Shown here one piece after another: positions 1-64,000 of a stretch of 64,000 nt of DNA (positions are counted from its first letter, which is position 1; each line of letters starts with the position of its first letter). Below the pieces are notes generated by a model. That model was given only the letters and a program-made list of their open reading frames with translations, had not been told where the DNA came from and did not search any database. The stretch comes from Bacillota bacterium (lineage in GTDB: Bacteria; Bacillota; SHA-98; UBA4971). A program made the translations under genes and the position numbers. Location of the stretch: positions 1 through 64,000 of the forward strand of contig JAAYXB010000014.1 of the NCBI GenBank assembly GCA_012516125.1, given 5' to 3'.

Positions 1-709
1 CCTGAGGGAGCAACCCCGTGCGAAACCTGGTTACCGGAGATCCACCCTTCTCGCGGCTCAGCCGGCAAAACGCAGAACTTGGTCCCCTGGTGACCAGGAT
101 CCACGCAAAGATGGTCCCCGGGGACCCAGGTTCGTCCGCCGCCTGGTCCCCAGGGGACCACCTCCACGGATGCCCGTGGACGGCTGGTCCTCAAAGGACC
201 AGGATTTGCGCGCAACTGGTCCCTGGAGGACCAACTTCGAGCGAAATCTGGTTACCAGAGACCCATCCTCCTGGCGCTCGGGCGACGAGGATGCCGGATC
301 TGGTCCTCTGGTAACCAGGCTACGCGCGAAGATGGTCCCCTGGGGATCAACTTCGCCCGTCACCTGGTCCCCACGTGACCACCTTGCGAGATCTCCAAGA
401 ACCCCTGGTCCCCAGGGGACCAGGTTTTGCGTACGGATGGTCCCCAGGGGATCAACCTCGCGAGCAACCTGGTCCCTTACGGATCACCCCCGGCGGCGGT
501 CGGGGCGCCCTGGTCACGAGAGGATCAAGACGTGTGCCAACCTGGTCCCCAAAGGACCATCTTCAGGCGAGATCTGGTCCCTGGTGCTCCACCTTGCCTG
601 GTTTCGGCGAAGGAGGGCGGCAGGGGTGGTTCCCAGAGGGCCAGATTCCACGCCGGGCTGGTCCCCAACGGACCAGGTGTACCCGCAACTTGGTCCTCGG
701 AGGACCAGC
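1..709. repeat. Helically phased array of 20-bp palindromes
   Basis: Nineteen complete 20-bp imperfect palindromes start at 27, 79, 111, 143, 184, 216, 248, 300, 332, 364, 405, 437, 469, 510, 542, 574, 626, 658 and 690. The right part of a twentieth occupies 1-14, so the array continues to the left. The best site is TGGTCCCCAGGGGACCA (406-422). In the 20-bp frame, TGGT at columns 2-5 and CA at columns 17-18 are present in all 19 complete sites, and column 16 is always C or T. Sites come in triplets at 32-bp steps, separated by 41 or 52 bp. Open frames run through on both strands only because the repeats lack stop codons. Function is unknown; a DNA-binding protein array or a string of RNA hairpins are the main options. 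Confidence 0.93.
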
Positions 710-730
710 CGCATCTCGGCTGCCGGCTTG

Positions 731-759
731 CTGACTGACTGACTGGCTGGCTGGCTGGC
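731..759. repeat. CTGA/CTGG tetranucleotide tract
   Basis: Three CTGA units are followed by four CTGG units directly after the last palindrome of the array. It is a simple-sequence tract and may mark slippage at the array edge. Confidence 0.85.
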
Positions 760-1149
760 ACATGCCCGTTTATAAACACGTATCATCATACTTGAAAGCA
801 AGTCACGGACGACATCATCAATGACAACATCATCGACGAGTTTACGGCAGCCTGTTGCGCCAGCCTGTAAACGTGCGACACCGAACACAAACCCCCGGGC
901 GGATGCATGGCACGGTGCGCCTTACTGCGCACTCATGTAGCCGCTGGCTCGTTCAAGTTTGAGGTTGGGCATCTATAGATGCTGGAGAGTATGGCCGGAT
1001 CGTATGCTGACCCGGCCCTGATCAGGCCGACCACAGGCCGGGTGAACGCCTGTCTCCTGACAGGACCATAGATGACACGCAGATGACATGCCACGCCACG
1101 TCCGCCCAAAATCTGACGCCCGACGCGGCCACCAGGGCGTACCGTTACG
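760..1149. other. Non-coding stretch between the array and the Uma2 gene
   Basis: No convincing gene is visible. There is an imperfect inverted repeat with GTTTAC at 840-845 and GTAAAC at 867-872, and a small hairpin CCTGTC-tcct-GACAGG at 1049-1064. The short minus-strand frame 973-1161 has no recognisable content. Confidence 0.5.
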
Positions 1150-1178
1150 TTGACAGATCATCAGTATCCTGGTAAAAT
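1150..1178 (+). promoter_or_regulatory. Sigma-A type promoter of the Uma2 gene
   Basis: TTGACA at 1150-1155 and TAAAAT at 1173-1178 are separated by exactly 17 bp. This is a near-consensus housekeeping promoter and would start transcription near 1185, just before the Uma2 gene. Confidence 0.8.
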
Positions 1179-1186
1179 CAGGATAC
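1164..1186. promoter_or_regulatory. Operator-like inverted repeat over the -10 box
   Basis: The perfect arms GTATCCTG (1164-1171) and CAGGATAC (1179-1186) flank a 7-bp centre that contains the -10 hexamer. A protein bound here would block the promoter. The dyad differs from the array palindromes. Confidence 0.65.
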
Positions 1187-1262
1187 CAGGAAGAGAATCA
1201 GATGAATGCTGAAACGCGGGGTGATTGTGGTGAAGGACCCGAGTCAGGAGGGGAACAGAGGA

Positions 1263-1835
1263 GTGGTGAGTAAGACAGCCCCCCAATACATCCCGCCTGA
1301 GTTGCGGCTCACTTACGAGGATTATTGCCGGATGCCATCGGGAGAACGATACGAGCTCCTGGAGGGGGACCTGAGGAAGATGACGCCGGCTCCAAGCGTT
1401 CTTCACCAGAAAGTCTCGGGAAGAATTGAGAAGGCGTTGAGACAATGGGTCGATGATCACAACCTGGGTGAGGTGTACGATGCCCCAATCGATGTGGTTC
1501 TGAGCGAGCATAATGTAGTTCAGCCCGACATCCTGTATATCTGCAAAGAGCGCCTTGGGATAATCAAGGAGGCTTATATCCAGGGCGCCCCTGATCTGGT
1601 AGTCGAGATCCTTTCGCCTTCCACCGTAGAGCTGGACCGGGTGACAAAACGAAGACTCTATGGACGCTATGGGGCTCGCGAATTCTGGATAGTGGATCCC
1701 GATAGCCGCAGTATCGAGGTTACCTCGCACAACGGCAGAGAGCTTGCCACCGTGCAGGTCTATCCGTCAGGAACAACCCTGGCAAGCCCCTTGCTGAAAG
1801 GGTTCGTGTTGGAGATAGACCGGGTCTTTTTCTAA
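1263..1835 (+). CDS. Uma2 family (DUF820) restriction-endonuclease-fold protein
   Basis: The 190-residue product matches the Uma2/DUF820 family. These are PD-(D/E)XK-fold proteins, common in cyanobacteria and some Bacillota, mostly of unknown role and presumed nucleases. Visible hallmarks are an N-terminal LTYEDYCRMP and YELLEGDL segment, then VVQPDILYI and APDLVVEILSPST, which carry the acidic residues and the glutamate of the nuclease core, and YGAREFWIVDP. GTG at 1263 is chosen because AGGAGGG (1247-1253) lies 9 bp upstream; an ATG at 1206 in the same frame is possible. It has its own promoter with an operator-like dyad and is followed 86 bp later by a Dam-type methylase. Whether the two form a functional pair is not known. 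Confidence 0.85.
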   Translation: MVSKTAPQYIPPELRLTYEDYCRMPSGERYELLEGDLRKMTPAPSVLHQKVSGRIEKALRQWVDDHNLGEVYDAPIDVVLSEHNVVQPDILYICKERLGIIKEAYIQGAPDLVVEILSPSTVELDRVTKRRLYGRYGAREFWIVDPDSRSIEVTSHNGRELATVQVYPSGTTLASPLLKGFVLEIDRVFF

Positions 1836-1921
1836 AGGTGGGCCAGCTTTGAGAGGTACATCGCTCGTCGTCCGCGACCGGACGTTCCACCTGACCTGAT
1901 GTAGGCAGGAGGTCCTGGTTC

Positions 1922-2776
1922 ATGGGTGTTGACCTGCAACTCTCTGAACCGCTCATACCCAGTAGCAATAAGAAAGGTCCAGCAAAACCCTTTGTAAAGT
2001 GGGCTGGCGGTAAGGGGCAACTGGTGGAGGACCTCGCGGCCCACTTGCCAGAGAAGTATTCCGCTTACCATGAGCCTTTCGTGGGCGGAGGTGCGCTGTT
2101 CTTCCGCCTCGCTCCGGCCACAGCATTCCTGTCGGATCTCAATGAGGAGCTCATTAACGCATATCTCGTCGTCAAGAACGACTGCGACGCGCTGATACGT
2201 AGTCTCCGGAAGCACAAGAATGAGCGGGCGTACTACTATGAGATGCGATCCCTTGACCCAGATACCCTGGACCCAGTCGAGAGGGCTTCGAGGTTTATCT
2301 ATCTTAACAAGACATGCTACAACGGGCTTTATCGAGTGAACAGGCAAGGCAAGTTCAATGTGCCCTATGGCCGATACAAGAATCCAGTCTATGCCGACGA
2401 GGCGCAACTGCGGCTTGCCAGCAAGGTCCTTGCAAACGCAGATATCAGGGTTGCCGACTTTGAAATCGTCCTTGAGCAAGCAAAGCCCGGTGACTTCGTG
2501 TATTTTGATCCGCCATACCAGCCAATAAGTGCGACAGCTAACTTCACCAGCTACACGCGAGATGCGTTTGACGAGTCTCAACAGAGGCGTCTTGCCGCTG
2601 TGTTTCGTGAGCTTGATAGGAGAAGGTGCTACTTGATGCTCAGCAACTCTGATTCGCCTCTGGTACGCGAGCTATACAGCCAGTTCAGAATCGCGACAGT
2701 GATGGCCAAGCGGTGCATCAACTGCAAAGGCGAGAGACGAGGTGCTATTCCTGAAGCCCTGGTGCTGAACTATTGA
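1922..2776 (+). CDS. Dam family DNA adenine N6-methyltransferase (D12 class)
   Basis: This 284-residue protein has the D12-class layout. The SAM-binding motif FVKWAGGKGQL is near residue 24, followed by HEPFVGGGALFF, then SDLNEELI, and the catalytic motif DPPY near residue 197. D12 enzymes transfer methyl from S-adenosylmethionine to adenine N6, most often in GATC. ATG 1922 follows AGGAGG by 9 bp. No cognate restriction gene of a known type is adjacent; only the Uma2 protein lies upstream. It could be a solitary regulatory methylase or the methylase half of an unusual restriction pair. Target specificity is inferred from the family and is not shown here. A hairpin terminator follows. Confidence 0.9.
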   Translation: MGVDLQLSEPLIPSSNKKGPAKPFVKWAGGKGQLVEDLAAHLPEKYSAYHEPFVGGGALFFRLAPATAFLSDLNEELINAYLVVKNDCDALIRSLRKHKNERAYYYEMRSLDPDTLDPVERASRFIYLNKTCYNGLYRVNRQGKFNVPYGRYKNPVYADEAQLRLASKVLANADIRVADFEIVLEQAKPGDFVYFDPPYQPISATANFTSYTRDAFDESQQRRLAAVFRELDRRRCYLMLSNSDSPLVRELYSQFRIATVMAKRCINCKGERRGAIPEALVLNY

Positions 2777-2891
2777 GAACGGGGACACTCGGTCATTGTC
2801 TTCTCGGGCCGAGGATGGTCAACTGACCTATTAAGACATGCCGTGTCGTATTAACCGAGTAATCAAGCAGGGCTGGCTCAAGAATCGCGAT

Positions 2892-2938
2892 GCCGGCGGT
2901 CTCGCAGGTAGCATCCTCCGGACTGCCGGCTTTTCTTG
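2892..2938 (+). terminator. Rho-independent terminator after the methylase gene
   Basis: GCCGGC at 2892-2897 can pair with GCCGGC at 2925-2930, with GTC/GAC extending the stem, followed by TTTTCTT. It would end transcription from the Uma2-methylase side and faces the convergent DUF1015 gene. Confidence 0.6.
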
Positions 2939-2978
2939 TCGGCACGGGGCGGGCGCAGGGGAGGCTCCCTGCGTCCTT

Positions 2979-4250
2979 TCAATCGTCCAGGTCCCACATG
3001 AGGAGACCCGCGGGTGCTTTCGGCAGGAAATAGGTCGTTTTCCGCGGAAAGAGGTAGCCCTCGCGCGCTTTCTTGAGGATTTCACTTGCAGGGATCGCTG
3101 GGGGGAAGACGGCGACTTGTATCCTGCCCGATGCTATTGCGGCGAGCTCCGCCGGGCCGTTGTGGGTGTATGCGATCTCGCATGCGGCACCCGGGACAGC
3201 TTGCCTGCGCGAGAACAAGACCGCTTCCTCGGCGATCTCGAGGTCGAGACGCCTCAGCATTTCGGGCGTGTCGCCGTCGTAGGCCAAGATCCACAGACCA
3301 GCGCGCGTCACCACCGCAAACGAGGTCTTGCCGCCCGAACACGAGATCCGGGAGCAAAGCCACGTCCACAGGCGGCGTGCGGCGTCCTCGCCGCACCCGG
3401 GCGTGAACGGCCTTGCGTCTGTGTCGATGACGTCGAAGGCCGAGAGTATCCTCTCCACGAGGTCGGCCTCCGAGCCTTCGGGCCATCCGGCGATGACCCT
3501 GTGCGTCGGGAGCACCACCACGCCGGGGTCCGAGGTGGAGACAAGGGCCGCCAGGATACGCATGTGCCTCGGGTCCCCGGTCTCCCGAGCCAATCTCTTC
3601 ATAGATTCGCACCTGTGATGGCCATCGGCGATGACGACCGGGCCCGAGCCGACGGCTTCCATGATGGCAGCCGAGGTCGCCTCGTCGCGGATGCGCCACA
3701 CCCTGAGCGCTTCCGCCGGCAAGGTCGCCGTAAGGTCCGGCCCAGACGCCGCTCGCACGCAGGCAAGCATCGACACCACCTTCCCGGAGGGGTCCTCATA
3801 GAGGCCAAGCATCGGACTCGGGAGGGCGTGGCTCGCGCGGAGAAGATTCATGCGATCCTCTCTCGCGTGGGCCATGGTTTCCTCGTGGGGCAGGACGCCC
3901 TCATTCAGGTCTAGAAGGCCCACCACCGCCGTTCGCGTGTATCTTCTGCCTTGCCATTCGAACTCGTGCTCGCACAAGTACAGGGATGGCCCCGAGTCGG
4001 CAACGAGCACGCCTTCGCGGCGCCACGTCCTCCAGAGTCGCGCGGCGTTTTCGTAGAGAGCCGGGTCCTGTCCGCCCGGCGGCGGTATGGTGAGCTCCAG
4101 GCGGACGACGTTCCACGGATGCCGTTCCGCAAGGCGCCTCCCCTCCTCAGCGTCGACGACGTCGTAAGGCGGCGCGATGACGGCACCGAGATCCGCGCCC
4201 ACCTTGCCGGGGTAATAGTAAACCGCCGTAAAAGGCATGAGCTTCGCCAT
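2979..4250 (-). CDS. DUF1015 family protein of the serine operon
   Basis: The 423-residue protein belongs to DUF1015. It shows the N-terminal VIAPPYDVVD segment and the central VVIADGHHRCE signature. The family is found near serA/serC genes in many anaerobes and its biochemical role is not settled. The Asp-Gly-His-His-Arg motif resembles the core motif of ParB/sulfiredoxin-fold proteins, a fold that includes free serine kinase; that link is my inference. ATG 4250 is preceded by AAGGAGG at 6 bp spacing, and the gene begins 2 bp after the serA stop, so it is translated from the same message. No phosphoserine phosphatase gene is in the window, which makes a serine-phosphate role worth testing. 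Confidence 0.85.
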   Translation of the reverse strand: MAKLMPFTAVYYYPGKVGADLGAVIAPPYDVVDAEEGRRLAERHPWNVVRLELTIPPPGGQDPALYENAARLWRTWRREGVLVADSGPSLYLCEHEFEWQGRRYTRTAVVGLLDLNEGVLPHEETMAHAREDRMNLLRASHALPSPMLGLYEDPSGKVVSMLACVRAASGPDLTATLPAEALRVWRIRDEATSAAIMEAVGSGPVVIADGHHRCESMKRLARETGDPRHMRILAALVSTSDPGVVVLPTHRVIAGWPEGSEADLVERILSAFDVIDTDARPFTPGCGEDAARRLWTWLCSRISCSGGKTSFAVVTRAGLWILAYDGDTPEMLRRLDLEIAEEAVLFSRRQAVPGAACEIAYTHNGPAELAAIASGRIQVAVFPPAIPASEILKKAREGYLFPRKTTYFLPKAPAGLLMWDLDD

Positions 4251-4252
4251 GG

Positions 4253-5872
4253 TCAACCTCCTTGCGCCGCCCCGGCCTGAGAATTGGGGCGTTCGAGGTA
4301 GACAGGCTTCACCGAGAGCACACCCGCGAGGCGGGCTATCTCGGTTAGCGCTTCCGGCGGGGCTGGAGAGTCTATCCCAAGGACCATGATGGCGTCCCCT
4401 CCCTTCGCCTTCCTCGCGACCTGCATCTCGGAGATGTTCACTCTGGCCTTCCCAAGCGTCGTGCCGACCATGCCGATTATGCCCGGCTGATCCACATGCG
4501 GACAGACCAACATGTATGGGGTGAAGGCCATGTCCAGCCGGTACCCGTCGATCTGAACCAATCGCGGCACCTGTCTTGCGGAGAGAACCCCCGCGACCAG
4601 CCTCGTCCCCTTGTTCGTTGAGGTTTCGACGGAGATCTCGTTCGGATTCCCGTTCCCGTCGGACACACGGATCTCGCTTATGGCAATACCCCTTTCCTTC
4701 GTGAGTATCGGGGCGTTCACCACGTTCACATCGTCCCCAAGAAGCGGAGAGAGCACGCCCTTAAGCACGGAGTTGAGCAAGGGCCGGGTGTCGAGGGAGC
4801 TCAACTTCCCTCCCCACCCCACCCGGACCGAAGCGATCATGCCTTCTGACCACTGCGACGCGAACTTGCCGAGGATCTCCGCAAGCGGGATGAACGGCGC
4901 AAGCTCGCGGAACACTTCGGCTGCCGGCACCGGGATGTTCACGGCGTTCGGCACAGGCTCGCCGCGGAGCGCCGCGAGCATGGCCTTCGCAGTCTCGAGC
5001 GCGACGTTTGTCTGTGCCTCGGTCGTAGACGCGCCGAGGTGGGGTGTTACGATGACGTTGTCGAACCCAAGGAGCGGGTGGTCCGGGGGCGGAGGCTCAG
5101 ATGTCAGCACGTCGAGCGCCACTCCGGCCACCTTCCCCGACCTGAGGCCCTCGACGAGCGCGGATTCGTCCACCACCCTGCCCCTGGAGCAGTTGACGAT
5201 GCGCACCCCTTTCTTCATCAAGGCGATCGTCTCACGCCGGATAAGGCCTATGGTCTCAGGTGTCACCGGCACGTGGAGGCTGATGAAGTCGGAGTTGGCG
5301 AATACATCCTTGGGCTCCGCCGGCACGACTCCCAAGCTGGCGGCCTTGCTCGCTGAGACACCCGGGTCGTACGCCAGGACCTTCATGCCGAGAGCGAGCG
5401 CCCGCTTCGCAACCTCGACCCCCGCGCGGCCGAGGCCGAAGATGCCGAGCACCTTGCCTCGGACCTCCGTTCCCATGAACTTCCCTCTCTCCCACCCGCC
5501 GGACTTGACGTGGGCGCAGGCCTGCGGGATGTTTCGGGCGAGGCACAAGAGGAGCGCGATCGTGTGTTCCGCGACTGCGACCGAGTTGCCACCGGGGGCG
5601 TTCACGACCACAATGCCCTTTCTCGTGGCAGCATCCACATCGATGTTGTCGACGCCGGCGCCGGCCCGTCCGATGACCTTGAGGCGCCCCGCTGCGGCTA
5701 TGCACCGGGCGGTTACCTTGGTGGCCGACCTCACCATGATCCCGTCGTACTCGGAGATCCGGTCGAGGAGCGCGGACTCGTCGAGCGGCTTTGAGACGTC
5801 CACCTGGGCTTCTGTGCGAAGAAGCTCTATTCCTTCCCTGGCTACGCCGTCAGTTACGAGTATCTTCATCAT
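4253..5872 (-). CDS. serA: D-3-phosphoglycerate dehydrogenase
   Basis: The 539-residue product oxidises 3-phosphoglycerate to 3-phosphohydroxypyruvate with NAD, the first step of serine synthesis in the cytosol. Domains in order are the substrate-binding part, the NAD-binding Rossmann part with GIFGLGRAG, the catalytic arginine region NCSRGRVVDE and catalytic histidine region TPHLGASTTEAQ, an intervening ASB domain, and a C-terminal ACT domain (from about 460) that in this family senses serine. The length fits the long ASB-ACT type. ATG 5872 overlaps the upstream stop as ATGA, so coupling to the aminotransferase is expected. Confidence 0.97.
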   Translation of the reverse strand: MMKILVTDGVAREGIELLRTEAQVDVSKPLDESALLDRISEYDGIMVRSATKVTARCIAAAGRLKVIGRAGAGVDNIDVDAATRKGIVVVNAPGGNSVAVAEHTIALLLCLARNIPQACAHVKSGGWERGKFMGTEVRGKVLGIFGLGRAGVEVAKRALALGMKVLAYDPGVSASKAASLGVVPAEPKDVFANSDFISLHVPVTPETIGLIRRETIALMKKGVRIVNCSRGRVVDESALVEGLRSGKVAGVALDVLTSEPPPPDHPLLGFDNVIVTPHLGASTTEAQTNVALETAKAMLAALRGEPVPNAVNIPVPAAEVFRELAPFIPLAEILGKFASQWSEGMIASVRVGWGGKLSSLDTRPLLNSVLKGVLSPLLGDDVNVVNAPILTKERGIAISEIRVSDGNGNPNEISVETSTNKGTRLVAGVLSARQVPRLVQIDGYRLDMAFTPYMLVCPHVDQPGIIGMVGTTLGKARVNISEMQVARKAKGGDAIMVLGIDSPAPPEALTEIARLAGVLSVKPVYLERPNSQAGAAQGG

Positions 5873-7035
5873 AGCGGCCACCCCTGCTCCGAGAAAACTC
5901 GCTCAGCCGCGGCAACCGCGGCACCGTGCGCAGCTTTCACACCGAGACCGGCTAGAGCCATCTGCAGGGCCGACAGCGTGACGACGATGTCAGACCAGTT
6001 GACGGCCCCGACGTGCCCAATTCTGAAAATCTTGCCTGCGAGCTCCCCCATTCCACCGGCGAGGATGACTCCGTAACGGTCTCTGAGCATCTCCAGCAAC
6101 TTGTGCCCGTCCACACCCGCGGGCAGCTTTACGGCCGTCACCGTATTCGACGCCCATTCGTCCGCCGCGAGTAGCTCAAGGCCGAGCGCGCGCATGCCGG
6201 CCCTCGTCGCCCGCGCGAGGAGCGCGTGCCGCGCAAACACCGCGTCCAGGCCTTCGGCGAGGATCTGGCGCACTGCTTCGCGCAGGGAAAAGAGAAGCGA
6301 CACCGCTGGGGTGTAAGGAGTCTGCGGGGTGGGCTTCTCCAGGAACTTGCGTGCGTTCGCGAAGCTGAAGTAGACGCTCCGCGCCCTGGTCTTCTCAACC
6401 CGATCCCAGGCCTTCGGGCTGACCGTCACGAACGCAAGGCCCGGCGGGCACATGAGGGCCTTCTGGGACGCCGTAACGAGAACGTCTATCCCCCACCCGT
6501 CCGTTTCGATGTCGATGGCGCCCGCGGAGCTCACAGCGTCCACGACGAGCAGCACGTCTTCTCGATCGATGACGGCCCTTATGCCCGCCAGGTCCATCGT
6601 GACCCCAGTGGACGTCTCGTTGTGCGTTATGACGACGGTCGTGATGGACCGGTCCTTGCGGAGCGCGTCCCGAATGGCTTCGGGGCTCACAGGGTACCCG
6701 GGCTCGGACTTCACGATCGCCACGTCCGCCCCACCGACTCGGAGTATCTCGGCGAACCTCGCGCCGAACTCGCCCGCGACTCCGACGAGCACCCTTTCCC
6801 CGGGCGTCGTGAGGTTCACGGCTGCGGCTTCCATAGCGCCCGTGCCGGCCGCCGGGAAGGTGAGCACGGTGTTCCTGGTCTTAAGGATCTCCTGCAGCCC
6901 GCGCGTTGCCTCTTTGAGCAGCTCCCCGAACTCGGGGCCACGATGGTTGATCATCGGAGCCGCCCCGGCGAGCGCGACCGTCTGCGGAACCGGGGTCGGG
7001 CCCGGAATCATGAGGTATTGGTGGTGGTGTCTCAC
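5869..7035 (-). CDS. Class V aminotransferase, serine pathway (phosphoserine or serine-glyoxylate type)
   Basis: This 388-residue PLP enzyme is of the alanine-glyoxylate/serine-pyruvate/phosphoserine aminotransferase group. Seen are the start MIPGPTPVP, TGAMEAA, the PLP aspartate in LLVVDAVSSAGA and the lysine in VTASQKALMCPPG. Directly before serA it most likely makes phosphoserine from phosphohydroxypyruvate with glutamate, but the sequence alone does not separate this from serine-glyoxylate transamination. The start is GTG 7035 with GGAGCG upstream. It is the first gene of the operon and lies behind a structured leader and a good promoter. Confidence 0.88.
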   Translation of the reverse strand: MRHHHQYLMIPGPTPVPQTVALAGAAPMINHRGPEFGELLKEATRGLQEILKTRNTVLTFPAAGTGAMEAAAVNLTTPGERVLVGVAGEFGARFAEILRVGGADVAIVKSEPGYPVSPEAIRDALRKDRSITTVVITHNETSTGVTMDLAGIRAVIDREDVLLVVDAVSSAGAIDIETDGWGIDVLVTASQKALMCPPGLAFVTVSPKAWDRVEKTRARSVYFSFANARKFLEKPTPQTPYTPAVSLLFSLREAVRQILAEGLDAVFARHALLARATRAGMRALGLELLAADEWASNTVTAVKLPAGVDGHKLLEMLRDRYGVILAGGMGELAGKIFRIGHVGAVNWSDIVVTLSALQMALAGLGVKAAHGAAVAAAERVFSEQGWPL

Positions 7036-7109
7036 GGCAAATCTCGCTCCTTCTGAGTGCTAACTGTTGGGCCCGGCTGCCGCCGGTGCCCCTCGCATCG
7101 AGTGGACCC

Positions 7110-7271
7110 CCAAGAACAAACACCCTCCCGCCCCCTGAGCCGGGGACGAGAGGCGTCCTTCTCCTTGGTGGTTTTCCAAACGTCTGCGGACGTGCCTCTG
7201 CTCACGACCCCGTCTTCGTCAGTAGTGCGAAGTGTCTCGTCATATCCGCGAGGTTGCAGCCTGCTTTCAAG
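7110..7271 (-). promoter_or_regulatory. Structured leader with attenuator-like hairpins before the serine operon
   Basis: Reading on the minus strand, a terminator-like hairpin has arms at 7153-7141 (CCTCTCGTCCCCG) and 7134-7124 (GGGGCGGGAGG), followed by GTGTTTGTTCTT. Its 5' arm overlaps GCCTCT (7154-7149), which can instead pair with AGAGGC at 7199-7194. That is a mutually exclusive pairing, as in attenuators and riboswitches. Between them is a perfect hairpin ACGTC-cgca-GACGT (7193-7180). Upstream is CTTCG (7232-7228) pairing with CGAAG (7218-7214). No known riboswitch or T-box consensus is recognised. Confidence 0.6.
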
Positions 7272-7277
7272 ATAAGA

Positions 7278-7307
7278 ATACTAATCCGTCCAAACCCTGC
7301 CTGTCAA
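7278..7307 (-). promoter_or_regulatory. Sigma-A type promoter of the serine operon
   Basis: On the minus strand, TTGACA (7307-7302) and TAGTAT (7283-7278) are separated by 18 bp. This would give a leader of about 235 nt before the aminotransferase start. Confidence 0.65.
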
Positions 7308-7628
7308 GGGCCTGTTACACCAGCTTGTCGCATGTTACACCGGCTCCGGCAACTGTGTATTCGAAGCTGTGGGGAAGGAAGCGACGAGCTAAGGTGCGTA
7401 TACCAACAGGCCCGTCTGAACATGTGATTGAGTGCACTGGGCCCAGAGACGCTGAAGAGGGTAGCGCCGAGGTTACGGCAGCCCGTTGATACCAGGAGTC
7501 ATCGTGCGAGAAAACCCATGCCCTGACACCAGGGGCCGCCCCACACATGAGGCCGCCCCCAAGTCCTCTCTCGGTAAGACGCCGACTTGTCTCATGCCAT
7601 GCTAGTCAATGCACTGAGAACCCCCTCT
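7308..7628. other. Intergenic stretch without recognisable gene
   Basis: Only short overlapping frames without family resemblance are present. I see no clear RNA gene, repeat or operator. Confidence 0.4.
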
Positions 7629-7943
7629 TCACCGACCGCACCTCAGCTCCGCGGCTATCTCATCCACCGGGGACGCCACAGAGATGACCGTCAGTGAAGC
7701 AGAATTGACAGCCGCCGACAGATGGGCAGACCGCGGTTCCGACGCGAACCCGTACGTGAACGCCGGAACGAGGAACACGAACAATAACGGCTCGTCGGCA
7801 CCACCGGTAGCCGCCACGAGACAGCTTATCACCGCAAGCCCGAACAGCATCGAGGCGAGCTCCACCAGCCTCCTGTGCTCCGTACGGCACGCCAGCCCGG
7901 CAGCATTCGTTCCAACGAGCCCCGCCGTAAGAAGCCGAGCAGC
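7629..7943 (-). pseudogene. Fragment of a membrane sensor domain
   Basis: The translation RLVELASMLFGLAVISCLVAA followed by TGGADEPLLFVFLVPAFTYG has the hydrophobic pattern and the TGG-x-x-x-P-x-L signature of the membrane sensor region at the N-terminus of many histidine kinases, GGDEF and HD-GYP proteins. The frame ends after about 105 residues with no catalytic domain. Its upstream end runs straight into a dispersed repeat (from 7953). It is best read as the remnant of a signalling gene broken by deletion and repeat insertion. A short standalone membrane protein is possible but less likely. Confidence 0.5.
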
Positions 7944-7952
7944 GTGAGGACT

Positions 7953-8135
7953 GAGGATGTCCCAAACTCCGTGGAATTTGAGGTAGCGGCTCCGTGCTCC
8001 GTTGCGGTAAGACGGAGCTGTAGAAGTATTATCGGAGGCAGCCGCCAGTGTCAGCATACCACAGCAAGGGTAAGTTTGGAAGGGCCAATGGGAAAGAAAA
8101 GGCAACGACGACACCGATATCAAAAACCAAGCGGG
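7953..8135. repeat. Dispersed leader-like repeat R, copy 1
   Basis: It begins gaggatgtcccaaactccg and contains a conserved hairpin core (CTCCGT...ACGGAG). It is similar over about 180 bp to copy 3 at 14793 and over about 70 bp to copy 2 at 14558. It lies upstream of the sensor fragment on the minus strand. Confidence 0.75.
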
Positions 8136-8204
8136 GATGCGCTACGCGAGATTAAACAATGATCGAGACAACCTCGCACGAGCACCAAGAGCCAAACGCA
8201 GTAG

Positions 8205-8423
8205 TCATTGAAAGAGGCCTGCCACTTTTCCCGTGAGGAGCTCGATTCCCCTGACCGGATTGGGCACCCGCACCCCTATGGCCTGAACGAAGCTGACCGC
8301 AAAACCGAAGAGCATAAGCACGAGGAACAGCACGAGTTCCCCCCATTCCCTTCGCCGAATTATCCCGGGCACCTCGTAAGCAATTATTGCGGCAAATGCG
8401 AGGACGAGCAGTACAACTGACAC
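8205..8423 (-). CDS. Small two-helix membrane protein downstream of gerAC
   Basis: A 72-residue protein with two hydrophobic helices (about residues 2-19 and 29-48) separated by a basic, acidic loop (RRREWGE), and a short soluble tail. GTG 8423 is preceded by AGGAGG at 8 bp, which decides the start over the longer frame. I do not recognise a named family. Small membrane proteins of this kind are often found beside ger operons, and the gene points the same way as gerAC, separated by about 400 bp holding a structured repeat. A role in germination is only a contextual guess. Confidence 0.65.
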   Translation of the reverse strand: MSVVLLVLAFAAIIAYEVPGIIRRREWGELVLFLVLMLFGFAVSFVQAIGVRVPNPVRGIELLTGKVAGLFQ

Positions 8424-8608
8424 CGGCAACTCCTCCTGAGCGAGGGCGTTGGTTCTGCCCGGTAATCCTCCGTGGCGGCCTGCGCCCGCCACCATCGCGG
8501 CATGAAAACGCGGTCGCGCGAGTCATTCTCAAAGTAGTTGACAATTCGCGCTTTCACATCGGTCCTGTGGCGCGACTCTGTCCGACGATGCTACTAAGTA
8601 AGGGTTCG

Positions 8609-8798
8609 TTAGTTCCTCCCAGTTTGCCAACATCTGGTTGGCTTCCGGTGTTACACTCGGGGACGGCGCCCCAAGCGGGGCGCGCTTCGCCAAAATCCGG
8701 CCCGTCGAGCGAGTGGCCGGATTTTGACACCCCTCGTGCAACCACCGGCAACCCCTTCCAACCGTCGGGAGCATTTCTGCACTCTCACTTAGACCCCG
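8609..8798. repeat. Three-way-junction repeat element, copy A
   Basis: It is similar over its length to the element at 55621-55832. It contains hairpin GGCGCCCC-aagc-GGGGCGCg (8665-8683), hairpin AAAATCCGGCC (8692-8702) with GGCCGGATTTT (8715-8725), and outer arms near 8636-8656 and 8736-8753 that can enclose both. It sits immediately 3' of gerAC. Confidence 0.85.
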
Positions 8799-8821
8799 GA
8801 GAAAGCCAGCGGTCTCCTGGG

Positions 8822-10060
8822 CTACTTCTTGATCCTTGTGCTTCTGAGCACTAAGCCTGACTTTCTCAGTCTGGCCTTGACCTCGACCTGAACATCGATG
8901 TCGCGAAACTCCTCATCCCACCGGTCCCTGAACTCGTCGGCCCATTTCTTTGGCTCTCTTCGGTTCAGTTCGGCGCCGAACCCAAAGATGTCGGAGCCAA
9001 ACTCCTGCGCTTTGGCCACCGCAGCCTGCACTTCGTTCTCGATCACAGTGGCCATCCTCCGCTCCATGCTGGCCCACAGCTCCGGCGACTTGATGAAGTC
9101 GGTGAACCCCTGGACATCGCCCACATTCGCTTCAGCCTCGACCTTCACTGTGACCGTAACCCTGCCATCTTTGACCTCAGGCTTGAATGCACTTTTTCCC
9201 CGCAGGATCTCAAGTCCTATGAACTTCCCTTCTTCACCAGGTTTCTCGATGACAATAATCCCGCTCCTCACCTTGCCCGTGATCCAGTTGAACCCCCTCG
9301 TCTCTGGCTTGTTGAGCCAGCCGACCAGTCGATCGTCTCTAAAGACTGCTGCCCCGGTTAGTCTGAGGGATCCGCCTACCTTTTCTCTTTTCAACTCCCC
9401 ACGAATATCGAATTCCTGTGGCCTGGGGATGATCTCTGCGCGGGTAGCGATGGGGTCTATCCCTTCTCCTTCGAGCCTTTGCAGGAAATCGTTCAGCATG
9501 TCTTCGCCAACTGTCGACAGTCCTGTCCGAGCAGCCTTTAACAAGCCCATGGCTCCTTCTGGCGGCATTCGCTCGAGCTCAAACTCGGTCTGCAAGAGGT
9601 CTGACGCCTTGGCGCCCTTGGCGGCCACTATCCACGCCCGACGACGTGGCTCTCCATTACGGTCGAACCAATCCAGAACATCTCCGATGCCTTTCCGCGC
9701 GAACTCCTCGCCGACCACGACGAACCGGTTGTGTGCCCAGAACGGCCGCCGTGGCGACTGGGAGAGCAGGTTTCGTACCGCTTCAAACACTGTATACCCC
9801 GTGCTGCTCACAACCCAGAAAGGTTTCTCTTCCGTGGTTCCGTGGGTTCCCATGCCAGCACCTATGGCAAAGGGTTTCGCTATTAGAACCGTGAGCTGGA
9901 TCTTGCCCTCTTCCTGGGCTTCATCGACGCCAGCAGCAAGGACAAAGCCTATGGTCTCGATCTCTCTCCGGCTCCAGCACCCGGTCGCGGTCGCCATTAT
10001 CGTCGCGATCAGGGGAAGAACAGCGGCTCTCAGCGCTCGTTTTCCCAGCATCGGGGTCAT
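8822..10060 (-). CDS. gerAC: Spore germination lipoprotein, Ger(x)C family
   Basis: The 412-residue protein is the C subunit of a GerA-type nutrient germinant receptor, anchored in the outer leaflet of the spore inner membrane. The N-terminus has a signal peptide with lipobox ending in Cys28 (ATATGCWSRREIE), the usual Ger(x)C start. GFVLAAGVD and the later conserved segments match the family, as does the length. Its ATG overlaps the gerAB stop by 4 bp. The order AA-AB-AC is the classic operon. The symbol is used in the family sense; which germinant it detects cannot be told. Confidence 0.93.
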   Translation of the reverse strand: MTPMLGKRALRAAVLPLIATIMATATGCWSRREIETIGFVLAAGVDEAQEEGKIQLTVLIAKPFAIGAGMGTHGTTEEKPFWVVSSTGYTVFEAVRNLLSQSPRRPFWAHNRFVVVGEEFARKGIGDVLDWFDRNGEPRRRAWIVAAKGAKASDLLQTEFELERMPPEGAMGLLKAARTGLSTVGEDMLNDFLQRLEGEGIDPIATRAEIIPRPQEFDIRGELKREKVGGSLRLTGAAVFRDDRLVGWLNKPETRGFNWITGKVRSGIIVIEKPGEEGKFIGLEILRGKSAFKPEVKDGRVTVTVKVEAEANVGDVQGFTDFIKSPELWASMERRMATVIENEVQAAVAKAQEFGSDIFGFGAELNRREPKKWADEFRDRWDEEFRDIDVQVEVKARLRKSGLVLRSTRIKK

Positions 10061-11172
10061 CTCCTTACACCAGGGCCAACCGGGAGCCTGCCTCGCAAGA
10101 GAGCGGCCAGATACAGAACGCCCATTGTGCCCAGCGTGACCATGAGGGAGTAGAGCCCGAAGTTCTTAAACTGAAGGAAGCGCTGCAGGTCGAGGGTGCT
10201 CTCAAAGAAAAGGATGCCGAACGAAACAGCTATCGCCCCAAGTGGGTATACGAGCGGCTGAAACCGGGAAACGCCGAATACCTGCGCCAATCCAACCGCG
10301 CTCGCCCATAAGAACAGGGCAAGCTTGATCTCGCTGCTCAGGGTCCAGGCTCCCATTGTGATGGCCTCGATCCTTTCCAGGAAATCGGCGATGCTTATCA
10401 TCCTGCTCAGGCTGAAAGCTGGCATTGCCAGGTGTGATACCGTCGGTCCGAAAACTGCTACCAGGACTACTGTAAGCCACGTCATGAGGATCCCACTGGC
10501 TAGAACCGCGTACACGGAGTAGCGCGCCGCGTCCTTTGGCCGGTTCAGGTAGGGCAGGACCATGCCCAGGACGATGAATTGCAGGAAGAAAGAGACAACA
10601 GTCCCTGTTGGGGCTGCGAGTGGCCGAACTCCGCGCGCCAGGACCGGGGCCAGGTTCCTGAACCGCATTTCATCGTATGGAAGGACAAACATAACTATCA
10701 GGAAGAACAGGACGACCCAGACGCCGTTCTCACCCATCCGTCCAACGACCTCAAGACCGTTCCGGGCCGCGTTGGCTGCCAGAAAGGCCGTCACGGTCAT
10801 AAAGACGAGTATAGGCGTTTCCGGCATGATAGCTATGGTGTAGGCCTCTCCGAGTTCTCTCGCAACATCGGCGACCACCGAAATCCAGTACCATACCAGG
10901 ATCAGCCCGACGAGCTTCCCAAGGTACTTGCCCAAGAGTAGCTCGCTGTACTCGATGATGGTCTTGTCGGGGAACTTCAACCCCAGCCGCACTACAAGCA
11001 GCACAAATGGTACAGACAGGAGAGTCCCGAGCAAGCTCGCAATCCAGGCGTCCTGGGGCACTTGAAGCTCTGTTATCATGGGAAACGCTACAGTTATCGG
11101 CACCACCCGACTCAGCACCAGAACCGCCATAAGTTGCCTTCCCGATACCTTCCCGCCCTCGACCTTACTCAT
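10057..11172 (-). CDS. gerAB: Spore germination receptor B subunit, permease-like
   Basis: This 371-residue integral membrane protein belongs to the GerAB/endospore germination permease family within the amino acid-polyamine-organocation superfamily. About ten hydrophobic segments are visible, starting with LMAVLVLSRVVPITVAF. The subunit is thought to bind the germinant. ATG 11172 has AAGGAGGG upstream and overlaps the gerAA stop as ATGA, so the in-frame extension to 11394 is rejected. It is co-transcribed with gerAA and gerAC. Confidence 0.93.
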   Translation of the reverse strand: MSKVEGGKVSGRQLMAVLVLSRVVPITVAFPMITELQVPQDAWIASLLGTLLSVPFVLLVVRLGLKFPDKTIIEYSELLLGKYLGKLVGLILVWYWISVVADVARELGEAYTIAIMPETPILVFMTVTAFLAANAARNGLEVVGRMGENGVWVVLFFLIVMFVLPYDEMRFRNLAPVLARGVRPLAAPTGTVVSFFLQFIVLGMVLPYLNRPKDAARYSVYAVLASGILMTWLTVVLVAVFGPTVSHLAMPAFSLSRMISIADFLERIEAITMGAWTLSSEIKLALFLWASAVGLAQVFGVSRFQPLVYPLGAIAVSFGILFFESTLDLQRFLQFKNFGLYSLMVTLGTMGVLYLAALLRGRLPVGPGVRR

Positions 11173-12791
11173 TTGCCGCCCTCCTTGCCTGCCAGATGGT
11201 GAACCTCCTTCTCCTCGGGAGAAGGAGGTCTGGGTCTGTGGCCAGGTGCCTGCCTTGTCAGAGCTTTCTTGCCGGTAAACTGGGGCCGGGTGCGCAAGGC
11301 CCACCAGGGGGCTCGTATCAGGGCATCCTTGAGGTCGGAAAGCACTATTGGAGCAAGAGGCTCCAGAAACGGCACTCCAAATGACCGTAGGCAAGTCAAG
11401 TGAATCAGGAGAGCAAACATCCCCGCGACTATGCCGAATAGTCCGAATGCGCCGGCCAGAGCTGTCACCAGGAAACGCAGGAGGCGCACCCCGATAGCGA
11501 GGCTGAACACCGGGGTGGCGAACGACGCGATCCCCGTGAACGCCACCACCATGACCATCGCCGGGGAAGCCAGACCCGCCCGTATCGCCGCGTCACCGAC
11601 GACGAGGGCGCCTATTATGCTGACGGCTTGGCCCACTACCCGGGGCAGGCGGACCCCGGCTTCCCGCAGGGTCTCAAAAACGAACTCCATTAGAAGGGCC
11701 TCAACCACGGCGGGAAACGGTATCCCCTCTCTTTGAGCTGCGATACTCAGTATAAGAGGCGTGGGTAACATCTCCTGGTGGAACGTGGTCACAGCGACGT
11801 ACAGTGACGGCAAGGTGAGGGAGATGAAGAACGAAGCCACCCTGAGAAGCCTTAGTACCGATCCGATGAAATACCGCTCGTAGTAGTCCTCGGTAGAGGT
11901 GAGGAACATGGTAAACGTGGCCGGGACGATCAGGACGAACGGAGTGCCGTCTGTGAGGACCGCGACCCTGCCCTCAAGCAGGGCTCCTGTGACTTTGTCC
12001 GGCCGTTCGGTGCGCAGCATTGTCGGGAAAGGAGAGAATGGTGCGTCTTCGATGTATTCCTCGATGTTACCGCTCTCATGAATGGCATCCACGTCGATCC
12101 TCCTGAGCCGATTTCTGACCTCCTGCACGATTTCGTCGTTGGCCACTCCCGCAATGTAGGCAATGGCAACTCTCGTCTGGGTGATGCGTCCGATCCTCAT
12201 CTCTTCGATCCGGAGCCGGGACCCCATGATCCTGCGACGCAGGAGGCTGGTGTTTGTGCGTAGTGTTTCGACAAATCCTTCTTTCGATCCCCTTACGGTG
12301 GCCTCGGTAGTCGGCTCAGCTATGCCTCTCTGCTCCCAACCACGTGTGTCGCACACCAGCCCCTTTCCGATGCCATCGATCAAGACCCCGCTGTGGCCGC
12401 CGGCAATATGGGTGATGAACCTGTCCAACGAATCGACTTCTTCGACGCCGCTTGCCGAAAGAAGGCGGGCCTTGAGATCCGCATACGCCTGTCTCGGATC
12501 ATCCCATTTAAGACCCATGTCGGTGATCTGCTCGATCACCGCCTCAGCGACCTGTCTCTTATCTACGAGGCCGTCTATGTGAACGACAAGAGCAGAGATC
12601 TTCCCCTGGGCACCAGTCCGCAGGTCTCGGAGGACGAGGTCCGCGCTATTGCCAAACGCAGCTTTGATCCTGTCCCGGTTGACAGGTAACCTGGAAGATA
12701 TCCGCCCCTCAACAGAGCTCGTCTCGGCTCGTCCGGAACCTTGGGTGCGCTCTATTCGTCGAGAAAGAAGTCGCCACAACATCCCGAGCAC
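11169..12791 (-). CDS. gerAA: Spore germination receptor A subunit
   Basis: The 540-residue GerAA-family protein has a large cytoplasmic N-terminal half (LVLRDLRTG, then EQITDMGLKW and the GHSGVLIDG region) and a C-terminal membrane half with about five helices, including SLTLPSLYVAVTTFHQEMLP, a family hallmark, and PFPAVVEALLMEFVFE. GTG 12791 is chosen because GGAGGT lies 9 bp upstream; an ATG two codons later is an alternative, and the frame extends upstream without support. GerA-type receptors respond to small nutrients and trigger germination. A low-complexity tail follows the last helix. It is the first gene of gerAA-gerAB-gerAC. Confidence 0.93.
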   Translation of the reverse strand: MLGMLWRLLSRRIERTQGSGRAETSSVEGRISSRLPVNRDRIKAAFGNSADLVLRDLRTGAQGKISALVVHIDGLVDKRQVAEAVIEQITDMGLKWDDPRQAYADLKARLLSASGVEEVDSLDRFITHIAGGHSGVLIDGIGKGLVCDTRGWEQRGIAEPTTEATVRGSKEGFVETLRTNTSLLRRRIMGSRLRIEEMRIGRITQTRVAIAYIAGVANDEIVQEVRNRLRRIDVDAIHESGNIEEYIEDAPFSPFPTMLRTERPDKVTGALLEGRVAVLTDGTPFVLIVPATFTMFLTSTEDYYERYFIGSVLRLLRVASFFISLTLPSLYVAVTTFHQEMLPTPLILSIAAQREGIPFPAVVEALLMEFVFETLREAGVRLPRVVGQAVSIIGALVVGDAAIRAGLASPAMVMVVAFTGIASFATPVFSLAIGVRLLRFLVTALAGAFGLFGIVAGMFALLIHLTCLRSFGVPFLEPLAPIVLSDLKDALIRAPWWALRTRPQFTGKKALTRQAPGHRPRPPSPEEKEVHHLAGKEGGK

Positions 12792-13345
12792 GATCCACCC
12801 ACCTCCTCTCCCGAAGAGCTGCCACAACCTTGAGCTTACCCGTTCTGTGCCGTAGTCATCAGCTGCTGGGACGAATTGGCGCCCGTAATCAATTCTGCCT
12901 AGAGCAGGCGGTTTTATACTTGGGTTTTCTGTCGATGCAAAACCCCTCGAATTGAGATGGAATGCCATCCTGTGTGTGCCAACTGGAACTGTGATGTGGC
13001 GGCGCAGTCCGGGAAGTTTGGGTTGGCGATGCATGAAGGAAAGCCACACAAAGGGTCTTCAGGCTTTCAGTGAGGCAACACGGAGTAGCGCGAGCATGTT
13101 ATCGAGGACAGGCGCAAGTTGCTCTCGCAAAGAAGCTCCGTGGTCGGCCCGACGAGGATGCGAGACATGTATAGCAGGTGCCGGGATAGACCACTGGCGT
13201 TGTCTTGCATACGGCCGCGAGAGATTCTCTCGCTGCCTATCATGCCCGGCGACGCGCCCTCACAATACCGACGCCATGCCCGAAGTCAGTCCAGAGTAAC
13301 GCGTTTTTCGGTGGCCGAGAGGCGCTCTTTGACAGCCTCGGCGAA
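12792..13345. other. Intergenic stretch upstream of the ger operon
   Basis: No gene is evident. On the minus strand TGCATC (12939-12934) and GTATAA (12919-12914) loosely resemble the -35 and -10 of forespore sigma-F/sigma-G promoters, as expected for a ger operon, but the match is weak. The in-frame leftward extension of gerAA through this region lacks a ribosome binding site. Confidence 0.3.
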
Positions 13346-13813
13346 TCAGTCGAAGTCGTCCGGTGCCAGGAGCAAGGATACATTAGTCATCTCCAGGTAA
13401 AGGACCCGTGTCCCCTTCGAAACGATTAGCGCTCTTCTCCCATTCCTCGAGGTGAACCATCCGACGCGGTATGCCCCTGTCGCAATCGCGTTCGTCTTCT
13501 GCACAGGCGCTGCCTCGCTTCTTGCCGACCAATCCGCAACGTAAGCCTCACTGATTTCCTCCCGCGGGACATTCATCCTTGCGTACGGCGGCGCGTTAAC
13601 TTTGAGGGTGTTCTCGGCCGCCACATACACTTGTCCGGGGGCGATGATAAAGACATAGAGGAGCAAGAGAAAGACCAAGCCTGAAACTGTCGCGGCGAAG
13701 ATGCGCGCCCCACCCTGCACAGCAAAGAGCACGGCCAGAACTACCGCGCCTACAAAGGCAACTATTCGGGCATGTAGCATAAGAGTGCCAGGGGACATAG
13801 ACAGGTGGAACAC
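13346..13813 (-). CDS. Membrane protein with a bacterial PH-like domain
   Basis: The 155-residue protein has two hydrophobic helices near its N-terminus (about residues 14-30 and 37-58, ending FLLLLYVFIIAPGQV). A soluble domain follows, with NVPREEISEAYV, YRVGWFTSRNGRRALIV and LYLEMTNVSLLLAPDD, the pattern of the bPH_5 (PF10882-type) bacterial pleckstrin-homology domain. Function is unknown; members are membrane-anchored and found in many Gram-positives. GTG 13813 is supported by GGGAGGT at 8 bp spacing. Confidence 0.75.
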   Translation of the reverse strand: MFHLSMSPGTLMLHARIVAFVGAVVLAVLFAVQGGARIFAATVSGLVFLLLLYVFIIAPGQVYVAAENTLKVNAPPYARMNVPREEISEAYVADWSARSEAAPVQKTNAIATGAYRVGWFTSRNGRRALIVSKGTRVLYLEMTNVSLLLAPDDFD

Positions 13814-14017
13814 GGCCAGCTACCTCCCAAGTGCCGCGAGACCAGTTCCCCGGCTACGCTCTACCTACTTCAAGCTGCCTCAAGGTTTGTTCTCTCTGCG
13901 GAGCGATCCACATGCTCCTGCCTTCGGCGGCGCGTGGAGGAAGTCCCCCATCGGCTGGCTTATCCCGAGCGCGCCTTTCGAAGCCCCTCGCCCCAAGCAG
14001 AGTCAGCAATCCCGGTG

Positions 14018-14347
14018 TCAGGCTAAGGGCTCTCTGTTCCAATACGTCCCTTCCCAGTTGTAGATCACGCCTTCATCTTTGCACTGAGGACTGATCCACT
14101 CGATCCGCCGGGGGTTAGTCCTCTTGATCGCACAGATGTGCCCAGGGCAAGGCCTTCGACCTGGCCGCCGGCGGCAAGGGATACCGGTCACAACGGGCTC
14201 ACCGAAAGGACCCTTCCCCAAGGCCAGGACGATCCCGCCAAGGTAGGAGGCCACCCTGCCGGGCGGACCGGATACAGCCGGCATGCCGTTATCGTCGAGG
14301 AAGTCCTGTATGTCAGTGATCCTCACGGGTCCTGGCTTACGGTTCAT
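14018..14347 (-). CDS. Conserved hypothetical cysteine-containing small protein
   Basis: This 109-residue protein has a basic central motif CRRRPGRRPCPGHICAI and a C-terminal ISPQCKDEGVIYNWEGTYW. I recall similar sequences as uncharacterised proteins in diverse bacteria but cannot name a family. The cysteines (two in the basic motif, one in HIC, one in SPQC) could bind a metal. It overlaps the end of the upstream Cse60-like gene by 11 bp, so the two are probably co-expressed. Confidence 0.6.
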   Translation of the reverse strand: MNRKPGPVRITDIQDFLDDNGMPAVSGPPGRVASYLGGIVLALGKGPFGEPVVTGIPCRRRPGRRPCPGHICAIKRTNPRRIEWISPQCKDEGVIYNWEGTYWNREPLA

Positions 14348-14528
14348 CGTAGATCACCATTGCAGAGTACCATCCAGTTGTCGGATCGAACGTGGCGACG
14401 GGAGCAGTGTAGCCGTACTTTATGTCAACGACTCGGACACGTTGGTCATTCTTACCCAACCACTTGTTGACCATTCCTTCCAGGGCCTCTTCGCTCTTAC
14501 GGCCCGGGAAAACCTTCACCTTCAGCAT
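14337..14528 (-). CDS. Cse60-like small sporulation protein
   Basis: The 63-residue product MLKVKVF...EEALEGMVNKWL...VVDIKYGYTAPVA resembles the small sporulation protein Cse60, which has the same opening, an amphipathic helix and a VxDIKY strand. In Bacillus subtilis cse60 is made in the mother cell under sigma-E; its function is unknown. The start at 14528 follows a purine-rich GAGGAAGGGGG, at longer than usual spacing. Repeat R copy 2 begins 30 bp upstream. The family call rests on pattern only. Confidence 0.55.
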   Translation of the reverse strand: MLKVKVFPGRKSEEALEGMVNKWLGKNDQRVRVVDIKYGYTAPVATFDPTTGWYSAMVIYDEP

Positions 14529-14557
14529 CCGACGGCGAGCCCCCTTCCTCTCTTGTC

Positions 14558-14630
14558 GAGGATGTCCCAAAGACCCTGGAATTTGAGCTAGCCGCTCCTG
14601 GCTCCGTTACGGTAAACAGGTGCTACTGCT
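14558..14630. repeat. Dispersed leader-like repeat R, copy 2
   Basis: It begins gaggatgtcccaaagaccct and continues with tggaatttgagctagccgctc, parallel to copies 1 and 3, but loses similarity after about 70 bp. It lies just upstream of the Cse60-like gene. Confidence 0.7.
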
Positions 14631-14792
14631 CATGCTCAGTCCTCAGTCGACATTCAGGGCGACAATTGGATACGGTGAGCTTCGCTGAATACAAGACATC
14701 CCAATAGGTCGGAGTGTAAGGTTGATTGTCTAGTGTCCTGATGAACCCGATCAGCCTGTCATGGATGATTACCAGGACTTCTCTTGCACCGA

Positions 14793-14970
14793 GAGGATGC
14801 CCCCAAAGTTCGTGGAATTTGAGGTAGGGGCTCCCAGCTCCGTTGTGATAAAACGGAGCTGCGGAAGAATGGAGGGAGCCGCCGATGTCAGCATGCCACG
14901 AGAAGAACAAGACCGGAAGGACCGACAGGAAAGAAGACGCAACGAAAACACCAATCTCCTGCGAGGTGGC
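14793..14970. repeat. Dispersed leader-like repeat R, copy 3
   Basis: This is the copy with the best-preserved hairpin: CAGCTCCGT and ACGGAGCTG are perfect 9-bp arms. Similarity to copy 1 continues through gtcagcatgccac and a run of AAGAA-rich sequence. No gene in this region is convincing. Confidence 0.75.
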
Positions 14971-15708
14971 GCTGAGCCTGGAGGCGATACGCCAGAAGGC
15001 CAAAGACGGGCTGCTTGCGCTCCTCAGAAGCCGCCTAGAACAGTAAACTGGATAGCTACCAGAAGAGAATTTGCACACAAGGTCGGACTTGACGCGAACT
15101 TGACCACTTTCCGATTGACGCAAGCAGGATTTCCACGATTCGTGTCGAAAAAGGCTAGACAAGTTATGGTACATGTTTCCATCTATGCCACGGGCAAGAA
15201 GTTGAGGAAGGTCACAAGAACCATATGAGCTTACAGACACAGGAGGCCGTCAATAATCCGGAAGCAGGCCAGAGGACCGTTGAGCGTACCCATAGGGGTA
15301 TAGTTGTATCTGCCCTTATTATGGGCCAATTAGCCATCGCCCCCCCGGGAGGCAACCTCTTCCACCGCCTGCGCGCTTGAAGCCTGGCAGTCCTCCGTTT
15401 TGACCACCAGCCCAATACAGGCATCAAGTCATCCTCGGTCAGTCACGCTGCACCCGGTTACTGAGTGCCCGCCGGGAGGCGAGTGTCCGAAGACCTACCA
15501 CGCAGTCCCCTCAACACCCCCTCCAGCCCATGTCAGATGTGGGGCCCTTGCCATTCTCCGTAAACGCGACCGCGCTCACACCGGAGCCAGCCAACGCCGT
15601 CTACCCGTAACAAGGCCCGGAGCTACGCAGCACCAGCATTCGGGGGGCCCCCGTCTTTCCCATATGCCACCAACCGGTGTCAGACACACTGCCGAAGGGA
15701 GTGTCTCG
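14971..15708. other. Intergenic stretch upstream of the HD-GYP gene
   Basis: No supported gene. Long frames on both strands (14623-15240 minus, 14761-15228 plus and the upstream part of 15400-16344 plus) have no family resemblance and lack ribosome binding sites. Confidence 0.4.
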
Positions 15709-16344
15709 ATGCTGGAGCAAATCATCGCAGAGCTGTCTTCTCAGAAGTCACCCACCAGACTTTCTCGATACGCCATGTTGCTCGCGACTGCCGCGCTCAT
15801 TGAGATGCGCGACCCGTTCACGGCAGGCCACTCAAGCAGGGTTGGAAGGTATGCCGCGATCATCGCCCGGGAGATGGACCTCATTGCTGACATCCAGAAA
15901 GCAGTGAGGTTGGCAGGGCTGGTCCACGATGTCGGGAAAATCGGCGTACCGATGACGTGTCTCCGAAAGGCAGGCAAACTCACCGAGAGCGAGATGTCGG
16001 AAATCCGAAAGCACCCGGTGCTAAGCTACGAGATCGTGGCCGCCGTACCGGGCCTGCGACACATCGCCAACATCGTGCTTCACCATCACGAACGCTTCGA
16101 CGGGGACGGATACCCTCATGGCCTCGTAGGGGAGGACATCCCCCTCGGGTCGAGGATCCTGTGCGTGGCAGATAGCTTCGATGCGATGGTGACAGACCGA
16201 GCATACAAACCCGCGATGTCAGTGGAAGACGCCCTCGCCGAACTTGAAAGATACGCCGGAACCCAGTTTGACCCCGCTGTCGTCCAGGCTTTCACGGCGT
16301 ACCTATTGTGCAGGGGCCTGCAGCTTCCCCAAGTCCAGGCTTAA
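15709..16344 (+). CDS. HD-GYP domain phosphodiesterase
   Basis: This 211-residue protein is almost entirely one HD-GYP domain, the family that hydrolyses cyclic di-GMP. Metal ligands are visible in GHSSRVGRYA, LVHDVGKIGVP and HHHERFDGDGYP, which includes the GYP triad, then RILCVADSFDAM. No receiver or sensor domain is attached. ATG 15709 has GAAGGGAG 8 bp upstream, so the long upstream frame extension is not used. It is followed by a chemoreceptor and CheW, suggesting a motility or signalling cluster. Activity on c-di-GMP is inferred from intact motifs. Confidence 0.92.
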   Translation: MLEQIIAELSSQKSPTRLSRYAMLLATAALIEMRDPFTAGHSSRVGRYAAIIAREMDLIADIQKAVRLAGLVHDVGKIGVPMTCLRKAGKLTESEMSEIRKHPVLSYEIVAAVPGLRHIANIVLHHHERFDGDGYPHGLVGEDIPLGSRILCVADSFDAMVTDRAYKPAMSVEDALAELERYAGTQFDPAVVQAFTAYLLCRGLQLPQVQA

Positions 16345-16518
16345 AGCGTCGGCAGGGGTACAAGGGCAGGGCGGTGCCGACCGCTGCGAGAGAATAACTA
16401 GTACGACGCCAGGAGGTGAAACAGGTGCAAGGGCAAGACATGCACCTCATGCAGCTATAGGACCAGAACGGACCGGATGCTGCACGTCATCACATCATGA
16501 TTGGAGGTATCAACGGTC

Positions 16519-18402
16519 ATGAAGTGGTTTATGAACTTGCGGATGAGATCCAAGATTATCGCTCTGGTGGCTCTGCTTCTCGCGACCATGATCTCGGTCA
16601 GCGCCTTCGCCTTAATGAAGTTGCAGGTAGTCTCGGGCGATGCGAAAGAGCTTGGCCGCAATTGGCTGCCCAAGACCAAGTACTTGGGGGAACTAAAAGC
16701 ATATGCCCTTGAGCTTAGGCGAAACCTGCTCGCGTACATGGTGTATGCCTCCACCGAGGCGGACTTCCGCGAGTATGAAAGCAAGATGCAAAAAGACAAA
16801 GACCTGTTTGAGGCCACCCTTCAGTCGCTAGGAAAACTACTTGTAACGGATGAAGGCAAGCGGTTGTACTCCACCGTCGAGAAGGACTGGAAGGACTTTA
16901 CCGGGATAGTGGATCAAGTCATATCGTTGTCCCAGCAGATGAAGCAGGCCGAGGCTATTCAACTGGCCCGCGAACGCGGCGCGGAGAGCGGAGACAAAGT
17001 GGCCAAATCGATCGATGAAATAATCGGCGTCATAGATGGCCAAACGAATGACATTGTGCTTGAGGCCGAGACCACGGCTGCGAGCGCGAGGAGCGCGATT
17101 ATCACTGTTATAGCCGTGGCCGGGGTTCTGGGGCTCCTGCTGGGACTTTTCATAGCCAAGATCATCTCAGATCCCATCCAGAGGCTGGTCAGGGTAGCTG
17201 AGAAGGCCGCGCAGGGTGATCTCACAGGGGACGTTCATGCACGGTCTACCGACGAAATCGGCATTCTGACCAAGGCTTTCGGAGATATGATGACAAGTCT
17301 GAGATCCCTCATAAGTGAAGTCTCTACTTCAGCGCAGTCTGTCGCTTCCACAAGCGAGGAGCTTTCGGCAGCTTCTGAGCAGTCGGCATCAGCTATCCAG
17401 CAGATATCCAACAGCGTCCAGCAAGTAGCGACAGGTGCCCAGCAACAGAGCACAAGCGTGACTGATACCGCATCTTCCGTCGGCCAGGTCAACCAGGCGG
17501 TACTCCAGGTGGCAAAGGGAGCGGAATCCCAGGTTAAGAGCGTGCACGAGGCCTCGGAAGTGGTGGCCGGGATGAAAAAGTCCCTGGACGAGACGATGGA
17601 CGCCCTCAAGACCGTCGCCTCAGCCTCCCAGCGTAGCGCGGAATCCGCTGCCAGAGGAGCAGAATCCGCCAGGAACGTCATCACCAGCATGGAGCGTATA
17701 AGGGGTACGACGGAAAACGTCGCGGAGAGAATAAGGGAGCTCGACGCCCATTCGCAGGAGATCGGAAGGATCCTTGAGGTGATCGACGACATCGCAGAGC
17801 AGACAAACCTCCTGGCCCTGAACGCCGCAATCGAAGCCGCCAGAGCAGGGGAACACGGGAGAGGGTTTGCTGTAGTTGCAGATGAGGTGCGTAAGCTCGC
17901 AGAACGTTCGTCGAGGGAGACAAAGGCTATCGCAGACCTGATTGGTCGGGTGAAGCAGGCAATAGAAAAGGCTGTGAGCGCAATAGAGTCCGGGAGCAAA
18001 GAGGTAGAGGCAGGGAGCGCACTTGGTAAGGAGGCAGGCAAAGTCCTCGAGCAAATCTCCTCGGATGCGAAGGAAAGCGAAAGACTTATATCCGCGCTCA
18101 TGAAGTCTGCTCAGGCATTGGGAGAAGCCAGTATCAGGGTGGAAAAAGCCATGGACAACATAGTGAGCGTAGCTGAGGAGAATACCGCGGCTACAGAGGA
18201 GATGGCTGCGAGCGTGGAGGAAGTCAAGAAGGCGATTGACAACATCGCGTCGGTATCCGAAGAGACGGCGGCATCCGTCGAGGAGGTCTCCGCATCGGCT
18301 GAGCAGGTAAGCGCGTCCATCCAGGAGATGGCAGCCTCGGCGGAATCCCTGGCCGATATGGCCCAGAAGCTCCGGGAACTGGTCAGCAAGTTCAAAGTTT
18401 GA
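16519..18402 (+). CDS. Methyl-accepting chemotaxis protein
   Basis: The 627-residue transmembrane chemoreceptor has TM1 near residues 9-31, a four-helix-bundle ligand domain of about 160 residues, TM2 ([20 protein letters not shown]), a HAMP domain ([20 protein letters not shown]) and a long coiled-coil signalling domain. The hairpin tip is the conserved [20 protein letters not shown] region that contacts CheA and CheW. ATG 16519 follows GGAGGT by 10 bp. The neighbouring cheW gene suggests they act together. No cheA is in the window and the ligand is unknown. Confidence 0.95.
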
Positions 18403-18466
18403 CCGCGTTGCGCCCCTCCGCACGCTATGAGAAGACTCCTACAGATAGCAAGGGAGGTATCTTGGA

Positions 18467-19033
18467 GTGGCTGTTTCATCCAAAGATTCCTCAACTACGT
18501 CGTCGAGTTTGCCAAGGGGAAACGTCGTAGGCAAGTCCGAGGAAGCCCAGCTTGTGACATTCAAACTCGGCACCGAGGAGTACGGGATAAACATAATGCA
18601 GGTCCAGGAGATAATCCGCCTCTCAGAAATAGTGAGGGTGCCAAAGGCGCCCCCGTTCGTAGAGGGCGTGTTGCACCTGAGAGAGAAAATCCTCCCGGTC
18701 ATCGATCTCGCGAAGCGCTTCGGAGTGTCCTCCGGGCAAAGGACCGATTTGAGCCGCATCGTGGTGGTGAACATCAAGGATAACCCGGTGGGCCTGATCG
18801 TGGATTCTGTGTGCGAGGTCATCCGGCTCCCGGCGGGAGCGGTTGAGCCCCTGCCTGAAATGGTGACGAGTGCGGACGCAAGATTCCTGCAAGGTATTGG
18901 ACGCCTGAATGGCAGGCTGATAATTCTGGTGGACCTCGCAAGAGTGCTGTCCCACGACGAGATGGAACAGCTAGAGAAGGTCGAGGGCCTGGACTCGCAA
19001 GAGCTCAAGAACCGCGTCGGCTTACCCGCTTGA
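18467..19033 (+). CDS. cheW: Chemotaxis coupling protein CheW
   Basis: The 188-residue protein has the CheW SH3-like fold signatures: VTFKLGTEEYGINIMQVQEI, RVPKAPPFVEGVLHLREKILPVIDL and LIVDSVCEVIRL. CheW links chemoreceptors to CheA. It carries about 25 extra N-terminal Ser/Thr-rich residues and a charged C-terminal tail. GTG 18467 has GGGAGGT upstream at about 9 bp. It lies 64 bp after the chemoreceptor on the same strand, probably in the same transcript. Confidence 0.95.
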   Translation: MAVSSKDSSTTSSSLPRGNVVGKSEEAQLVTFKLGTEEYGINIMQVQEIIRLSEIVRVPKAPPFVEGVLHLREKILPVIDLAKRFGVSSGQRTDLSRIVVVNIKDNPVGLIVDSVCEVIRLPAGAVEPLPEMVTSADARFLQGIGRLNGRLIILVDLARVLSHDEMEQLEKVEGLDSQELKNRVGLPA

Positions 19034-19289
19034 ATGAACGTGCTCCAGCTCGGCAACCCGGCGGCGACTTGAGCACCGACTCGCCGCCGGGGGACACCGG
19101 CGCGGCATATCCTTGCGACGCTGTGGACGTGTCAGATGCAGTGCGTCTTTGATCCCGGAGGGTGTCGGTGTCTGCGTAATCTGGCGTTGATATAGGGAAC
19201 ATTTCCCGTTGACGGCGGCATGCCTCCGGGCCGGGGCCCTCAGGGAGAAGATGCGAAGTCCCCCATACGGGTTAGGAGCTACCGCGATA

Positions 19290-19312
19290 TGTCCGAGTTT
19301 CGCCGATGTCAT
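19290..19312 (-). pseudogene. Possible start remnant of a HicA toxin gene
   Basis: An ATG at 19312 overlaps the hicB stop as ATGA and begins MTSAKL, a common start of HicA toxins placed directly after HicB. The frame then diverges (GHIAVAPNPYGG) and shows no HicA double-stranded-RNA-binding fold. Probably only the first codons survive. The evidence is short and the call is tentative. Confidence 0.3.
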
Positions 19313-19539
19313 GCAGGCAGCACCACTTCGGCAATGGAAACGTCAACATCCCCCTTCGGAAGTGGCTGCCCTGTGGCCTTAAGTCCTTCGAGGGTGACGC
19401 CGATGGCTTCCTGTATTCCCTCCAGTGCCTCTTCCCTGGTGGAGCCGTAGCTAGAGCACCCGGGTAGTGCTGGGACCGCGGCTACGTACACCTCTTCTTC
19501 ACTATCCCACTCCGGGACAACCTTGAAGCGTCGTTCCAT
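19309..19539 (-). CDS. HicB family antitoxin-like protein
   Basis: A 76-residue HicB-fold protein: MERRFKVVPEWDSEEEVYVA, PALPGCSSYGSTREEALEGI and EAIGVTLEGL are the classic HicB segments (ribonuclease-H-like partial fold). HicB neutralises the mRNA-cleaving toxin HicA. It has no C-terminal DNA-binding domain, so it is of the short type. No intact hicA lies on either side. The start at 19539 has GGGAGGTG upstream. It is either an orphan antitoxin or the remains of a decayed module. Confidence 0.85.
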   Translation of the reverse strand: MERRFKVVPEWDSEEEVYVAAVPALPGCSSYGSTREEALEGIQEAIGVTLEGLKATGQPLPKGDVDVSIAEVVLPA

Positions 19540-19824
19540 AGGTTCACCTCCCGGTAAGGGTATGCCTCGCTATGACTCTTCCAGTCGGCAGCAAGAATCC
19601 TCTTGAGACTTCAGCCCACCTCGCGGGTCACCCTGAGCAGTGCCTCTGGAGGCTATGGAGCTGGCGGGCATCACCACTCATCCAGCAACCTATATGCCGA
19701 TAGCCCACGACGGATAAAGGGGAGCCTTCGGGCAAGCGCCGCCCGGGGTTTTCGATTTCCAGGCACTTAGCCTGTACGCTTTCCTGTACAGCGCCCCTGC
19801 CCGCTCACCCACCCCCCAAATACC

Positions 19825-19901
19825 TGGCGCGCCCGGAGGGACTCGAACCCACGACCCTCTGATCCGAAGTCAGATGCTCTGATCCACTGAGCTACGGGCG
19901 C
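19825..19901 (-). tRNA. tRNA-Arg (anticodon TCG)
   Basis: The minus strand folds as a full cloverleaf: acceptor GCGCCCG pairs with CGGGCGC, the anticodon stem TCTGA/TCAGA encloses loop CTTCGGA, and the T-arm contains GGTTCGAGTCC. The 3' CCA is encoded. Confidence 0.97.
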
Positions 19902-19960
19902 GCGACGGTCGTGTGTGATGTGAACAAAACGGCCCGCGGGCCGTCGTGATGGTCAGAATA

Positions 19961-20055
19961 TGGCGGAGAGAGGGGGATTCGAACCCCCGCACGGTTTGTT
20001 CAACCGTCTAAAGGTTTAGCAAACCTTCCCCTTCAGCCAGCTTGGGTATCTCTCC
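19961..20055 (-). tRNA. tRNA-Ser (anticodon GCT)
   Basis: A class II tRNA of 95 nt with a long variable arm. Acceptor GGAGAGA pairs with TCTCTCC, the discriminator is G, and CCA is encoded. The anticodon loop is TTGCTAA within AGGTT/AACCT-type pairing. Confidence 0.96.
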
Positions 20056-20444
20056 GCTTGAAACCCTCTATCCCCTTTCGATGTCGCCGGTGAACCCGTC
20101 AACGAATCCCCCGCCTTCGGGTGCCACACCTCTCAGATCGCCCATGGTCACACTCTGAGTATAGCACATTTGGCACGCGAGGGCAAGGCCCGTGCGCCAG
20201 AAGAGGTCGGAATGCCGGCCCGCCGGAACGCGCGCAGACACCGACGCTGGCTGGGGCTCCATAGCAACCCTGGCAAACTGCGCCGCGCGCAGACTCGTCA
20301 TGCGACGTAACTCAGGGGCCACGAAGACCGAGAAGGCATCGCCCCCTGTCTGCACCGGATATCGAATAATGCCAGTTGCCAGGTTGTCACATCACCAAAC
20401 GTCGAGCTGAGACAACATCCGCCCCGAGAGTGACCGCCCCGTGC
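20056..20444. other. Intergenic stretch between tRNA-Ser and namZ
   Basis: It contains only the short frame 20068-20355 (minus), which has no recognisable family, and no clear signal. Confidence 0.4.
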
Positions 20445-21758
20445 CTACTGATACAGGAGGTACCTCGTTCTCACTTTGCGGAAAGCCTCGAGGTCGGCCT
20501 GCCACGATGCGACGATATCACGCGCGGATGTGCCCTTCTGCAACAGGAGCCGCACCTGGTCGGTGCCCATGAGCCTGTCGAAGTGGCTGCCGCCGTACGC
20601 CCACGTTGCCTGCGCCGGGTACATCTCGATGATAGCCGCAACGACATGCAGCCCCGTGGCCACGGGCTGGAACGCCGCGCGGTCCGCCACCCTTACCTCT
20701 ATGCCGCTGCACCGTCTCCCGGCATTCTTCGAGAAGGTGGGAGTGAACTCGCACGCCCCGAATGTTACGCCCGGCAGTTCCAGCTCGTTTAGTCGACGTG
20801 CGAGCGCCGGGCCGTCGATCCACGGGGCGCCCACCCACTCAAACGGGTGATCCGTCCCGCGCCCCTCGGACACCGTCGCAAACCCCTCGATGAGGCACGT
20901 GCCGGGGTACACCGCGGCGCTCGCTAGGGTCGGAATGTTGGGTGAGGGCTTCACCCACGGCAGGCTCGTGTCATCGAACCACATCTCGCGGCGCCACCCC
21001 TCCATCCTGACCACGCGCAGGCGCGCGCCGATCCCGAACTCGGCGTTGAAGAGGCCAGCAAGCTCACCGACGGTCATGCCGTACTTGATCGGAATCGGAT
21101 AGACTCCCACGAATGACGCGAACTCCTTTCGCAGGACGGGTCCTTCCACGGCAAGCCCGCCCAGGGGGTTAGGGCGGTCGAGCACGACGAACTCGATGCC
21201 ATGCTCAGCTGCAGCCTGCATCGCATACGCCATCGTCGATATGTACGTATAGAACCTTACTCCGACGTCCTGGATGTCGTACACGAGGACGTCGATTCCC
21301 TTGAGCATCTCGGGTGTGGGTTTCGTGGTCTTGCCGTACAGGCTATGTATCGGCAGCCCCGTCTTTTCGTCGACCCCTGAGCCGACCTTCTCCCCGGCCT
21401 GGGCCTCGCCGCGCACACCGTGCTCGGGAGCGAAGATGGCCACGAGCTTGACCTTGCCGCTCTCAGCCAGAATGTCGATGGTGCTCTTGAGATCCGAGTC
21501 CACGCCTGTATGGTTCGTGATAAGCCCCACCCGCTTGCCGGCGATCAGGCCGAAGCCGTCCTTCGCGAGCACTTCTATCCCGGTCCTCACCAGCGCCTTG
21601 CTACCGCCTCCCGCGCCAGCGCACTTTCCCGTCCCCTGAACGGTGCCGAGCACCATCAGGAGAAAGGCCAGTCCGGCCACGCCGATCGCGCGCCTGCAGA
21701 ACAAGTTCGCGGCCCTCCCGGGAAAACCTTCACCTTTGCAGAAGACCTGAGGTACCAT
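20445..21758 (-). CDS. namZ: Exo-beta-N-acetylmuramidase NamZ family (DUF1343)
   Basis: The 437-residue secreted protein is of the DUF1343 family, now known as NamZ, which removes terminal MurNAc from peptidoglycan fragments. A hydrophobic signal segment (AIGVAGLAFLLMVLGTVQG) is followed by KRVGLITNHTGVD, FAPEHGVRGE, LVYDIQDVGVRFYTY, VVLDRPNPLGG and SPNIPTL, all family hallmarks. The start at 21758 is the most plausible ATG, but its ribosome binding site is weak. It lies at the end of a run with sugar ABC transporter genes on the same strand, suggesting release and uptake of cell-wall sugars. Confidence 0.9.
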   Translation of the reverse strand: MVPQVFCKGEGFPGRAANLFCRRAIGVAGLAFLLMVLGTVQGTGKCAGAGGGSKALVRTGIEVLAKDGFGLIAGKRVGLITNHTGVDSDLKSTIDILAESGKVKLVAIFAPEHGVRGEAQAGEKVGSGVDEKTGLPIHSLYGKTTKPTPEMLKGIDVLVYDIQDVGVRFYTYISTMAYAMQAAAEHGIEFVVLDRPNPLGGLAVEGPVLRKEFASFVGVYPIPIKYGMTVGELAGLFNAEFGIGARLRVVRMEGWRREMWFDDTSLPWVKPSPNIPTLASAAVYPGTCLIEGFATVSEGRGTDHPFEWVGAPWIDGPALARRLNELELPGVTFGACEFTPTFSKNAGRRCSGIEVRVADRAAFQPVATGLHVVAAIIEMYPAQATWAYGGSHFDRLMGTDQVRLLLQKGTSARDIVASWQADLEAFRKVRTRYLLYQ

Positions 21759-21911
21759 CCGTCGCCCGCCCCCTTTTGCTACCGCGAGGCGCACATGCTC
21801 CTGCGCCCCCCGCCCCCGTATCGCGCTCGCCCCGGCATCACGCAACCTTATCCTGCGTCGCGGGGCTGCCTCGCGGTCCTCCCCGACAGTATCCGGGAAC
21901 GTATCCCGTCC

Positions 21912-22850
21912 TCAGCCCTTCAGCACCCCGCCGACGCTCCAGCCTTCCATGAGGTACCTCTGGAAGACGAAAAACACCAGGATCATCGGGACCGCCGAAA
22001 ACGCAGCGCCTGACATCAGAAGGCCGTAGTCGGTGAAGAACTGCTGCTGCAGAGTGGCGAGGCCCTGCTCGAGCATGAACTTGCTCTCCGTCTTGAGGAC
22101 GATGAGCGGCCACATGAAAGCTTTCCACTCCGCCATGAAGACGAATATCCCGAGCACGGCCATGCCCGGCTTGCAGAGGGGCAGTATGATGCGCCACCAT
22201 ATGCCGAACTCGGAGCACCCGTCCACCCTCGCCGCGTCTTCGATCTCCGAGGGGAGCGTCTGAATGTACTGCTTCATCAGGAATATCCCGAACACCCCTG
22301 CCATTGCCGGGACGAGGATGGCAAAGTAGCTATCGTACCAGTGCAGGGCTTTGACTATCATGAACATCGGGACCAGTGTCACCTGCCCCGGGATCATCAT
22401 GGTGCACAGGATGGTCCAGAAGATGATGTCGCGCCCGGGAAACTGCAGCTTGGCGAAGGTGTAGCCTGCGAGGGTGTCGAAGAACAGGTTGAACACGGTG
22501 ACAGCCGAGGCCACGAGCACCGTATTCAGGAACCACCTCGGAAGCAGCGGCGCTCTCTCCTGGAGGAGCTTGAAGTTGTCGAGCGAGAAATTCCTCACGG
22601 AGACGTCCGGCGGTATCCGGAGCAGCGCCGACGACGGCGTGAGCGCCGTGGTGAACAGCCACACAAGGGGCACGAGCGACACAACAGCCCATGCCGTCAC
22701 AAACGTCATCACGAGGATCGCCCCGGCCCACTGGGCGACCCCCCTGGGACGCCAGGACGGCCCTCCCTGAACAGCTCCTGCCGTCGCCCGCCGCCGGCGC
22801 AGCGCCCACCGTCCGGGTTTGCCTCGCACGACCGCGCCATTTGTCGACAT
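21912..22850 (-). CDS. Sugar ABC transporter permease, MalG/UgpE type
   Basis: A 312-residue inner-membrane permease of the CUT1 carbohydrate importer class. It has a basic N-terminal tail, about six helices, the segment NTVLVASAVTVFNLFFDTLAGY, and the EAA coupling motif (EIEDAARVDGCSEFGIWW) that docks to the ATPase. It pairs with the upstream permease. No ATPase gene is in this cluster, as is common for CUT1 systems served by a shared MsmK-type ATPase. The substrate is unknown; the adjacent NamZ points to muramyl or related sugars. Confidence 0.93.
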   Translation of the reverse strand: MSTNGAVVRGKPGRWALRRRRATAGAVQGGPSWRPRGVAQWAGAILVMTFVTAWAVVSLVPLVWLFTTALTPSSALLRIPPDVSVRNFSLDNFKLLQERAPLLPRWFLNTVLVASAVTVFNLFFDTLAGYTFAKLQFPGRDIIFWTILCTMMIPGQVTLVPMFMIVKALHWYDSYFAILVPAMAGVFGIFLMKQYIQTLPSEIEDAARVDGCSEFGIWWRIILPLCKPGMAVLGIFVFMAEWKAFMWPLIVLKTESKFMLEQGLATLQQQFFTDYGLLMSGAAFSAVPMILVFFVFQRYLMEGWSVGGVLKG

Positions 22851-22877
22851 GCTTGCTCACCCCCACTGCTGGCGTCC

Positions 22878-23816
22878 CTAATACTGGACGTCCGTGGAGA
22901 ACCGCCGGAAGTTGAAGACCGACACCGCAACGATCACGAGAAACAGGATCACGGCCTGGGCGGACGCAAGCCCGAACTCGAAGTCGCGAAACGCCGTGTT
23001 ATAGATGAGGTATACCACCGTGGTCGTGGAATACCCTGGTCCGCCCTGCGTCATGACATACGCGGCCGTGAATATCTGAAAGCTGCCTATCGTGGACACG
23101 ATCGCAAGATAGAGCGTGGTGGGCTTGAGGAGCGGCAGGGTTATGTTCCACCACTTGCGGATGGGCGTAGCGCCGTCGATGTCGGCAACCTCGTAGAGCT
23201 CCCTCGGGATCTTCTTCATCGCCGCAAGGTACAGAATTATGAAACCCCCTGGAGCCGCCAGGATGCCCATGAGCATGATGCTGAAAAGCGACGTCCTGGG
23301 ACTTGTGAGCCATGGGTACGGTCCGAGGCCGATCTTACTCAGGAGGAAGTTGAACAGGCCGAAGTTGGGATCGTATATCCACTTCCACACCATGGAGATG
23401 ACGACCGCAGACGCCACGCCGGGGAGATAGTATGCCGCCCTGAAAAGGCTCTGCGTGCGCTCGGAGAGGTGCCTCAGTATGCTCGCCAGGAGAAGCGCCA
23501 CTATGATGTTCTGAGGGACCATGACCACCGTGTACAGCGCTGTGTTGCGCATAGCCGCGCCGAAGACCGGGTCCGTCAGCACGTACTTGAAGTTGTCCAG
23601 GCCCACCCACACGTTGCCCGAGAGCCGGAACTCCTGAAACGCAAGCATGAAGGACCGCACCACAGGCACTACGATGAAGCACAGAAAGAGCAGGACGTCG
23701 GGAGCTATGAAAATGTATGCCCACTTCTTCTTGCGGATGAGCCGCAACGTCTGCAAATACGGGTTCCTTCCGTATCGTCTCGCGCTTGCGACCGTCGGTG
23801 ACATCGCGCCAGGCAC
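22878..23816 (-). CDS. Sugar ABC transporter permease, MalF/UgpA type
   Basis: The 312-residue permease has TM1 YIFIAPDVLLFLCFIVVPVV, then VGLDNFKYVLTDPVF, NTALYTVVMVPQNIIVALLLA, and the EAA motif in RELYEVADIDGATPIRKWW. GTG 23816 is preceded by GGGAGGT at 10 bp, so the longer frame start is not used. It lies between the binding protein and the second permease, all on the minus strand, and forms the membrane heterodimer with the downstream permease. Confidence 0.93.
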   Translation of the reverse strand: MPGAMSPTVASARRYGRNPYLQTLRLIRKKKWAYIFIAPDVLLFLCFIVVPVVRSFMLAFQEFRLSGNVWVGLDNFKYVLTDPVFGAAMRNTALYTVVMVPQNIIVALLLASILRHLSERTQSLFRAAYYLPGVASAVVISMVWKWIYDPNFGLFNFLLSKIGLGPYPWLTSPRTSLFSIMLMGILAAPGGFIILYLAAMKKIPRELYEVADIDGATPIRKWWNITLPLLKPTTLYLAIVSTIGSFQIFTAAYVMTQGGPGYSTTTVVYLIYNTAFRDFEFGLASAQAVILFLVIVAVSVFNFRRFSTDVQY

Positions 23817-23963
23817 GTTTCCACCGACCTCCCTTTCTGGCGTTCCCTGTCGGGACAGCCCCGACCGAAGGTGAGAGACCACGGGGCCGGGACCGCGGGG
23901 ACAGGCCCCGGCAGCCTTCCCGGGCGATCCGGCCCCGCGTTACGCTCTTGCGTCCTCACCGGC

Positions 23964-25286
23964 TCACGGTCTGAGGAAGCGCTCGACCTGCCTCTTTGCG
24001 TCCCTCAGGGCGGCCTCGATCGTCTTCTCTCCGAGCATGGCGAGCTGGAGTTCCTTCATGATCTTCTCGTCGATCTTCGCCCACTCGGGATGCATCGGCG
24101 GGTAGACGGCATACTCGACGCTCGGCGCGACGCGTTCGAGATACGGATGGCCGGCCCACACGTTCCCCGCGGACTTGCGGCTCGGGAATGTGCCTATGAG
24201 CGGGACGACCTCTTTCTGGCTCTTGCCGCTCGTGAGGAACCTCGCAAGCTCCATGACGACGTCGCGCTTGGCGGGATCCTTTTGCTTGAACACGGCCCAG
24301 CTCCCGACGCCCGGACCCGCCGCCACCGGCAGGCCGGTGCTGCCGCGCGGATAGCTGGCGGTGACAAGGTTTATCTTCTGCCCCTGGATCTCTCCTTTCT
24401 CGACCTTCTGGTTATGGGTCGCGAAGGCAGAGATTATCCCGGTCGTGTCGGCGAATGCCGCAATGGTCCTCGAGTTCAGGAAGGCATTGTGGACATCGAC
24501 CGTGGTCATGCCTCCCGCGCCGGGGAGCGCGCACTTGTACGTCCAGACCATGTCGTACAGCCTCTTTATGCCCGCCACCGCCTCGGGCTTATCGAGGACG
24601 AACTCCCTGCCATCTGGGCTCAGAATCCGTCCACCCTCGGCGTAGATGAAGCCGAAAGGCTGCAGGTAGGTGGGCTGAATTGTGAAGCCGAAGCCATACA
24701 CGTCGATCTTGCCATCGCCGTCCCGGTCGAAGGTGAGTTGCTGCATGGCATACAGGAACTCGCGCCACGTCCACTGGCCGTCCTCGGGAAGCGGAACGCC
24801 CCTCTCCTTGAAGAGGTCAACATTCAGGTACAGAGTGTAGACCGTGTTGTACCACGGCCACCCCCACCGCTTACCGTTCAGCGTGACCGCGTTGAGCGAG
24901 CCCTCATAGAAATCCTTGAGGTCCTCGGCCGTCAGGTAGGGGTCGATGGGCTCGAGAGCACCCTGGAGCACATACGGAAGACGCAGGCCGCTCCCGCAGA
25001 TGTCGGGGGGATCGCCCGCAGCCACCGCGACGTCGAGTTTCTCGCCACCACCTGCCCACGACAGTTTGGTGTACTCTATCTTGACTCCGGGATGGCTCTC
25101 CTCGAACTTCTTGAACGCTGCGAGTTCCCACTCCGCTGCCGCCTCCGGCCTCGGGAAGTCCCACACGACCAGCGTGCCCGTCCACTTGCCGGCAGCCCCG
25201 GCGGGGACTACGGCTGTAACCAGGCCACCAAGGAGCAGCGCCAATGCCACGACACGCAATGCTCTCCGCATGATTCCAGCATTCAC
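23964..25286 (-). CDS. Extracellular sugar-binding protein of ABC transporter (family 1)
   Basis: The 440-residue solute-binding protein starts with a signal peptide (RALRVVALALLLGGLVTAVVPAGA) without a lipobox cysteine. It has the family-1 sugar-binding features FEESHPGVKIEYTKL, GDPPDICGSG and a long aromatic-rich C-terminal lobe. GTG 25286 is chosen because GAGGAGGC lies about 8 bp upstream. It is the first gene of the cluster with two permeases and namZ. The ligand cannot be predicted beyond a carbohydrate. Confidence 0.92.
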   Translation of the reverse strand: MNAGIMRRALRVVALALLLGGLVTAVVPAGAAGKWTGTLVVWDFPRPEAAAEWELAAFKKFEESHPGVKIEYTKLSWAGGGEKLDVAVAAGDPPDICGSGLRLPYVLQGALEPIDPYLTAEDLKDFYEGSLNAVTLNGKRWGWPWYNTVYTLYLNVDLFKERGVPLPEDGQWTWREFLYAMQQLTFDRDGDGKIDVYGFGFTIQPTYLQPFGFIYAEGGRILSPDGREFVLDKPEAVAGIKRLYDMVWTYKCALPGAGGMTTVDVHNAFLNSRTIAAFADTTGIISAFATHNQKVEKGEIQGQKINLVTASYPRGSTGLPVAAGPGVGSWAVFKQKDPAKRDVVMELARFLTSGKSQKEVVPLIGTFPSRKSAGNVWAGHPYLERVAPSVEYAVYPPMHPEWAKIDEKIMKELQLAMLGEKTIEAALRDAKRQVERFLRP

Positions 25287-25478
25287 CCGTGATGCCTCCT
25301 CTCTGGTATTAATGATCGTACCTATCAATTCAACCTGCGTTCGCAAAATCCTCCAGTTGTATGAAAATATCGGTATCTGACTCTCGTTTGCTGCATGTAC
25401 CGCCTTACTCATGAACTGGCTGCATGTAGCACGATTCGTGAAACAGCGCCTGAGCAAAGCTGGCGTCCCGGGCACAGC

Positions 25479-26693
25479 CTAGCGATTCCCCGGCGGCGGG
25501 GTGAGGAACTTCTGGTTTAGCGCACGGAGCACGAAAAGCGCGCACGCACCCGCCGCCACCGCGGGCGGGACGAACACGGAGATGCGTCGCGAGTCCATTA
25601 TGAGACCAAACACAGGCGGACCGGCCGCGACCCCGAGGAACCGCACGGCGCCGTACACGGAGGTGACCATCCCGCGCAACCGGCCACTCGCCGCGCTCGT
25701 CACCATGGTGTTGAGCGAGGGCAGCACAAGCCCGCTCCCGAGCCCGATGACAGCCGTCAGTGCCCCGAGCCACACAAGCCCGGACCGCACGGCCAGGAGC
25801 CCGAGGGACGCAGCCACAAGCGCAAGTCCCACGCACGTGGCGGTCTTGAGCAGAGTCCCGTGCTTTTCCAGGAACAGCCCTGCGAGGAGCGAGGTTGCCG
25901 ACATCACGAATATGGGCGCGGCTATCATGACGCCCTTCATAAGACCGCCGATCCTGTAGCGCTCCTCGAGGACGTCCGAGACGTAGAAAAGCACGCCGAA
26001 GAGCACGAGCAGCACCACCGCGCCTGCCGCATAACAGGCCGCGAGGGACCAGCCCTTCTCCCTGAACACGCGGCAGAGGTCGGCAAAGTAGGTGCGCGTG
26101 CTGGTCTGCTGCCGACCCCGGCGCACCGGCTCGGGGCAGAGCGCCCACACGCCCACGGCCGCAGGGAAGGCCAGCACGGCGAAGAGCAGGAACGGAGCCC
26201 ACCAGGCCACCAGCGCCGCGCCCGCGCCCAGCACGGGGCTCATCACCTTGCCGAACCCATTGGAGGCCTCAAGTATGCCGACAGCCCTCGTCCTCTCCTG
26301 GGACTGGAACATGTCCCCGGCCACCGCCGTGGCTATAGGCCCGGTGCCCGCCGCGCCCACGCCCTGGATCACCCTTGCGGCGAGGATGAGCCAGTACGGG
26401 CGTTGCACGAGCAGCGCGGCGAGCGCGGCCATGATGCCTCCCGCCCCATACACGACAAGGCTGGGGGCCATCACCTGCTTGCGCCCGATCCGGTCGGAAA
26501 GGGCGCCGACGAACATGATGGCCAGCCCCGCCGGAATCGAGAAAGCGGTGATAAAGAGGCCCGTCTGGGCCTGGGTAAGGTGAAGCGCCGACCTTACCCT
26601 GGGCAGCACCGGGATGAGCATGGAGTTGCCCAGGACAAGGATGAACGGGACTGTGCAAAGGACCGCAAAGGGCAAAACGTTCTTCGGTTGCAT
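25479..26693 (-). CDS. MFS transporter, drug-efflux type
   Basis: A 404-residue major facilitator with twelve predicted helices. Loop 2-3 carries the conserved GALSDRIGRKQVM motif and helix 5 the antiporter-like GPIATAVAGDMF segment. ATG 26693 is preceded by GGGAGGT. Members of this family expel drugs or metabolites with protons; the substrate here is unknown. It is divergently oriented to the DUF441 gene. Confidence 0.88.
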   Translation of the reverse strand: MQPKNVLPFAVLCTVPFILVLGNSMLIPVLPRVRSALHLTQAQTGLFITAFSIPAGLAIMFVGALSDRIGRKQVMAPSLVVYGAGGIMAALAALLVQRPYWLILAARVIQGVGAAGTGPIATAVAGDMFQSQERTRAVGILEASNGFGKVMSPVLGAGAALVAWWAPFLLFAVLAFPAAVGVWALCPEPVRRGRQQTSTRTYFADLCRVFREKGWSLAACYAAGAVVLLVLFGVLFYVSDVLEERYRIGGLMKGVMIAAPIFVMSATSLLAGLFLEKHGTLLKTATCVGLALVAASLGLLAVRSGLVWLGALTAVIGLGSGLVLPSLNTMVTSAASGRLRGMVTSVYGAVRFLGVAAGPPVFGLIMDSRRISVFVPPAVAAGACALFVLRALNQKFLTPPPGNR

Positions 26694-27106
26694 GACACCG
26701 ACCTCCCGGCTTTCACTTCTCCAGCGCATCCGGTCCGCCGGCGGTCACACAGGCCACTACTGCGGCACGCCGCGCATCCGGAAAGGGCTACCCGCCTTCG
26801 CCTTGAGACCGCCCACAGGCATAATCTGCTCCTCTCCGGCAGCCTCATACTTCTTGCGGCCTGCTTTCGCTCAAGAGGCCGGGATCTGCCGGTCTCTTCT
26901 CCGGGATGAGTCAATAGATATGCCATAGGAGCAACTGCCCGGGCGGAGTCGCCCGTCCTGCGCAACGCTGTCTGTCCGTGAACAACTGCTGATATTCCCC
27001 GCTCCGATATCCGATATCAGAGCTCGCACTCTGTGGCTCGGCAGATGCGTGGCAAAGCGCAGCGTGGCAGTCAGGCCATAGCCCACTGAGTGGAGGCGAT
27101 TCTGCA
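26694..27106. other. Divergent intergenic region with a palindrome
   Basis: No gene is apparent. A 23-bp dyad at 27001-27023 (arms GCTCcGATATC and GATATCaGAGC around one base) lies about 85 bp before the DUF441 start and could be an operator. Confidence 0.45.
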
Positions 27107-27553
27107 GTGGACGGTCTCCCGCTTCTGGTCGTCCTTGCTGTGGGGCTTGCGTTCGGGAACACTCTCATCGCCGGCGCCGCCGCGGCGCTGCTGTTCATAG
27201 AGGCAGCCGGCCTCAACTCGCTCGCTGCATTCCTCGAGCAGCGGGCGCTTCAGCTCGGACTGGTCCTGCTCATGATCGCGGTCCTCTCACCGCTCTCCAC
27301 AAAGCAGGTCACGATGGACCAGGTGTTGCGCGCGTTCTGCACGTGGCCGGGCCTGCTCGCCATCGTTGGCGGCGCAGCCGCGACCTACGTCAACGGCCAG
27401 GGCGTCCAGCTCCTGCACGCACGCCCCGACATCATCGCGGGAATCCTTGTTGGGACCGTCATAGGCGTCTTTTTGCTTCGTGGAATCCCGGTTGGTCCTC
27501 TGGCGGCTGCCGGCATCACTGCGCTGCTCCTCCGGCTGATTGGATGGAAGTGA
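27107..27553 (+). CDS. DUF441 family membrane protein
   Basis: The 148-residue protein of DUF441 has four hydrophobic helices (LLVVLAVGLAFGNTLIAGAA, QLGLVLLMIAVLSPLST, WPGLLAIVGGAAATYVNGQG and the C-terminal IIAGILVGTVIGVFLLRGIP). The family (YtwI-like) is widespread in Bacillota and has no established function. GTG 27107 follows GGAGG by a suitable distance. It stands alone between divergent MFS and ABC transporter genes. Confidence 0.88.
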   Translation: MDGLPLLVVLAVGLAFGNTLIAGAAAALLFIEAAGLNSLAAFLEQRALQLGLVLLMIAVLSPLSTKQVTMDQVLRAFCTWPGLLAIVGGAAATYVNGQGVQLLHARPDIIAGILVGTVIGVFLLRGIPVGPLAAAGITALLLRLIGWK

Positions 27554-27741
27554 CCCGCGTGGTGTCCGCAAGTCCGCCGCCCAGGATCCGACCGAGCATC
27601 TTTTCGCAGAACCCTTTCCCACGTGGCCGTGCACACCGACGTGGCCGCCGTCATACTAAATGATCACGTCGCAGCCACTTCGTAGCGCTACCCGGCGCGA
27701 TCGGACGCTGCGAACACCTGTGTCAGGGAGGGTCTTTTGGC

Positions 27742-28791
27742 ATGAGACGACTATTGGGGGTTATCGTGTGCGCGGCGCTCCTCTTGGGAGGGTTGGGTCT
27801 GGCCCATGGCGGCGGTAGTGCCAGCGCGGCCCGCTCGCCCCAGGCGCAGGCGCAGACACAAGAGCAGGAGATCCGCATAGCAGGTCAGTTCGGGCTGGTG
27901 TATGCCCCGCTCATGGTCGCCCAGAAGCACAGAATCTTCGAGAAGTACGGCCTGAAGCCGGTCTGGAAGGAGTACGGGTCGGGCGCGGCCGTGCGCGAAG
28001 CGCTGGTTTCAGGGGAGGTTGACGTCGGGTTTATGGGGATCCCTCCGTTCCTCATCGGCTGGGACAAAGGCTGTCCCTGGAAGGCGGCGGTAGGGTTCTG
28101 CGTCGTGCCTGTCGCGCTGGTGACGAACAACCCCTCGATCAAGAATCTTAAAGACTTCAAGCCCGGCGACAAGATAGCGCTGCCGTCGCCGGGAAGCGTG
28201 CAGCACATCCTCCTCGCCATGCAGGCCGAAAGGGAGCTTGGCTCGGCAACCGCCTTCGAGAAGCACATCGTGGCGATGCCTCATCCTGACGCCGCAGCGG
28301 CCCTCATATCCAAAAAGGGCATCGTGGCTCACTTCACCACCCCGCCCTATATCTTCGAGGAGCTGAGCCATCCCGGCATGCACCTGGTCGTCGACGATGT
28401 AACCTGCTTCGGTCAACCTTTCAGCTTCAACGTGGGCGTCGCCACAACCCATTTCCATGACGGCAACCCTGTGGCCTACGCATGCTTCGTGATGGCGATC
28501 AGTGAGGCCATGGCCTGGATGAACACCAACAAAAAGGAGGCCGCCGTCCTTCTGGGGCCCGAATTCGGCCTCACCGCCGAGAAGACCTATCGCTACCTGA
28601 CCTGGCCGGGCATGGACTACACAACGGCGCCGTACGGCCTCATGGGCTTCGCCGATTTCATGCAGAAGGCCGGCTACATCAAGAACGTCCCCAGGAGCCT
28701 CAGCGATATCGCGTGGGAGAACCTCGTCGCTTTCGTGGGGGACAGGGCAGGCGAACCGTCTCCTATCCAGCAACTGCAGTTCCGCCGCTGA
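27742..28791 (+). CDS. ABC transporter substrate-binding protein, NMT1/SsuA-like
   Basis: The 349-residue exported binding protein has a signal peptide ending near residue 30, an Ala/Gln-rich spacer, then IRIAGQFGLVYAPLMVAQK and EKYGLKPVWKEYGSGAAVRE, the pattern of nitrate/taurine/thiamine-precursor binding proteins. Segments such as VDVGFMGIPPFLIGWDKG and DKIALPSPGSVQHILL fit. ATG 27742 follows GGGAGGG by 9 bp. Downstream are the permease and ATPase of the same importer. The substrate is not determined; aliphatic sulfonates, pyrimidine precursors or nitrate analogues are all possible. Confidence 0.9.
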   Translation: MRRLLGVIVCAALLLGGLGLAHGGGSASAARSPQAQAQTQEQEIRIAGQFGLVYAPLMVAQKHRIFEKYGLKPVWKEYGSGAAVREALVSGEVDVGFMGIPPFLIGWDKGCPWKAAVGFCVVPVALVTNNPSIKNLKDFKPGDKIALPSPGSVQHILLAMQAERELGSATAFEKHIVAMPHPDAAAALISKKGIVAHFTTPPYIFEELSHPGMHLVVDDVTCFGQPFSFNVGVATTHFHDGNPVAYACFVMAISEAMAWMNTNKKEAAVLLGPEFGLTAEKTYRYLTWPGMDYTTAPYGLMGFADFMQKAGYIKNVPRSLSDIAWENLVAFVGDRAGEPSPIQQLQFRR

Positions 28792-29007
28792 CTTTGGGTT
28801 CAGAAGTCCGCACGAGTCTTTCGGGGGTTTCAGGTTGCCGGTGCTTGCGCCACAGGCCCCGGTGTTTGGCAAGTCTGAGTCTGGAACCTGACCAGGCGCG
28901 CCGCAAGCGCGCCGTCCCGCGAGCGTAACACGGGCGACCCGGAGCCCGGTGCGAGATCCATGCGAACCTGACCGGAATGTTGCCGTGATTAGCAGGAGGC
29001 TGCCGCA

Positions 29008-29808
29008 ATGATTCGTTTGAGACACCTCGTCACAGCGAGCGCCAGGACTCTCCGCCAGGCGCTGTTCGTGACAACCCTGGCCGGGCTCTGGGAGCTCGCC
29101 GCCCGTGCCGGGCGCCTTCCGGCTCTCCTCCTCCCGCCGTTCAGCGATGTAGCCGTCGCGCTCGCCACCGAGACGGCCAGCGGCGAGATCCTCGGGCGCC
29201 TGGGGTTTTCCCTCGCCCTGGTCGGCGTCGGCCTGGGTTTTGCGGTGCTCTCAGCCGTCCTGGTCACCGCCGCCGCGATGTCAGCCCGCATCGTCTCGGA
29301 GTGGGTCCAGACGCTCATGGCGATACTCCACCCGCTTCCCGGCATCGCTGTCCTGCCCATCGTCATCCTGTGGCTCGGCACAGGTTACAGGTCCATCGCC
29401 GCCGTGATCTGGTTTGCCGCCGTCTGGCCGCTGGTAGTGAACCTCCACACGGGCCTGCGGTCTGTCCCAGCCACCCAGATCGAGGTCGGCAGGAACCTCG
29501 GCCTGCGCGGGCTGCATCTCGTAGCTGAGGTTCTCATACCGGGGGCGTTCCCACACATTCTGTCGGGAATGCGCGTGGCGTGGGCGCGCGCATGGCAGGC
29601 GCTCGTCGCGGCGGAGATGGTCTTCGGCGCGTCAGGCGGTGAGGGAGGGCTGGGGTGGTTCATCTACAAGCGCCGGTTCTTCATGGAGATCCCAGGCGTC
29701 TTCGCCGGCATGATCGTGATCGTCCTCATCGGGCTCGTAGTCGAGCGGGTCCTGTTCGAGTCCGTCGAAGCACGTACGGTCAGGCGCTGGGGGATGACCC
29801 AGGAATAG
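29008..29808 (+). CDS. ABC transporter permease, SsuC/TauC type
   Basis: A 266-residue permease with about six helices, including FVTTLAGLWELAARAG and LGFSLALVGVGLGFAVLSAV. The conserved loop LHTGLRSVPATQIEVGRNLG is the coupling motif of this family. ATG 29008 has AGGAGG upstream. It lies 216 bp after the binding protein and before the ATPase. It forms the membrane channel of the importer. Confidence 0.93.
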   Translation: MIRLRHLVTASARTLRQALFVTTLAGLWELAARAGRLPALLLPPFSDVAVALATETASGEILGRLGFSLALVGVGLGFAVLSAVLVTAAAMSARIVSEWVQTLMAILHPLPGIAVLPIVILWLGTGYRSIAAVIWFAAVWPLVVNLHTGLRSVPATQIEVGRNLGLRGLHLVAEVLIPGAFPHILSGMRVAWARAWQALVAAEMVFGASGGEGGLGWFIYKRRFFMEIPGVFAGMIVIVLIGLVVERVLFESVEARTVRRWGMTQE

Positions 29809-29874
29809 TTGCGAGGCCATGCCGGGCACCGGCAGGGATGATTGTGTGATAACCATCACCTGGGAGTGTTGTAG

Positions 29875-30789
29875 ATGTCGCATGTATTGCGGGAGTCGCA
29901 AGTATCGCGGGTATCGCGGGTGCCGCAGGCGGTGCAAGTCAAGGAGGCGTCCGAGGCGGGGCTTGTGGTTCGCGGTCTCGGCAAGAGCTTCATCGCGGCC
30001 GGCCGCGAGATCGTGGCGCTCGAAGACATCAGCCTGTCCGTGGCGACCGGGGAATTCGTCACCATTATCGGCCCGTCGGGATGCGGGAAGTCGACCCTCC
30101 TCAGGTGCATCGGCGGCTTTGAGCGCCCGACAAGCGGAACGGTGCTCGTGGACGGCCGCGTCGCGGCCGGTCCCGGCACGGACCGGATGATCGTGTTCCA
30201 GAGCTTCGACCAGCTCTTCCCGTGGCTCACGGCCCTCGAGAACGTCGCCCGGGCGCTGCGTATCACCCGCACAGCCCCGAGCGTGGCCGAAAGCCGCCGC
30301 ACCGCCTGCGCCTACCTCGAGCTGGTTGGGCTCTCCGGGTACGAGGACTTTTTCCCGCATCAGCTCTCCGGGGGCATGAAGCAGCGCGTCGCCATCGCGA
30401 GGGCGCTCTCTGTACGGCCGCGTGTACTGCTCATGGATGAGCCCTTCGGCAGCCTGGACGCGCTCACGCGCACGACGCTCCAGGATGAGCTTACCCGCAT
30501 CTGGCAGGAGACGGGCGTGACGATCCTCTTCGTCACGCACAACATCGAGGAAGCGATCATCCAGGGGGACCAAATCGTGGTGCTTACAGCGCAGCCCGGC
30601 CGGGTCGCCGCCACGCTGCGGAACCCGCTTCCCAGGCCGCGCTCGCCGGAAGCGGCGCTATTCTGCGAGCTGTGGGAGACTATCCATAATCTGCTTGGCT
30701 TTCGGCGCGGCGCGAAGGTGGGCGGCTCGCTCCCGCGCCGGCGGGCGGTCTTCGACGAAGTAGATGTGCCGCAGCTCGCAACGAGGTGA
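29875..30789 (+). CDS. ABC transporter ATP-binding protein, SsuB/TauB type
   Basis: The 304-residue ATPase has Walker A GPSGCGKST, the Q-loop FQSFDQLFPW, signature LSGGMKQR, Walker B VLLMDEPFGSLD and the switch histidine in FVTHNIEEA. The first ~25 residues (MSHVLRESQVSRVSRVPQAV) are an unusual extension built from short direct repeats in the DNA (ATCGCGGGT units at about 29910-29930). The start ATG 29875 has only a weak ribosome binding site; a later start near VVRGLGKSF would lack the extension. It completes the importer operon. Confidence 0.92.
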   Translation: MSHVLRESQVSRVSRVPQAVQVKEASEAGLVVRGLGKSFIAAGREIVALEDISLSVATGEFVTIIGPSGCGKSTLLRCIGGFERPTSGTVLVDGRVAAGPGTDRMIVFQSFDQLFPWLTALENVARALRITRTAPSVAESRRTACAYLELVGLSGYEDFFPHQLSGGMKQRVAIARALSVRPRVLLMDEPFGSLDALTRTTLQDELTRIWQETGVTILFVTHNIEEAIIQGDQIVVLTAQPGRVAATLRNPLPRPRSPEAALFCELWETIHNLLGFRRGAKVGGSLPRRRAVFDEVDVPQLATR

Positions 30790-30905
30790 GCATGGTTCCA
30801 CCCTAAGACACCGACCGACCGCAGAGGACCGCGGAGGACCGCAGAGCGGGCGGTTCGAACGCGCCGCGTGCGACGGCGTTTATGTCGCCATGTCCCGGCT
30901 CTGGG

Positions 30906-31718
30906 TTACTTCTCGCCAAACCCGTAGCGTGCCGCAAGTTCGTCCCCGAGGGCCTGCACCTCGGCGGCATACTCCGCCCTGCGCGCAAGGGCCTCCCGGA
31001 ACGGCGCCAGCCTCTCCGGGAGGCAACGTCTCAGGGCCGCAGCGAGCGACGCGGTCATGGGTGGGTAGAAGTTGAACGGGTCCAGCCGCACGCAGGATGC
31101 GCCTGCGTCCCTGGCTCGCACGTAGATCGGCTCCAGCTGATCCTCAAGTTCGCTGATCCCCGGGATGGCCGGGGCTATGAACACCCACGTTCTGAATCCT
31201 GCTGCCGACAGCCTCTCCAGCGCTGCGAAACGCCTCGACGGAGGTGGCGCCCCAGGCTCCAACGCCCGGGCGATCCCGTCGTCCGCCGTGCTTATGCTGA
31301 ACCCCACCTCAACCGAGGAGATGGAATCGAGGATGTCCATGTCGCGAGTGACGAGGTCAGACTTGGTTAGAATGGAGATCTGGGCAGAGCTTGTCGCTAT
31401 CTCAGCGAGGCACGCCCGCGTGATTTCAGTCTTGCGCTCGAGAGGTTGATAGGGGTCTGTCACGCTCGACAGCAGTATGACCTCGCGGCTCACTCGCCGC
31501 AGGGCACGCCGCAGCTTAGCTGCGGCGTTCACCTTGATCTCAACAAAGCTACCCCATGGTTCCTGCCGCCCCCTGAAGCGGCTCACGATACACGGAGCGT
31601 AGCAGTACGTGCACGCATGAGCACAGCCGACATAGGGGTTCAGGGAGAAATCCACCCCAGGTATCCCGGACCTCGTCAGGATTGATTTGCATTCGACCTC
31701 TCTCGTCGCCGGCGCCAT
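30906..31718 (-). CDS. Radical SAM protein of the SPL/Rv2578c-like group
   Basis: The 270-residue protein has the iron-sulfur motif CAHACTYC (CxxxCxxC) within NPYVGCAHACTYCYAPC, then SSVTDPYQPLERKTEITR and ILTKSDLVTRDMDIL, typical of the spore-photoproduct-lyase-like radical SAM group. The group's substrate is generally unknown. True spore photoproduct lyase is longer and has a different C-terminus, so DNA repair should not be assumed. It is a single gene, convergent with the ABC operon. Confidence 0.85.
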   Translation of the reverse strand: MAPATREVECKSILTRSGIPGVDFSLNPYVGCAHACTYCYAPCIVSRFRGRQEPWGSFVEIKVNAAAKLRRALRRVSREVILLSSVTDPYQPLERKTEITRACLAEIATSSAQISILTKSDLVTRDMDILDSISSVEVGFSISTADDGIARALEPGAPPPSRRFAALERLSAAGFRTWVFIAPAIPGISELEDQLEPIYVRARDAGASCVRLDPFNFYPPMTASLAAALRRCLPERLAPFREALARRAEYAAEVQALGDELAARYGFGEK

Positions 31719-31940
31719 CGGTTTCGAACTCCTTCATTTCCGAGCTCCATCCCCTGTCACCCCGGCGGGCATACAGCCGCAGCTCTCCTGGACGAAGGCC
31801 TGGAAACCCGAAAGACTAGTAGAGGGCGGCCTGCAATCAGCAGGAGGCCGCCCGCCGTGCGTCAGGCCGTGCATCACATAGCACGCACGCAGCCTGCAAT
31901 AGCGTCGTGCGCATAGCATACACGTAGCGTACACAAGTAA

Positions 31941-32032
31941 TGGCGGAGGAGGTGGGATTCGAACCCACGAGGGCCCCAAGGACCCTGGCGATTTTCAAGA
32001 CCGCTCCCTTAAGCCATCTCGGGCACTCCTCC
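31941..32032 (-). tRNA. tRNA-Ser (anticodon TGA)
   Basis: A class II cloverleaf on the minus strand. The acceptor GGAGGAG pairs with the 3' side, the discriminator is G and CCA is encoded. The anticodon stem GCGGT/ATCGC encloses CTTGAAA. A long variable arm is present. It lies just downstream of serS. Confidence 0.96.
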
Positions 32033-32205
32033 GCGCGCCAGGCCGGGAGACGCCCACAAAGCCTCCCCCGGCACCGCAATTATACCACGCGCGGTTTCCC
32101 AGGGCAAGAAACGTCGCGAGCGCGCCCCGCCCGGCACGTCATAGTCGCGCACTGACGCGGACACAGGATGGTGCCAAGCAACGTCTGGGACCAGGTAACG
32201 ACCCC

Positions 32206-33486
32206 CTATTCCTTCGTGATGCGCTGAAGGCCGCCCATGTATGGTCGAAGCGCCTCCGGGATGGTCACCGAGCCGTCCGCTTCCTGGTAGTTTTCGAGGA
32301 TCGCCGCGAATGTGCGGCCCACCGCAAGGCCCGACCCGTTCAGCGTGTGCACATACTCAGGCTTCGCCCCCGGCGCCGGCCGGAACTTGATGTCTGCCCG
32401 CCTCGCTTGAAAGGCCTCGAAGTTGCTGCAGGACGAGATCTCCACATACCTGCCGTAGCTCGGCATCCAAACCTCCGGGTCATACTTCTTTGCGGCCGCG
32501 AACCCGACGTCGCCTGTGCACATCATGACCACCCGGTAGGGCAACTCCAGGCGCTGCAGCACGTCCTCGGCGTCGCCCACCAGCTTCTCAAGCTCGTCAT
32601 AGGACGTCTCGGGCCTCACGAACTTCACAAGCTCCACCTTGTCGAACTCGTGCTGCCTCACAAGGCCCCGGGTATCGCGCCCCGCGGACCCGGCTTCTGC
32701 CCGGAAGCACGCCGTGTAGGCCACGTGGTATATGGGAAGCTGGCTTGCGTCGAGGATCTCGCCACGATAAAGGTTCGTGACCGGCACTTCGGCGGTGGGG
32801 ACCAGGTAATAGTCGGTGCCCTCGCAGCGGAACATATCCTCGGCGAACTTCGGGAGTTGCCCCGTCCCTATCATGCTTTCGCGATTCACGAGGAACGGCG
32901 GGTAAACCTCGGTGTAGCCGTGCTCCTTCGTGTGCATGTCGATCATGAACGAAATGAGCGCCCGCACGAGGCGCGCCCCCGCCCCGCGGAACACCGTGAA
33001 CCTCGCACCGGTTATCTTCGCGGCGCGCTCGAAGTCAAGGATCCCGAGATCCACGCCGATCTCCCAGTGGGGTTTCGGCTCGAAGTCGAACTGCCTGGGC
33101 GTCCCCCACCTCCGGACTTCCACGTTCTCGGACTCATCTTTGCCGAGCGGGACCGACGGGTGCGGAATGTTCGGGATCGCGAGCAGGAGCGCCGCGAGCT
33201 TTTCGTCGAGCGCCCGCACCGCACCGTCCATCTCCTTGATCTTCGCGGACACCTCACGCATCTCGAGGATGGCGGCGCTGGCATCGCGCCCGTCCTTCTT
33301 CATGCGGGCGATGTCATCGGACACCTCGTTCCGGCGCTTCTTCAGCTGCTCCACCTCGTAGATGAGCTTGCGCCTCTCCTCGTCTGCGGCGAGCACCTCG
33401 TCGAGGACGGCGTCGTCCTCCCCGCGCCGCGCGAGCGCGTCCCGCACGGTCTCTGGGTTCTGTCTGAGCAGCTTGATATCCAGCAT
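32206..33486 (-). CDS. serS: Seryl-tRNA synthetase
   Basis: This 426-residue class II synthetase charges tRNA-Ser. The N-terminal antiparallel coiled-coil arm (about residues 30-100) is followed by motif 2 ([21 protein letters not shown]) and motif 3 ([20 protein letters not shown]). ATG 33486 follows GGAGGG by 6 bp, so the long upstream frame is rejected. Upstream is a T-box leader and a promoter, so expression should rise when serine tRNA is uncharged. A tRNA-Ser gene follows. Confidence 0.98.
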
Positions 33487-33654
33487 GTCCGTCCCTCCGT
33501 TATCCGCGAGTATGAAGTCGCGAGCCTTTGCCTTCGCCAGTCTGGTCACGATGCCGGGCCTCGCACGGTAGGGCTTTGGCACATTGCATAGGACCGCAAC
33601 GCCAAGAGCCCGGCATAGCCAGGCGCCCTCCCTGGAAGATGACAGCGAGGCATA

Positions 33655-33990
33655 TGAAAAAGCCCCCCGCCTCCCTGGGACGAACCCAAGGGGACGAGAG
33701 GCTATCCTCCCGCGTTGCCACCCCAGTTGGCCGAAGGACCAATGCTCCGCGCCACGCCGGCGGCCACGTCCGGCGCCACTGCGGCGCCCGCGCGACCTCG
33801 ACCGTCGCGCCCCTTCGACCCTCTCAACAAGCGTTAACGGGCAAGCCCGGCGAGGCATACTCGGCGCCTGTGGCGCCTTTCAGCCTGCAGCTCGGAGGCG
33901 GATTCGGCCGGCCCACGCGCCGGTTCCCACCGCGCCCGGCTCTCTTGAGCGTCAGGACCCCGGCCTACTCGTCCTCTTCATCGCCTTAGC
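33655..33990 (-). promoter_or_regulatory. T-box leader of serS
   Basis: On the minus strand the leader opens with gcgatgaagaggacgagtag, the usual start of T-box Stem I, and has GCCCGTTAACG. The T-box sequence GGGGTGGCAACGCGGG lies at about 33726-33711. A terminator hairpin (GCCTC...GGGAGGC, 33702-33665) precedes GGGGGGCTTTTTC. The order matches transcription-terminating T-boxes. I could not fix the specifier codon with confidence. Confidence 0.88.
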
Positions 33991-34025
33991 TAAAGTCCGC
34001 TATAGCACAGCCCGAACTTGCGTCT

Positions 34026-34054
34026 ATTATACCATCGGGATCGCCGTCACACAA
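34026..34054 (-). promoter_or_regulatory. Promoter of the serS T-box transcript
   Basis: TTGTGT (34054-34049) and a perfect TATAAT (34031-34026) are separated by 17 bp on the minus strand, placing the start about 30 bp before the T-box leader. Confidence 0.75.
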
Positions 34055-34127
34055 CACCCAACGGGATCCAACCGTCTGTGGGCCGCGTCGCCCTCCAACC
34101 AAGTGACCGTTCGCAAGCTCCTCCGAC

Positions 34128-35051
34128 TCAGGCCGCGCCCGCGCGCGCCAGAAGGGCCTCCCAGTTGCGGTCGATGTCGGCCTGGATCTCCTCGATGATG
34201 TGCTCGTTCCCCGGCCGGAACAGGTGGCGGAACCGCCCCTGCTTCTCGAGCCAGCCGCGGACCGGCTTCTTCTCCCTGGGCTTGTGGGTCACGCGCCACA
34301 CGCCGTTCTCAACCTCATACAGCGGCCAGAAGCAGGTCTCCACGGCCCCCCGCATGATGTCGATGGTCTCGGCGGGATCGAACTGCCACCCGAGCCTGCA
34401 CGGCGCGAGGACGTTGATGAACGCCGGGCCTTTCACAGCGAGCGCTTTCTGGACCTTCGTGATGAAGTCGTTCCAGTGGCTCGGCACGGCCTGCGCCACG
34501 TACGGGATGTTGTGGGCCGCCATTACCGCGGTCAGGTCCTTGCGGAACTGCACCTTCCCGGGAATGACCTTCCCGGCCGGGCTCGTGGTCGTGGACGCGC
34601 CCTTCGGCGTCGCGCTGGACCGCTGTATGCCCGTGTTCATGTAGGCCTCGTTGTCGTAACAGATGTAGACCATGTCGTGTCCGCGCTCCATCGCCCCGGA
34701 CAGCGACTGGAACCCGATGTCATAGGTGCCGCCGTCGCCGCCGAACGCGATGAACTGGATGTCCCGCGTTATCTTGCCCTTCTTCTTGAGCGCCCTGTAT
34801 GCCGCCTCCACCCCGCTTATGGTGGCAGCCGAGTTCTCGAAAGCGCTGTGGATGAACGGCACCCTCCACGAGGTGAAGGGGTAGATGGTCGTCGTCACCT
34901 CGAGGCACCCGGTGGCGCACCCGACGACAACGGGGGTATCAACAGCCTTCAGCGCCTGCCTCACGGCTATCGGGGCGGCGCAACCTGCGCACGCGCGATG
35001 CCCGCCGCACAGGAGTTCTTCCTTCTTTGTAAGATCTCTCAAGTTCGCCAT
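34128..35051 (-). CDS. porB: 2-oxoacid:ferredoxin oxidoreductase beta subunit (PorB-like)
   Basis: The 307-residue thiamine-diphosphate subunit has N-terminal cluster-binding cysteines (LCGGHRACAGCAAP, VVGCATGCLE), the thiamine motif GGDGGTYDIGFQSLSGAMER followed by YICYDNEAYMNTG, and a later cysteine in LAPCRLGW. With its partners it decarboxylates pyruvate or a related 2-oxoacid to an acyl-CoA and reduces ferredoxin. Last gene of porG-porD-porA-porB, 12 bp after porA. Pyruvate is most likely, but branched 2-oxoacids are not excluded. Confidence 0.94.
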   Translation of the reverse strand: MANLRDLTKKEELLCGGHRACAGCAAPIAVRQALKAVDTPVVVGCATGCLEVTTTIYPFTSWRVPFIHSAFENSAATISGVEAAYRALKKKGKITRDIQFIAFGGDGGTYDIGFQSLSGAMERGHDMVYICYDNEAYMNTGIQRSSATPKGASTTTSPAGKVIPGKVQFRKDLTAVMAAHNIPYVAQAVPSHWNDFITKVQKALAVKGPAFINVLAPCRLGWQFDPAETIDIMRGAVETCFWPLYEVENGVWRVTHKPREKKPVRGWLEKQGRFRHLFRPGNEHIIEEIQADIDRNWEALLARAGAA

Positions 35052-35063
35052 TCATGCCGCCTC

Positions 35064-36242
35064 CTATTCCCTGACCCCGAGGTACGTCACGGGCGATGTG
35101 ACCTTGCCCGTCTCGGCGATCCTGGCAAGATCCCAGTATACCCCGGCTATCTGCTCGGTGTCGATGTCCCTGCCGCCAAGGCCGTAGATGTAGTTCACCA
35201 TCTTCGGGCCGGGCGCGTCATACATGGCGGACCGGACGTCCACGAACACAGGCCCGCCCATGGTGGAGAGGCCGTCGGCCCTGTCGAGGACGGCAATGGC
35301 CTTCTTGCCCGCTAGCGCCGCCACGATCTCTTCATGCGGGAACGGCCTGAAGAGCCTGATCTTGAGCAGGCCCGCCTTCATGCCTTTGTCCCTCAGGTCG
35401 TCGACAACCTCCTTCGCGGTGCCCGCCGCGGAGTTCAGCACGACAACCGCAAGCTCCGCATCATCGAGCCTGTACGCCTCGAAGAGGTCATAGCTCCTTC
35501 CGGATACCTTCGCGAACTCCTTCGCCACGTCGAGCACGACGCCCTTCACGTGCGTCTGGGCCTCAGCAAGCTGGCGCCTGTGCTCGAAGTACCAGTCCGC
35601 GAAGTCGAGCGCTCCGAACGTCGCGGGCCTGTCCACGTCCAGGAGCGAGTGCTTCGGCGTCCGCTGGCCGATGAAGCTGCGCACCATGTCGTCGTCGAGA
35701 AGCTCAGCGTTCTCCATGCCATGGCTTACGATAAAGCCGTCCATGCACACCATGACAGGAAGCTGCACGTCGGCATGCTCCGCGATGCGCACGGCCTGGA
35801 TGAGGTTGTCGTATGCCTCCTGGGCATTCTCGGAGTATAGCTGGATCCAGCCCGAGTCGCGCGCGCCCATAGTATCGCTGTGGTCGCAGTGGATGTTGAT
35901 GGGAGCGGACAGCGCTCTGTTGACGACAGGCGCCACAATCGGCAGCCTGAGGCCCGCGGCGATATAGAGCATCTCCCACATGAGCGCAAGCCCCTGCGAA
36001 GAGGTCGCGGTCATTGCCCGCGCCCCCGCTGCCGATGCGCCTATCGTCGCGCTCATGGCGGAGTGCTCGCTCTCCACGGTGACAAACTCGGTATCCACGT
36101 CTCCGTCCGCCACGAAGGTGGAGAAGATCTGGACGATCTCGGTCTGCGGCGTTATCGGATAGGCCGCCACCACGTCAGGGTTGATCTGACGCATCGCCTG
36201 AGCTACAGCTTCGTTTCCGGTGATCGCCACTCTCTTGCTCAC
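35064..36242 (-). CDS. porA: 2-oxoacid:ferredoxin oxidoreductase alpha subunit (PorA-like)
   Basis: The 392-residue alpha subunit has KRVAITGNEAVAQAMRQINPDVVAAYPITPQTEIVQ and the SEHSAMSATIGASAAGARAMTATSSQG core in pieces matching POR domains I and II. GTG 36242 is chosen: GGGAGG lies about 10 bp upstream and the GTGA overlaps the porD stop. The much longer open frame upstream overlaps porD and is rejected. It acts with PorB in thiamine-dependent oxidation. Confidence 0.95.
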   Translation of the reverse strand: MSKRVAITGNEAVAQAMRQINPDVVAAYPITPQTEIVQIFSTFVADGDVDTEFVTVESEHSAMSATIGASAAGARAMTATSSQGLALMWEMLYIAAGLRLPIVAPVVNRALSAPINIHCDHSDTMGARDSGWIQLYSENAQEAYDNLIQAVRIAEHADVQLPVMVCMDGFIVSHGMENAELLDDDMVRSFIGQRTPKHSLLDVDRPATFGALDFADWYFEHRRQLAEAQTHVKGVVLDVAKEFAKVSGRSYDLFEAYRLDDAELAVVVLNSAAGTAKEVVDDLRDKGMKAGLLKIRLFRPFPHEEIVAALAGKKAIAVLDRADGLSTMGGPVFVDVRSAMYDAPGPKMVNYIYGLGGRDIDTEQIAGVYWDLARIAETGKVTSPVTYLGVRE

Positions 36243-36622
36243 TTTCCACCAGCCTCCCCGCCGCTCTTTGCACAGCACGCGCCGCCTGCGCCAGCGCCTG
36301 CACGTGCGCCTTCGGCCCTGTCGGCCTCCAGCTCGGTCTCGAGTCGCATGTCTATGCATTTCGCAGGGCACTCGTGGGCGCATATCCCACAGCCCTTGCA
36401 ATGCTTGTAGTCGATGCCGACCATCTTGCCCTCGTGCACCAGTATGGATGAGTCAGGGCAATAAATCCAGCAGATCATGCAGTGCCTGCACTTCTCCTGG
36501 TCCCAGACCGGACGGTAGGTCCGCCAGTCACCGGTCTCATACTTGTCTGAACTGCCGGCCTCCAGGATGAGCCCTCCCATAGGCACGTCCTTCCAGCCCT
36601 TCTCCTTCCCGCTCGCGCTCAT
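36239..36622 (-). CDS. porD: 2-oxoacid:ferredoxin oxidoreductase delta subunit, 2[4Fe-4S] (PorD-like)
   Basis: The 127-residue ferredoxin-like subunit carries two CxxCxxCxxxC cluster motifs, CRHCMICWIYCPDSS and CKGCGICAHECPAKC, and passes electrons from the thiamine site to external ferredoxin. The C-terminus is extended by an Ala/Gly/Glu-rich tail (from about residue 93) unusual for the subunit. ATG 36622 shares its A with the porG stop (TAATG). Confidence 0.95.
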   Translation of the reverse strand: MSASGKEKGWKDVPMGGLILEAGSSDKYETGDWRTYRPVWDQEKCRHCMICWIYCPDSSILVHEGKMVGIDYKHCKGCGICAHECPAKCIDMRLETELEADRAEGARAGAGAGGACCAKSGGEAGGK

Positions 36623-37200
36623 TACTCCGACTGCACCTCCTGGTAGGCCCGCTCGATGGCCTTGATGTTCCCCTCGATGACCTCAGGCTTCGACCTGAAC
36701 TTCATCTCGAGCTTGTGCCGCGTGTCGGCTATGAACTCCTCCAGCGTCATGAGGCCCGTGGCCCTTATGAGAGCTCCCATCATTGGGGTATTGGGAATCG
36801 CCCGGCCGATGGTGTCGATGGAGATCTGCGTGGCGTCAACGGTGTAAACCTTGCCACCCTTCACCTTGAGCTTCGCCCTCATCTCCGCCGGGGTGAGATT
36901 CGTGTTTACAAGGTAGACCCCGTCTTCCGGCACCCCAGACGTTACGTCGTTCTTCCCAATCAGCGTCGGGTCGAGGACCACCACGATCCTGGGGTTCGCG
37001 ACGTGGCAGTGAACCCTCACCGGCTCGTCGCTGATGCGGTTGAACGCCAGCACCGGCGCGCCCATCCGCTCAGGCCCGTACTCAGGAAAAGCCTGAATGT
37101 ACTTGCCCACTGAGGCGGCAGCCTCGCCCAGGAGGATGGCGGCGGTCTTCGCCCCCTGGCCACCCCTCCCGTGCCAGCGAATTTCGAGAACCTGTGCCAT
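36622..37200 (-). CDS. porG: 2-oxoacid:ferredoxin oxidoreductase gamma subunit (PorG-like)
   Basis: A 192-residue gamma subunit with EIRWHGRGGQGAKTAAILLG, SVGKYIQAFPEYGPERMGAP and the long RISDEPVRVHC segment. It forms domain III of POR, which helps bind CoA. ATG 37200 is chosen over 37218 because GAGGAGG lies 7 bp before it. It is the first gene of the por operon. Confidence 0.95.
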   Translation of the reverse strand: MAQVLEIRWHGRGGQGAKTAAILLGEAAASVGKYIQAFPEYGPERMGAPVLAFNRISDEPVRVHCHVANPRIVVVLDPTLIGKNDVTSGVPEDGVYLVNTNLTPAEMRAKLKVKGGKVYTVDATQISIDTIGRAIPNTPMMGALIRATGLMTLEEFIADTRHKLEMKFRSKPEVIEGNIKAIERAYQEVQSE

Positions 37201-37406
37201 AGCTCGTCCTCCTCGCATATGAATTTGTCGTGCACCTCGGGCTGCAGGCCTCCAGCCCGCACGACCCGAGCGCGTGCCAACATGTCTCGCGCCCTACCTA
37301 TTTTAGCACAGAAGTCCAGGATGTGCAGCATCATCTGCAAGTTTACGACGGTGTGCGATTTATGTTATATGGCGTCGATTCCGGGCGCTCTGTAACGCCC
37401 CAGCTA

Positions 37407-37435
37407 TTTACTTTGCAGGCAGGCTGTGCTAGAAT
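37407..37435 (+). promoter_or_regulatory. Promoter of the CBS-PAS-HD gene
   Basis: TTTACT (37407-37412) and TAGAAT (37430-37435) are separated by 17 bp, about 85 bp before the start codon, in the 320-bp divergent region shared with the por operon. I could not find an equally good promoter for por. Confidence 0.6.
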
Positions 37436-37521
37436 TCTCTTCGGACGCCTCTGGACACCCACGGTGCCGGAAGGACATTTAAGCTGCGGAATTCGCGATA
37501 TGTCGAGGGGCTGGCGAAGGC

Positions 37522-38922
37522 ATGAGGATGAAGGTCAAGGATGTCGAGACTCTCGATCCGGTCACGGTCGGCCCGGGCGCAAACCTCGAGAGCCTCGCGC
37601 CCCCGGTAACTGAACGGGGCGTCGTATATGTGGTTTCGCAAACCGACGAGCTGTTCGGTGTGATCACCGGCAGCAAACTCATATCCGCGCTGACATCGGG
37701 ATACGCGAAAGGCGTCACGGCCCAGGACGTGATGATCTCCGCCGACAGCTTTCCTAGTGTGGATCCCGATACCGACCTCCACACCGCCGCAAGCTTCTTC
37801 GAAAGCTCGTGCGTCCCTGAACTGCCGGTGGTCAATAATGGAGTGCTGGTAGCATCCCTCCCTCAGCGATCTGTGCTCATGGCGTTCTCCAGCACTGTCG
37901 CCTCGTCGAAAGGCAACCGTTATCACGAACAGCGCGCCCTTGCTATCGTTCGGTCCCTTCACGAGGGTCTCATCGTGATCGACAAGGACTTTGTCATACG
38001 TGAGTTCAACCCGGCAGCCGAGAGGCTCATGAAAGCGAAGGCCGCGGACAGGATCGGCCAGAAGGCGGTCGTGGTGAGCCGTGACGAGTCTCCCATCTTT
38101 GAGGTTATGAAAACGGGAAAAGCCAGGTACAACGTGATAACGCCCCTCACCGATGGGCGCGTATTCTCCGTGAACTACGTGCCGATGATTGAGGACGGCG
38201 AGGTGCAGGGTATCATCGAAACGTTCCACGATATCACGGAACAGGAAGAGCTCCGCGCTCAGCTTGTGAACTCCAGGGACGAGCTTGACCGCGCCTTCGC
38301 GCTAACTCTGCCGAACTCGCGGGTGGAGCACAAGCTCAAACACACGCCTGAGTATAGGGATAGGTACGACCCGGAGACAGGCCTCATCACGATTACAGAG
38401 GTCATCGAGGACGGCAGCTACAAGCACGTGGTCAACGCGCTCAAGGTCCTCGCAGACCTCAACTCCAAGGGGATTACGTCGCTCCTCGGCATCAACAAGG
38501 ACGTCCTTGTCCAGAGCATAATCTTCCACGACCTCGGAAAGTCCCAGCCGCAACTGGAGATAGGACAGACCGTGGACCCCAAGAAGGTGTTTGAGTATAG
38601 CCCCGCCCACGCCGCCCGGAGCGCCGATATCGCGGCTCATTTCTACCACAAGGACCAGGACGTCATCTGGCTCATTCGCTACCACCATCACAAGGAGGAC
38701 GAGCTGCCGCTCGATTTCCCACGGCACCTCATGCCGATGCTGAGGCTGTTCCAGTTGGTCGACGGCCTCTCCGCCGCGCTCACGCGGCGTAACGCCAGCA
38801 TAAAGTTGGACGTCGAGGGCACGAGGGTGACGGTGCACGAGCGCAACGGCCACCCTGACTTCAACAGGTCAAGGGTAGTCGACCTCTTCACAGGCGAGAC
38901 CGCGGTGCTCAACGTCGACTGA
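37522..38922 (+). CDS. CBS-PAS-HD signalling protein
   Basis: The 466-residue soluble regulator has an N-terminal CBS pair (about 1-130, with GVITGSKLISAL), a PAS domain (about 140-255: GLIVIDKDFVIREFNPAAER and FHDITEQEELRAQL) and a C-terminal HD domain with IIFHDLGKSQP and HAARSADIAAHF. The central SRVEHKLKHTPEYRD segment recalls HTH-less PAS activators. The likely role is sensing adenine nucleotides (CBS) and a PAS ligand to control a phosphohydrolase, but the HD substrate is unknown. It is divergent from por, so a link to redox or energy state is plausible but unproven. Confidence 0.8.
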   Translation: MRMKVKDVETLDPVTVGPGANLESLAPPVTERGVVYVVSQTDELFGVITGSKLISALTSGYAKGVTAQDVMISADSFPSVDPDTDLHTAASFFESSCVPELPVVNNGVLVASLPQRSVLMAFSSTVASSKGNRYHEQRALAIVRSLHEGLIVIDKDFVIREFNPAAERLMKAKAADRIGQKAVVVSRDESPIFEVMKTGKARYNVITPLTDGRVFSVNYVPMIEDGEVQGIIETFHDITEQEELRAQLVNSRDELDRAFALTLPNSRVEHKLKHTPEYRDRYDPETGLITITEVIEDGSYKHVVNALKVLADLNSKGITSLLGINKDVLVQSIIFHDLGKSQPQLEIGQTVDPKKVFEYSPAHAARSADIAAHFYHKDQDVIWLIRYHHHKEDELPLDFPRHLMPMLRLFQLVDGLSAALTRRNASIKLDVEGTRVTVHERNGHPDFNRSRVVDLFTGETAVLNVD

Positions 38923-38967
38923 GTGAGGGCCAGACCCGCCGCGCCCGCGGGCACGTAAGTCCCGAGG

Positions 38968-40212
38968 CTATAGCTTCGGATACAGCGGGAAGCGCTCCAC
39001 AAGGCGCGCGACCCTGGCTCGGGCAGACTCCATGACGGTCTCGTCCTCGGGCCGCTCAAGGACGGTCGCGATGATGTCGGCGATCTCCTCCATCTCGCCC
39101 TCCCGCATGCCCCTTGTGGTCACAGCCGGCGTGCCGAGGCGGATTCCGCTCGTCACAAACGGCTTTTCAGGATCGAATGGTATCGTGTTCTTGTTCACAG
39201 TGATGCCCACGTCGTCGAGAAGTTTCTCCGCCTTCTTGCCGGTGAGCCCCTTCTCCGCCACGCTCACGAGCATCAGGTGGTTATCCGTGCCGCCCGACAC
39301 GATACGGAACCCGCGACGCGCAAGGGCCGCGGCCAGCGCCGAAGCGTTCCTCACCACCTGCGCCTGGTAGGCTCGGAACTCCGGGGTCATGGCCTCCTTA
39401 AGCGCCACGGCCTTCGCTGCGATCACGTGCATGAGCGGCCCCCCCTGGATGCCGGGGAACACGGCCTGGTCGATGTCCTTAGCGAATCGGGCCTGACACA
39501 GTATGAGGCCGCCGCGCGGTCCGCGGAGGGTCTTATGTGTCGTGGTGGTCACGAACTCCGCGTACGGAACGGGGCTTGGGTGCACGCCCGCGGCGACGAG
39601 CCCTGCGATATGGGCCATGTCCACCATGACGTACGCACCGACCTCGTCGGCGATGCGGCGTATCCTCGCAAAGTCGATGAACCTCGGATACGCGCTCGCC
39701 CCCGCGACGATCATGCGCGGCCTCTGCTCTTTCGCGAGCGCCTCGAGCAGGTCGTAGTCGAGGGTTTCGGTCTCTCTGGAGACCCCGTAAGGGACGAATT
39801 TGAAGTACTTGCCCGAGAAATTGAGAGGGTGGCCGTGGGTGAGGTGCCCGCCGTGGGAGAGGTCCATGCCCAGCACGGTATCGCCGTGGGACAGCGCCGC
39901 AAAGTACACCGCCGTGTTGGCCTGGGCGCCCGAGTGAGGCTGAACGTTCGCGTGTTCCGCCCCGAAGAGGGCCTTCGCCCGCTCGATCGCAAGCCTTTCA
40001 ACCACATCCACGAACTCGCAGCCGCCGTAGTAACGCCTTCCGGGGTACCCTTCCGCGTACTTGTTGGTTAGCGTGGATCCCTGGGCCTCCATCACCGCTC
40101 TGCTGGTGAAGTTTTCCGATGCTATCAGCTCGATCTTCCGTCTCTGACGACCGGTCTCCCGCTCGAGGGCCTCCGCGACTTCCGGGTCAACGGACCTCAC
40201 GATATCATACAT
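38968..40212 (-). CDS. glyA: Serine hydroxymethyltransferase
   Basis: The 414-residue PLP enzyme interconverts serine and glycine with tetrahydrofolate. Hallmarks are [20 protein letters not shown], the PLP-lysine segment [14 protein letters not shown] and [19 protein letters not shown]. The start is an ATG at 40212 with GGGAGGGG upstream. It lies 124 bp after pdxT on the same strand, so the PLP-synthesis and PLP-using genes may be co-transcribed, with a strong palindrome between them. Confidence 0.98.
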
Positions 40213-40252
40213 TTATGTACCCCTCCCACGTTAAAGTACAGCACTCTCGCAA

Positions 40253-40274
40253 AGCCGCCTGGTACCAGGCGGCT
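40253..40274. repeat. Perfect 22-bp palindrome between pdxT and glyA
   Basis: The left arm AGCCGCCTGGT (40253-40263) is the exact reverse complement of the right arm ACCAGGCGGCT (40264-40274). It could form a hairpin in the pdxT-glyA message or serve as an operator. The T-run on the minus strand is weak. Confidence 0.75.
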
Positions 40275-40336
40275 GGTGCCACATCCACGGTCGCGCCCGG
40301 CACTTGCCCGGCCCTGGACTGCACCCTGAGCCGCGT

Positions 40337-40912
40337 CTACACCTTCCCCGCAAGCATGTCAAGGAAATACCGATGAAGCCTCGTGTCAGACGTAACCTCC
40401 GGGTGGAACGCGCATGCAAGGTGCCGCTCTTGTCGCGCAAGAACGATCTTGTCCTCGAACCGCGCCAGCACCTCGACGCCTTGCCCGACCGAGAGTATGT
40501 AGGGAGCGCGGATGAAGACGGCGCGCATGGGGGGGCCTCCGATGGCCTGGATTTCGATGTCGGCCTCGAAGCTATCCACCTGTCGCCCGAAGGCGTTTCT
40601 TTTCACCACAAAGTCCATGAGGCCCAGGCGAACTTGACCCGAGTTTGAAATCTCACGCGAGAGAAGAATAAGCCCGGTGCACGTGCCGAAGACGCCGAGG
40701 CCCCGGGCTGCATGCTTTCGAATCTCGTCCACGAATCCGAACCGCTCCATCAGCTTCCCTACTGTCGTGCTTTCCCCGCCGGGTATGATGAGGCCGTCTA
40801 GCCCCTCGATCTGGTTGCTGTACCTGACCTCGACCACCTCTGCGCCCGCTGCTCTGGTCATGCTCACATGCTCTGCCACGTCACCCTGAAGCGCGAGAAC
40901 TCCTACCTTCAC
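40337..40912 (-). CDS. pdxT: Pyridoxal 5'-phosphate synthase glutaminase subunit
   Basis: The 191-residue class I glutaminase supplies ammonia to PdxS. LALQGDVAEHV, IPGGESTTVGKL, the nucleophile cysteine in GVFGTCTGLILLS and the catalytic His-Glu in ACAFHPEVTSD are all intact. It lies 50 bp downstream of pdxS. The PdxS-PdxT complex makes PLP from ribose 5-phosphate, glyceraldehyde 3-phosphate and glutamine. Confidence 0.98.
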   Translation of the reverse strand: MKVGVLALQGDVAEHVSMTRAAGAEVVEVRYSNQIEGLDGLIIPGGESTTVGKLMERFGFVDEIRKHAARGLGVFGTCTGLILLSREISNSGQVRLGLMDFVVKRNAFGRQVDSFEADIEIQAIGGPPMRAVFIRAPYILSVGQGVEVLARFEDKIVLARQERHLACAFHPEVTSDTRLHRYFLDMLAGKV

Positions 40913-40962
40913 TCCTGCAACCTCCTGCTACTGCTACATCCCATGCAAAGCTCAAGGCGCCT

Positions 40963-41847
40963 CTACCAGCCTCTTACCTGCAGCCTCTCCTCTTCCTTCA
41001 GCGACGCAGCGGCTAGCCCCCTCATCGGCTCGCCGATGCCCCGGGATACTTTCGCGAGGATGTCTGGATCGTTGTAGTGGGCCGTCGCGTCCACGATGGC
41101 GCGAGCCCTCGCTGCAGAATTGTCGGACTTGAATATGCCCGATCCTACGAAAATGCCGTCAGCCCCGAGCTGCATCATAAGCGCTGCGTCCGCCGGGGTC
41201 GCTATCCCGCCGGCCGCGAAGTTGACCACAGGGAGCTTGCCCTCCTTCGCGACCTGCACTACTAGTTCGTACGGAGCCTGCATCTCCTTGGCTGCAGCCA
41301 TGAGTTCGTCTTCCCGCATGGAGGTGAGCCTGCGTATCTCGCTCATGACCCGCCTCATGTGCCGCACCGCTTCGACGACATCGCCCGTGCCGGCTTCCCC
41401 CTTCGTGCGGATCATTGCCGCTCCCTCGCCGATCCTTCGCAAGGCCTCCCCCAGGTTACGGCAGCCGCAGACAAATGGGACCTTGAACTGGTGCTTGTCT
41501 ATGTGATGTTCCTCGTCAGCCGGCGTCAGGACCTCGCTTTCGTCTATATAGTCCACGCCGAGGGCTTCGAGGATCTGTGCTTCAACGAAATGCCCGATTC
41601 TGCATTTGGCCATTACGGGGATCGTGACCGCCTCCATGATCGCCTCGATTATGGCCGGGTCCGACATCCTGGCCACGCCGCCCTGCGCCCTGATATCGGC
41701 GGGCACGCGCTCCAGGGCCATGACGGCGACGGCGCCTGCATCTTCAGCGATCTTCGCCTGCTCGGGGGTGGTGACGTCCATGATCACGCCACCCTTGAGC
41801 ATCTCCGCGAGGCCTTTCTTGACCGTAAATGTTGCCTTCTCCACCAT
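40963..41847 (-). CDS. pdxS: Pyridoxal 5'-phosphate synthase, lyase subunit
   Basis: The 294-residue synthase is a TIM-barrel subunit of the twelve-PdxS core. Conserved segments include [50 protein letters not shown] and [15 protein letters not shown], with the active-site lysines. The length is normal. A promoter lies about 45 bp upstream. First gene of pdxS-pdxT-glyA. Confidence 0.99.
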
Positions 41848-41889
41848 CGCTTCGTCCCTCCATCAGCTTATGGCTCATTCCCCCATGCA

Positions 41890-41918
41890 ATTCTACTACA
41901 CGAGCAACCGGGACACAA
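41890..41918 (-). promoter_or_regulatory. Promoter of the pdxS operon
   Basis: On the minus strand TTGTGT (41918-41913) and TAGAAT (41895-41890) are 17 bp apart. The same TTGTGT -35 is used at serS. Confidence 0.65.
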
Positions 41919-42387
41919 GCGCCTGGAAACCGCGAACCCCGGGGCTATGCCCACGTGCGGCCTCACAGGAGGCTTGGCCCGGCGCGGCCCGCGTAGCACG
42001 CGGAACAGTCAACAGAACGCAGTCAACTTGGGCGAGGCACACCGACGCCACCAATGTGACCAGCCCGCATATTCGCTCTTCCTGGGCGCAAACTTAGGTC
42101 GAGGGGCAGCACCGGCGTACCTCCAGAGGGCTGCATCGGCAAGGTGGAGCGCCGGCAGTCTGAAGCGCCGGCCGTCCACTGCCCGACGGCTGCTGCTTTT
42201 CTATAGGCTCCCGGTGCTCAGCTCACACGACCGGGCGCCGGGACCTGGCCACGCATCCTCAGGCACAGAGGGCCAGGCGTGGGTCCGAGAGCGCGCCTCG
42301 GTCCTCCAGGGGTTTCAGCTTCCCAGCGCTTGCGTGATGGGGCGTCGAAACCTCGCTACCTGCCTGTAGACAGGAGACATCGCGGAT
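41919..42387. other. Intergenic stretch before the ClpP-fold protease gene
   Basis: No supported gene. The plus-strand frames here (41359-42369 and 41606-42097) are extensions of pdxS shadows and have no family features. Confidence 0.4.
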
Positions 42388-43239
42388 ATGTCCGACACCT
42401 TTTTCAACATCTTTTGGATCCTTCTCCTGGTGTGGAGCCTCCTCTCGCCCCTGTTCGGGCGGCGAAGGGTTGAGCTCGCCAGGCTGCACATTCTCAACTC
42501 CCTGTCGCGCAAGAGGGGTTCGCGGGTCATAGCCATGATCCACCGGATGGAGGCTATCAGCTTCCTCGGCATCCCCATCTCGCGCCACATCGATATCGAG
42601 GACTCAGAGCAGGTGCTCCGAGCCATCCGCCTCACGCCGGACGACGTTCCCATCGACATCATTCTCCACACCCCGGGCGGTCTCGTGCTCGCCGCGGAGC
42701 AAATCGCCCACGCCATCGCAGGCCACAAGGCGAAGGTCACGGTGTTCGTGCCGCACTATGCGATGTCCGGTGGGACGCTGCTGGCTCTCGCCGCAGACGA
42801 GATCGTCATGGACGAGAACGCCGTGCTCGGCCCGGTGGACCCGCAACTCGGAAACTACCCTGCGGTGTCCATCCTCCGAGCCATAGAGCAGAAGGACAAG
42901 AACTCGGTAAGCGACACCACGCTAATCCTGGGGGACATGGCCGCCAAGGCCATGGTGCAGGTATACGAAAGCGTGTACGAGATCCTGGTAGCGAAGCTGC
43001 CGGAGGACAGAGCCCGTGAGATAGCGAAAACCCTGACAGAAGGGCGCTGGACACACGACTACCCGATCACCTGCGAAGCCCTGCGCCGCATGGGGCTTAC
43101 CGTCAGCAACAACATGCCGTACGAGGTCTATCGATTGATGGAGCTTTATCCGCAGCCCCTCCAACGGAGACCCTCTGTGCAGTACGTGCCGGTGCCGTTC
43201 GAGCGGCGCGAGCCGGTGGAGCGAGGGAGGCGCGACTGA
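42388..43239 (+). CDS. SDH/SppA-type ClpP-fold serine proteinase
   Basis: The 283-residue protein has an N-terminal hydrophobic anchor (FFNIFWILLLVWSLLSPLFG) followed by a ClpP/crotonase-fold protease domain. DIILHTPGGLVLAAEQIAHA and the nucleophile region HYAMSGGTLLALAADEIVMD match the serine dehydrogenase proteinase (SDH) family, with ENAVLGPVDPQLG after it. Such membrane-bound proteases probably cut membrane or signal-peptide substrates; the true substrate is unknown. The start is an ATG at 42388. It is a single gene followed by tRNA-Ala on the other strand. Confidence 0.88.
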   Translation: MSDTFFNIFWILLLVWSLLSPLFGRRRVELARLHILNSLSRKRGSRVIAMIHRMEAISFLGIPISRHIDIEDSEQVLRAIRLTPDDVPIDIILHTPGGLVLAAEQIAHAIAGHKAKVTVFVPHYAMSGGTLLALAADEIVMDENAVLGPVDPQLGNYPAVSILRAIEQKDKNSVSDTTLILGDMAAKAMVQVYESVYEILVAKLPEDRAREIAKTLTEGRWTHDYPITCEALRRMGLTVSNNMPYEVYRLMELYPQPLQRRPSVQYVPVPFERREPVERGRRD

Positions 43240-43442
43240 GCCGGTCGCCCGGAATTGCCCGGGCTCCGCCGGATTCTGCGGGATTACGGCCGCAGGCTGG
43301 CCCGAAATCGGACGGCTCGTCTTGCACCTCCCTATGGCGGCCGGGTTCTGAGCATGCGCACGCGTGTCAGGTGACACTTGCGGCCGCGCTTCTACTCGGC
43401 CGTGCATGCAAAAGCGCCAGGCGCTCACCTGGCGCAAGATCC

Positions 43443-43518
43443 TGGTGGAGACGAGGAGATTCGAACTCCCGACCTCGTGAGTGCGATTCACGCGCTCTCC
43501 CAACTGAGCTACGTCCCC
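43443..43518 (-). tRNA. tRNA-Ala (anticodon CGC)
   Basis: A 76-nt cloverleaf on the minus strand. Acceptor GGGGACG pairs with CGTCTCC, the anticodon stem CGTGA/TCACG holds loop ATCGCAC, the T-arm has GTTCGAACTC, and the discriminator A is followed by encoded CCA. Confidence 0.94.
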
Positions 43519-43609
43519 ACTCAAACCTTATCCGCTCTTGCCTTGCGAGTAGAATACTAACACAGGCCTGCGCCGAAGTCAAGGCCAGGAAACACCTGGA
43601 ACACCCGGC

Positions 43610-45229
43610 CTATCTCTTGGGTCTCATCGTCGGGAACAGGATCACATCCCGGATCGAGCTCTGGTTGGTGAGGAGCATCACCAGCCTGTCGATGCCGATC
43701 CCCATGCCCCCGGTGGGCGGCATGCCGTGCTCCAATGCGCGCAGGAAGTCCTCGTCCATTCTGTGGGCCTCGTCATCACCCTGGGCGCGCAGCGCGGCTT
43801 GCGCTTCGAACCTCTCCCGCTGGTCTATTGGGTCGTTCAGCTCGCTGAACGCGTTCGCTATCTCGCGGCCGCCTATTATGAGCTCGAACCTGTATGTGTA
43901 CCGCGGGTCATCTTCTCTTTTCTTAGCCAGCGGCGAAATGTCAATCGGATGATCCGTCACGAAGACGGGTGATATGAGCGTCGGCTCCACAAGCTCCTCG
44001 TAGACCTCGGAAAGCGCCTTGCCCCTCGTGGCGTGCGAGTCGATCTCGACTCCGAGGCGGCGCGCCGCCGTCCGAGCATCCTCGTCGGTCTCTATGGCGC
44101 CGAAATCCACGCCCGTGCGCTCCCGGACAGCTTCCACCATAGTCTTCCTGGGCCACGGAGGCCTCAGATCTATCGTGTTCCCCTGGTAGTCCACCTTAGC
44201 CTGCCCCAGCACCTGAATGGCCACGTAGTGGATGAGGTCCTCGGCGAGGTTCATCATGTCAGTGTAGTCCGCGTAGGCCTCGTACAGCTCTAGCATGGTG
44301 AACTCGGGGTTGTGCTTCGTGGAAATGCCCTCGTTCCTGAACACCCGCCCGATCTCGTACACCTTCTCGAGGCCTCCCACGATGAGGCGCTTGAGGTGCA
44401 GCTCCAGGGCTATCCGGAGGTACAGGTCGATATCGAGGGCGTTGTGATGGGTGACGAACGGCCGCGCCGTGGCGCCGCCCGGGATGGTGTGCATCGCCGA
44501 GGTCTCCACCTCGATGTACCCGCGCGAATCGAGAAACGCCCTCACCGCGCGCACGATGGCCGTTCGCTTCAGGAACACCTCGCGCACCTCGGGGTTGACA
44601 ATGAGGTCCAGGTACCTCTGCCTGTAACGGAGGTCCACGTCCGCAAGGCCGTGCCACTTCTCCGGCAGCGGCCGGAGCGACTTCGAAAGAAGGTCGAACC
44701 TGCCGATCTCCACGGTGACCTCGCCCCGCCGGGTGCGGAACACCTTGCCCTCCACGCCTACGATGTCGCCGATGTCAAGCGAGGTAAAAAGCTCGTAAGC
44801 GTCCTGGCCGAGCTGGTCCAGCTTCGCGTAAAGCTGTATGCGCCCCGAGAGATCGAGAAGGTCTGCGAAGGTGGCCTTTCCGTGGGTCCTCATCGCCATG
44901 AGCCGCCCGGCGACCCTGACGGTGCTGCCCTCGAGCCTCTCAAAGCCCTCCACAATATCCCGGGCGTGATGAGTGCGCTCGAATCGGTGGCCGAACGGGT
45001 TGATGCCCTTCGCCCTGAGCGCCTCCATCTTCTGCCGGCGCACGCGCACGTGCTCGCTGTCAAGCTCCGCATCCTCGCAGAGTTCGGCCGCTTCTGCCTG
45101 CGCAGCCTCCGCAGCCCCCGCGGCCCCCACGGCTTCCGCGACATCCGCGGCAGCAGCCATGTCGTCTGACGCCGTAGCAGGCTGGCCATCAGCTCGGCTG
45201 TCCGGATGAACGTCTCTCCCCTGGCTCAT
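43610..45229 (-). CDS. lysS: Lysyl-tRNA synthetase, class II
   Basis: The 539-residue synthetase has the OB-fold anticodon domain ([21 protein letters not shown]), motif 2 ([20 protein letters not shown]) and motif 3 ([15 protein letters not shown]). The first ~55 residues are an Ala/Glu/Asp-rich low-complexity extension ([20 protein letters not shown]) before the usual start region near [19 protein letters not shown] 45229 has GAGGTG upstream; an internal start at the second Met (DDM) would shorten it by 23 residues. It directly follows greA. Confidence 0.97.
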
Positions 45230-45233
45230 TTCA

Positions 45234-45707
45234 TCACCTCGAGATGTCGAGAATCTGGAACCTGATGGGACCTGCGGGCGCAAGAGCCTCTACGATGCTC
45301 CCAACCTTCTTGCCGAGGACTGCCTTGCCCACAGGGGACTCGTTGGATATGCGCAGGTTCCCGGGATCGGCCTCAGCCGAACCCACTATGGTGTATTCGA
45401 AGACCTCGTTGTCCGAAAGGTCCTTCAGCTTCACCTTGCACCCGAGGTGGACCGTGTCTGTGTTGAGATCGTCCTCATCGATGACTTCAGCATTACGGAG
45501 CATGGCCTCGAGCTGGGCGATTCGCCCCTCGACGAACGCCTGCTCGTTCTTGGCGTCCTCATATTCTGCGTTGTCGGTGATGTCGCCGAAAGCCTTGGCC
45601 TCTTTTATCCTCGCAGCAACCTCGCGCCGCCTGGTAGTCTTGAGGTACTCAAGTTCCTTTTCCAGCTTCCTGAGCCCTTCCAAGGTGAGAACTACCTTCT
45701 GCGCCAT
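45234..45707 (-). CDS. greA: Transcription elongation factor GreA
   Basis: The 157-residue factor binds the secondary channel of RNA polymerase and stimulates cleavage of backtracked RNA. The N-terminal coiled coil has [21 protein letters not shown] and the tip acidic region [17 protein letters not shown]. The C-terminal globular part ends with [24 protein letters not shown] 45707 is preceded by GGGAGG, so the longer frame is not used. greA-lysS order, with the greA stop beside the lysS ribosome binding site, suggests translational coupling. Confidence 0.98.
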
Positions 45708-45974
45708 CAAGCTGGTTCCTCCCTTGACCGACCCATGTACATCCGGGCATCGCGCAACGTGCCCTTGCCCTCCCTCTCGGCGCCTGTGCTCATTGCGCGA
45801 TGCCCCTTTTCGCATGCCATTATTATGTCGTGCGGCCCTGGCGTTGTCAAGCCTCGGTTTTCGCTCCGGTTCTCGCTTCTTCCATCTTATTCGCTCTTTT
45901 CAGTTGCCTTGGCACGGACCCCACCGAACGGGCCGACCGCTCAGGCGGTCGGTTAGCAAGGCTGACAGGTTTGA

Positions 45975-46877
45975 TCAGTTCAACGTCTCCACCCTGGGCT
46001 TTATCTCAAGCCGGCTGATGAGGTCCAGGTAATCCGACGGCGTGAACTCCTCCGGCCGCCGCCCGGTCAGCGCCACGAAAGCGGCGTCCATCACGTTGGT
46101 GGCAAACGACCTCCCCTCGATCTCGGGGGTCGAGGCCACGAGCGTCTTCACGCCTCGCTTTCTGAACGCCTCGACGTCGTCCTTCGTGACGGTGTTCGTT
46201 ATGATAACCTTCCCCGCAAGGTTATCAGGCATGTGCTTCTTGATGAAGTGGCAATCCCCTCCAATGATGTCGGCCCACGCGTAGGCCTTGCCGTATTTTG
46301 GCACCACCTGTTCCTGGCTCGTGCCCGTGGGATAGAGCATCGTGATTGGAAGAAGCCGTATCACCGGCATCAGGACGGTGACCAGCGCCCGGAACGTGGA
46401 AAGCGATCTCAGGAAAATGGGTATGCCAAGCCCGAACGCAAGATCGCCGTACATCATGTTGCAGCCGGACTCGAGAAGCGCAGACGCCATGCCGAACCTG
46501 TCGAGCGCGCATACGATGAGAGCGTTTTTCCCGGCAAGGGGCATCTTCATTTCATCACGAATATACTCGACAGCCCTGCGCTCGATTACGCCCTTCAGCA
46601 TGCTCCCATCGGCGATGGGGGTTTTCCGGGCCGCCTGCGCTATCGGGATGGCGTCGCGCAGCATGTACCGTTTCCTGCCCACGTAAAACCAGAGGTCCGT
46701 GCCCCCCATGCCGAAGGCGTCCACTTTGCCGTCGAGGCTTCGGATGAGCTCGATGGCCTTACCGATGTCCCCGTCGGTCCCCCGCCTCTCGAGCAGTATT
46801 TCCTCACCCAGCAGCGTGATGGTGGCCTTGTGGTCGCGCCTGGATGAGCCCAGGCTCACGCTGACGACGTGCTTCAT
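45975..46877 (-). CDS. Protein annotated in relatives as quinate 5-dehydrogenase-like
   Basis: The 300-residue protein opens MKHVVSVSLGSSRRDHKATI and contains GKVDAFGMGGTDLWFYVGRKRY, KNALIVCALDRFGMASALLE and VVPKYGKAYAWADIIGGDCHF. I recall close homologues in anaerobic Bacillota named quinate 5-dehydrogenase, but that name is not supported by visible catalytic motifs, and the sequence does not look like the usual shikimate dehydrogenase fold. It is followed by a regulator on the same strand. Treat as a conserved protein of uncertain function. Confidence 0.6.
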   Translation of the reverse strand: MKHVVSVSLGSSRRDHKATITLLGEEILLERRGTDGDIGKAIELIRSLDGKVDAFGMGGTDLWFYVGRKRYMLRDAIPIAQAARKTPIADGSMLKGVIERRAVEYIRDEMKMPLAGKNALIVCALDRFGMASALLESGCNMMYGDLAFGLGIPIFLRSLSTFRALVTVLMPVIRLLPITMLYPTGTSQEQVVPKYGKAYAWADIIGGDCHFIKKHMPDNLAGKVIITNTVTKDDVEAFRKRGVKTLVASTPEIEGRSFATNVMDAAFVALTGRRPEEFTPSDYLDLISRLEIKPRVETLN

Positions 46878-46912
46878 AGAAACCCTCCCCCAATCCCGTT
46901 TGTGCGACGTGG

Positions 46913-47458
46913 TCAGGTCGTTGCTATGCTGCGAAGAATCCTGCGGATTAACTCCGGGTCCACATACCGATCACCCTTAATCGGTGACGTCCCGACCTCG
47001 ATGCCCACCACCCGGTTGCCGAGGATGGACTCCACGAGACCCACTCTCATGTCGGACCCTATGAAAACCACAGCGTCGTAGCTCTTCAGCTTCGTGATTA
47101 TGGCCATGATCTCGTTAAAAACTTCCTGCCCGGACCTCTCTCGTAGATACGCCCACCGTTCCGCATCGTTGAGGAGGAGAACGAAATCGACTCCTTCCTC
47201 CTCTGCTACCTTCCGGATCTCTTCCTTATTGCCAACAGGGAACCCGACGAGGGCGATCCGCGCGCCTTTGCGGACCTCGCCCAGGCTCTCGAGGCGGGAC
47301 ACGAAGGCCCTGTCGATGCCCACCTGGTCTGCGGCCTCCTGCTGTGAAAGCCCCTTCGCGCGGAGATCGAGGATCTTGTCAACTGCCTTGTACACTCGCG
47401 CCCTGTCCACAAGTTTATCACCGATGCGGATGAACTCCAGCCGGATCACCCCCTGCAC
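46913..47458 (-). CDS. Helix-turn-helix regulator with alpha/beta sensor domain
   Basis: The 181-residue protein has an N-terminal winged or simple HTH (KILDLRAKGLSQQEAADQVG, then IDRAFVSRLESLGEV), a linker, and a Rossmann-like domain (ARIALVGFPVGNKEEI, VFIGSDMRVGLVESIL). The family appears in anaerobic Bacillota as a transcriptional regulator of unknown signal. The start is GTG 47458; GTG 47449 is an alternative matching MIRLEF-type starts of relatives. It lies 35 bp upstream of the quinate-dehydrogenase-like gene, which it may control. Confidence 0.7.
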   Translation of the reverse strand: MQGVIRLEFIRIGDKLVDRARVYKAVDKILDLRAKGLSQQEAADQVGIDRAFVSRLESLGEVRKGARIALVGFPVGNKEEIRKVAEEEGVDFVLLLNDAERWAYLRERSGQEVFNEIMAIITKLKSYDAVVFIGSDMRVGLVESILGNRVVGIEVGTSPIKGDRYVDPELIRRILRSIATT

Positions 47459-47529
47459 GCCCCCGGCGCACGTTTGCCGGGCGACTCCGCGCCCGCGGTG
47501 GTGTCAACATTCTTGTGCACATTACCATT

Positions 47530-49995
47530 CTAACAGGACCGGCGGCAAAACGCAAACCCCGCCGGGTCTGGAAGAAGTGAGGCGAGGGCCTCCACCATCT
47601 CCGCCCTCGTCTTCGCGGCGTTTATCCGCACCCGGGCTTGCGCCGCACCAGGCGCTCCACGGACGTACCAGGCCGCGTGTTTCCTCATCTGGAGCACGGC
47701 GCTCCTCTCTCCGAATAGCTCCACCATCATGTCAAGGTGGCGGATGGCCATGGCAACGCGCTCAGCAAGCGACGGTGGCGGCACCTTCTCGCCCGCCGCA
47801 AGGAACGTCGCAACCTCCTTGAAGATCCAGGGGTTGCCAAGCGCCGCCCTGCCTATCATGACGGCGTCGCAGCCTGTCTCCGCCAGCATGCGCGCGGCGT
47901 CCTCGGCCGAGCGCACGTCGCCGTTGCCGATAACGGGGATTCCGACGGCCTCCTTCACGTCCCTGATGATGCTCCAGTCGGCCGCGCCCGAATAGAACTG
48001 ATCACGGGTGCGCCCATGGACCGCGACCGCTGCCGCGCCTGCCGCCTCCACCGCCAGCGCAAGCTCCACGGCGTTGATATGCTCTCCGTCCCAGCCCTTC
48101 CTCATCTTCACGGTCACGGGTACCTTCGAGGCGGCGACGACGGCCGCAACAATATCCCGGGCGAGGGGCACGTCCCGCATGAGCGCCGCGCCCTCGCCGT
48201 TCTTGACTATCTTCGGCGTCGGACACCCCATGTTGATGTCGATGATGTCGGGACGCGCCCGCTCCTGGACGATCCTGGCCGCCTTCGCCATGCTGTCGGG
48301 GTCGCTTCCGAAGATCTGAACCGCTATAGGCCTCTCCTGCTCCGAGATCCGGAGCATCTCGAAAGTCCTCTCATTGCGGAAGATGAGCGCCTTGTCGGAA
48401 ATCATCTCTGTATACACGAGGGCGCAGCCCATCTCCTTTGCAAGCAGCCGGTAAACGAGGTCCGTCACCCCGGCCATGGGGGCGAGCACTACCGGAACCG
48501 ACAGCTCCACGTTGCCGATGAATATCTTGCGAGGGCGCGATGAGGGCTGGCGCGCTCCCTCGCCTGCCCATCCCCGTCCCGATCCCGACGTACTGGCATC
48601 ACCGTCACCATCATCATGACCATCGTCACCGTAGCTAGTTTCAAGGCTTCCCCCGTGGCCGATCTGGTTGCTGCAAGCTTCAACAGAATTGCTGCCGCAG
48701 TCCCGCTTGTGGTCACTTCTGGGAATGCCCGAGGCATAGTCGCCGATACTGCCGACGCTACCGTCGCCGCCGTCACCACCGCTGTCACTCTCGCTACTCT
48801 GGAGTCTCCGTACAACCTCGTTATCGCCGGGACCACCCTTAACACAGGCACCCCAAGGGCCGGTATCGTTCGCACCAGCCATACCAACAGCACCAGCACC
48901 GACCCCGGCTGGCCTGACTGGCCTGTTGAGGATGTCCTCGATCCCCCGGAGCAAATCCGAGAGCCCCCACCGCTCCGCCGCGGAGATCAATATGGCGCCG
49001 GGATGCTCAATGCGGAGGCGCTCTCTTTCGAGTTCACCCGGGACGAGATCGATCTTGTTAAGCACGGTAAGGGTGGGCTTATCCTGGAGGCCCAGGTCGG
49101 CAAGGACCGCGTTCACCGCCGCGCACTGCTCGTCCTTGCCCGGATGGCTTGCGTCAACTATGTGGCAAATGAGGTCGGCTTGGGCAACCTCCTCCAGGGT
49201 TGCGCGAAACGCCGCCACAAGCTCATGGGGCAACTTGCGGATGAACCCGACGGTGTCCGCGAGGAGCACGACTCCTCCTCCCGGAAGGCGACACCTGCGT
49301 ATCGTAGGGTCGAGGGTGGCGAAGAGCTTGTCCTCGACCAGTACCTGGGACTCTGTGAGGGCGTTGAACAGCGTGGACTTGCCTGCGTTGGTGTAGCCGA
49401 CGAGCGATACCACAGGTATGCCGGCCTCCTTGCGGCGGGACCGTTGCAGCCCGCGCCTCCTCGCTATCTCGGCAAGCTCGCTGCGGAGAGCCGCGATGCG
49501 CTTTCGGATCCGGCGCCTGTCCGTCTCCAGCTTGGTTTCGCCAGGCCCGCGCGTGCCGATGCCGCCCCCGAGGCGGGAGAGGGCGGTGCCTTTGCCTACG
49601 AGCCTCGGGAGCAGGTACGAGAGCTGGGCAAGCTCCACCTGTATCTTGCCTTCCTTGCTGGCGGCCCTGGAGGCGAAGATATCGAGGATGAGCCAGGTCC
49701 TGTCGATCACCTTGACGCCTATGATCTCCTCAAGGTTGCGCTGCTGGGCCGGGCTCAGCTCGTCATCGAAGATCACGAGGTCTGCATGGGACACCGTCGC
49801 GAGCGCCGCGAGCTCCCGGGCCTTGCCTTCCCCGATGTACGTGGCCGGGTCCGGCCGCGCCCGCTTCTGGACTACCCTCCCGATTACCTCGGCGCCGGCA
49901 GTGGCCGCGAGCTGGCCGAGTTCATCGAGGGAGTCCTCAGTCTCCCACAGTAGCGTGCCGGGCAGCTCAAGCCCAACGGTTATAGCTCTCTCCAT
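47530..49995 (-). CDS. HflX GTPase fused to a DusB-type tRNA-dihydrouridine synthase
   Basis: This 821-residue frame joins two normally separate proteins. Residues ~1-370 are HflX: a glutamine/arginine-rich N-terminal domain ([19 protein letters not shown]), the G1 loop [10 protein letters not shown]3 DTVGF and NKID, a ribosome-splitting GTPase. Residues ~490-821 are a DUS enzyme: [48 protein letters not shown] and [11 protein letters not shown]. They are joined by ~120 residues of Ser/Gly/Asp-rich linker ([14 protein letters not shown]). No stop interrupts the frame. If real, one polypeptide couples ribosome rescue with tRNA D-loop modification. An internal start cannot be excluded. Confidence 0.85.
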
Positions 49996-50022
49996 CGAAC
50001 CCTTCAGGTCATGATCACTCCC

Positions 50023-50814
50023 CTAGTCTCCGGACTCCTGTGCCCGCGCGTTCCTTTCGAAGAGGATGCGCAGCCCTTCCAGCGTGAGGTCAGGATCAAG
50101 CACGTCTATCTCGGATGAGTCCTCCGCGATGAGCGGCGCAAAGCCGCCCGTGGCGATCACCCGGGGGCTTGAGCCCATCTCGCGCTTCATTCTTCTCACT
50201 ATCTCGTCCACCAGCCCGACCGTCCCGTAGATGATCCCCGCCTGCATGCTCGCGACCGTGCTGCGCCCGATGATGCTCCTGGGTTTCACAAGCTCGACGC
50301 GGGGGAGCTTAGCAGCCCGCGCGAACAGAGCCTCGCTGGAGATGCCGATGCCGGGCGCGATGGCACCACCCAGGTACTCGCCGGATGCGGATATGGCGCA
50401 GAACGTCGTGGCGGTACCGAAGTCCACTACGATCACAGGCCCGCCGTACTTTTCATAAGCCGCCACGGCATTCACGATGCGGTCGGCGCCGACCTCTTTG
50501 GGATTCTCGTAGCGAATGACCATGCCGGTCCTGACCCCCGGCTCGACGACGACAGGTTCACAGTGGAAGTAGCGCCTCGCGAGGTCCTCGAAGGTGCTGA
50601 TGACAGGCGGTACCACGCACGAGATCGCAACGCCGCTTACGTTGGCGAAGTCAAGCCCGTGATACGAGAAAAGGTCACGGATGACCATGGCGTACTCGTC
50701 TGCCGTCTTCTGTCGGTCAGTCGCCATGCGACAGCTTGCCACGAGGCGCGTGCCCTCGTAAACGCCCAGAACAATGTTGGTGTTGCCGATGTCAAGTACG
50801 AGAATCATCCCCAT
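50023..50814 (-). CDS. coaX: Type III pantothenate kinase
   Basis: The 263-residue kinase makes 4'-phosphopantothenate in CoA synthesis. Hallmarks of the CoaX family (ASKHA fold) are [64 protein letters not shown] and [16 protein letters not shown], all present in order. The start is ATG 50814 with AAGGAGG upstream; the ATG two codons later is an alternative. In B. subtilis coaX also lies near dusB and lysS. Confidence 0.97.
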
Positions 50815-50887
50815 TGTTGTCCTCCTTCCACCTCTCCCGCAGATCCGATCCGCGCCCAGGATGTTACGGTCGTCTGTCGCGCCAGGC

Positions 50888-51175
50888 TCATCCTACCAGC
50901 TTCGCGATGGCCTGCACCAGGATGAACGCCCCCATCCCGATGAAAAGGATACCGGCTGCGATTTGAAGGTATTCCGCCGGGAGGAACTTCGAGACCACGC
51001 CTCCGAAGAGCGCGCCGATGAGACTTACGCTGGACAGCGCAAGCGAGGCGCCGAGGAACACAGGGATAACCAGGCGATGCTGGGCTACGAGCGTAAACAC
51101 CGCAAGCTGCGTCTTGTCACCCATCTCAGCCAGGAAGAGGGTGGTGAAGGTCAGTGCAAAGAGCTTCCAGTCCAT
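50888..51175 (-). CDS. Half-size GDT1/UPF0016 family membrane protein
   Basis: The 95-residue protein has the family motif [14 protein letters not shown] (E-x-G-D-[KR]-T) and three hydrophobic helices. Members such as MneA and TMEM165 transport manganese or calcium. Typical proteins have two such repeats of about 100 residues; only one is present here, so it would have to act as an oligomer. ATG 51175 is preceded by AAGGAGG at 12 bp; the longer frame to 51751 is a shadow of the MFS gene. Confidence 0.85.
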
Positions 51176-51272
51176 GTCTCGTCGCGTCCTCCTTGGGCAA
51201 CTCTCAACTTTTCTTCCGCTTCTTCTACGTGCCTGCAAGGATATCCTTCCGCGAGGTCGAATATGATGATTC

Positions 51273-52589
51273 ATGCGTAAACGTCTCGAGCTTGCCGCAG
51301 TGACATCCGGCCACTTTGTGAATGACCTGTACGCAGCCTTCCTCACGCCGCTCCTGCCGATGCTCGTGGCGAAATTCGACATGTCGCTGGCAATGGCAGG
51401 GCTGCTCTCGGCGGTGTACGCGACCACATCGTCCATGGTGCAGCCTCTCGTTGGACACCTCGCAGACACGTCCGGCAGCAGAGCGTTCATCGTGCTGGGA
51501 CCGGTCATCACCGCCACAGCTATGTGCATGATCGGCCTCGCCGGAAGCCAGGCGCTCCTTGTAGCCCTGCTCATTATCGGGGGAATCGGATCCGGCATGT
51601 TCCATCCCCAGGGCGCCGCCATGGCCGGGTCGATCGACCAGGCCCGCAAGGGATTCATGCTGTCGGCGTTCACGACGGCGGGGGAGATCGGATACGCTCT
51701 CGGGCCGCTCGTAGTGCTGTCCGTCGTCAGCACGTTGGGGATCCGCCACACCTACGTCACGGTGCTCCCGGGCATCCTTGTCTCGTTGTTCATCTATCGT
51801 TTCGCGCCCCGGGTCCACGCAGGCCGCCCTGGGGCGAAAGCCTGCGGCTCCAGGGGCAGGGGCTTCAGCCATGGCGGTAGGAGCAGCTCCGGCCGTCGTA
51901 ACGGCAACGGGGACGGCGACGACACTGGTAATGGCAAAGGAGGCGCCATGCATAGCCGCCCCAACAACGGCGGCGCTCCGAGTAGGAGACGTGGCGAGTG
52001 GGTGCCGGTGGGAGCGCTTGCGATGCTGTGGGTGATCGCTGCGGTGCGCCTCTCCGTCTCCATGAGCTTCACAACGTTCCTGCCCATCTACCTCAAAGAG
52101 ATGGGCCTGCCGCTCATGGCGTACGGGTCGGTGGCATCGATGTTCATGTTTGCCGGGACGGTTGGGATCATGGTGGCGGGGCCGATCGCCGACAGGGTCG
52201 GGCCGTTCAAGCTCATGGTGGTCGCCTTGCTGGCGCCCATCCCGCTCCTCCTCGGGTTTCTGCACATGAAGGGCCTCGTCTCGTATGCGCTTCTCGCCGC
52301 AGCCGGGGTCATCCTCTACGCGCCTATGCCGGTCATCACGATGACCGCCCAGAATCTCGCCCCGGCCAGGGCAGGCACCGTCTCGGCTTTCATGATGGGT
52401 GTCGCATGGGGAGCCGGATCGCTCGGAGTGGCAGGCGTCGGGGTCATAGCCGATGGGCTCGGCATCCGGATGGCGCTCACTCTGCTCCTTGGGACGCTTG
52501 TGGTGGCCGCGGCGCTTACTTACGCCCTGGAAATGCGGGTGCGCCACGTGCCTTCCTTGTTAGCAACTCGCGAACCCATCTGCCGATAG
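51273..52589 (+). CDS. MFS transporter, fosmidomycin-resistance-like
   Basis: The 438-residue transporter opens KRLELAAVTSGHFVNDLYAAFLTPLLP, the Fsr-group signature, then VGHLADTSGSRAFIV and GSGMFHPQGAAMAGSI. The central cytoplasmic loop is enlarged by ~55 residues of Gly/Ser/Arg/Asn (NGNGDGDDTGNGKGG). Members export small drugs or metabolites. The 3' end overlaps the convergent DUF501 gene by 74 bp. The ribosome binding site is weak. Confidence 0.88.
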   Translation: MRKRLELAAVTSGHFVNDLYAAFLTPLLPMLVAKFDMSLAMAGLLSAVYATTSSMVQPLVGHLADTSGSRAFIVLGPVITATAMCMIGLAGSQALLVALLIIGGIGSGMFHPQGAAMAGSIDQARKGFMLSAFTTAGEIGYALGPLVVLSVVSTLGIRHTYVTVLPGILVSLFIYRFAPRVHAGRPGAKACGSRGRGFSHGGRSSSGRRNGNGDGDDTGNGKGGAMHSRPNNGGAPSRRRGEWVPVGALAMLWVIAAVRLSVSMSFTTFLPIYLKEMGLPLMAYGSVASMFMFAGTVGIMVAGPIADRVGPFKLMVVALLAPIPLLLGFLHMKGLVSYALLAAAGVILYAPMPVITMTAQNLAPARAGTVSAFMMGVAWGAGSLGVAGVGVIADGLGIRMALTLLLGTLVVAAALTYALEMRVRHVPSLLATREPICR

Positions 52590-53097
52590 GGTTCACCCCC
52601 CGAGCCAGGTAGTCGGCGTAGTGGGCGTGGAGGCATTTTATGCCGGCGGCACCGGGCTTCCCGAGCACGCCCCCGATTCCCGAGCGCGCCACCACTTCGT
52701 ACTGGCCCGGGTGCTCTGTGGCGAAATGCGATGCCTCCTCCGGAGACAGGAGCGACACCCGGTAATCTGCATACGACCTCGCTGCTTCCTGATAGGCCTC
52801 AAGAGCTGCCGGGTCGCCAGCAAGCCTCTCTTGCAGCTTCCTCACATAACCCAGCGCCTCAAGCTCGGATACGGCACGCACGGCACCTGGGCACGTGAGC
52901 CAGAAGACTGTGGGAAACGGCTCCACCTGCGTCTCCCGACCCGTCCCACCTCCCTTGCGGATGACCGGCCTCGTCACGATGGTCTCGGGAAGGCCCAGCG
53001 GGCACCGCGTCGCTACCCGGAGAAAGCCCCTCGGCTTCCTGCCTATTTGCCTTTCCACGATCTCCTCGTCTGTCATGCGCACTGCCCGCTCCATCAC
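52516..53097 (-). CDS. DUF501 family protein
   Basis: The 193-residue DUF501 protein has ERQIGRKPRGFLRVATRCPLG, TVFWLTCPGAVRAVSELE, YEVVARSGIGGVLGKPGAAGIKCLH and ADYLARGVNPIGRWV, matching this uncharacterised bacterial family. The conserved cysteines and histidines (CPLG, TCPG, KCLHAH) suggest a metal site. The start is uncertain among GTG 53097, ATG 53094 and a later ATG (MTDEEI). It overlaps the convergent MFS gene and lies downstream of yabR. Confidence 0.85.
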   Translation of the reverse strand: MMERAVRMTDEEIVERQIGRKPRGFLRVATRCPLGLPETIVTRPVIRKGGGTGRETQVEPFPTVFWLTCPGAVRAVSELEALGYVRKLQERLAGDPAALEAYQEAARSYADYRVSLLSPEEASHFATEHPGQYEVVARSGIGGVLGKPGAAGIKCLHAHYADYLARGVNPIGRWVRELLTRKARGAPAFPGRK

Positions 53098-53210
53098 ATC
53101 GAAAGAGCCGGTCGCATAAGCGCACCGGCCTTTCTCCCACTCCCTCTCGCTTCCGTTTCTCAGCGTGGCGCCGCGGTCCCATCATGTCAACGCGGCCTCT
53201 AAGTCTTCGT

Positions 53211-53618
53211 TTACGCCCCTCCGATTCGGGAGTATCGGGTTCCGCGCCCGCCCCGCTTGGACTCCTGGCTCCTCTTAAGGTCTGATAGCCGCTCGTCGCT
53301 GTCTTTCAGGAACTTCGAGAGCTTCTCCTCGAAGGACTGCCGCGCGGCCGCGCTCATCCTTCTGCCCCGACCGGGCTGATAATTCGGATCAGCCTGCTTG
53401 ATGGACAACCCGATCCTGCCGTTTTCAACGGCCAGGACCTTCACTTTCACGATATCGTTTTCTTTCAAGTAGTCTTTTATGTCTCGTACGTACGTATCGG
53501 CAACTTCGGAAATGTGAACCAGTCCGGTCTGACCCCCGGCCAGTTCGACGAAGGCCCCGAAGTGCGTGATGCCGGTCACGCGGCCCTCGACGATGCTCCC
53601 TACCTCGAGCGACGGCAT
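53211..53618 (-). CDS. yabR: S1-domain RNA-binding protein YabR
   Basis: The 135-residue protein has one S1 domain at residues ~5-75 (VGSIVEGRVTGITHFGAFVEL, GLVHISEV, VKVKVLAVENGRIGLSIKQ) and a charged C-terminal tail with predicted coiled coil. S1 proteins of this type bind RNA or ribosomes. The downstream order divIC-yabR is conserved in Bacillota. Start M at 53618 precedes PSLEVG and has GGGGGAG upstream; a longer start at 53663 is possible. Confidence 0.9.
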   Translation of the reverse strand: MPSLEVGSIVEGRVTGITHFGAFVELAGGQTGLVHISEVADTYVRDIKDYLKENDIVKVKVLAVENGRIGLSIKQADPNYQPGRGRRMSAAARQSFEEKLSKFLKDSDERLSDLKRSQESKRGGRGTRYSRIGGA

Positions 53619-53976
53619 ACCTGGTGAACTCCCCCTCATGTGTTCCTGGTCAGCGCAAAACATTACCCAGATTTTAGTCCATTATACTTCGTCAGCCCGC
53701 GCTGTGTCAATCCAAAGCAAGCTGCGGACCCGTGCCCACCCATTTCATCCAGCGAACGACCGTGCAGGACATCAGATCAGCATCTGGCGTGCCTCATGCA
53801 TTCTATGCGCCCGTCCGGCCTCGGGTGCAGGCGACCCGAGCCATTTCCGGCAGCCGTGCCCGAACAGGCTGTCCTGCCCGCATGCACCTCGCGCCCGGGA
53901 CCACCTGCGGCCCAGCGTTGTCCGCGCAACGCCCCGCCGTCCGGGGCCCGCACACGGCACGCACGCCCTGTAGTGT
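53619..53976. other. Intergenic stretch between yabR and divIC
   Basis: No gene or clear signal. The short frames have no family resemblance. Confidence 0.35.
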
Positions 53977-54360
53977 CTAGTCGCGAATGCTCGCAGGGTC
54001 AACTCCCGCTCTTTTCGTGACACCCGGCGGTGCGTCGGGATTGCGCGGTTCAGCCACTATGAACGGCACCTCGCCGGGCTTCACGAGGCCCAGCTCTTCA
54101 CGGGCCACCTTCTCAACATATTCGTCACTGGACAGGTATTCTATTTGCTTGCGCAGCTCCTCGCACCTGGCTTCCCAGACCCCGATCTCCCTCTCGACCA
54201 CGGAGATCTGGTAGTTCACCCGCACAAGCTCGAGATAGCCTCTCAGGTACAGGAACGCCACGCCGAACATGAAGAGGCCAACTAGCACCCGCCGGACCGG
54301 CTTCCACGGTGACTGGCTTGTCTTGTCTCTTGTGGCCAGAGCGACCACCTTAGCGACCAC
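53977..54360 (-). CDS. divIC: Septum formation initiator, DivIC/FtsB family
   Basis: The 127-residue bitopic membrane protein has a cytoplasmic N-terminus, one helix (VLVGLFMFGVAFLYLRGY) and a coiled coil (residues ~55-90: ISVVEREIGVWEARCEELRKQIEYL). The C-terminal SSDEYVEKVAREELGLVKPG is the family hallmark. It acts with DivIB and FtsL at the division septum. Position between yabQ and yabR is conserved in spore-formers. Confidence 0.93.
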   Translation of the reverse strand: MVAKVVALATRDKTSQSPWKPVRRVLVGLFMFGVAFLYLRGYLELVRVNYQISVVEREIGVWEARCEELRKQIEYLSSDEYVEKVAREELGLVKPGEVPFIVAEPRNPDAPPGVTKRAGVDPASIRD

Positions 54361-54500
54361 CTTCGCTTCTTGTGCCCGCTGTCTTGAAGCTGCGATATCT
54401 CTTGAACTTTCTCATGTTTATTCGACGTCGCCCCCGGAAATCCCTTCTGGGGCCTTCACGTGAAGCGCGATCTTCACGGTCAGGCACGCAGGCACGACCG

Positions 54501-55001
54501 CTACCCTTTCCTCCGTGGGTGGAGCAGCCTGAGCGGACCGCAAACCAGCCCCGCTTCCGGTCCCGTCCTGCGGACCGCGGCCACCCTCCGCCGCGCCCGC
54601 GCGGCGGTTTTCCGCACTCTTGCCGCGGCCCTGCGCAACCTGAAGGACGCCTCGCGCACTCCCAACCTGGCCCGCGTTCTCGCCCGGCGGCATGCCTCGA
54701 CCACTGACACAGCGCCCCCTATCACCCGCCGCCCCAGGACTGCTCTGTACCCGGCGAAACCCGCGCCAAACCCGAGAAACATGAAAAACCTCACCTCGCC
54801 CCAGCAGGTGGCGAGGAGGAACGTGAACGCGACCGTCGTGGCAAAGAGCGAAAACAAGATGTCCCCCACGGCCGTAGCGACCGGTCCGAGCCCCAGCACG
54901 GACCTGGCGACGCGGTACAGGTCGAAGAACACGCCGACGATGACGCCTGTCAGCACTGTCACCAGTAGCGTAAACGCCTGGGACTCGACCGGTTCGATCA
55001 C
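54501..55001 (-). CDS. yabQ: Spore cortex biosynthesis protein YabQ
   Basis: The 166-residue protein has four hydrophobic helices in its N-terminal 100 residues (FTLLVTVLTGVIVGVFFDLYR and VRFFMFLGFGAGFAGYRAVLG), the GVxxGxxxDLYR YabQ motif, and a basic Arg/Ala-rich tail that is longer than usual. YabQ is needed for cortex formation during sporulation. GTG 55001 overlaps the yabP stop (GTGA). Confidence 0.9.
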   Translation of the reverse strand: MIEPVESQAFTLLVTVLTGVIVGVFFDLYRVARSVLGLGPVATAVGDILFSLFATTVAFTFLLATCWGEVRFFMFLGFGAGFAGYRAVLGRRVIGGAVSVVEACRRARTRARLGVREASFRLRRAAARVRKTAARARRRVAAVRRTGPEAGLVCGPLRLLHPRRKG

Positions 55002-55288
55002 TTCAGCAGCCGCCCCAGGAAGCTCCTGGCCTTCTTGCCCATTTCCTCGGCGTACTCCAGGCCGGCCAGGTAGCCCTCGATGGTGAGGTTCCCTTCGTCG
55101 AGGTTGAGCTGCTTGATATGGAACTCCCTGCCCCGCAGCATGAGCATGCCCGCAGTTGTCTCAAGGACGACCTCCTGGTCATCGAAACTCTCCACGTTGT
55201 TGACGCCGTCCACGGTTATCGTCTCGCGCTCGGTGACGATCACCCTGTGCTGCGACGATACGGTTGCCCGTCTCTTCTCGTCAACCAT
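54998..55288 (-). CDS. yabP: Sporulation protein YabP
   Basis: The 96-residue protein has HRVIVTERETITVDGVNNVESFDDQEVVLET and GMLMLRGREFHIKQLNLDEGNLTIEG, the YabP family core. YabP acts in spore envelope assembly in the mother cell. ATG 55288 is chosen because GGAGG lies 8 bp upstream. First gene of yabP-yabQ-divIC-yabR, with yabO missing upstream. Confidence 0.95.
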   Translation of the reverse strand: MVDEKRRATVSSQHRVIVTERETITVDGVNNVESFDDQEVVLETTAGMLMLRGREFHIKQLNLDEGNLTIEGYLAGLEYAEEMGKKARSFLGRLLK

Positions 55289-55556
55289 CCGCCTTCCCTC
55301 CCAGGTCCCGGATGTCGCCGCTAAGTGTGAATTCAATGCTCACCGTCATCTTGCCAGGAGCTGGCGGTGCCGCACGGTGCCGCGCTCCGGGAACGCCCCG
55401 CCGGACATCACGCTTCGACGACATTCAGCTTGCAGGCAGTGGAAAACAGGCTCAGACTTGTCTTGTGAACCCACACTTAGCCCGCGGTCCGTGCCCGCGC
55501 AAGCCGTCGAGCTTCGCTGCGGGCTTCTCCTGATGAATGGTTATGCCAGTCCCCAG

Positions 55557-55587
55557 AAAAAAAGACCTGCCTGCGGATGCAGGCAGG
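55557..55587 (-). terminator. Strong rho-independent terminator downstream of mazG
   Basis: CCTGCCTGC (55587-55579 on the minus strand) and GCAGGCAGG (55574-55566) form a perfect 9-bp stem with loop ATCC, followed by a run of T. It would end the mazG-side transcript before yabP. Confidence 0.92.
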
Positions 55588-55620
55588 ACGTCTTCCCTCT
55601 CGTCAAACAGAGTGGTCTAT

Positions 55621-55832
55621 GCGCTCACTTAGCGCCAAGTGACGGTCTGTTAGTTCTTGTCCGTTTTCCAATAGTTGCTGGGTTGCCGGTGTTGCACTCG
55701 GGGACGGCGCCCCAAGCGGGGCGCCTTGACAAAATCCGGCCCATCCGGCAAGTGGCCGGATTTTGACACCCCTCGTGCAACCACCGGCAACCCTTTCTAC
55801 ATATCGCAAGTATTTCCGCACCCTCATTTAGG
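55621..55832. repeat. Three-way-junction repeat element, copy B
   Basis: An outer stem pairs GGTTGCCGGTGTTGCAC (55681-55697) with GTGCAACCACCGGCAACC (55775-55792). Inside are hairpins GGCGCCCC-aagc-GGGGCGCC (55706-55725) and AAAATCCGGCC...GGCCGGATTTT (55731-55764). The same plan is found in copy A at 8.6 kb. It lies directly 3' of mazG and its edge includes the mazG stop. Confidence 0.87.
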
Positions 55833-56675
55833 GCCGCCGTGCCGCTCCTCGCCCGCCGCCGACAGTTCCTTGGCCTCCTCCCACAGAGAGTCCATCTCAT
55901 CCAGAGTCATATCCTCTATGCGGCGGTTGGCCTCACCCGCCCGCATCTCGATGTGTTTGAACCGCGCGATGAACTTGTCCACCGCGCGGCCGAGCGCGAT
56001 CTCTGGGTCCACCTTGAGGAACCTGGCCACGTTAACGAAGGCGAAGAGGACATCGCCGACCTCCTCAGCCATCCTCGCTTTGTCCCCTGCCTTCCGTGCT
56101 TGCTCCAGCTCGTCCATCTCTTCCCGGACCTTCTCGAGTGCACCGGTCACGTCTGGCCAGTCGAAGCCGACCCTGGACGCCTTCGCCTGGACTTTCAACG
56201 CCCTCATGAGGGCGGGCATCGCCCCGGCGATGTTATCGAGGATGGACCCTGGCTCGCCCTCCTCGTCCGCTCTCTCCCTTTGCTTTATCCGCTCCCAATT
56301 GCGCAGGACCGTCTTGCTGTCCTTCGCTTCGACGTCCCCGAACACGTGCGGGTGACGCCGGATGAGCTTCTCGACGATGCCCCGAATCACATCGCCCACA
56401 TCGAACCTCCCGGACTCACTCGCGATCTGAGAGTGGAACGCCACCTGGAGAAGCAGGTCTCCAAGCTCTTCGCAAAGCTCCTCGTCGTCGCGGTCGTCTA
56501 TGGCCTGGACCACCTCGTAGGCCTCCTCGACCACGTAGGTCCTGAGGGACTCGTGGGTCTGCTTGCGATCCCAGGGGCACCCGCCCTCGCCCCGGAGCTT
56601 CCGCATGATCTCGACGAGTGGAGCCAGAGAGTACCGGTCGTTCGTGGTTTTCACTCCGTCGTCGCTCTGCTTCAT
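55824..56675 (-). CDS. mazG: Nucleoside triphosphate pyrophosphohydrolase MazG
   Basis: The 283-residue protein has two MazG domains (LVEIMRKLRGEGGCPWDRKQTHESLRTYVVEEAYE and the later EVGDVLFAFVNVARFLKVDPE) with the EExxE/ExxD metal sites in EEAYEVVQAIDDRDDEELCEELGD. It removes non-canonical NTPs. In B. subtilis the homologue YabN is fused to a methylase domain at the N-terminus; here only the MazG part is present. Start M at 56675 (KQSDDGVK) is likely. It lies downstream of the SpoVB-like gene, and the stop overlaps repeat element B. Confidence 0.92.
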   Translation of the reverse strand: MKQSDDGVKTTNDRYSLAPLVEIMRKLRGEGGCPWDRKQTHESLRTYVVEEAYEVVQAIDDRDDEELCEELGDLLLQVAFHSQIASESGRFDVGDVIRGIVEKLIRRHPHVFGDVEAKDSKTVLRNWERIKQRERADEEGEPGSILDNIAGAMPALMRALKVQAKASRVGFDWPDVTGALEKVREEMDELEQARKAGDKARMAEEVGDVLFAFVNVARFLKVDPEIALGRAVDKFIARFKHIEMRAGEANRRIEDMTLDEMDSLWEEAKELSAAGEERHGGPK

Positions 56676-56789
56676 GGACACATCCTTCACCTTCCCGGAA
56701 CCCCGCTCCCGACACCCAGAAACGCCGCGGTAGGAGTGCTCTCGCAGACTCAATAACTAACGAAGTGAGGGCGATGCCAGGACTGACAC

Positions 56790-58484
56790 TTAGTGGCGGA
56801 GCAGCTTGAGCCTTTCCAGGAGTTTCGTGACCCTTCCGCCGCCGGGGAAAAGCTCAAGTTCGTGCCGCCCCACGACTCCGGTGATCAGGAGCACCAGCCC
56901 GTAGACGGCAACGGCCACGCCTATCGCTGCCAGTGACCCGAGGGTGTTGCTCCCTGTTGCCCCACGCACTCCGCCATACGTGGCCCGTGCTGCCAGAGCC
57001 ATGGCCGCAACGCCCACCGCCGGTTTTACAACGGTATTCATGACATCGAGACTCAGACCCAGCATCCGCACGAGCGTGGCCACGTTGAGAAGCCCCGCCA
57101 CGGCGAACGCAGCCACAGTGCCCAGGGCTGCGCCCCGGATGCCGTAGGCTGGCATGCCAGTGAGCACAAAGCTCACTACCAGCTTGGCCACGGCCCCTTT
57201 CGCGAGATTGCGCACAGGTACCGTCACAGCTCCAAGACCCTGGAGGATGCCTGAGCTGATCTGCTGGAGCGCCAGGAACACGGTGCCGAACGCAAGAGCC
57301 CGCAGCGGCACTTCCACCTCCGCAGGCCATCTCAGCATAATCGAGAACTCCCTGGCGAATATGAACAGCCCCACAGCGGAAGGCAGCGCAAACAGGAACC
57401 CGAGCCTGATGGCCTCCTGGGCTCGCCCGGATAGCGTGCCCCTGTCGCGCCGGGCGAGGGCCTCCGAGATCGCCGGCACGGCGCTGGCCGCCACGGCCGC
57501 CGTGACCAGCGTGGGGAAGTACATGAGCGGCTGGGCCATCCCCGTCAACCGCCCGAAGAGCCTCGTGATCTCGTCCGGCGAAAACCCGGCGGCCGCGAGG
57601 CGCATCGGCACGATGGCTATGTCGAGAAACTGCATGAGGGGCATTATCGCAGCAGCCAGGACCACCGGCAACGAAAGATCGAAGATACGACGGGTAAGGG
57701 CCAGCGTAGATCCCATGTAATTCTCAGAGTCGCGCAGCCTCTCACCCCACTCGGCGTCCGCGCCCCTGACTCCGCCTCTACCCTTACCCATGCCGGTCTG
57801 GACGAAAATGGCCCTGACCTGGGACCATGTTACTCTCCACGACCCGGGAACGTGCTGAAGCCTGAAGTACGCAACCAGCAGCACCAGGAAACCCGCCGCG
57901 CCCCCGAGGACCGCACCCAAGTTTGCCCCCGCTGCGGAGAACTCCACCCCGCGCGGCAAAAGGAGCCACGCAAGGCCGATCATGGTGGACACGCGCACGA
58001 CCTGCTCACTCACCTGCGAGAGCGCGCTCGGCCCCATGTTCTGCAAGCCCTGGAAGTACCCCCGGAATGCAGATGTCACCGACAGGATGAGCACCGCAGG
58101 CGACACGGCCACAATGGCAAGAGCTGCCCGTGCATCCCGCGCCACGTACCTAGCGATCGGACCCGCCCCGAGGGCGAGGGCAGCGGAAAAGAACGTGCCT
58201 GTTAGGAAGAGAATTGCGGTCGCAACCTTGAGGATTTTGAGCGCGCCTGCAGGGTTGTTGCGCGCCGTCTGCTCGGCAACGAGTTTGGACACCGCCACTG
58301 GGATCCCTGCGGTCGAGACCACCAGGAACACCCCGTAAACGGGATAAGCCATCTGGTACAGGCCGACACCCTCATCTCCGATGAGGGTGGGCAGGGCGAT
58401 CCGCGAAACCGCACCGAGGAACCTGTTGGCCAGGCCCGCGGCGGCGAGGATTGCCGCTCCCTTAACAAGAGACTTCCTCGTCAT
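56790..58484 (-). CDS. SpoVB/MurJ-like MATE flippase
   Basis: The 564-residue membrane protein opens TRKSLVKGAAILAAAGLANRFLGAVSRIALP and has about fourteen helices of the polysaccharide-export MATE group, with LYQMAYPVYGVFLVVSTAGIP typical of SpoVB/YabM. SpoVB-type flippases move lipid-linked peptidoglycan precursors, often for the spore cortex. The position between spoVT and mazG matches yabM in B. subtilis. ATG 58484 has GAGAGG 9 bp upstream. The longer frame (to 58832) runs through a hairpin and is rejected. Confidence 0.9.
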   Translation of the reverse strand: MTRKSLVKGAAILAAAGLANRFLGAVSRIALPTLIGDEGVGLYQMAYPVYGVFLVVSTAGIPVAVSKLVAEQTARNNPAGALKILKVATAILFLTGTFFSAALALGAGPIARYVARDARAALAIVAVSPAVLILSVTSAFRGYFQGLQNMGPSALSQVSEQVVRVSTMIGLAWLLLPRGVEFSAAGANLGAVLGGAAGFLVLLVAYFRLQHVPGSWRVTWSQVRAIFVQTGMGKGRGGVRGADAEWGERLRDSENYMGSTLALTRRIFDLSLPVVLAAAIMPLMQFLDIAIVPMRLAAAGFSPDEITRLFGRLTGMAQPLMYFPTLVTAAVAASAVPAISEALARRDRGTLSGRAQEAIRLGFLFALPSAVGLFIFAREFSIMLRWPAEVEVPLRALAFGTVFLALQQISSGILQGLGAVTVPVRNLAKGAVAKLVVSFVLTGMPAYGIRGAALGTVAAFAVAGLLNVATLVRMLGLSLDVMNTVVKPAVGVAAMALAARATYGGVRGATGSNTLGSLAAIGVAVAVYGLVLLITGVVGRHELELFPGGGRVTKLLERLKLLRH

Positions 58485-58691
58485 CTGCTCATGCCTCTCA
58501 CGCCCGCTCCGTGCCGGGCACCGTGTTTTGCTCTCCCCCGGCCTGCCGCCCGAGTCGGCCGTTATCGGCCGCAGCAGGGGGCATGGGCTGTTGAGGCAAT
58601 GCCCGGGAGCCGCCGGATGGAAGATGCACGAGCCAATTGTACTACAGGGCCGACCCGCAGGCAACACGCGCGAGACTACCACGTCGCCCCG

Positions 58692-58742
58692 CCGATACGA
58701 GCAGGCAGCAAGCCCCATCGGCTCGCTGCCTGCTTGTATCGG
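58692..58742. repeat. Large inverted repeat upstream of the flippase gene
   Basis: CCGATACGAGCAGGCAGC (58692-58709) pairs with GCTGCCTGCTTGTATCGG (58725-58742) with one mismatch and a 15-base loop. It lies between the spoVT stop and the flippase start. It may be a terminator without T-run, an mRNA processing hairpin or a protein site. Confidence 0.75.
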
Positions 58743-58893
58743 CACGGCATTCGCTTTCGCGTGGTACATCGCCCGCCCATCCGCAGCCCGCGTCGCGCGC
58801 CGCACGCCGCGCGCCTGCGCGTGGCCCTGCAAGAGGAGGGCGAGCTACCCATTGTCACCGCCGGCAACTACCCGTATCTCGCCGCCAGGCAGG

Positions 58894-59457
58894 TCACTGT
58901 TCCATCTGTTTGGCCAGGAACCCCGCGGCAGTCTCGGCCAGTTTCAGCTCCAGGTCACTCATCTTGACGTTGGGATCCATCGAGGACAGTATCACAGCCC
59001 CGATGGGGTCGCCCTCTGCTATGATCGGCGCGATCACCTGGCTGGAGAACTTGCAGTCTCTGGCATCCTCAACCACCGGACAGGTCTCGCAATTCTCATG
59101 CTTTCCGGGTTCGTTGATGATAACAGACTTGCGGGTTTCCATGGCCTTCTCGACGGCCGGGGACACTCGCTTGTCCATGAATTGCTTCTTCGGACCCCCG
59201 GCCACCGCGATGATGGCATCGCGGTCGGCGATGCATGCGATATGCCCCGTAGACTCATACAACGAATCCGCGTACTCCTTCGCGAAGTCGCCGAGCTCTC
59301 CGATGGGTGAGTACTTCTTGAGGATAACCTCACCCTCGCGGTCAACGAAGATCTCGAGCGGGTCGCCTTCGCGGATCCGCAGCGTTCTTCTGATCTCCTT
59401 GGGGATAACTACCCTTCCAAGATCGTCGATGCGTCTCACAATGCCCGTGGCCTTCAC
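58894..59457 (-). CDS. spoVT: Stage V sporulation regulator SpoVT
   Basis: The 187-residue regulator has an N-terminal AbrB swapped-hairpin DNA-binding domain (MKATGIVRRIDDLGRVVIPKEIRRTLRIREGD) and a C-terminal GAF domain (~residues 55-187) with paired cysteines (HENCETCPVVEDARDC). It tunes sigma-G-dependent genes in the forespore in B. subtilis. The length and start are standard. It stands between the flippase gene and mfd. Confidence 0.97.
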   Translation of the reverse strand: MKATGIVRRIDDLGRVVIPKEIRRTLRIREGDPLEIFVDREGEVILKKYSPIGELGDFAKEYADSLYESTGHIACIADRDAIIAVAGGPKKQFMDKRVSPAVEKAMETRKSVIINEPGKHENCETCPVVEDARDCKFSSQVIAPIIAEGDPIGAVILSSMDPNVKMSDLELKLAETAAGFLAKQMEQ

Positions 59458-59741
59458 CGTTGTCCCTCCTCTCAGGTAAATCTCGCTTAACTTCCGCTTT
59501 CACTGATAGCCTATTGATTTAATGACATTTTTATTCAATTTTACCACTTACCCGTCAATCTTTTCGGGCCTGCGGCTGCCACAGCACTGCCGCACCCCGC
59601 CCGCCGTTGCAACTTGCCCGGGCCTTCCGCCTTCTCTGCTTTCCAACACCGGTCTCGCAGAGTATATGGTATCCAACTGCGCAACAATCATGCAGAGCTA
59701 CCCGGCGGAGGCTCCCGGGCGTTCCCAGGCGCTCCCGGGCC
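59458..59741. other. Intergenic stretch between mfd and spoVT
   Basis: An AT-rich tract around 59500-59550 upstream of spoVT is the likely promoter region, but I cannot assign boxes with confidence. Confidence 0.3.
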
Positions 59742-62700
59742 CTACCCGATGGACGAGGCCCGGCCGACCCGCCTGCCGCCACGAAGACCATGCTTCCCCT
59801 GCTCACGCTGCAACCGCGCCTCTGGGGAGCGCGCCCGGACACGGTGGAGCGTGTCCTCGATGACGCACAGGAGGTCCTCGTCGGATAGGCCTGCGCGCCT
59901 GATTCGCACCGACGGGCTCTTCCCGAAGTTCGCGTACACTCTGCCCCTGTTGGCCCTGACAGCCTCCATAACCTGGTCCTGGGAGACCTTCGCCCCGGGC
60001 AGCAGCTTCACGACTACCTGGTCGCGCTCGGACGCTACCTGCGCCACCCCCATGTCCTTTGCGATGGCCCGGATGCGCGCGATGGCAAGCAGGTTTCGGC
60101 AGGGCTCCGGCGCCGGGCCGAACCTGTCTTCGATCTCCTCCTCGAGGTCGCGAAGGTCCTCCACGGTCATGGCGGCGTTGATCTTCTTGTACATCTCGAT
60201 CTTCAGCCTCGGGTCGGCGATGTAATCATCCCCGATGAAGGCGCTCACACCGAGATCGATGAACGGCTCTACTTTCTCCTCCTCGGCTGCCGTGCCGCGC
60301 AGCTCTCTCACGGCTTCCTCCACGAGCCGCGAGTAAAGTTCGAAGCCTACGGCCGCGATGTGGCCGTGCTGCTCGGCTCCAAGGAGGTTTCCGGCACCTC
60401 TGATCTCGAGGTCGCGCATGGCGATCTTGAAGCCCGACCCGAAGTCTGTGAACTCGCGGATCGCCGAGAGCCTCTTCTCCGCGACCTCAGAGAGCACGCC
60501 GTCCCTACGGTACATGAAGTATGCGTACGCCACGCGGTTGCTCCGTCCCACTCGACCGCGCAACTGGTACAGCTGGGCAAGACCCAGCATATCGGCGTCG
60601 GTCACCACAAGCGTGTTCACGTTGGGTATGTCGAGCCCGTTCTCGATGATGGTCGTGGCGACCAGCACATCGTACTCACGGTCCAGGAACTTGAGCATGA
60701 CCTCCTCGAGCCTGTCCTCGGGCATCTGGCCATGAGCCACCGCGATCCTGGCCTCGGGAACGAGACGGGAGAGGAACATCGCCGCGGAGTCGATCGTCTG
60801 GACGCGGTTGTGCACGTAATAGACCTGCCCGCCCCTGGCCAGCTCCCGCACGATAGCCTCGCGGATCACCGCGTCGTCGTGCTCCATCACGTAGGTTCGC
60901 ACGGGGAACCTGTCCTCAGGAGGCGTTTCGATGATGCTCATGTCGCGAACGCCGGTGAGGGCCATGTGGAGCGTTCTCGGAATCGGAGTCGCCGTTAATG
61001 TAAGAACGTCCACGGTCTTCCTTAGTTCCTTCAGGAATTCCTTGTGTGCGACGCCGAACCTCTGCTCCTCGTCCACCACCACAAGTCCGAGGTCCCGGAA
61101 CTTGACGTCAGGCTGAAGTAACCTGTGGGTGCCGATGACTATGTCTATGGCCCCCCTGCGCAGGTCCTTCAGGATCTCGCGCTGCTCGGCCTCGGACTGA
61201 AACCTCGACAGGGCGGCGATCCGCACCGGGTAGCCGGCGAACCTGTCCTTGAAGGTGGTGAAGTGTTGTTGCGCCAGGATCGTGGTTGGCACCAGCACCG
61301 CCACCTGCTTCGAGTCCATGACCGCCTTGAAAGCCGCCCTGATCGCCACTTCGGTCTTGCCGTACCCCACGTCTCCGCAGAGAAGCCGGTCCATGGGCCT
61401 CGGCCTCTCCATGTCTGCCTTAACCTCGGCAATGGCGCTCAGCTGGTCTGGAGTCTCCTCGTACGGGAACGCATCCTCGAACTCTTTCTGCCAGGGCGTG
61501 TCGGGGCTGAAGGCATGCCCCCGTATGGCCTCTCGCGCCGCATAGAGCTCGAGAAGCCCCCGCGCCATGTCGCGAACGGACTCCTTGACCCTGGCCTTCA
61601 CCCTGCTCCACTCGGTGCCGCCCAGCTTGTAGAGCTTGGGCGGCGAGTCCTCGGGGCCGATGTACTTCTGCAGGAGGCCGATCTGGTCCGTGGGCACGTA
61701 CAGCCTGTCCTCGCCCGCGTACTGGATCAGCAGATAGTCGCGCCTCGCCCCCGCGGCCTCGAGCGTCTTCATGCCCATGTACCTCCCGATGCCGTGCGCT
61801 ACGTGCACCACGTAGTCGCCCGGCCGTAGGTCGGTGAACGCTGCGAGGCGTGACCCGGGACCTTGAGTCTGCGCGAACCTGCGCTTGCGCTTTTCCACGC
61901 CGTACAGCTCGACATCGGTGAGCACCACCAGGCGCAGCGACGGAAACTCGAAGCCACTTTCGAGGGAACCCACGGTCACGACGACGTTCCCCGGCTTGAC
62001 TTCGTCAGTGATGGATCGCACACAGGTGGCCTCTATGCCGTTCTCCGCCATGACCTCGCGGAACCTGCGGGCGCGGTCGTCGGTGGTCACCACCACGACC
62101 ACCCGGTGGTTCTTTCTGCGCCAGGCCTTGAGGTCTTTCACCAGCAGGTCGAACTTGCCGTGATAGGGGCTTGCGGGCTTCGCCGAGAACGATCTGACTC
62201 GGTCGGTATGGGTGAGGTCCGCGCCCCGGGCGAGCAGCACGAATTCCACGCGCTGGTGGCGGCCTAGGAAGGCCATGGCCTCCTCTGCGGACGCAAAGAG
62301 CGAAGCCTCCGTCGGAAGCACCCTCCCGGCCTGCAGAAGCGTCGCGTATGCCTCGCGCACCTCGGCCTCGAAGCCAAGAAGCGCTTCCTTGAGGCGCGCC
62401 GGCTCATCCACGACCACCACCGGGTCAGCCGCGTAGTCGAGGATGGTGTCCAGTTCAGGGTAGAATGCGGGAGCATACTGGTCATCGCCGTCAAAGAAGA
62501 AGCCCTGACGAAGCTTTTCCAGGGCGGCGTCGGTACGATCCCGCAGCGATCTCGCTTCAACTGTACGCCCGAGACCCTCGAGCCGCCTGCATTGCGAGGC
62601 AGCCTGTGCTTCGATACGGGTGAGGCCTGCATCGCGGGCGTCCGATGAAACGAGAAACTCACGGGCCGGCGCAATGCTCGCATGCCCGACCTCGCGGCTC

Positions 62701-63344
62701 GACCGCTGGCTCGCCGGGTCGAACTCCCTTATTGAATCGATGTCGTCGTCGAAGAACTCGATCCGGAGCGGCGACGCGCTGTCAGGCGGGAACACGTCGA
62801 GGATGTCTCCCCTTGCAGAGAACTGGCCGCGCCTTTCCACGAGCTCCGCCCTCTCGTAACCCATAGCCGCAAACCGCGCCGCAAGAGAGTCGCGGTCGTG
62901 TCTTTCACCGGACTTGAGAGTGACCGCAAACCCTGAGAAAACCTCCGCCGGAACGAGCCTTCTCGCAAAAGCCCTGGCCGGCACGATCACCACAGCCCGC
63001 CTGCCCCTTGCCAGGCACGCCTTGACTGCGACTCTTTGCGCAAGCAAGTCGGTATTCTCCGCGGCCTCTTCGTGCGGCCATAGCTCGAGCGCAGGGAAAG
63101 TAAGCACCTCGCCCGGGGACAGGAGCGTGGCAAGGTCTTCTCCGAGCTTCTCCGCCTGCTGTGGGCTGTACGTCACTACGATGAACGGGCGCGCCGGGAT
63201 GCTGCGGTACAGCGCGGACAGGACGTAGCTCTTCATCGACCCTGCAAGGCCCAGAACCACCTGGGACGGTGTCCTTCTCTCGAGGCCAGATGCGATATTT
63301 GCGAACTCCGGGGACTCCCGAAGCACTGAGAGAAAGCTGTTCAA
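59742..63344 (-). CDS. mfd: Transcription-repair coupling factor Mfd
   Basis: The 1200-residue ATP-dependent translocase removes stalled RNA polymerase and recruits UvrA. In order: UvrB-like homology domains, the RNA polymerase-interacting region, the helicase core with GDVGYGKTEVAIRAAF, DEEQRFGV and later the TRG-containing GRVGRSNRVAYAYFMY, and the C-terminal TRCF domain. TTG 63344 is chosen because AGGAGGAG (63351-63358) lies directly upstream; the frame to 63425 would add 27 unusual residues and overlap a repeat. It is mfd-spoVT-flippase order as in B. subtilis. Confidence 0.97.
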   Translation of the reverse strand: MNSFLSVLRESPEFANIASGLERRTPSQVVLGLAGSMKSYVLSALYRSIPARPFIVVTYSPQQAEKLGEDLATLLSPGEVLTFPALELWPHEEAAENTDLLAQRVAVKACLARGRRAVVIVPARAFARRLVPAEVFSGFAVTLKSGERHDRDSLAARFAAMGYERAELVERRGQFSARGDILDVFPPDSASPLRIEFFDDDIDSIREFDPASQRSSREVGHASIAPAREFLVSSDARDAGLTRIEAQAASQCRRLEGLGRTVEARSLRDRTDAALEKLRQGFFFDGDDQYAPAFYPELDTILDYAADPVVVVDEPARLKEALLGFEAEVREAYATLLQAGRVLPTEASLFASAEEAMAFLGRHQRVEFVLLARGADLTHTDRVRSFSAKPASPYHGKFDLLVKDLKAWRRKNHRVVVVVTTDDRARRFREVMAENGIEATCVRSITDEVKPGNVVVTVGSLESGFEFPSLRLVVLTDVELYGVEKRKRRFAQTQGPGSRLAAFTDLRPGDYVVHVAHGIGRYMGMKTLEAAGARRDYLLIQYAGEDRLYVPTDQIGLLQKYIGPEDSPPKLYKLGGTEWSRVKARVKESVRDMARGLLELYAAREAIRGHAFSPDTPWQKEFEDAFPYEETPDQLSAIAEVKADMERPRPMDRLLCGDVGYGKTEVAIRAAFKAVMDSKQVAVLVPTTILAQQHFTTFKDRFAGYPVRIAALSRFQSEAEQREILKDLRRGAIDIVIGTHRLLQPDVKFRDLGLVVVDEEQRFGVAHKEFLKELRKTVDVLTLTATPIPRTLHMALTGVRDMSIIETPPEDRFPVRTYVMEHDDAVIREAIVRELARGGQVYYVHNRVQTIDSAAMFLSRLVPEARIAVAHGQMPEDRLEEVMLKFLDREYDVLVATTIIENGLDIPNVNTLVVTDADMLGLAQLYQLRGRVGRSNRVAYAYFMYRRDGVLSEVAEKRLSAIREFTDFGSGFKIAMRDLEIRGAGNLLGAEQHGHIAAVGFELYSRLVEEAVRELRGTAAEEEKVEPFIDLGVSAFIGDDYIADPRLKIEMYKKINAAMTVEDLRDLEEEIEDRFGPAPEPCRNLLAIARIRAIAKDMGVAQVASERDQVVVKLLPGAKVSQDQVMEAVRANRGRVYANFGKSPSVRIRRAGLSDEDLLCVIEDTLHRVRARSPEARLQREQGKHGLRGGRRVGRASSIG

Positions 63345-63390
63345 GAAGCACTCCTCCTGGGACCGGGATTCCGTGTGGACTATGCGTGTT

Positions 63391-63440
63391 ACGCCCCGGG
63401 AACGGCGCGCCAAACGGCGCTCCAAGCGGAGCGCCTTGAC
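63391..63440. repeat. Partial copy of the three-way-junction element
   Basis: It keeps hairpin GGCGCTCC-aagc-GGAGCGCC (63416-63435) and the following TTGAC of copy B, with one compensated base pair. The rest of the element is absent. Confidence 0.6.
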
Positions 63441-63597
63441 GACACTTAGGTAGACCCTGGTAGACCCCGAATGTTGCCCATGCCGAAAAGGGCTTTAGCC
63501 CAAGACCCCCGTCTAAAGCCCTACCGACACCGGCGTTTTCGATTGTCGCCTGCGCTTCATTATATTATCCGCGACGAAACTAAGTCAATCTCTTGCA

Positions 63598-63999
63598 TCA
63601 TGAGCGGCGGCCTGCGTCCATCAGTGCAACTATGGCGACGTTCCACAGGGCGTGGGCCACGGCCGCGGTGGTCACCGCGAGGAGCGGCTGTCGCGTGAGA
63701 GCGAGGACCGCCTGCGTCAGAGCGCCGAATGCGGTATGACTCAGAAAGCTCACCGCTCCCGCTGCAAACCCGGGCCCCGACCGCGAAGCCCGCCCCCGCC
63801 GTCCCGAGACGTCGTACACGGCCTCCACCGCGCCGAAACCAAGGTGCACCACGACCACGGGCGCTGCCATGGCCAGCGCGAACCCCGTCTTCGCAGCCTC
63901 CTCGACGCCCGGACCCAGCAGGAACGCGAGGAGCGGGCCGGGCCGCCCGCCGCGCGACGCCGCCCTGTTGAACAGGAAAGCCGCGCCCGACGCCAGGGC
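63598..63999 (-). CDS. PrsW-like intramembrane protease, 5' end outside the window
   Basis: The frame is open from the right window edge to the stop at 63598, giving at least 133 residues. It has EEAAK (VEEAAKTGF), GFGAVEAVYDV, HTAFG and HALWNV in the order seen in PrsW/CAAX-type intramembrane metalloproteases, with several hydrophobic helices. PrsW cleaves the anti-sigma factor RsiW in B. subtilis. The gene is cut at its 5' end by the window; an internal ATG at 63870 would leave out the first metal motif. It lies about 250 bp from mfd, on the same strand. Confidence 0.65.
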   Translation of the reverse strand, partial: ALASGAAFLFNRAASRGGRPGPLLAFLLGPGVEEAAKTGFALAMAAPVVVVHLGFGAVEAVYDVSGRRGRASRSGPGFAAGAVSFLSHTAFGALTQAVLALTRQPLLAVTTAAVAHALWNVAIVALMDAGRRS

Positions 64000-64000
64000 A

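What the first reader, a model, noticed from the sequence alone, without database searches (positions are those of the whole stretch)
79..709. Higher-order triplet organisation of 105 or 116 bp in the array
The sites fall into six triplets starting at 79, 184, 300, 405, 510 and 626, with inner steps of exactly 32 bp. Triplet periods are 105, 116, 105, 105 and 116 bp, close to 10 and 11 helical turns. The second member often ends CAAC and the third ends CACC, so members keep position-specific identity. The longer (32-bp) separators hold a decayed site-like stretch (ctggcgctcgggcgacgagg at 271; ctggtttcggcgaaggagg at 598). The array seems to have grown by triplet duplication under selection for phase.
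Basis: seen in the sequence. Interest (0 to 1): 0.8.

Follow-up and report, generated by a model that had tools for sequence, protein, structure and literature searches.

The report
Transposon-borne phased array of palindromic sites
The triplet array is real: it is the core of a small transposon-like element, scattered about 30 times in two sister bacterial species, that carries 20 or more protein-binding-type sites all on one face of the DNA helix and looks maintained by selection; its function is unknown.

Summary
The triplets are confirmed: 18 sites of 17 bp (TGGTCCCCNGGGGACCA) in six triplets, plus the end of a seventh at 28-44. The contig begins inside the array. The own genome has 36 array places with the same spacing grammar, and the sister species G004 (MAG JACIXY) has as many sites. 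The array is the core of a 1.2-1.6 kb non-autonomous element with terminal inverted repeats (window right end 951-978); related species show empty sites, consistent with a duplicated TA. Spacings (32, 41, 52, 63) fit a 10.5-bp helix (R=0.95). Between orthologs, array indels are five times rarer than in the element's ends, and all are +-1 or +-10/11 bp. Outermost site bases are 98% identical between species, the element's ends 90-92%. Hairpin arms do not covary and no frame is coding, so these are DNA binding sites. Linkers evolve faster than neutral because arrays exchange sequence between copies. Growth was by 221-bp two-triplet units, not single triplets. 'Decayed sites' in the long separators are not supported. 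Binding protein and function are unknown. Verdict: new variant of a known kind (MITE-like element).

The parts
1..978 (+). Right part of one copy of the element, cut at its left by the contig start
   Evidence: Window is C92:1-64000; left half of the orthologous element is seen in G004 L046, 920-2518
28..707 (+). Phased array: site A3 plus triplets B-G, 19 sites of 17 bp
80..160 (+). Triplet B (80, 112, 144); followed by 41-bp step
185..265 (+). Triplet C (185, 217, 249); followed by 52-bp step
301..381 (+). Triplet D (301, 333, 365); followed by 41-bp step
406..486 (+). Triplet E (406, 438, 470); followed by 41-bp step
511..591 (+). Triplet F (511, 543, 575); followed by 52-bp step
627..707 (+). 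Triplet G (627, 659, 691)
708..950 (+). Element tail shared by other copies, outside the array
951..978 (-). Right terminal inverted repeat (reversed: CTATAGATGCCCAACCTCAAACTTGAAC); candidate duplicated TA at 976-977
   Evidence: G005 homology resumes here

Best explanation
The array is the core of a non-autonomous transposable element with terminal inverted repeats (MITE-like, apparently duplicating a TA target). It carries a lattice of 21 (up to about 33) dyad-symmetric 17-bp sites spaced at whole turns of B-DNA. Shown: inverted repeats, two empty sites in related species, dispersal, conserved sites and phase, and array sequence shared across loci rather than by orthology. Inferred: a dimeric DNA-binding protein occupies the sites on one face of the helix and assembles cooperatively along the array; selection, or conversion biased to the consensus, maintains sequence and phase in resident copies; the exchange is homologous recombination or gene conversion between copies. 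Whether the lattice serves the host (nucleoid or domain organisation, local gene control) or only the element is not settled.
For: Inverted repeats and empty sites. 36 array places with one grammar. Site columns 0.88 against linkers 0.78 mean identity, outer bases 98-99% invariant. R=0.951 at 10.5 bp; 1006 of 1017 spacings within 1 bp of 32/41/52/63. Orthologs: outer site bases 98.3%, leader 90.1%, tail 92.1%, linkers 80.6%; array indels 19 per 1209 substitutions, all +-1 or +-10/11, against 35 per 451 in leader and tail. Nearest relative of array segments is the ortholog in 2 of 37 cases, of tails in 9 of 13.
Against: No binding protein and no transposase with these ends was found (searched one family only). 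Element is longer than typical MITEs. Neither empty site reads exactly one TA: G005 has TG, G002 has 7 extra bases. Phase p is only 0.01, or 0.08 if the 32-bp step is given, and spacings within a family are inherited. Both genomes are drafts.
Confidence: 0.72

Rival explanations
1. Purely selfish element: the sites serve only transposition (transposase or accessory-protein binding), and their conservation reflects recent copying from a few active copies, not a function of resident arrays.
For: The array moves inside a transposable element; close relatives live without it.
Against: Insertions orthologous in G000 and G004 keep outer site bases at 98.3% while leader and tail of the same copies fell to 90-92%. 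Biased conversion could mimic this.
Confidence: 0.25
2. RNA-level element: arrays are transcribed and work as strings of hairpins.
For: Every site can form a short hairpin; intergenic position.
Against: No compensatory change between arms: 3658 Watson-Crick pairs against 3631 expected under independence, of 5032; no Rfam match; helical spacing would not matter to RNA.
Confidence: 0.04
3. Assembly artefact or neutral repeat: regular spacing is just inherited, and the mosaics are chimeric joins of a draft assembly.
For: Many array places in G000 end at contig ends; spacings are inherited within a family.
Against: Indels are five times rarer in arrays than in the same elements' ends, with a restricted size spectrum. 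Outer site bases stay fixed while centre bases vary like linkers. Nearest relatives lean towards the same genome, 126 of 218 against 107 expected. The relic L039 array assembles without shuffling.
Confidence: 0.1

Closest known systems
Correia repeat enclosed elements (CREE) of Neisseria and other TA-duplicating bacterial MITEs
   Same: Short non-autonomous element with inverted repeats, TA target, intergenic, many copies, carrying a host-protein site: CREE can bind IHF (PMC2649163, abstract)
   Different: About 1.2-1.6 kb instead of roughly 0.1-0.2 kb (size of CREE from own knowledge); 21 or more phased sites instead of one; arrays exchange sequence between copies; different sequence
REP / REPIN / BIME elements
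   Same: Dispersed intergenic palindromes in many copies (PMC3116915, PMC3733652)
   Different: Sites are DNA dyads in arrays of 21 with fixed spacing inside a larger TIR element; hairpin arms do not covary
Plasmid iterons and centromere (parC-type) arrays (own knowledge)
   Same: Direct arrays of binding sites at near-integral helical spacing, suited to cooperative protein assembly
   Different: Chromosomal, about 30 copies; no match in plasmid or phage collections; no partition genes among the neighbours examined

Membership tests
Bacterial MITE (TA-duplicating, Tc1/mariner-IS630 type) | Terminal inverted repeats | tested here: met
   Related ends in many copies, both ends in L085 and L046
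Bacterial MITE (TA-duplicating, Tc1/mariner-IS630 type) | Precise insertion with duplicated TA | tested here: inconclusive
   Empty sites in G005 and G002 fit TA, but G005 reads TG and G002 has 7 extra bases
Bacterial MITE (TA-duplicating, Tc1/mariner-IS630 type) | No transposase gene inside; many copies | tested here: met
   No conserved frame through the array; 36 places in own genome
Bacterial MITE (TA-duplicating, Tc1/mariner-IS630 type) | Short, usually under about 600 bp | tested here: not met
   1201 bp (L085) and 1599 bp (L046); hence called MITE-like, not filed as a MITE
Bacterial MITE (TA-duplicating, Tc1/mariner-IS630 type) | Autonomous partner with the same ends | tested here: inconclusive
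   Only a DDE_3 fragment with a stop in G000, none in G004; other transposase families not searched
REP/REPIN | Hairpin-forming palindrome with compensatory change | tested here: not met
   No covariation
Phased protein-binding array | Sites in helical phase with spacing kept | tested here: met
Phased protein-binding array | A cognate protein binds the site | not testable with these tools
   Inferred from site conservation and phase only
Structured RNA family | Match to a known covariance model | tested here: not met
   No Rfam match in window 1-5000

The most novel reading that the evidence does not exclude
A transposable element has spread a chromosome-organising lattice: about 30 arrays per genome, each with 21 or more phased dyad sites, are bound by a dedicated protein that bridges distant loci. 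Bridging keeps sites and phase under selection and brings arrays together often enough to swap their linkers.
Probability: 0.2. Interest if true: 0.85.

Novelty: new variant of a known kind. Interest (0 to 1): 0.6.

Why it matters
Known bacterial MITEs are mostly short and carry at most a few host-protein sites. Here an element carries a helically phased lattice whose sites, phase and length stay intact after insertion while the linkers are traded between copies. It offers a natural system for asking whether dispersed site arrays organise a chromosome and whether protein-bound repeats recombine more often. The relative G001, which keeps only deleted relics, is a natural control.

Tried and rejected
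Coding repeat: an open frame spans the window array, but nearly all other copies carry stops in every frame and there is no codon-position signal. RNA hairpins: no covariation, no Rfam match. AvaII-type GGWCC restriction target: conserved members such as TGGTTACCAGAGACCCA break GGWCC while the outer TGG/CCA stays fixed. Decayed sites in long separators: not supported. Plasmid, phage or viral origin: no matches. IS630 partner: none intact. Base-level empty sites for L022 and L012 could not be aligned, although their flanks lie close together in G002, G003 and G005. Paper searches found no matching element; the library is open-access only.

Full report
WHAT IS THERE. The window has 18 sites in six triplets with 32-bp inner steps, plus a 19th site at 28-44 that ends a truncated triplet. 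The window begins at base 1 of contig C92, so the array is cut by the assembly. The site is a 17-bp odd palindrome, TGGTCCCCNGGGGACCA. Over 629 aligned instances the outermost bases (positions 1, 2, 16, 17) are 98-99% invariant and the centre varies.

DISPERSED FAMILY. The same array occurs at 36 places in the own genome, many of them at contig ends, so the true number is perhaps 25-36. The common complete form has seven triplets (A-G, 21 sites) with spacings 33,32,52 | 32,32,41 | 32,32,52 | 32,32,41 | 32,32,41 | 33,32,52 | 32,32. The sister species G004 has as many exact sites (146 against 145). G004 is very probably the public MAG JACIXY: 3596 bp of one locus are identical. The other genera of the family have none. 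There is no match in plasmids, phages or viral contigs. Of the 145 exact palindromes in G000, 144 lie in array loci.

A TRANSPOSABLE ELEMENT. Arrays are flanked by a shared leader (about 200-400 bp) and tail (about 130-430 bp) ending in inverted repeats: left YTATAGATAGCCAACTCAGGAGTTGAGG, right (reversed) CTATAGATGCCCAACCTCAAACTTGAAC. L085 is complete at 1201 bp and L046 at 1599 bp. The window's right end is 951-978. At this locus G005 has the uninterrupted site...CATTGACC TG GATGCTGG, against ...CACTGACC TA at the left junction and ...GGGCATCTA TA GATGCTGG at the window's right junction. At the L085 locus G002 is empty, with flanks 92-93% identical and 7 extra bases. The data fit a duplicated TA, but neither empty site reads exactly one TA. 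Many insertions are orthologous in G000 and G004, so they predate that split. No intact IS630-type transposase was found in four genomes of the genus. A scan for the ends found pairs about 112 bp apart, a smaller related MITE.

GROWTH. Triplets A and C, and B and D, are most alike (0.20, 0.17), so the duplicated unit is A-B, 221 bp or about 21 helical turns. Longer copies add triplet pairs (L017 and L061 about nine triplets, L102 about eleven). A divergent relic (L039, contig C30) reads most simply as A B E F G plus one more triplet, without C-D. It is orthologous in G004 and, with an internal deletion, in G001. G001 also keeps a right-end fragment on C13 and, on C36, a leader and tail joined by a single site. 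Arrays were therefore probably lost in G001 and kept in G000 and G004.

DNA SITES, NOT HAIRPINS OR GENES. Arms do not covary: 3658 Watson-Crick pairs against 3631 expected under independence. No Rfam family matches and no frame is conserved. Position classes 1, 2 and 3 are real but reside in the linkers.

PHASE. The window sites give a Rayleigh R of 0.951 at 10.5 bp. Random separator lengths reach this in 1% of trials, or 8% if the 32-bp step is taken as given. Of 1017 spacings in both genomes, 1006 are within 1 bp of 32, 41, 52 or 63. These spacings are inherited, so the stronger evidence is evolutionary. Between orthologs the array shows 19 indels per 1209 substitutions; leader and tail show 35 per 451 (p=3e-8). 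All 19 array indels are +-1 or +-10/11 bp, while the ends show many sizes. Only three array indels exceed 1 bp, so the size argument rests on few events.

SELECTION AND EXCHANGE. Between orthologs the outermost site bases are 98.3% identical, leader 90.1%, tail 92.1%, flank 92.6% and array linkers only 80.6% (p=3e-17 for outer bases against the ends, p=9e-52 for linkers). Linkers faster than neutral DNA are explained by exchange between copies. The closest relative of a two-triplet array segment is its ortholog in 2 of 37 cases, and of tails in 9 of 13; leaders gave 5 of 12, partly because some orthologous leaders lie on separate loci. Nearest relatives change along each array and lean to the same genome. 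The isolated relic L039, too diverged to exchange, evolves like its flanks, and shows no clear excess of site conservation. Fixed outer bases despite exchange imply selection on resident arrays or conversion biased to the consensus; these were not separated.

MECHANISM. I infer that a dimeric protein binds each dyad and assembles on one helix face. It is not identified, so function (host or element) remains open. Confidence: transposable element 0.9; phased binding lattice 0.75; exchange between copies 0.85; host-level function about 0.3.

CAVEATS. Both genomes are drafts and many arrays end at contig ends. Ortholog indel counts are modest. Only one transposase family was searched. Neighbouring genes are varied (Uma2, D12 methylase, PHP, DUF401, aldo-keto reductase, deacetylase) and give no functional hint.

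Noticed in passing
L064, L068, L077, L098, L101 and other uncultured Bacteroides contigs (BRZ_SF bin20 and relatives): Unrelated dispersed intergenic arrays of GGTCC/GGACC palindromes with a 22-bp period (about two helical turns), about five units each; same half-site, different genus and grammar.
   Followed up: partly
L012:3186-3309; L014:2234-2435; tens of copies in G001: A second MITE-like family of about 125-200 bp with dozens of copies in G001, G002 and G003.
   Followed up: no
G000 C54:28993-29104, C45:31976-32087, C16:4225-4336, C96:21947-22059: About 112-bp elements bounded by ends like those of the array element; one forms the left end of the L024 copy.
   Followed up: partly
window 729-759: CTGA/CTGG tetranucleotide repeat just after the array, of different length and pattern in other copies.
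   Followed up: no
L172 (G001:C36), about 793-1140: Element with leader and tail joined through a single site: array apparently collapsed by recombination between sites.
   Followed up: partly
L115:943-1058 (G005): 23-bp tandem repeats (CACCCATTCCGGCCGAATTAGAT) near the Uma2 gene in G005.
   Followed up: no
L051, L058, L087, L107 (Frankia): Four Frankia genomes share AGTCAATCGGTTGACTCCTGGAGCTTAACCCTC upstream of a single TGGTCC...GGACCA palindrome.
   Followed up: no
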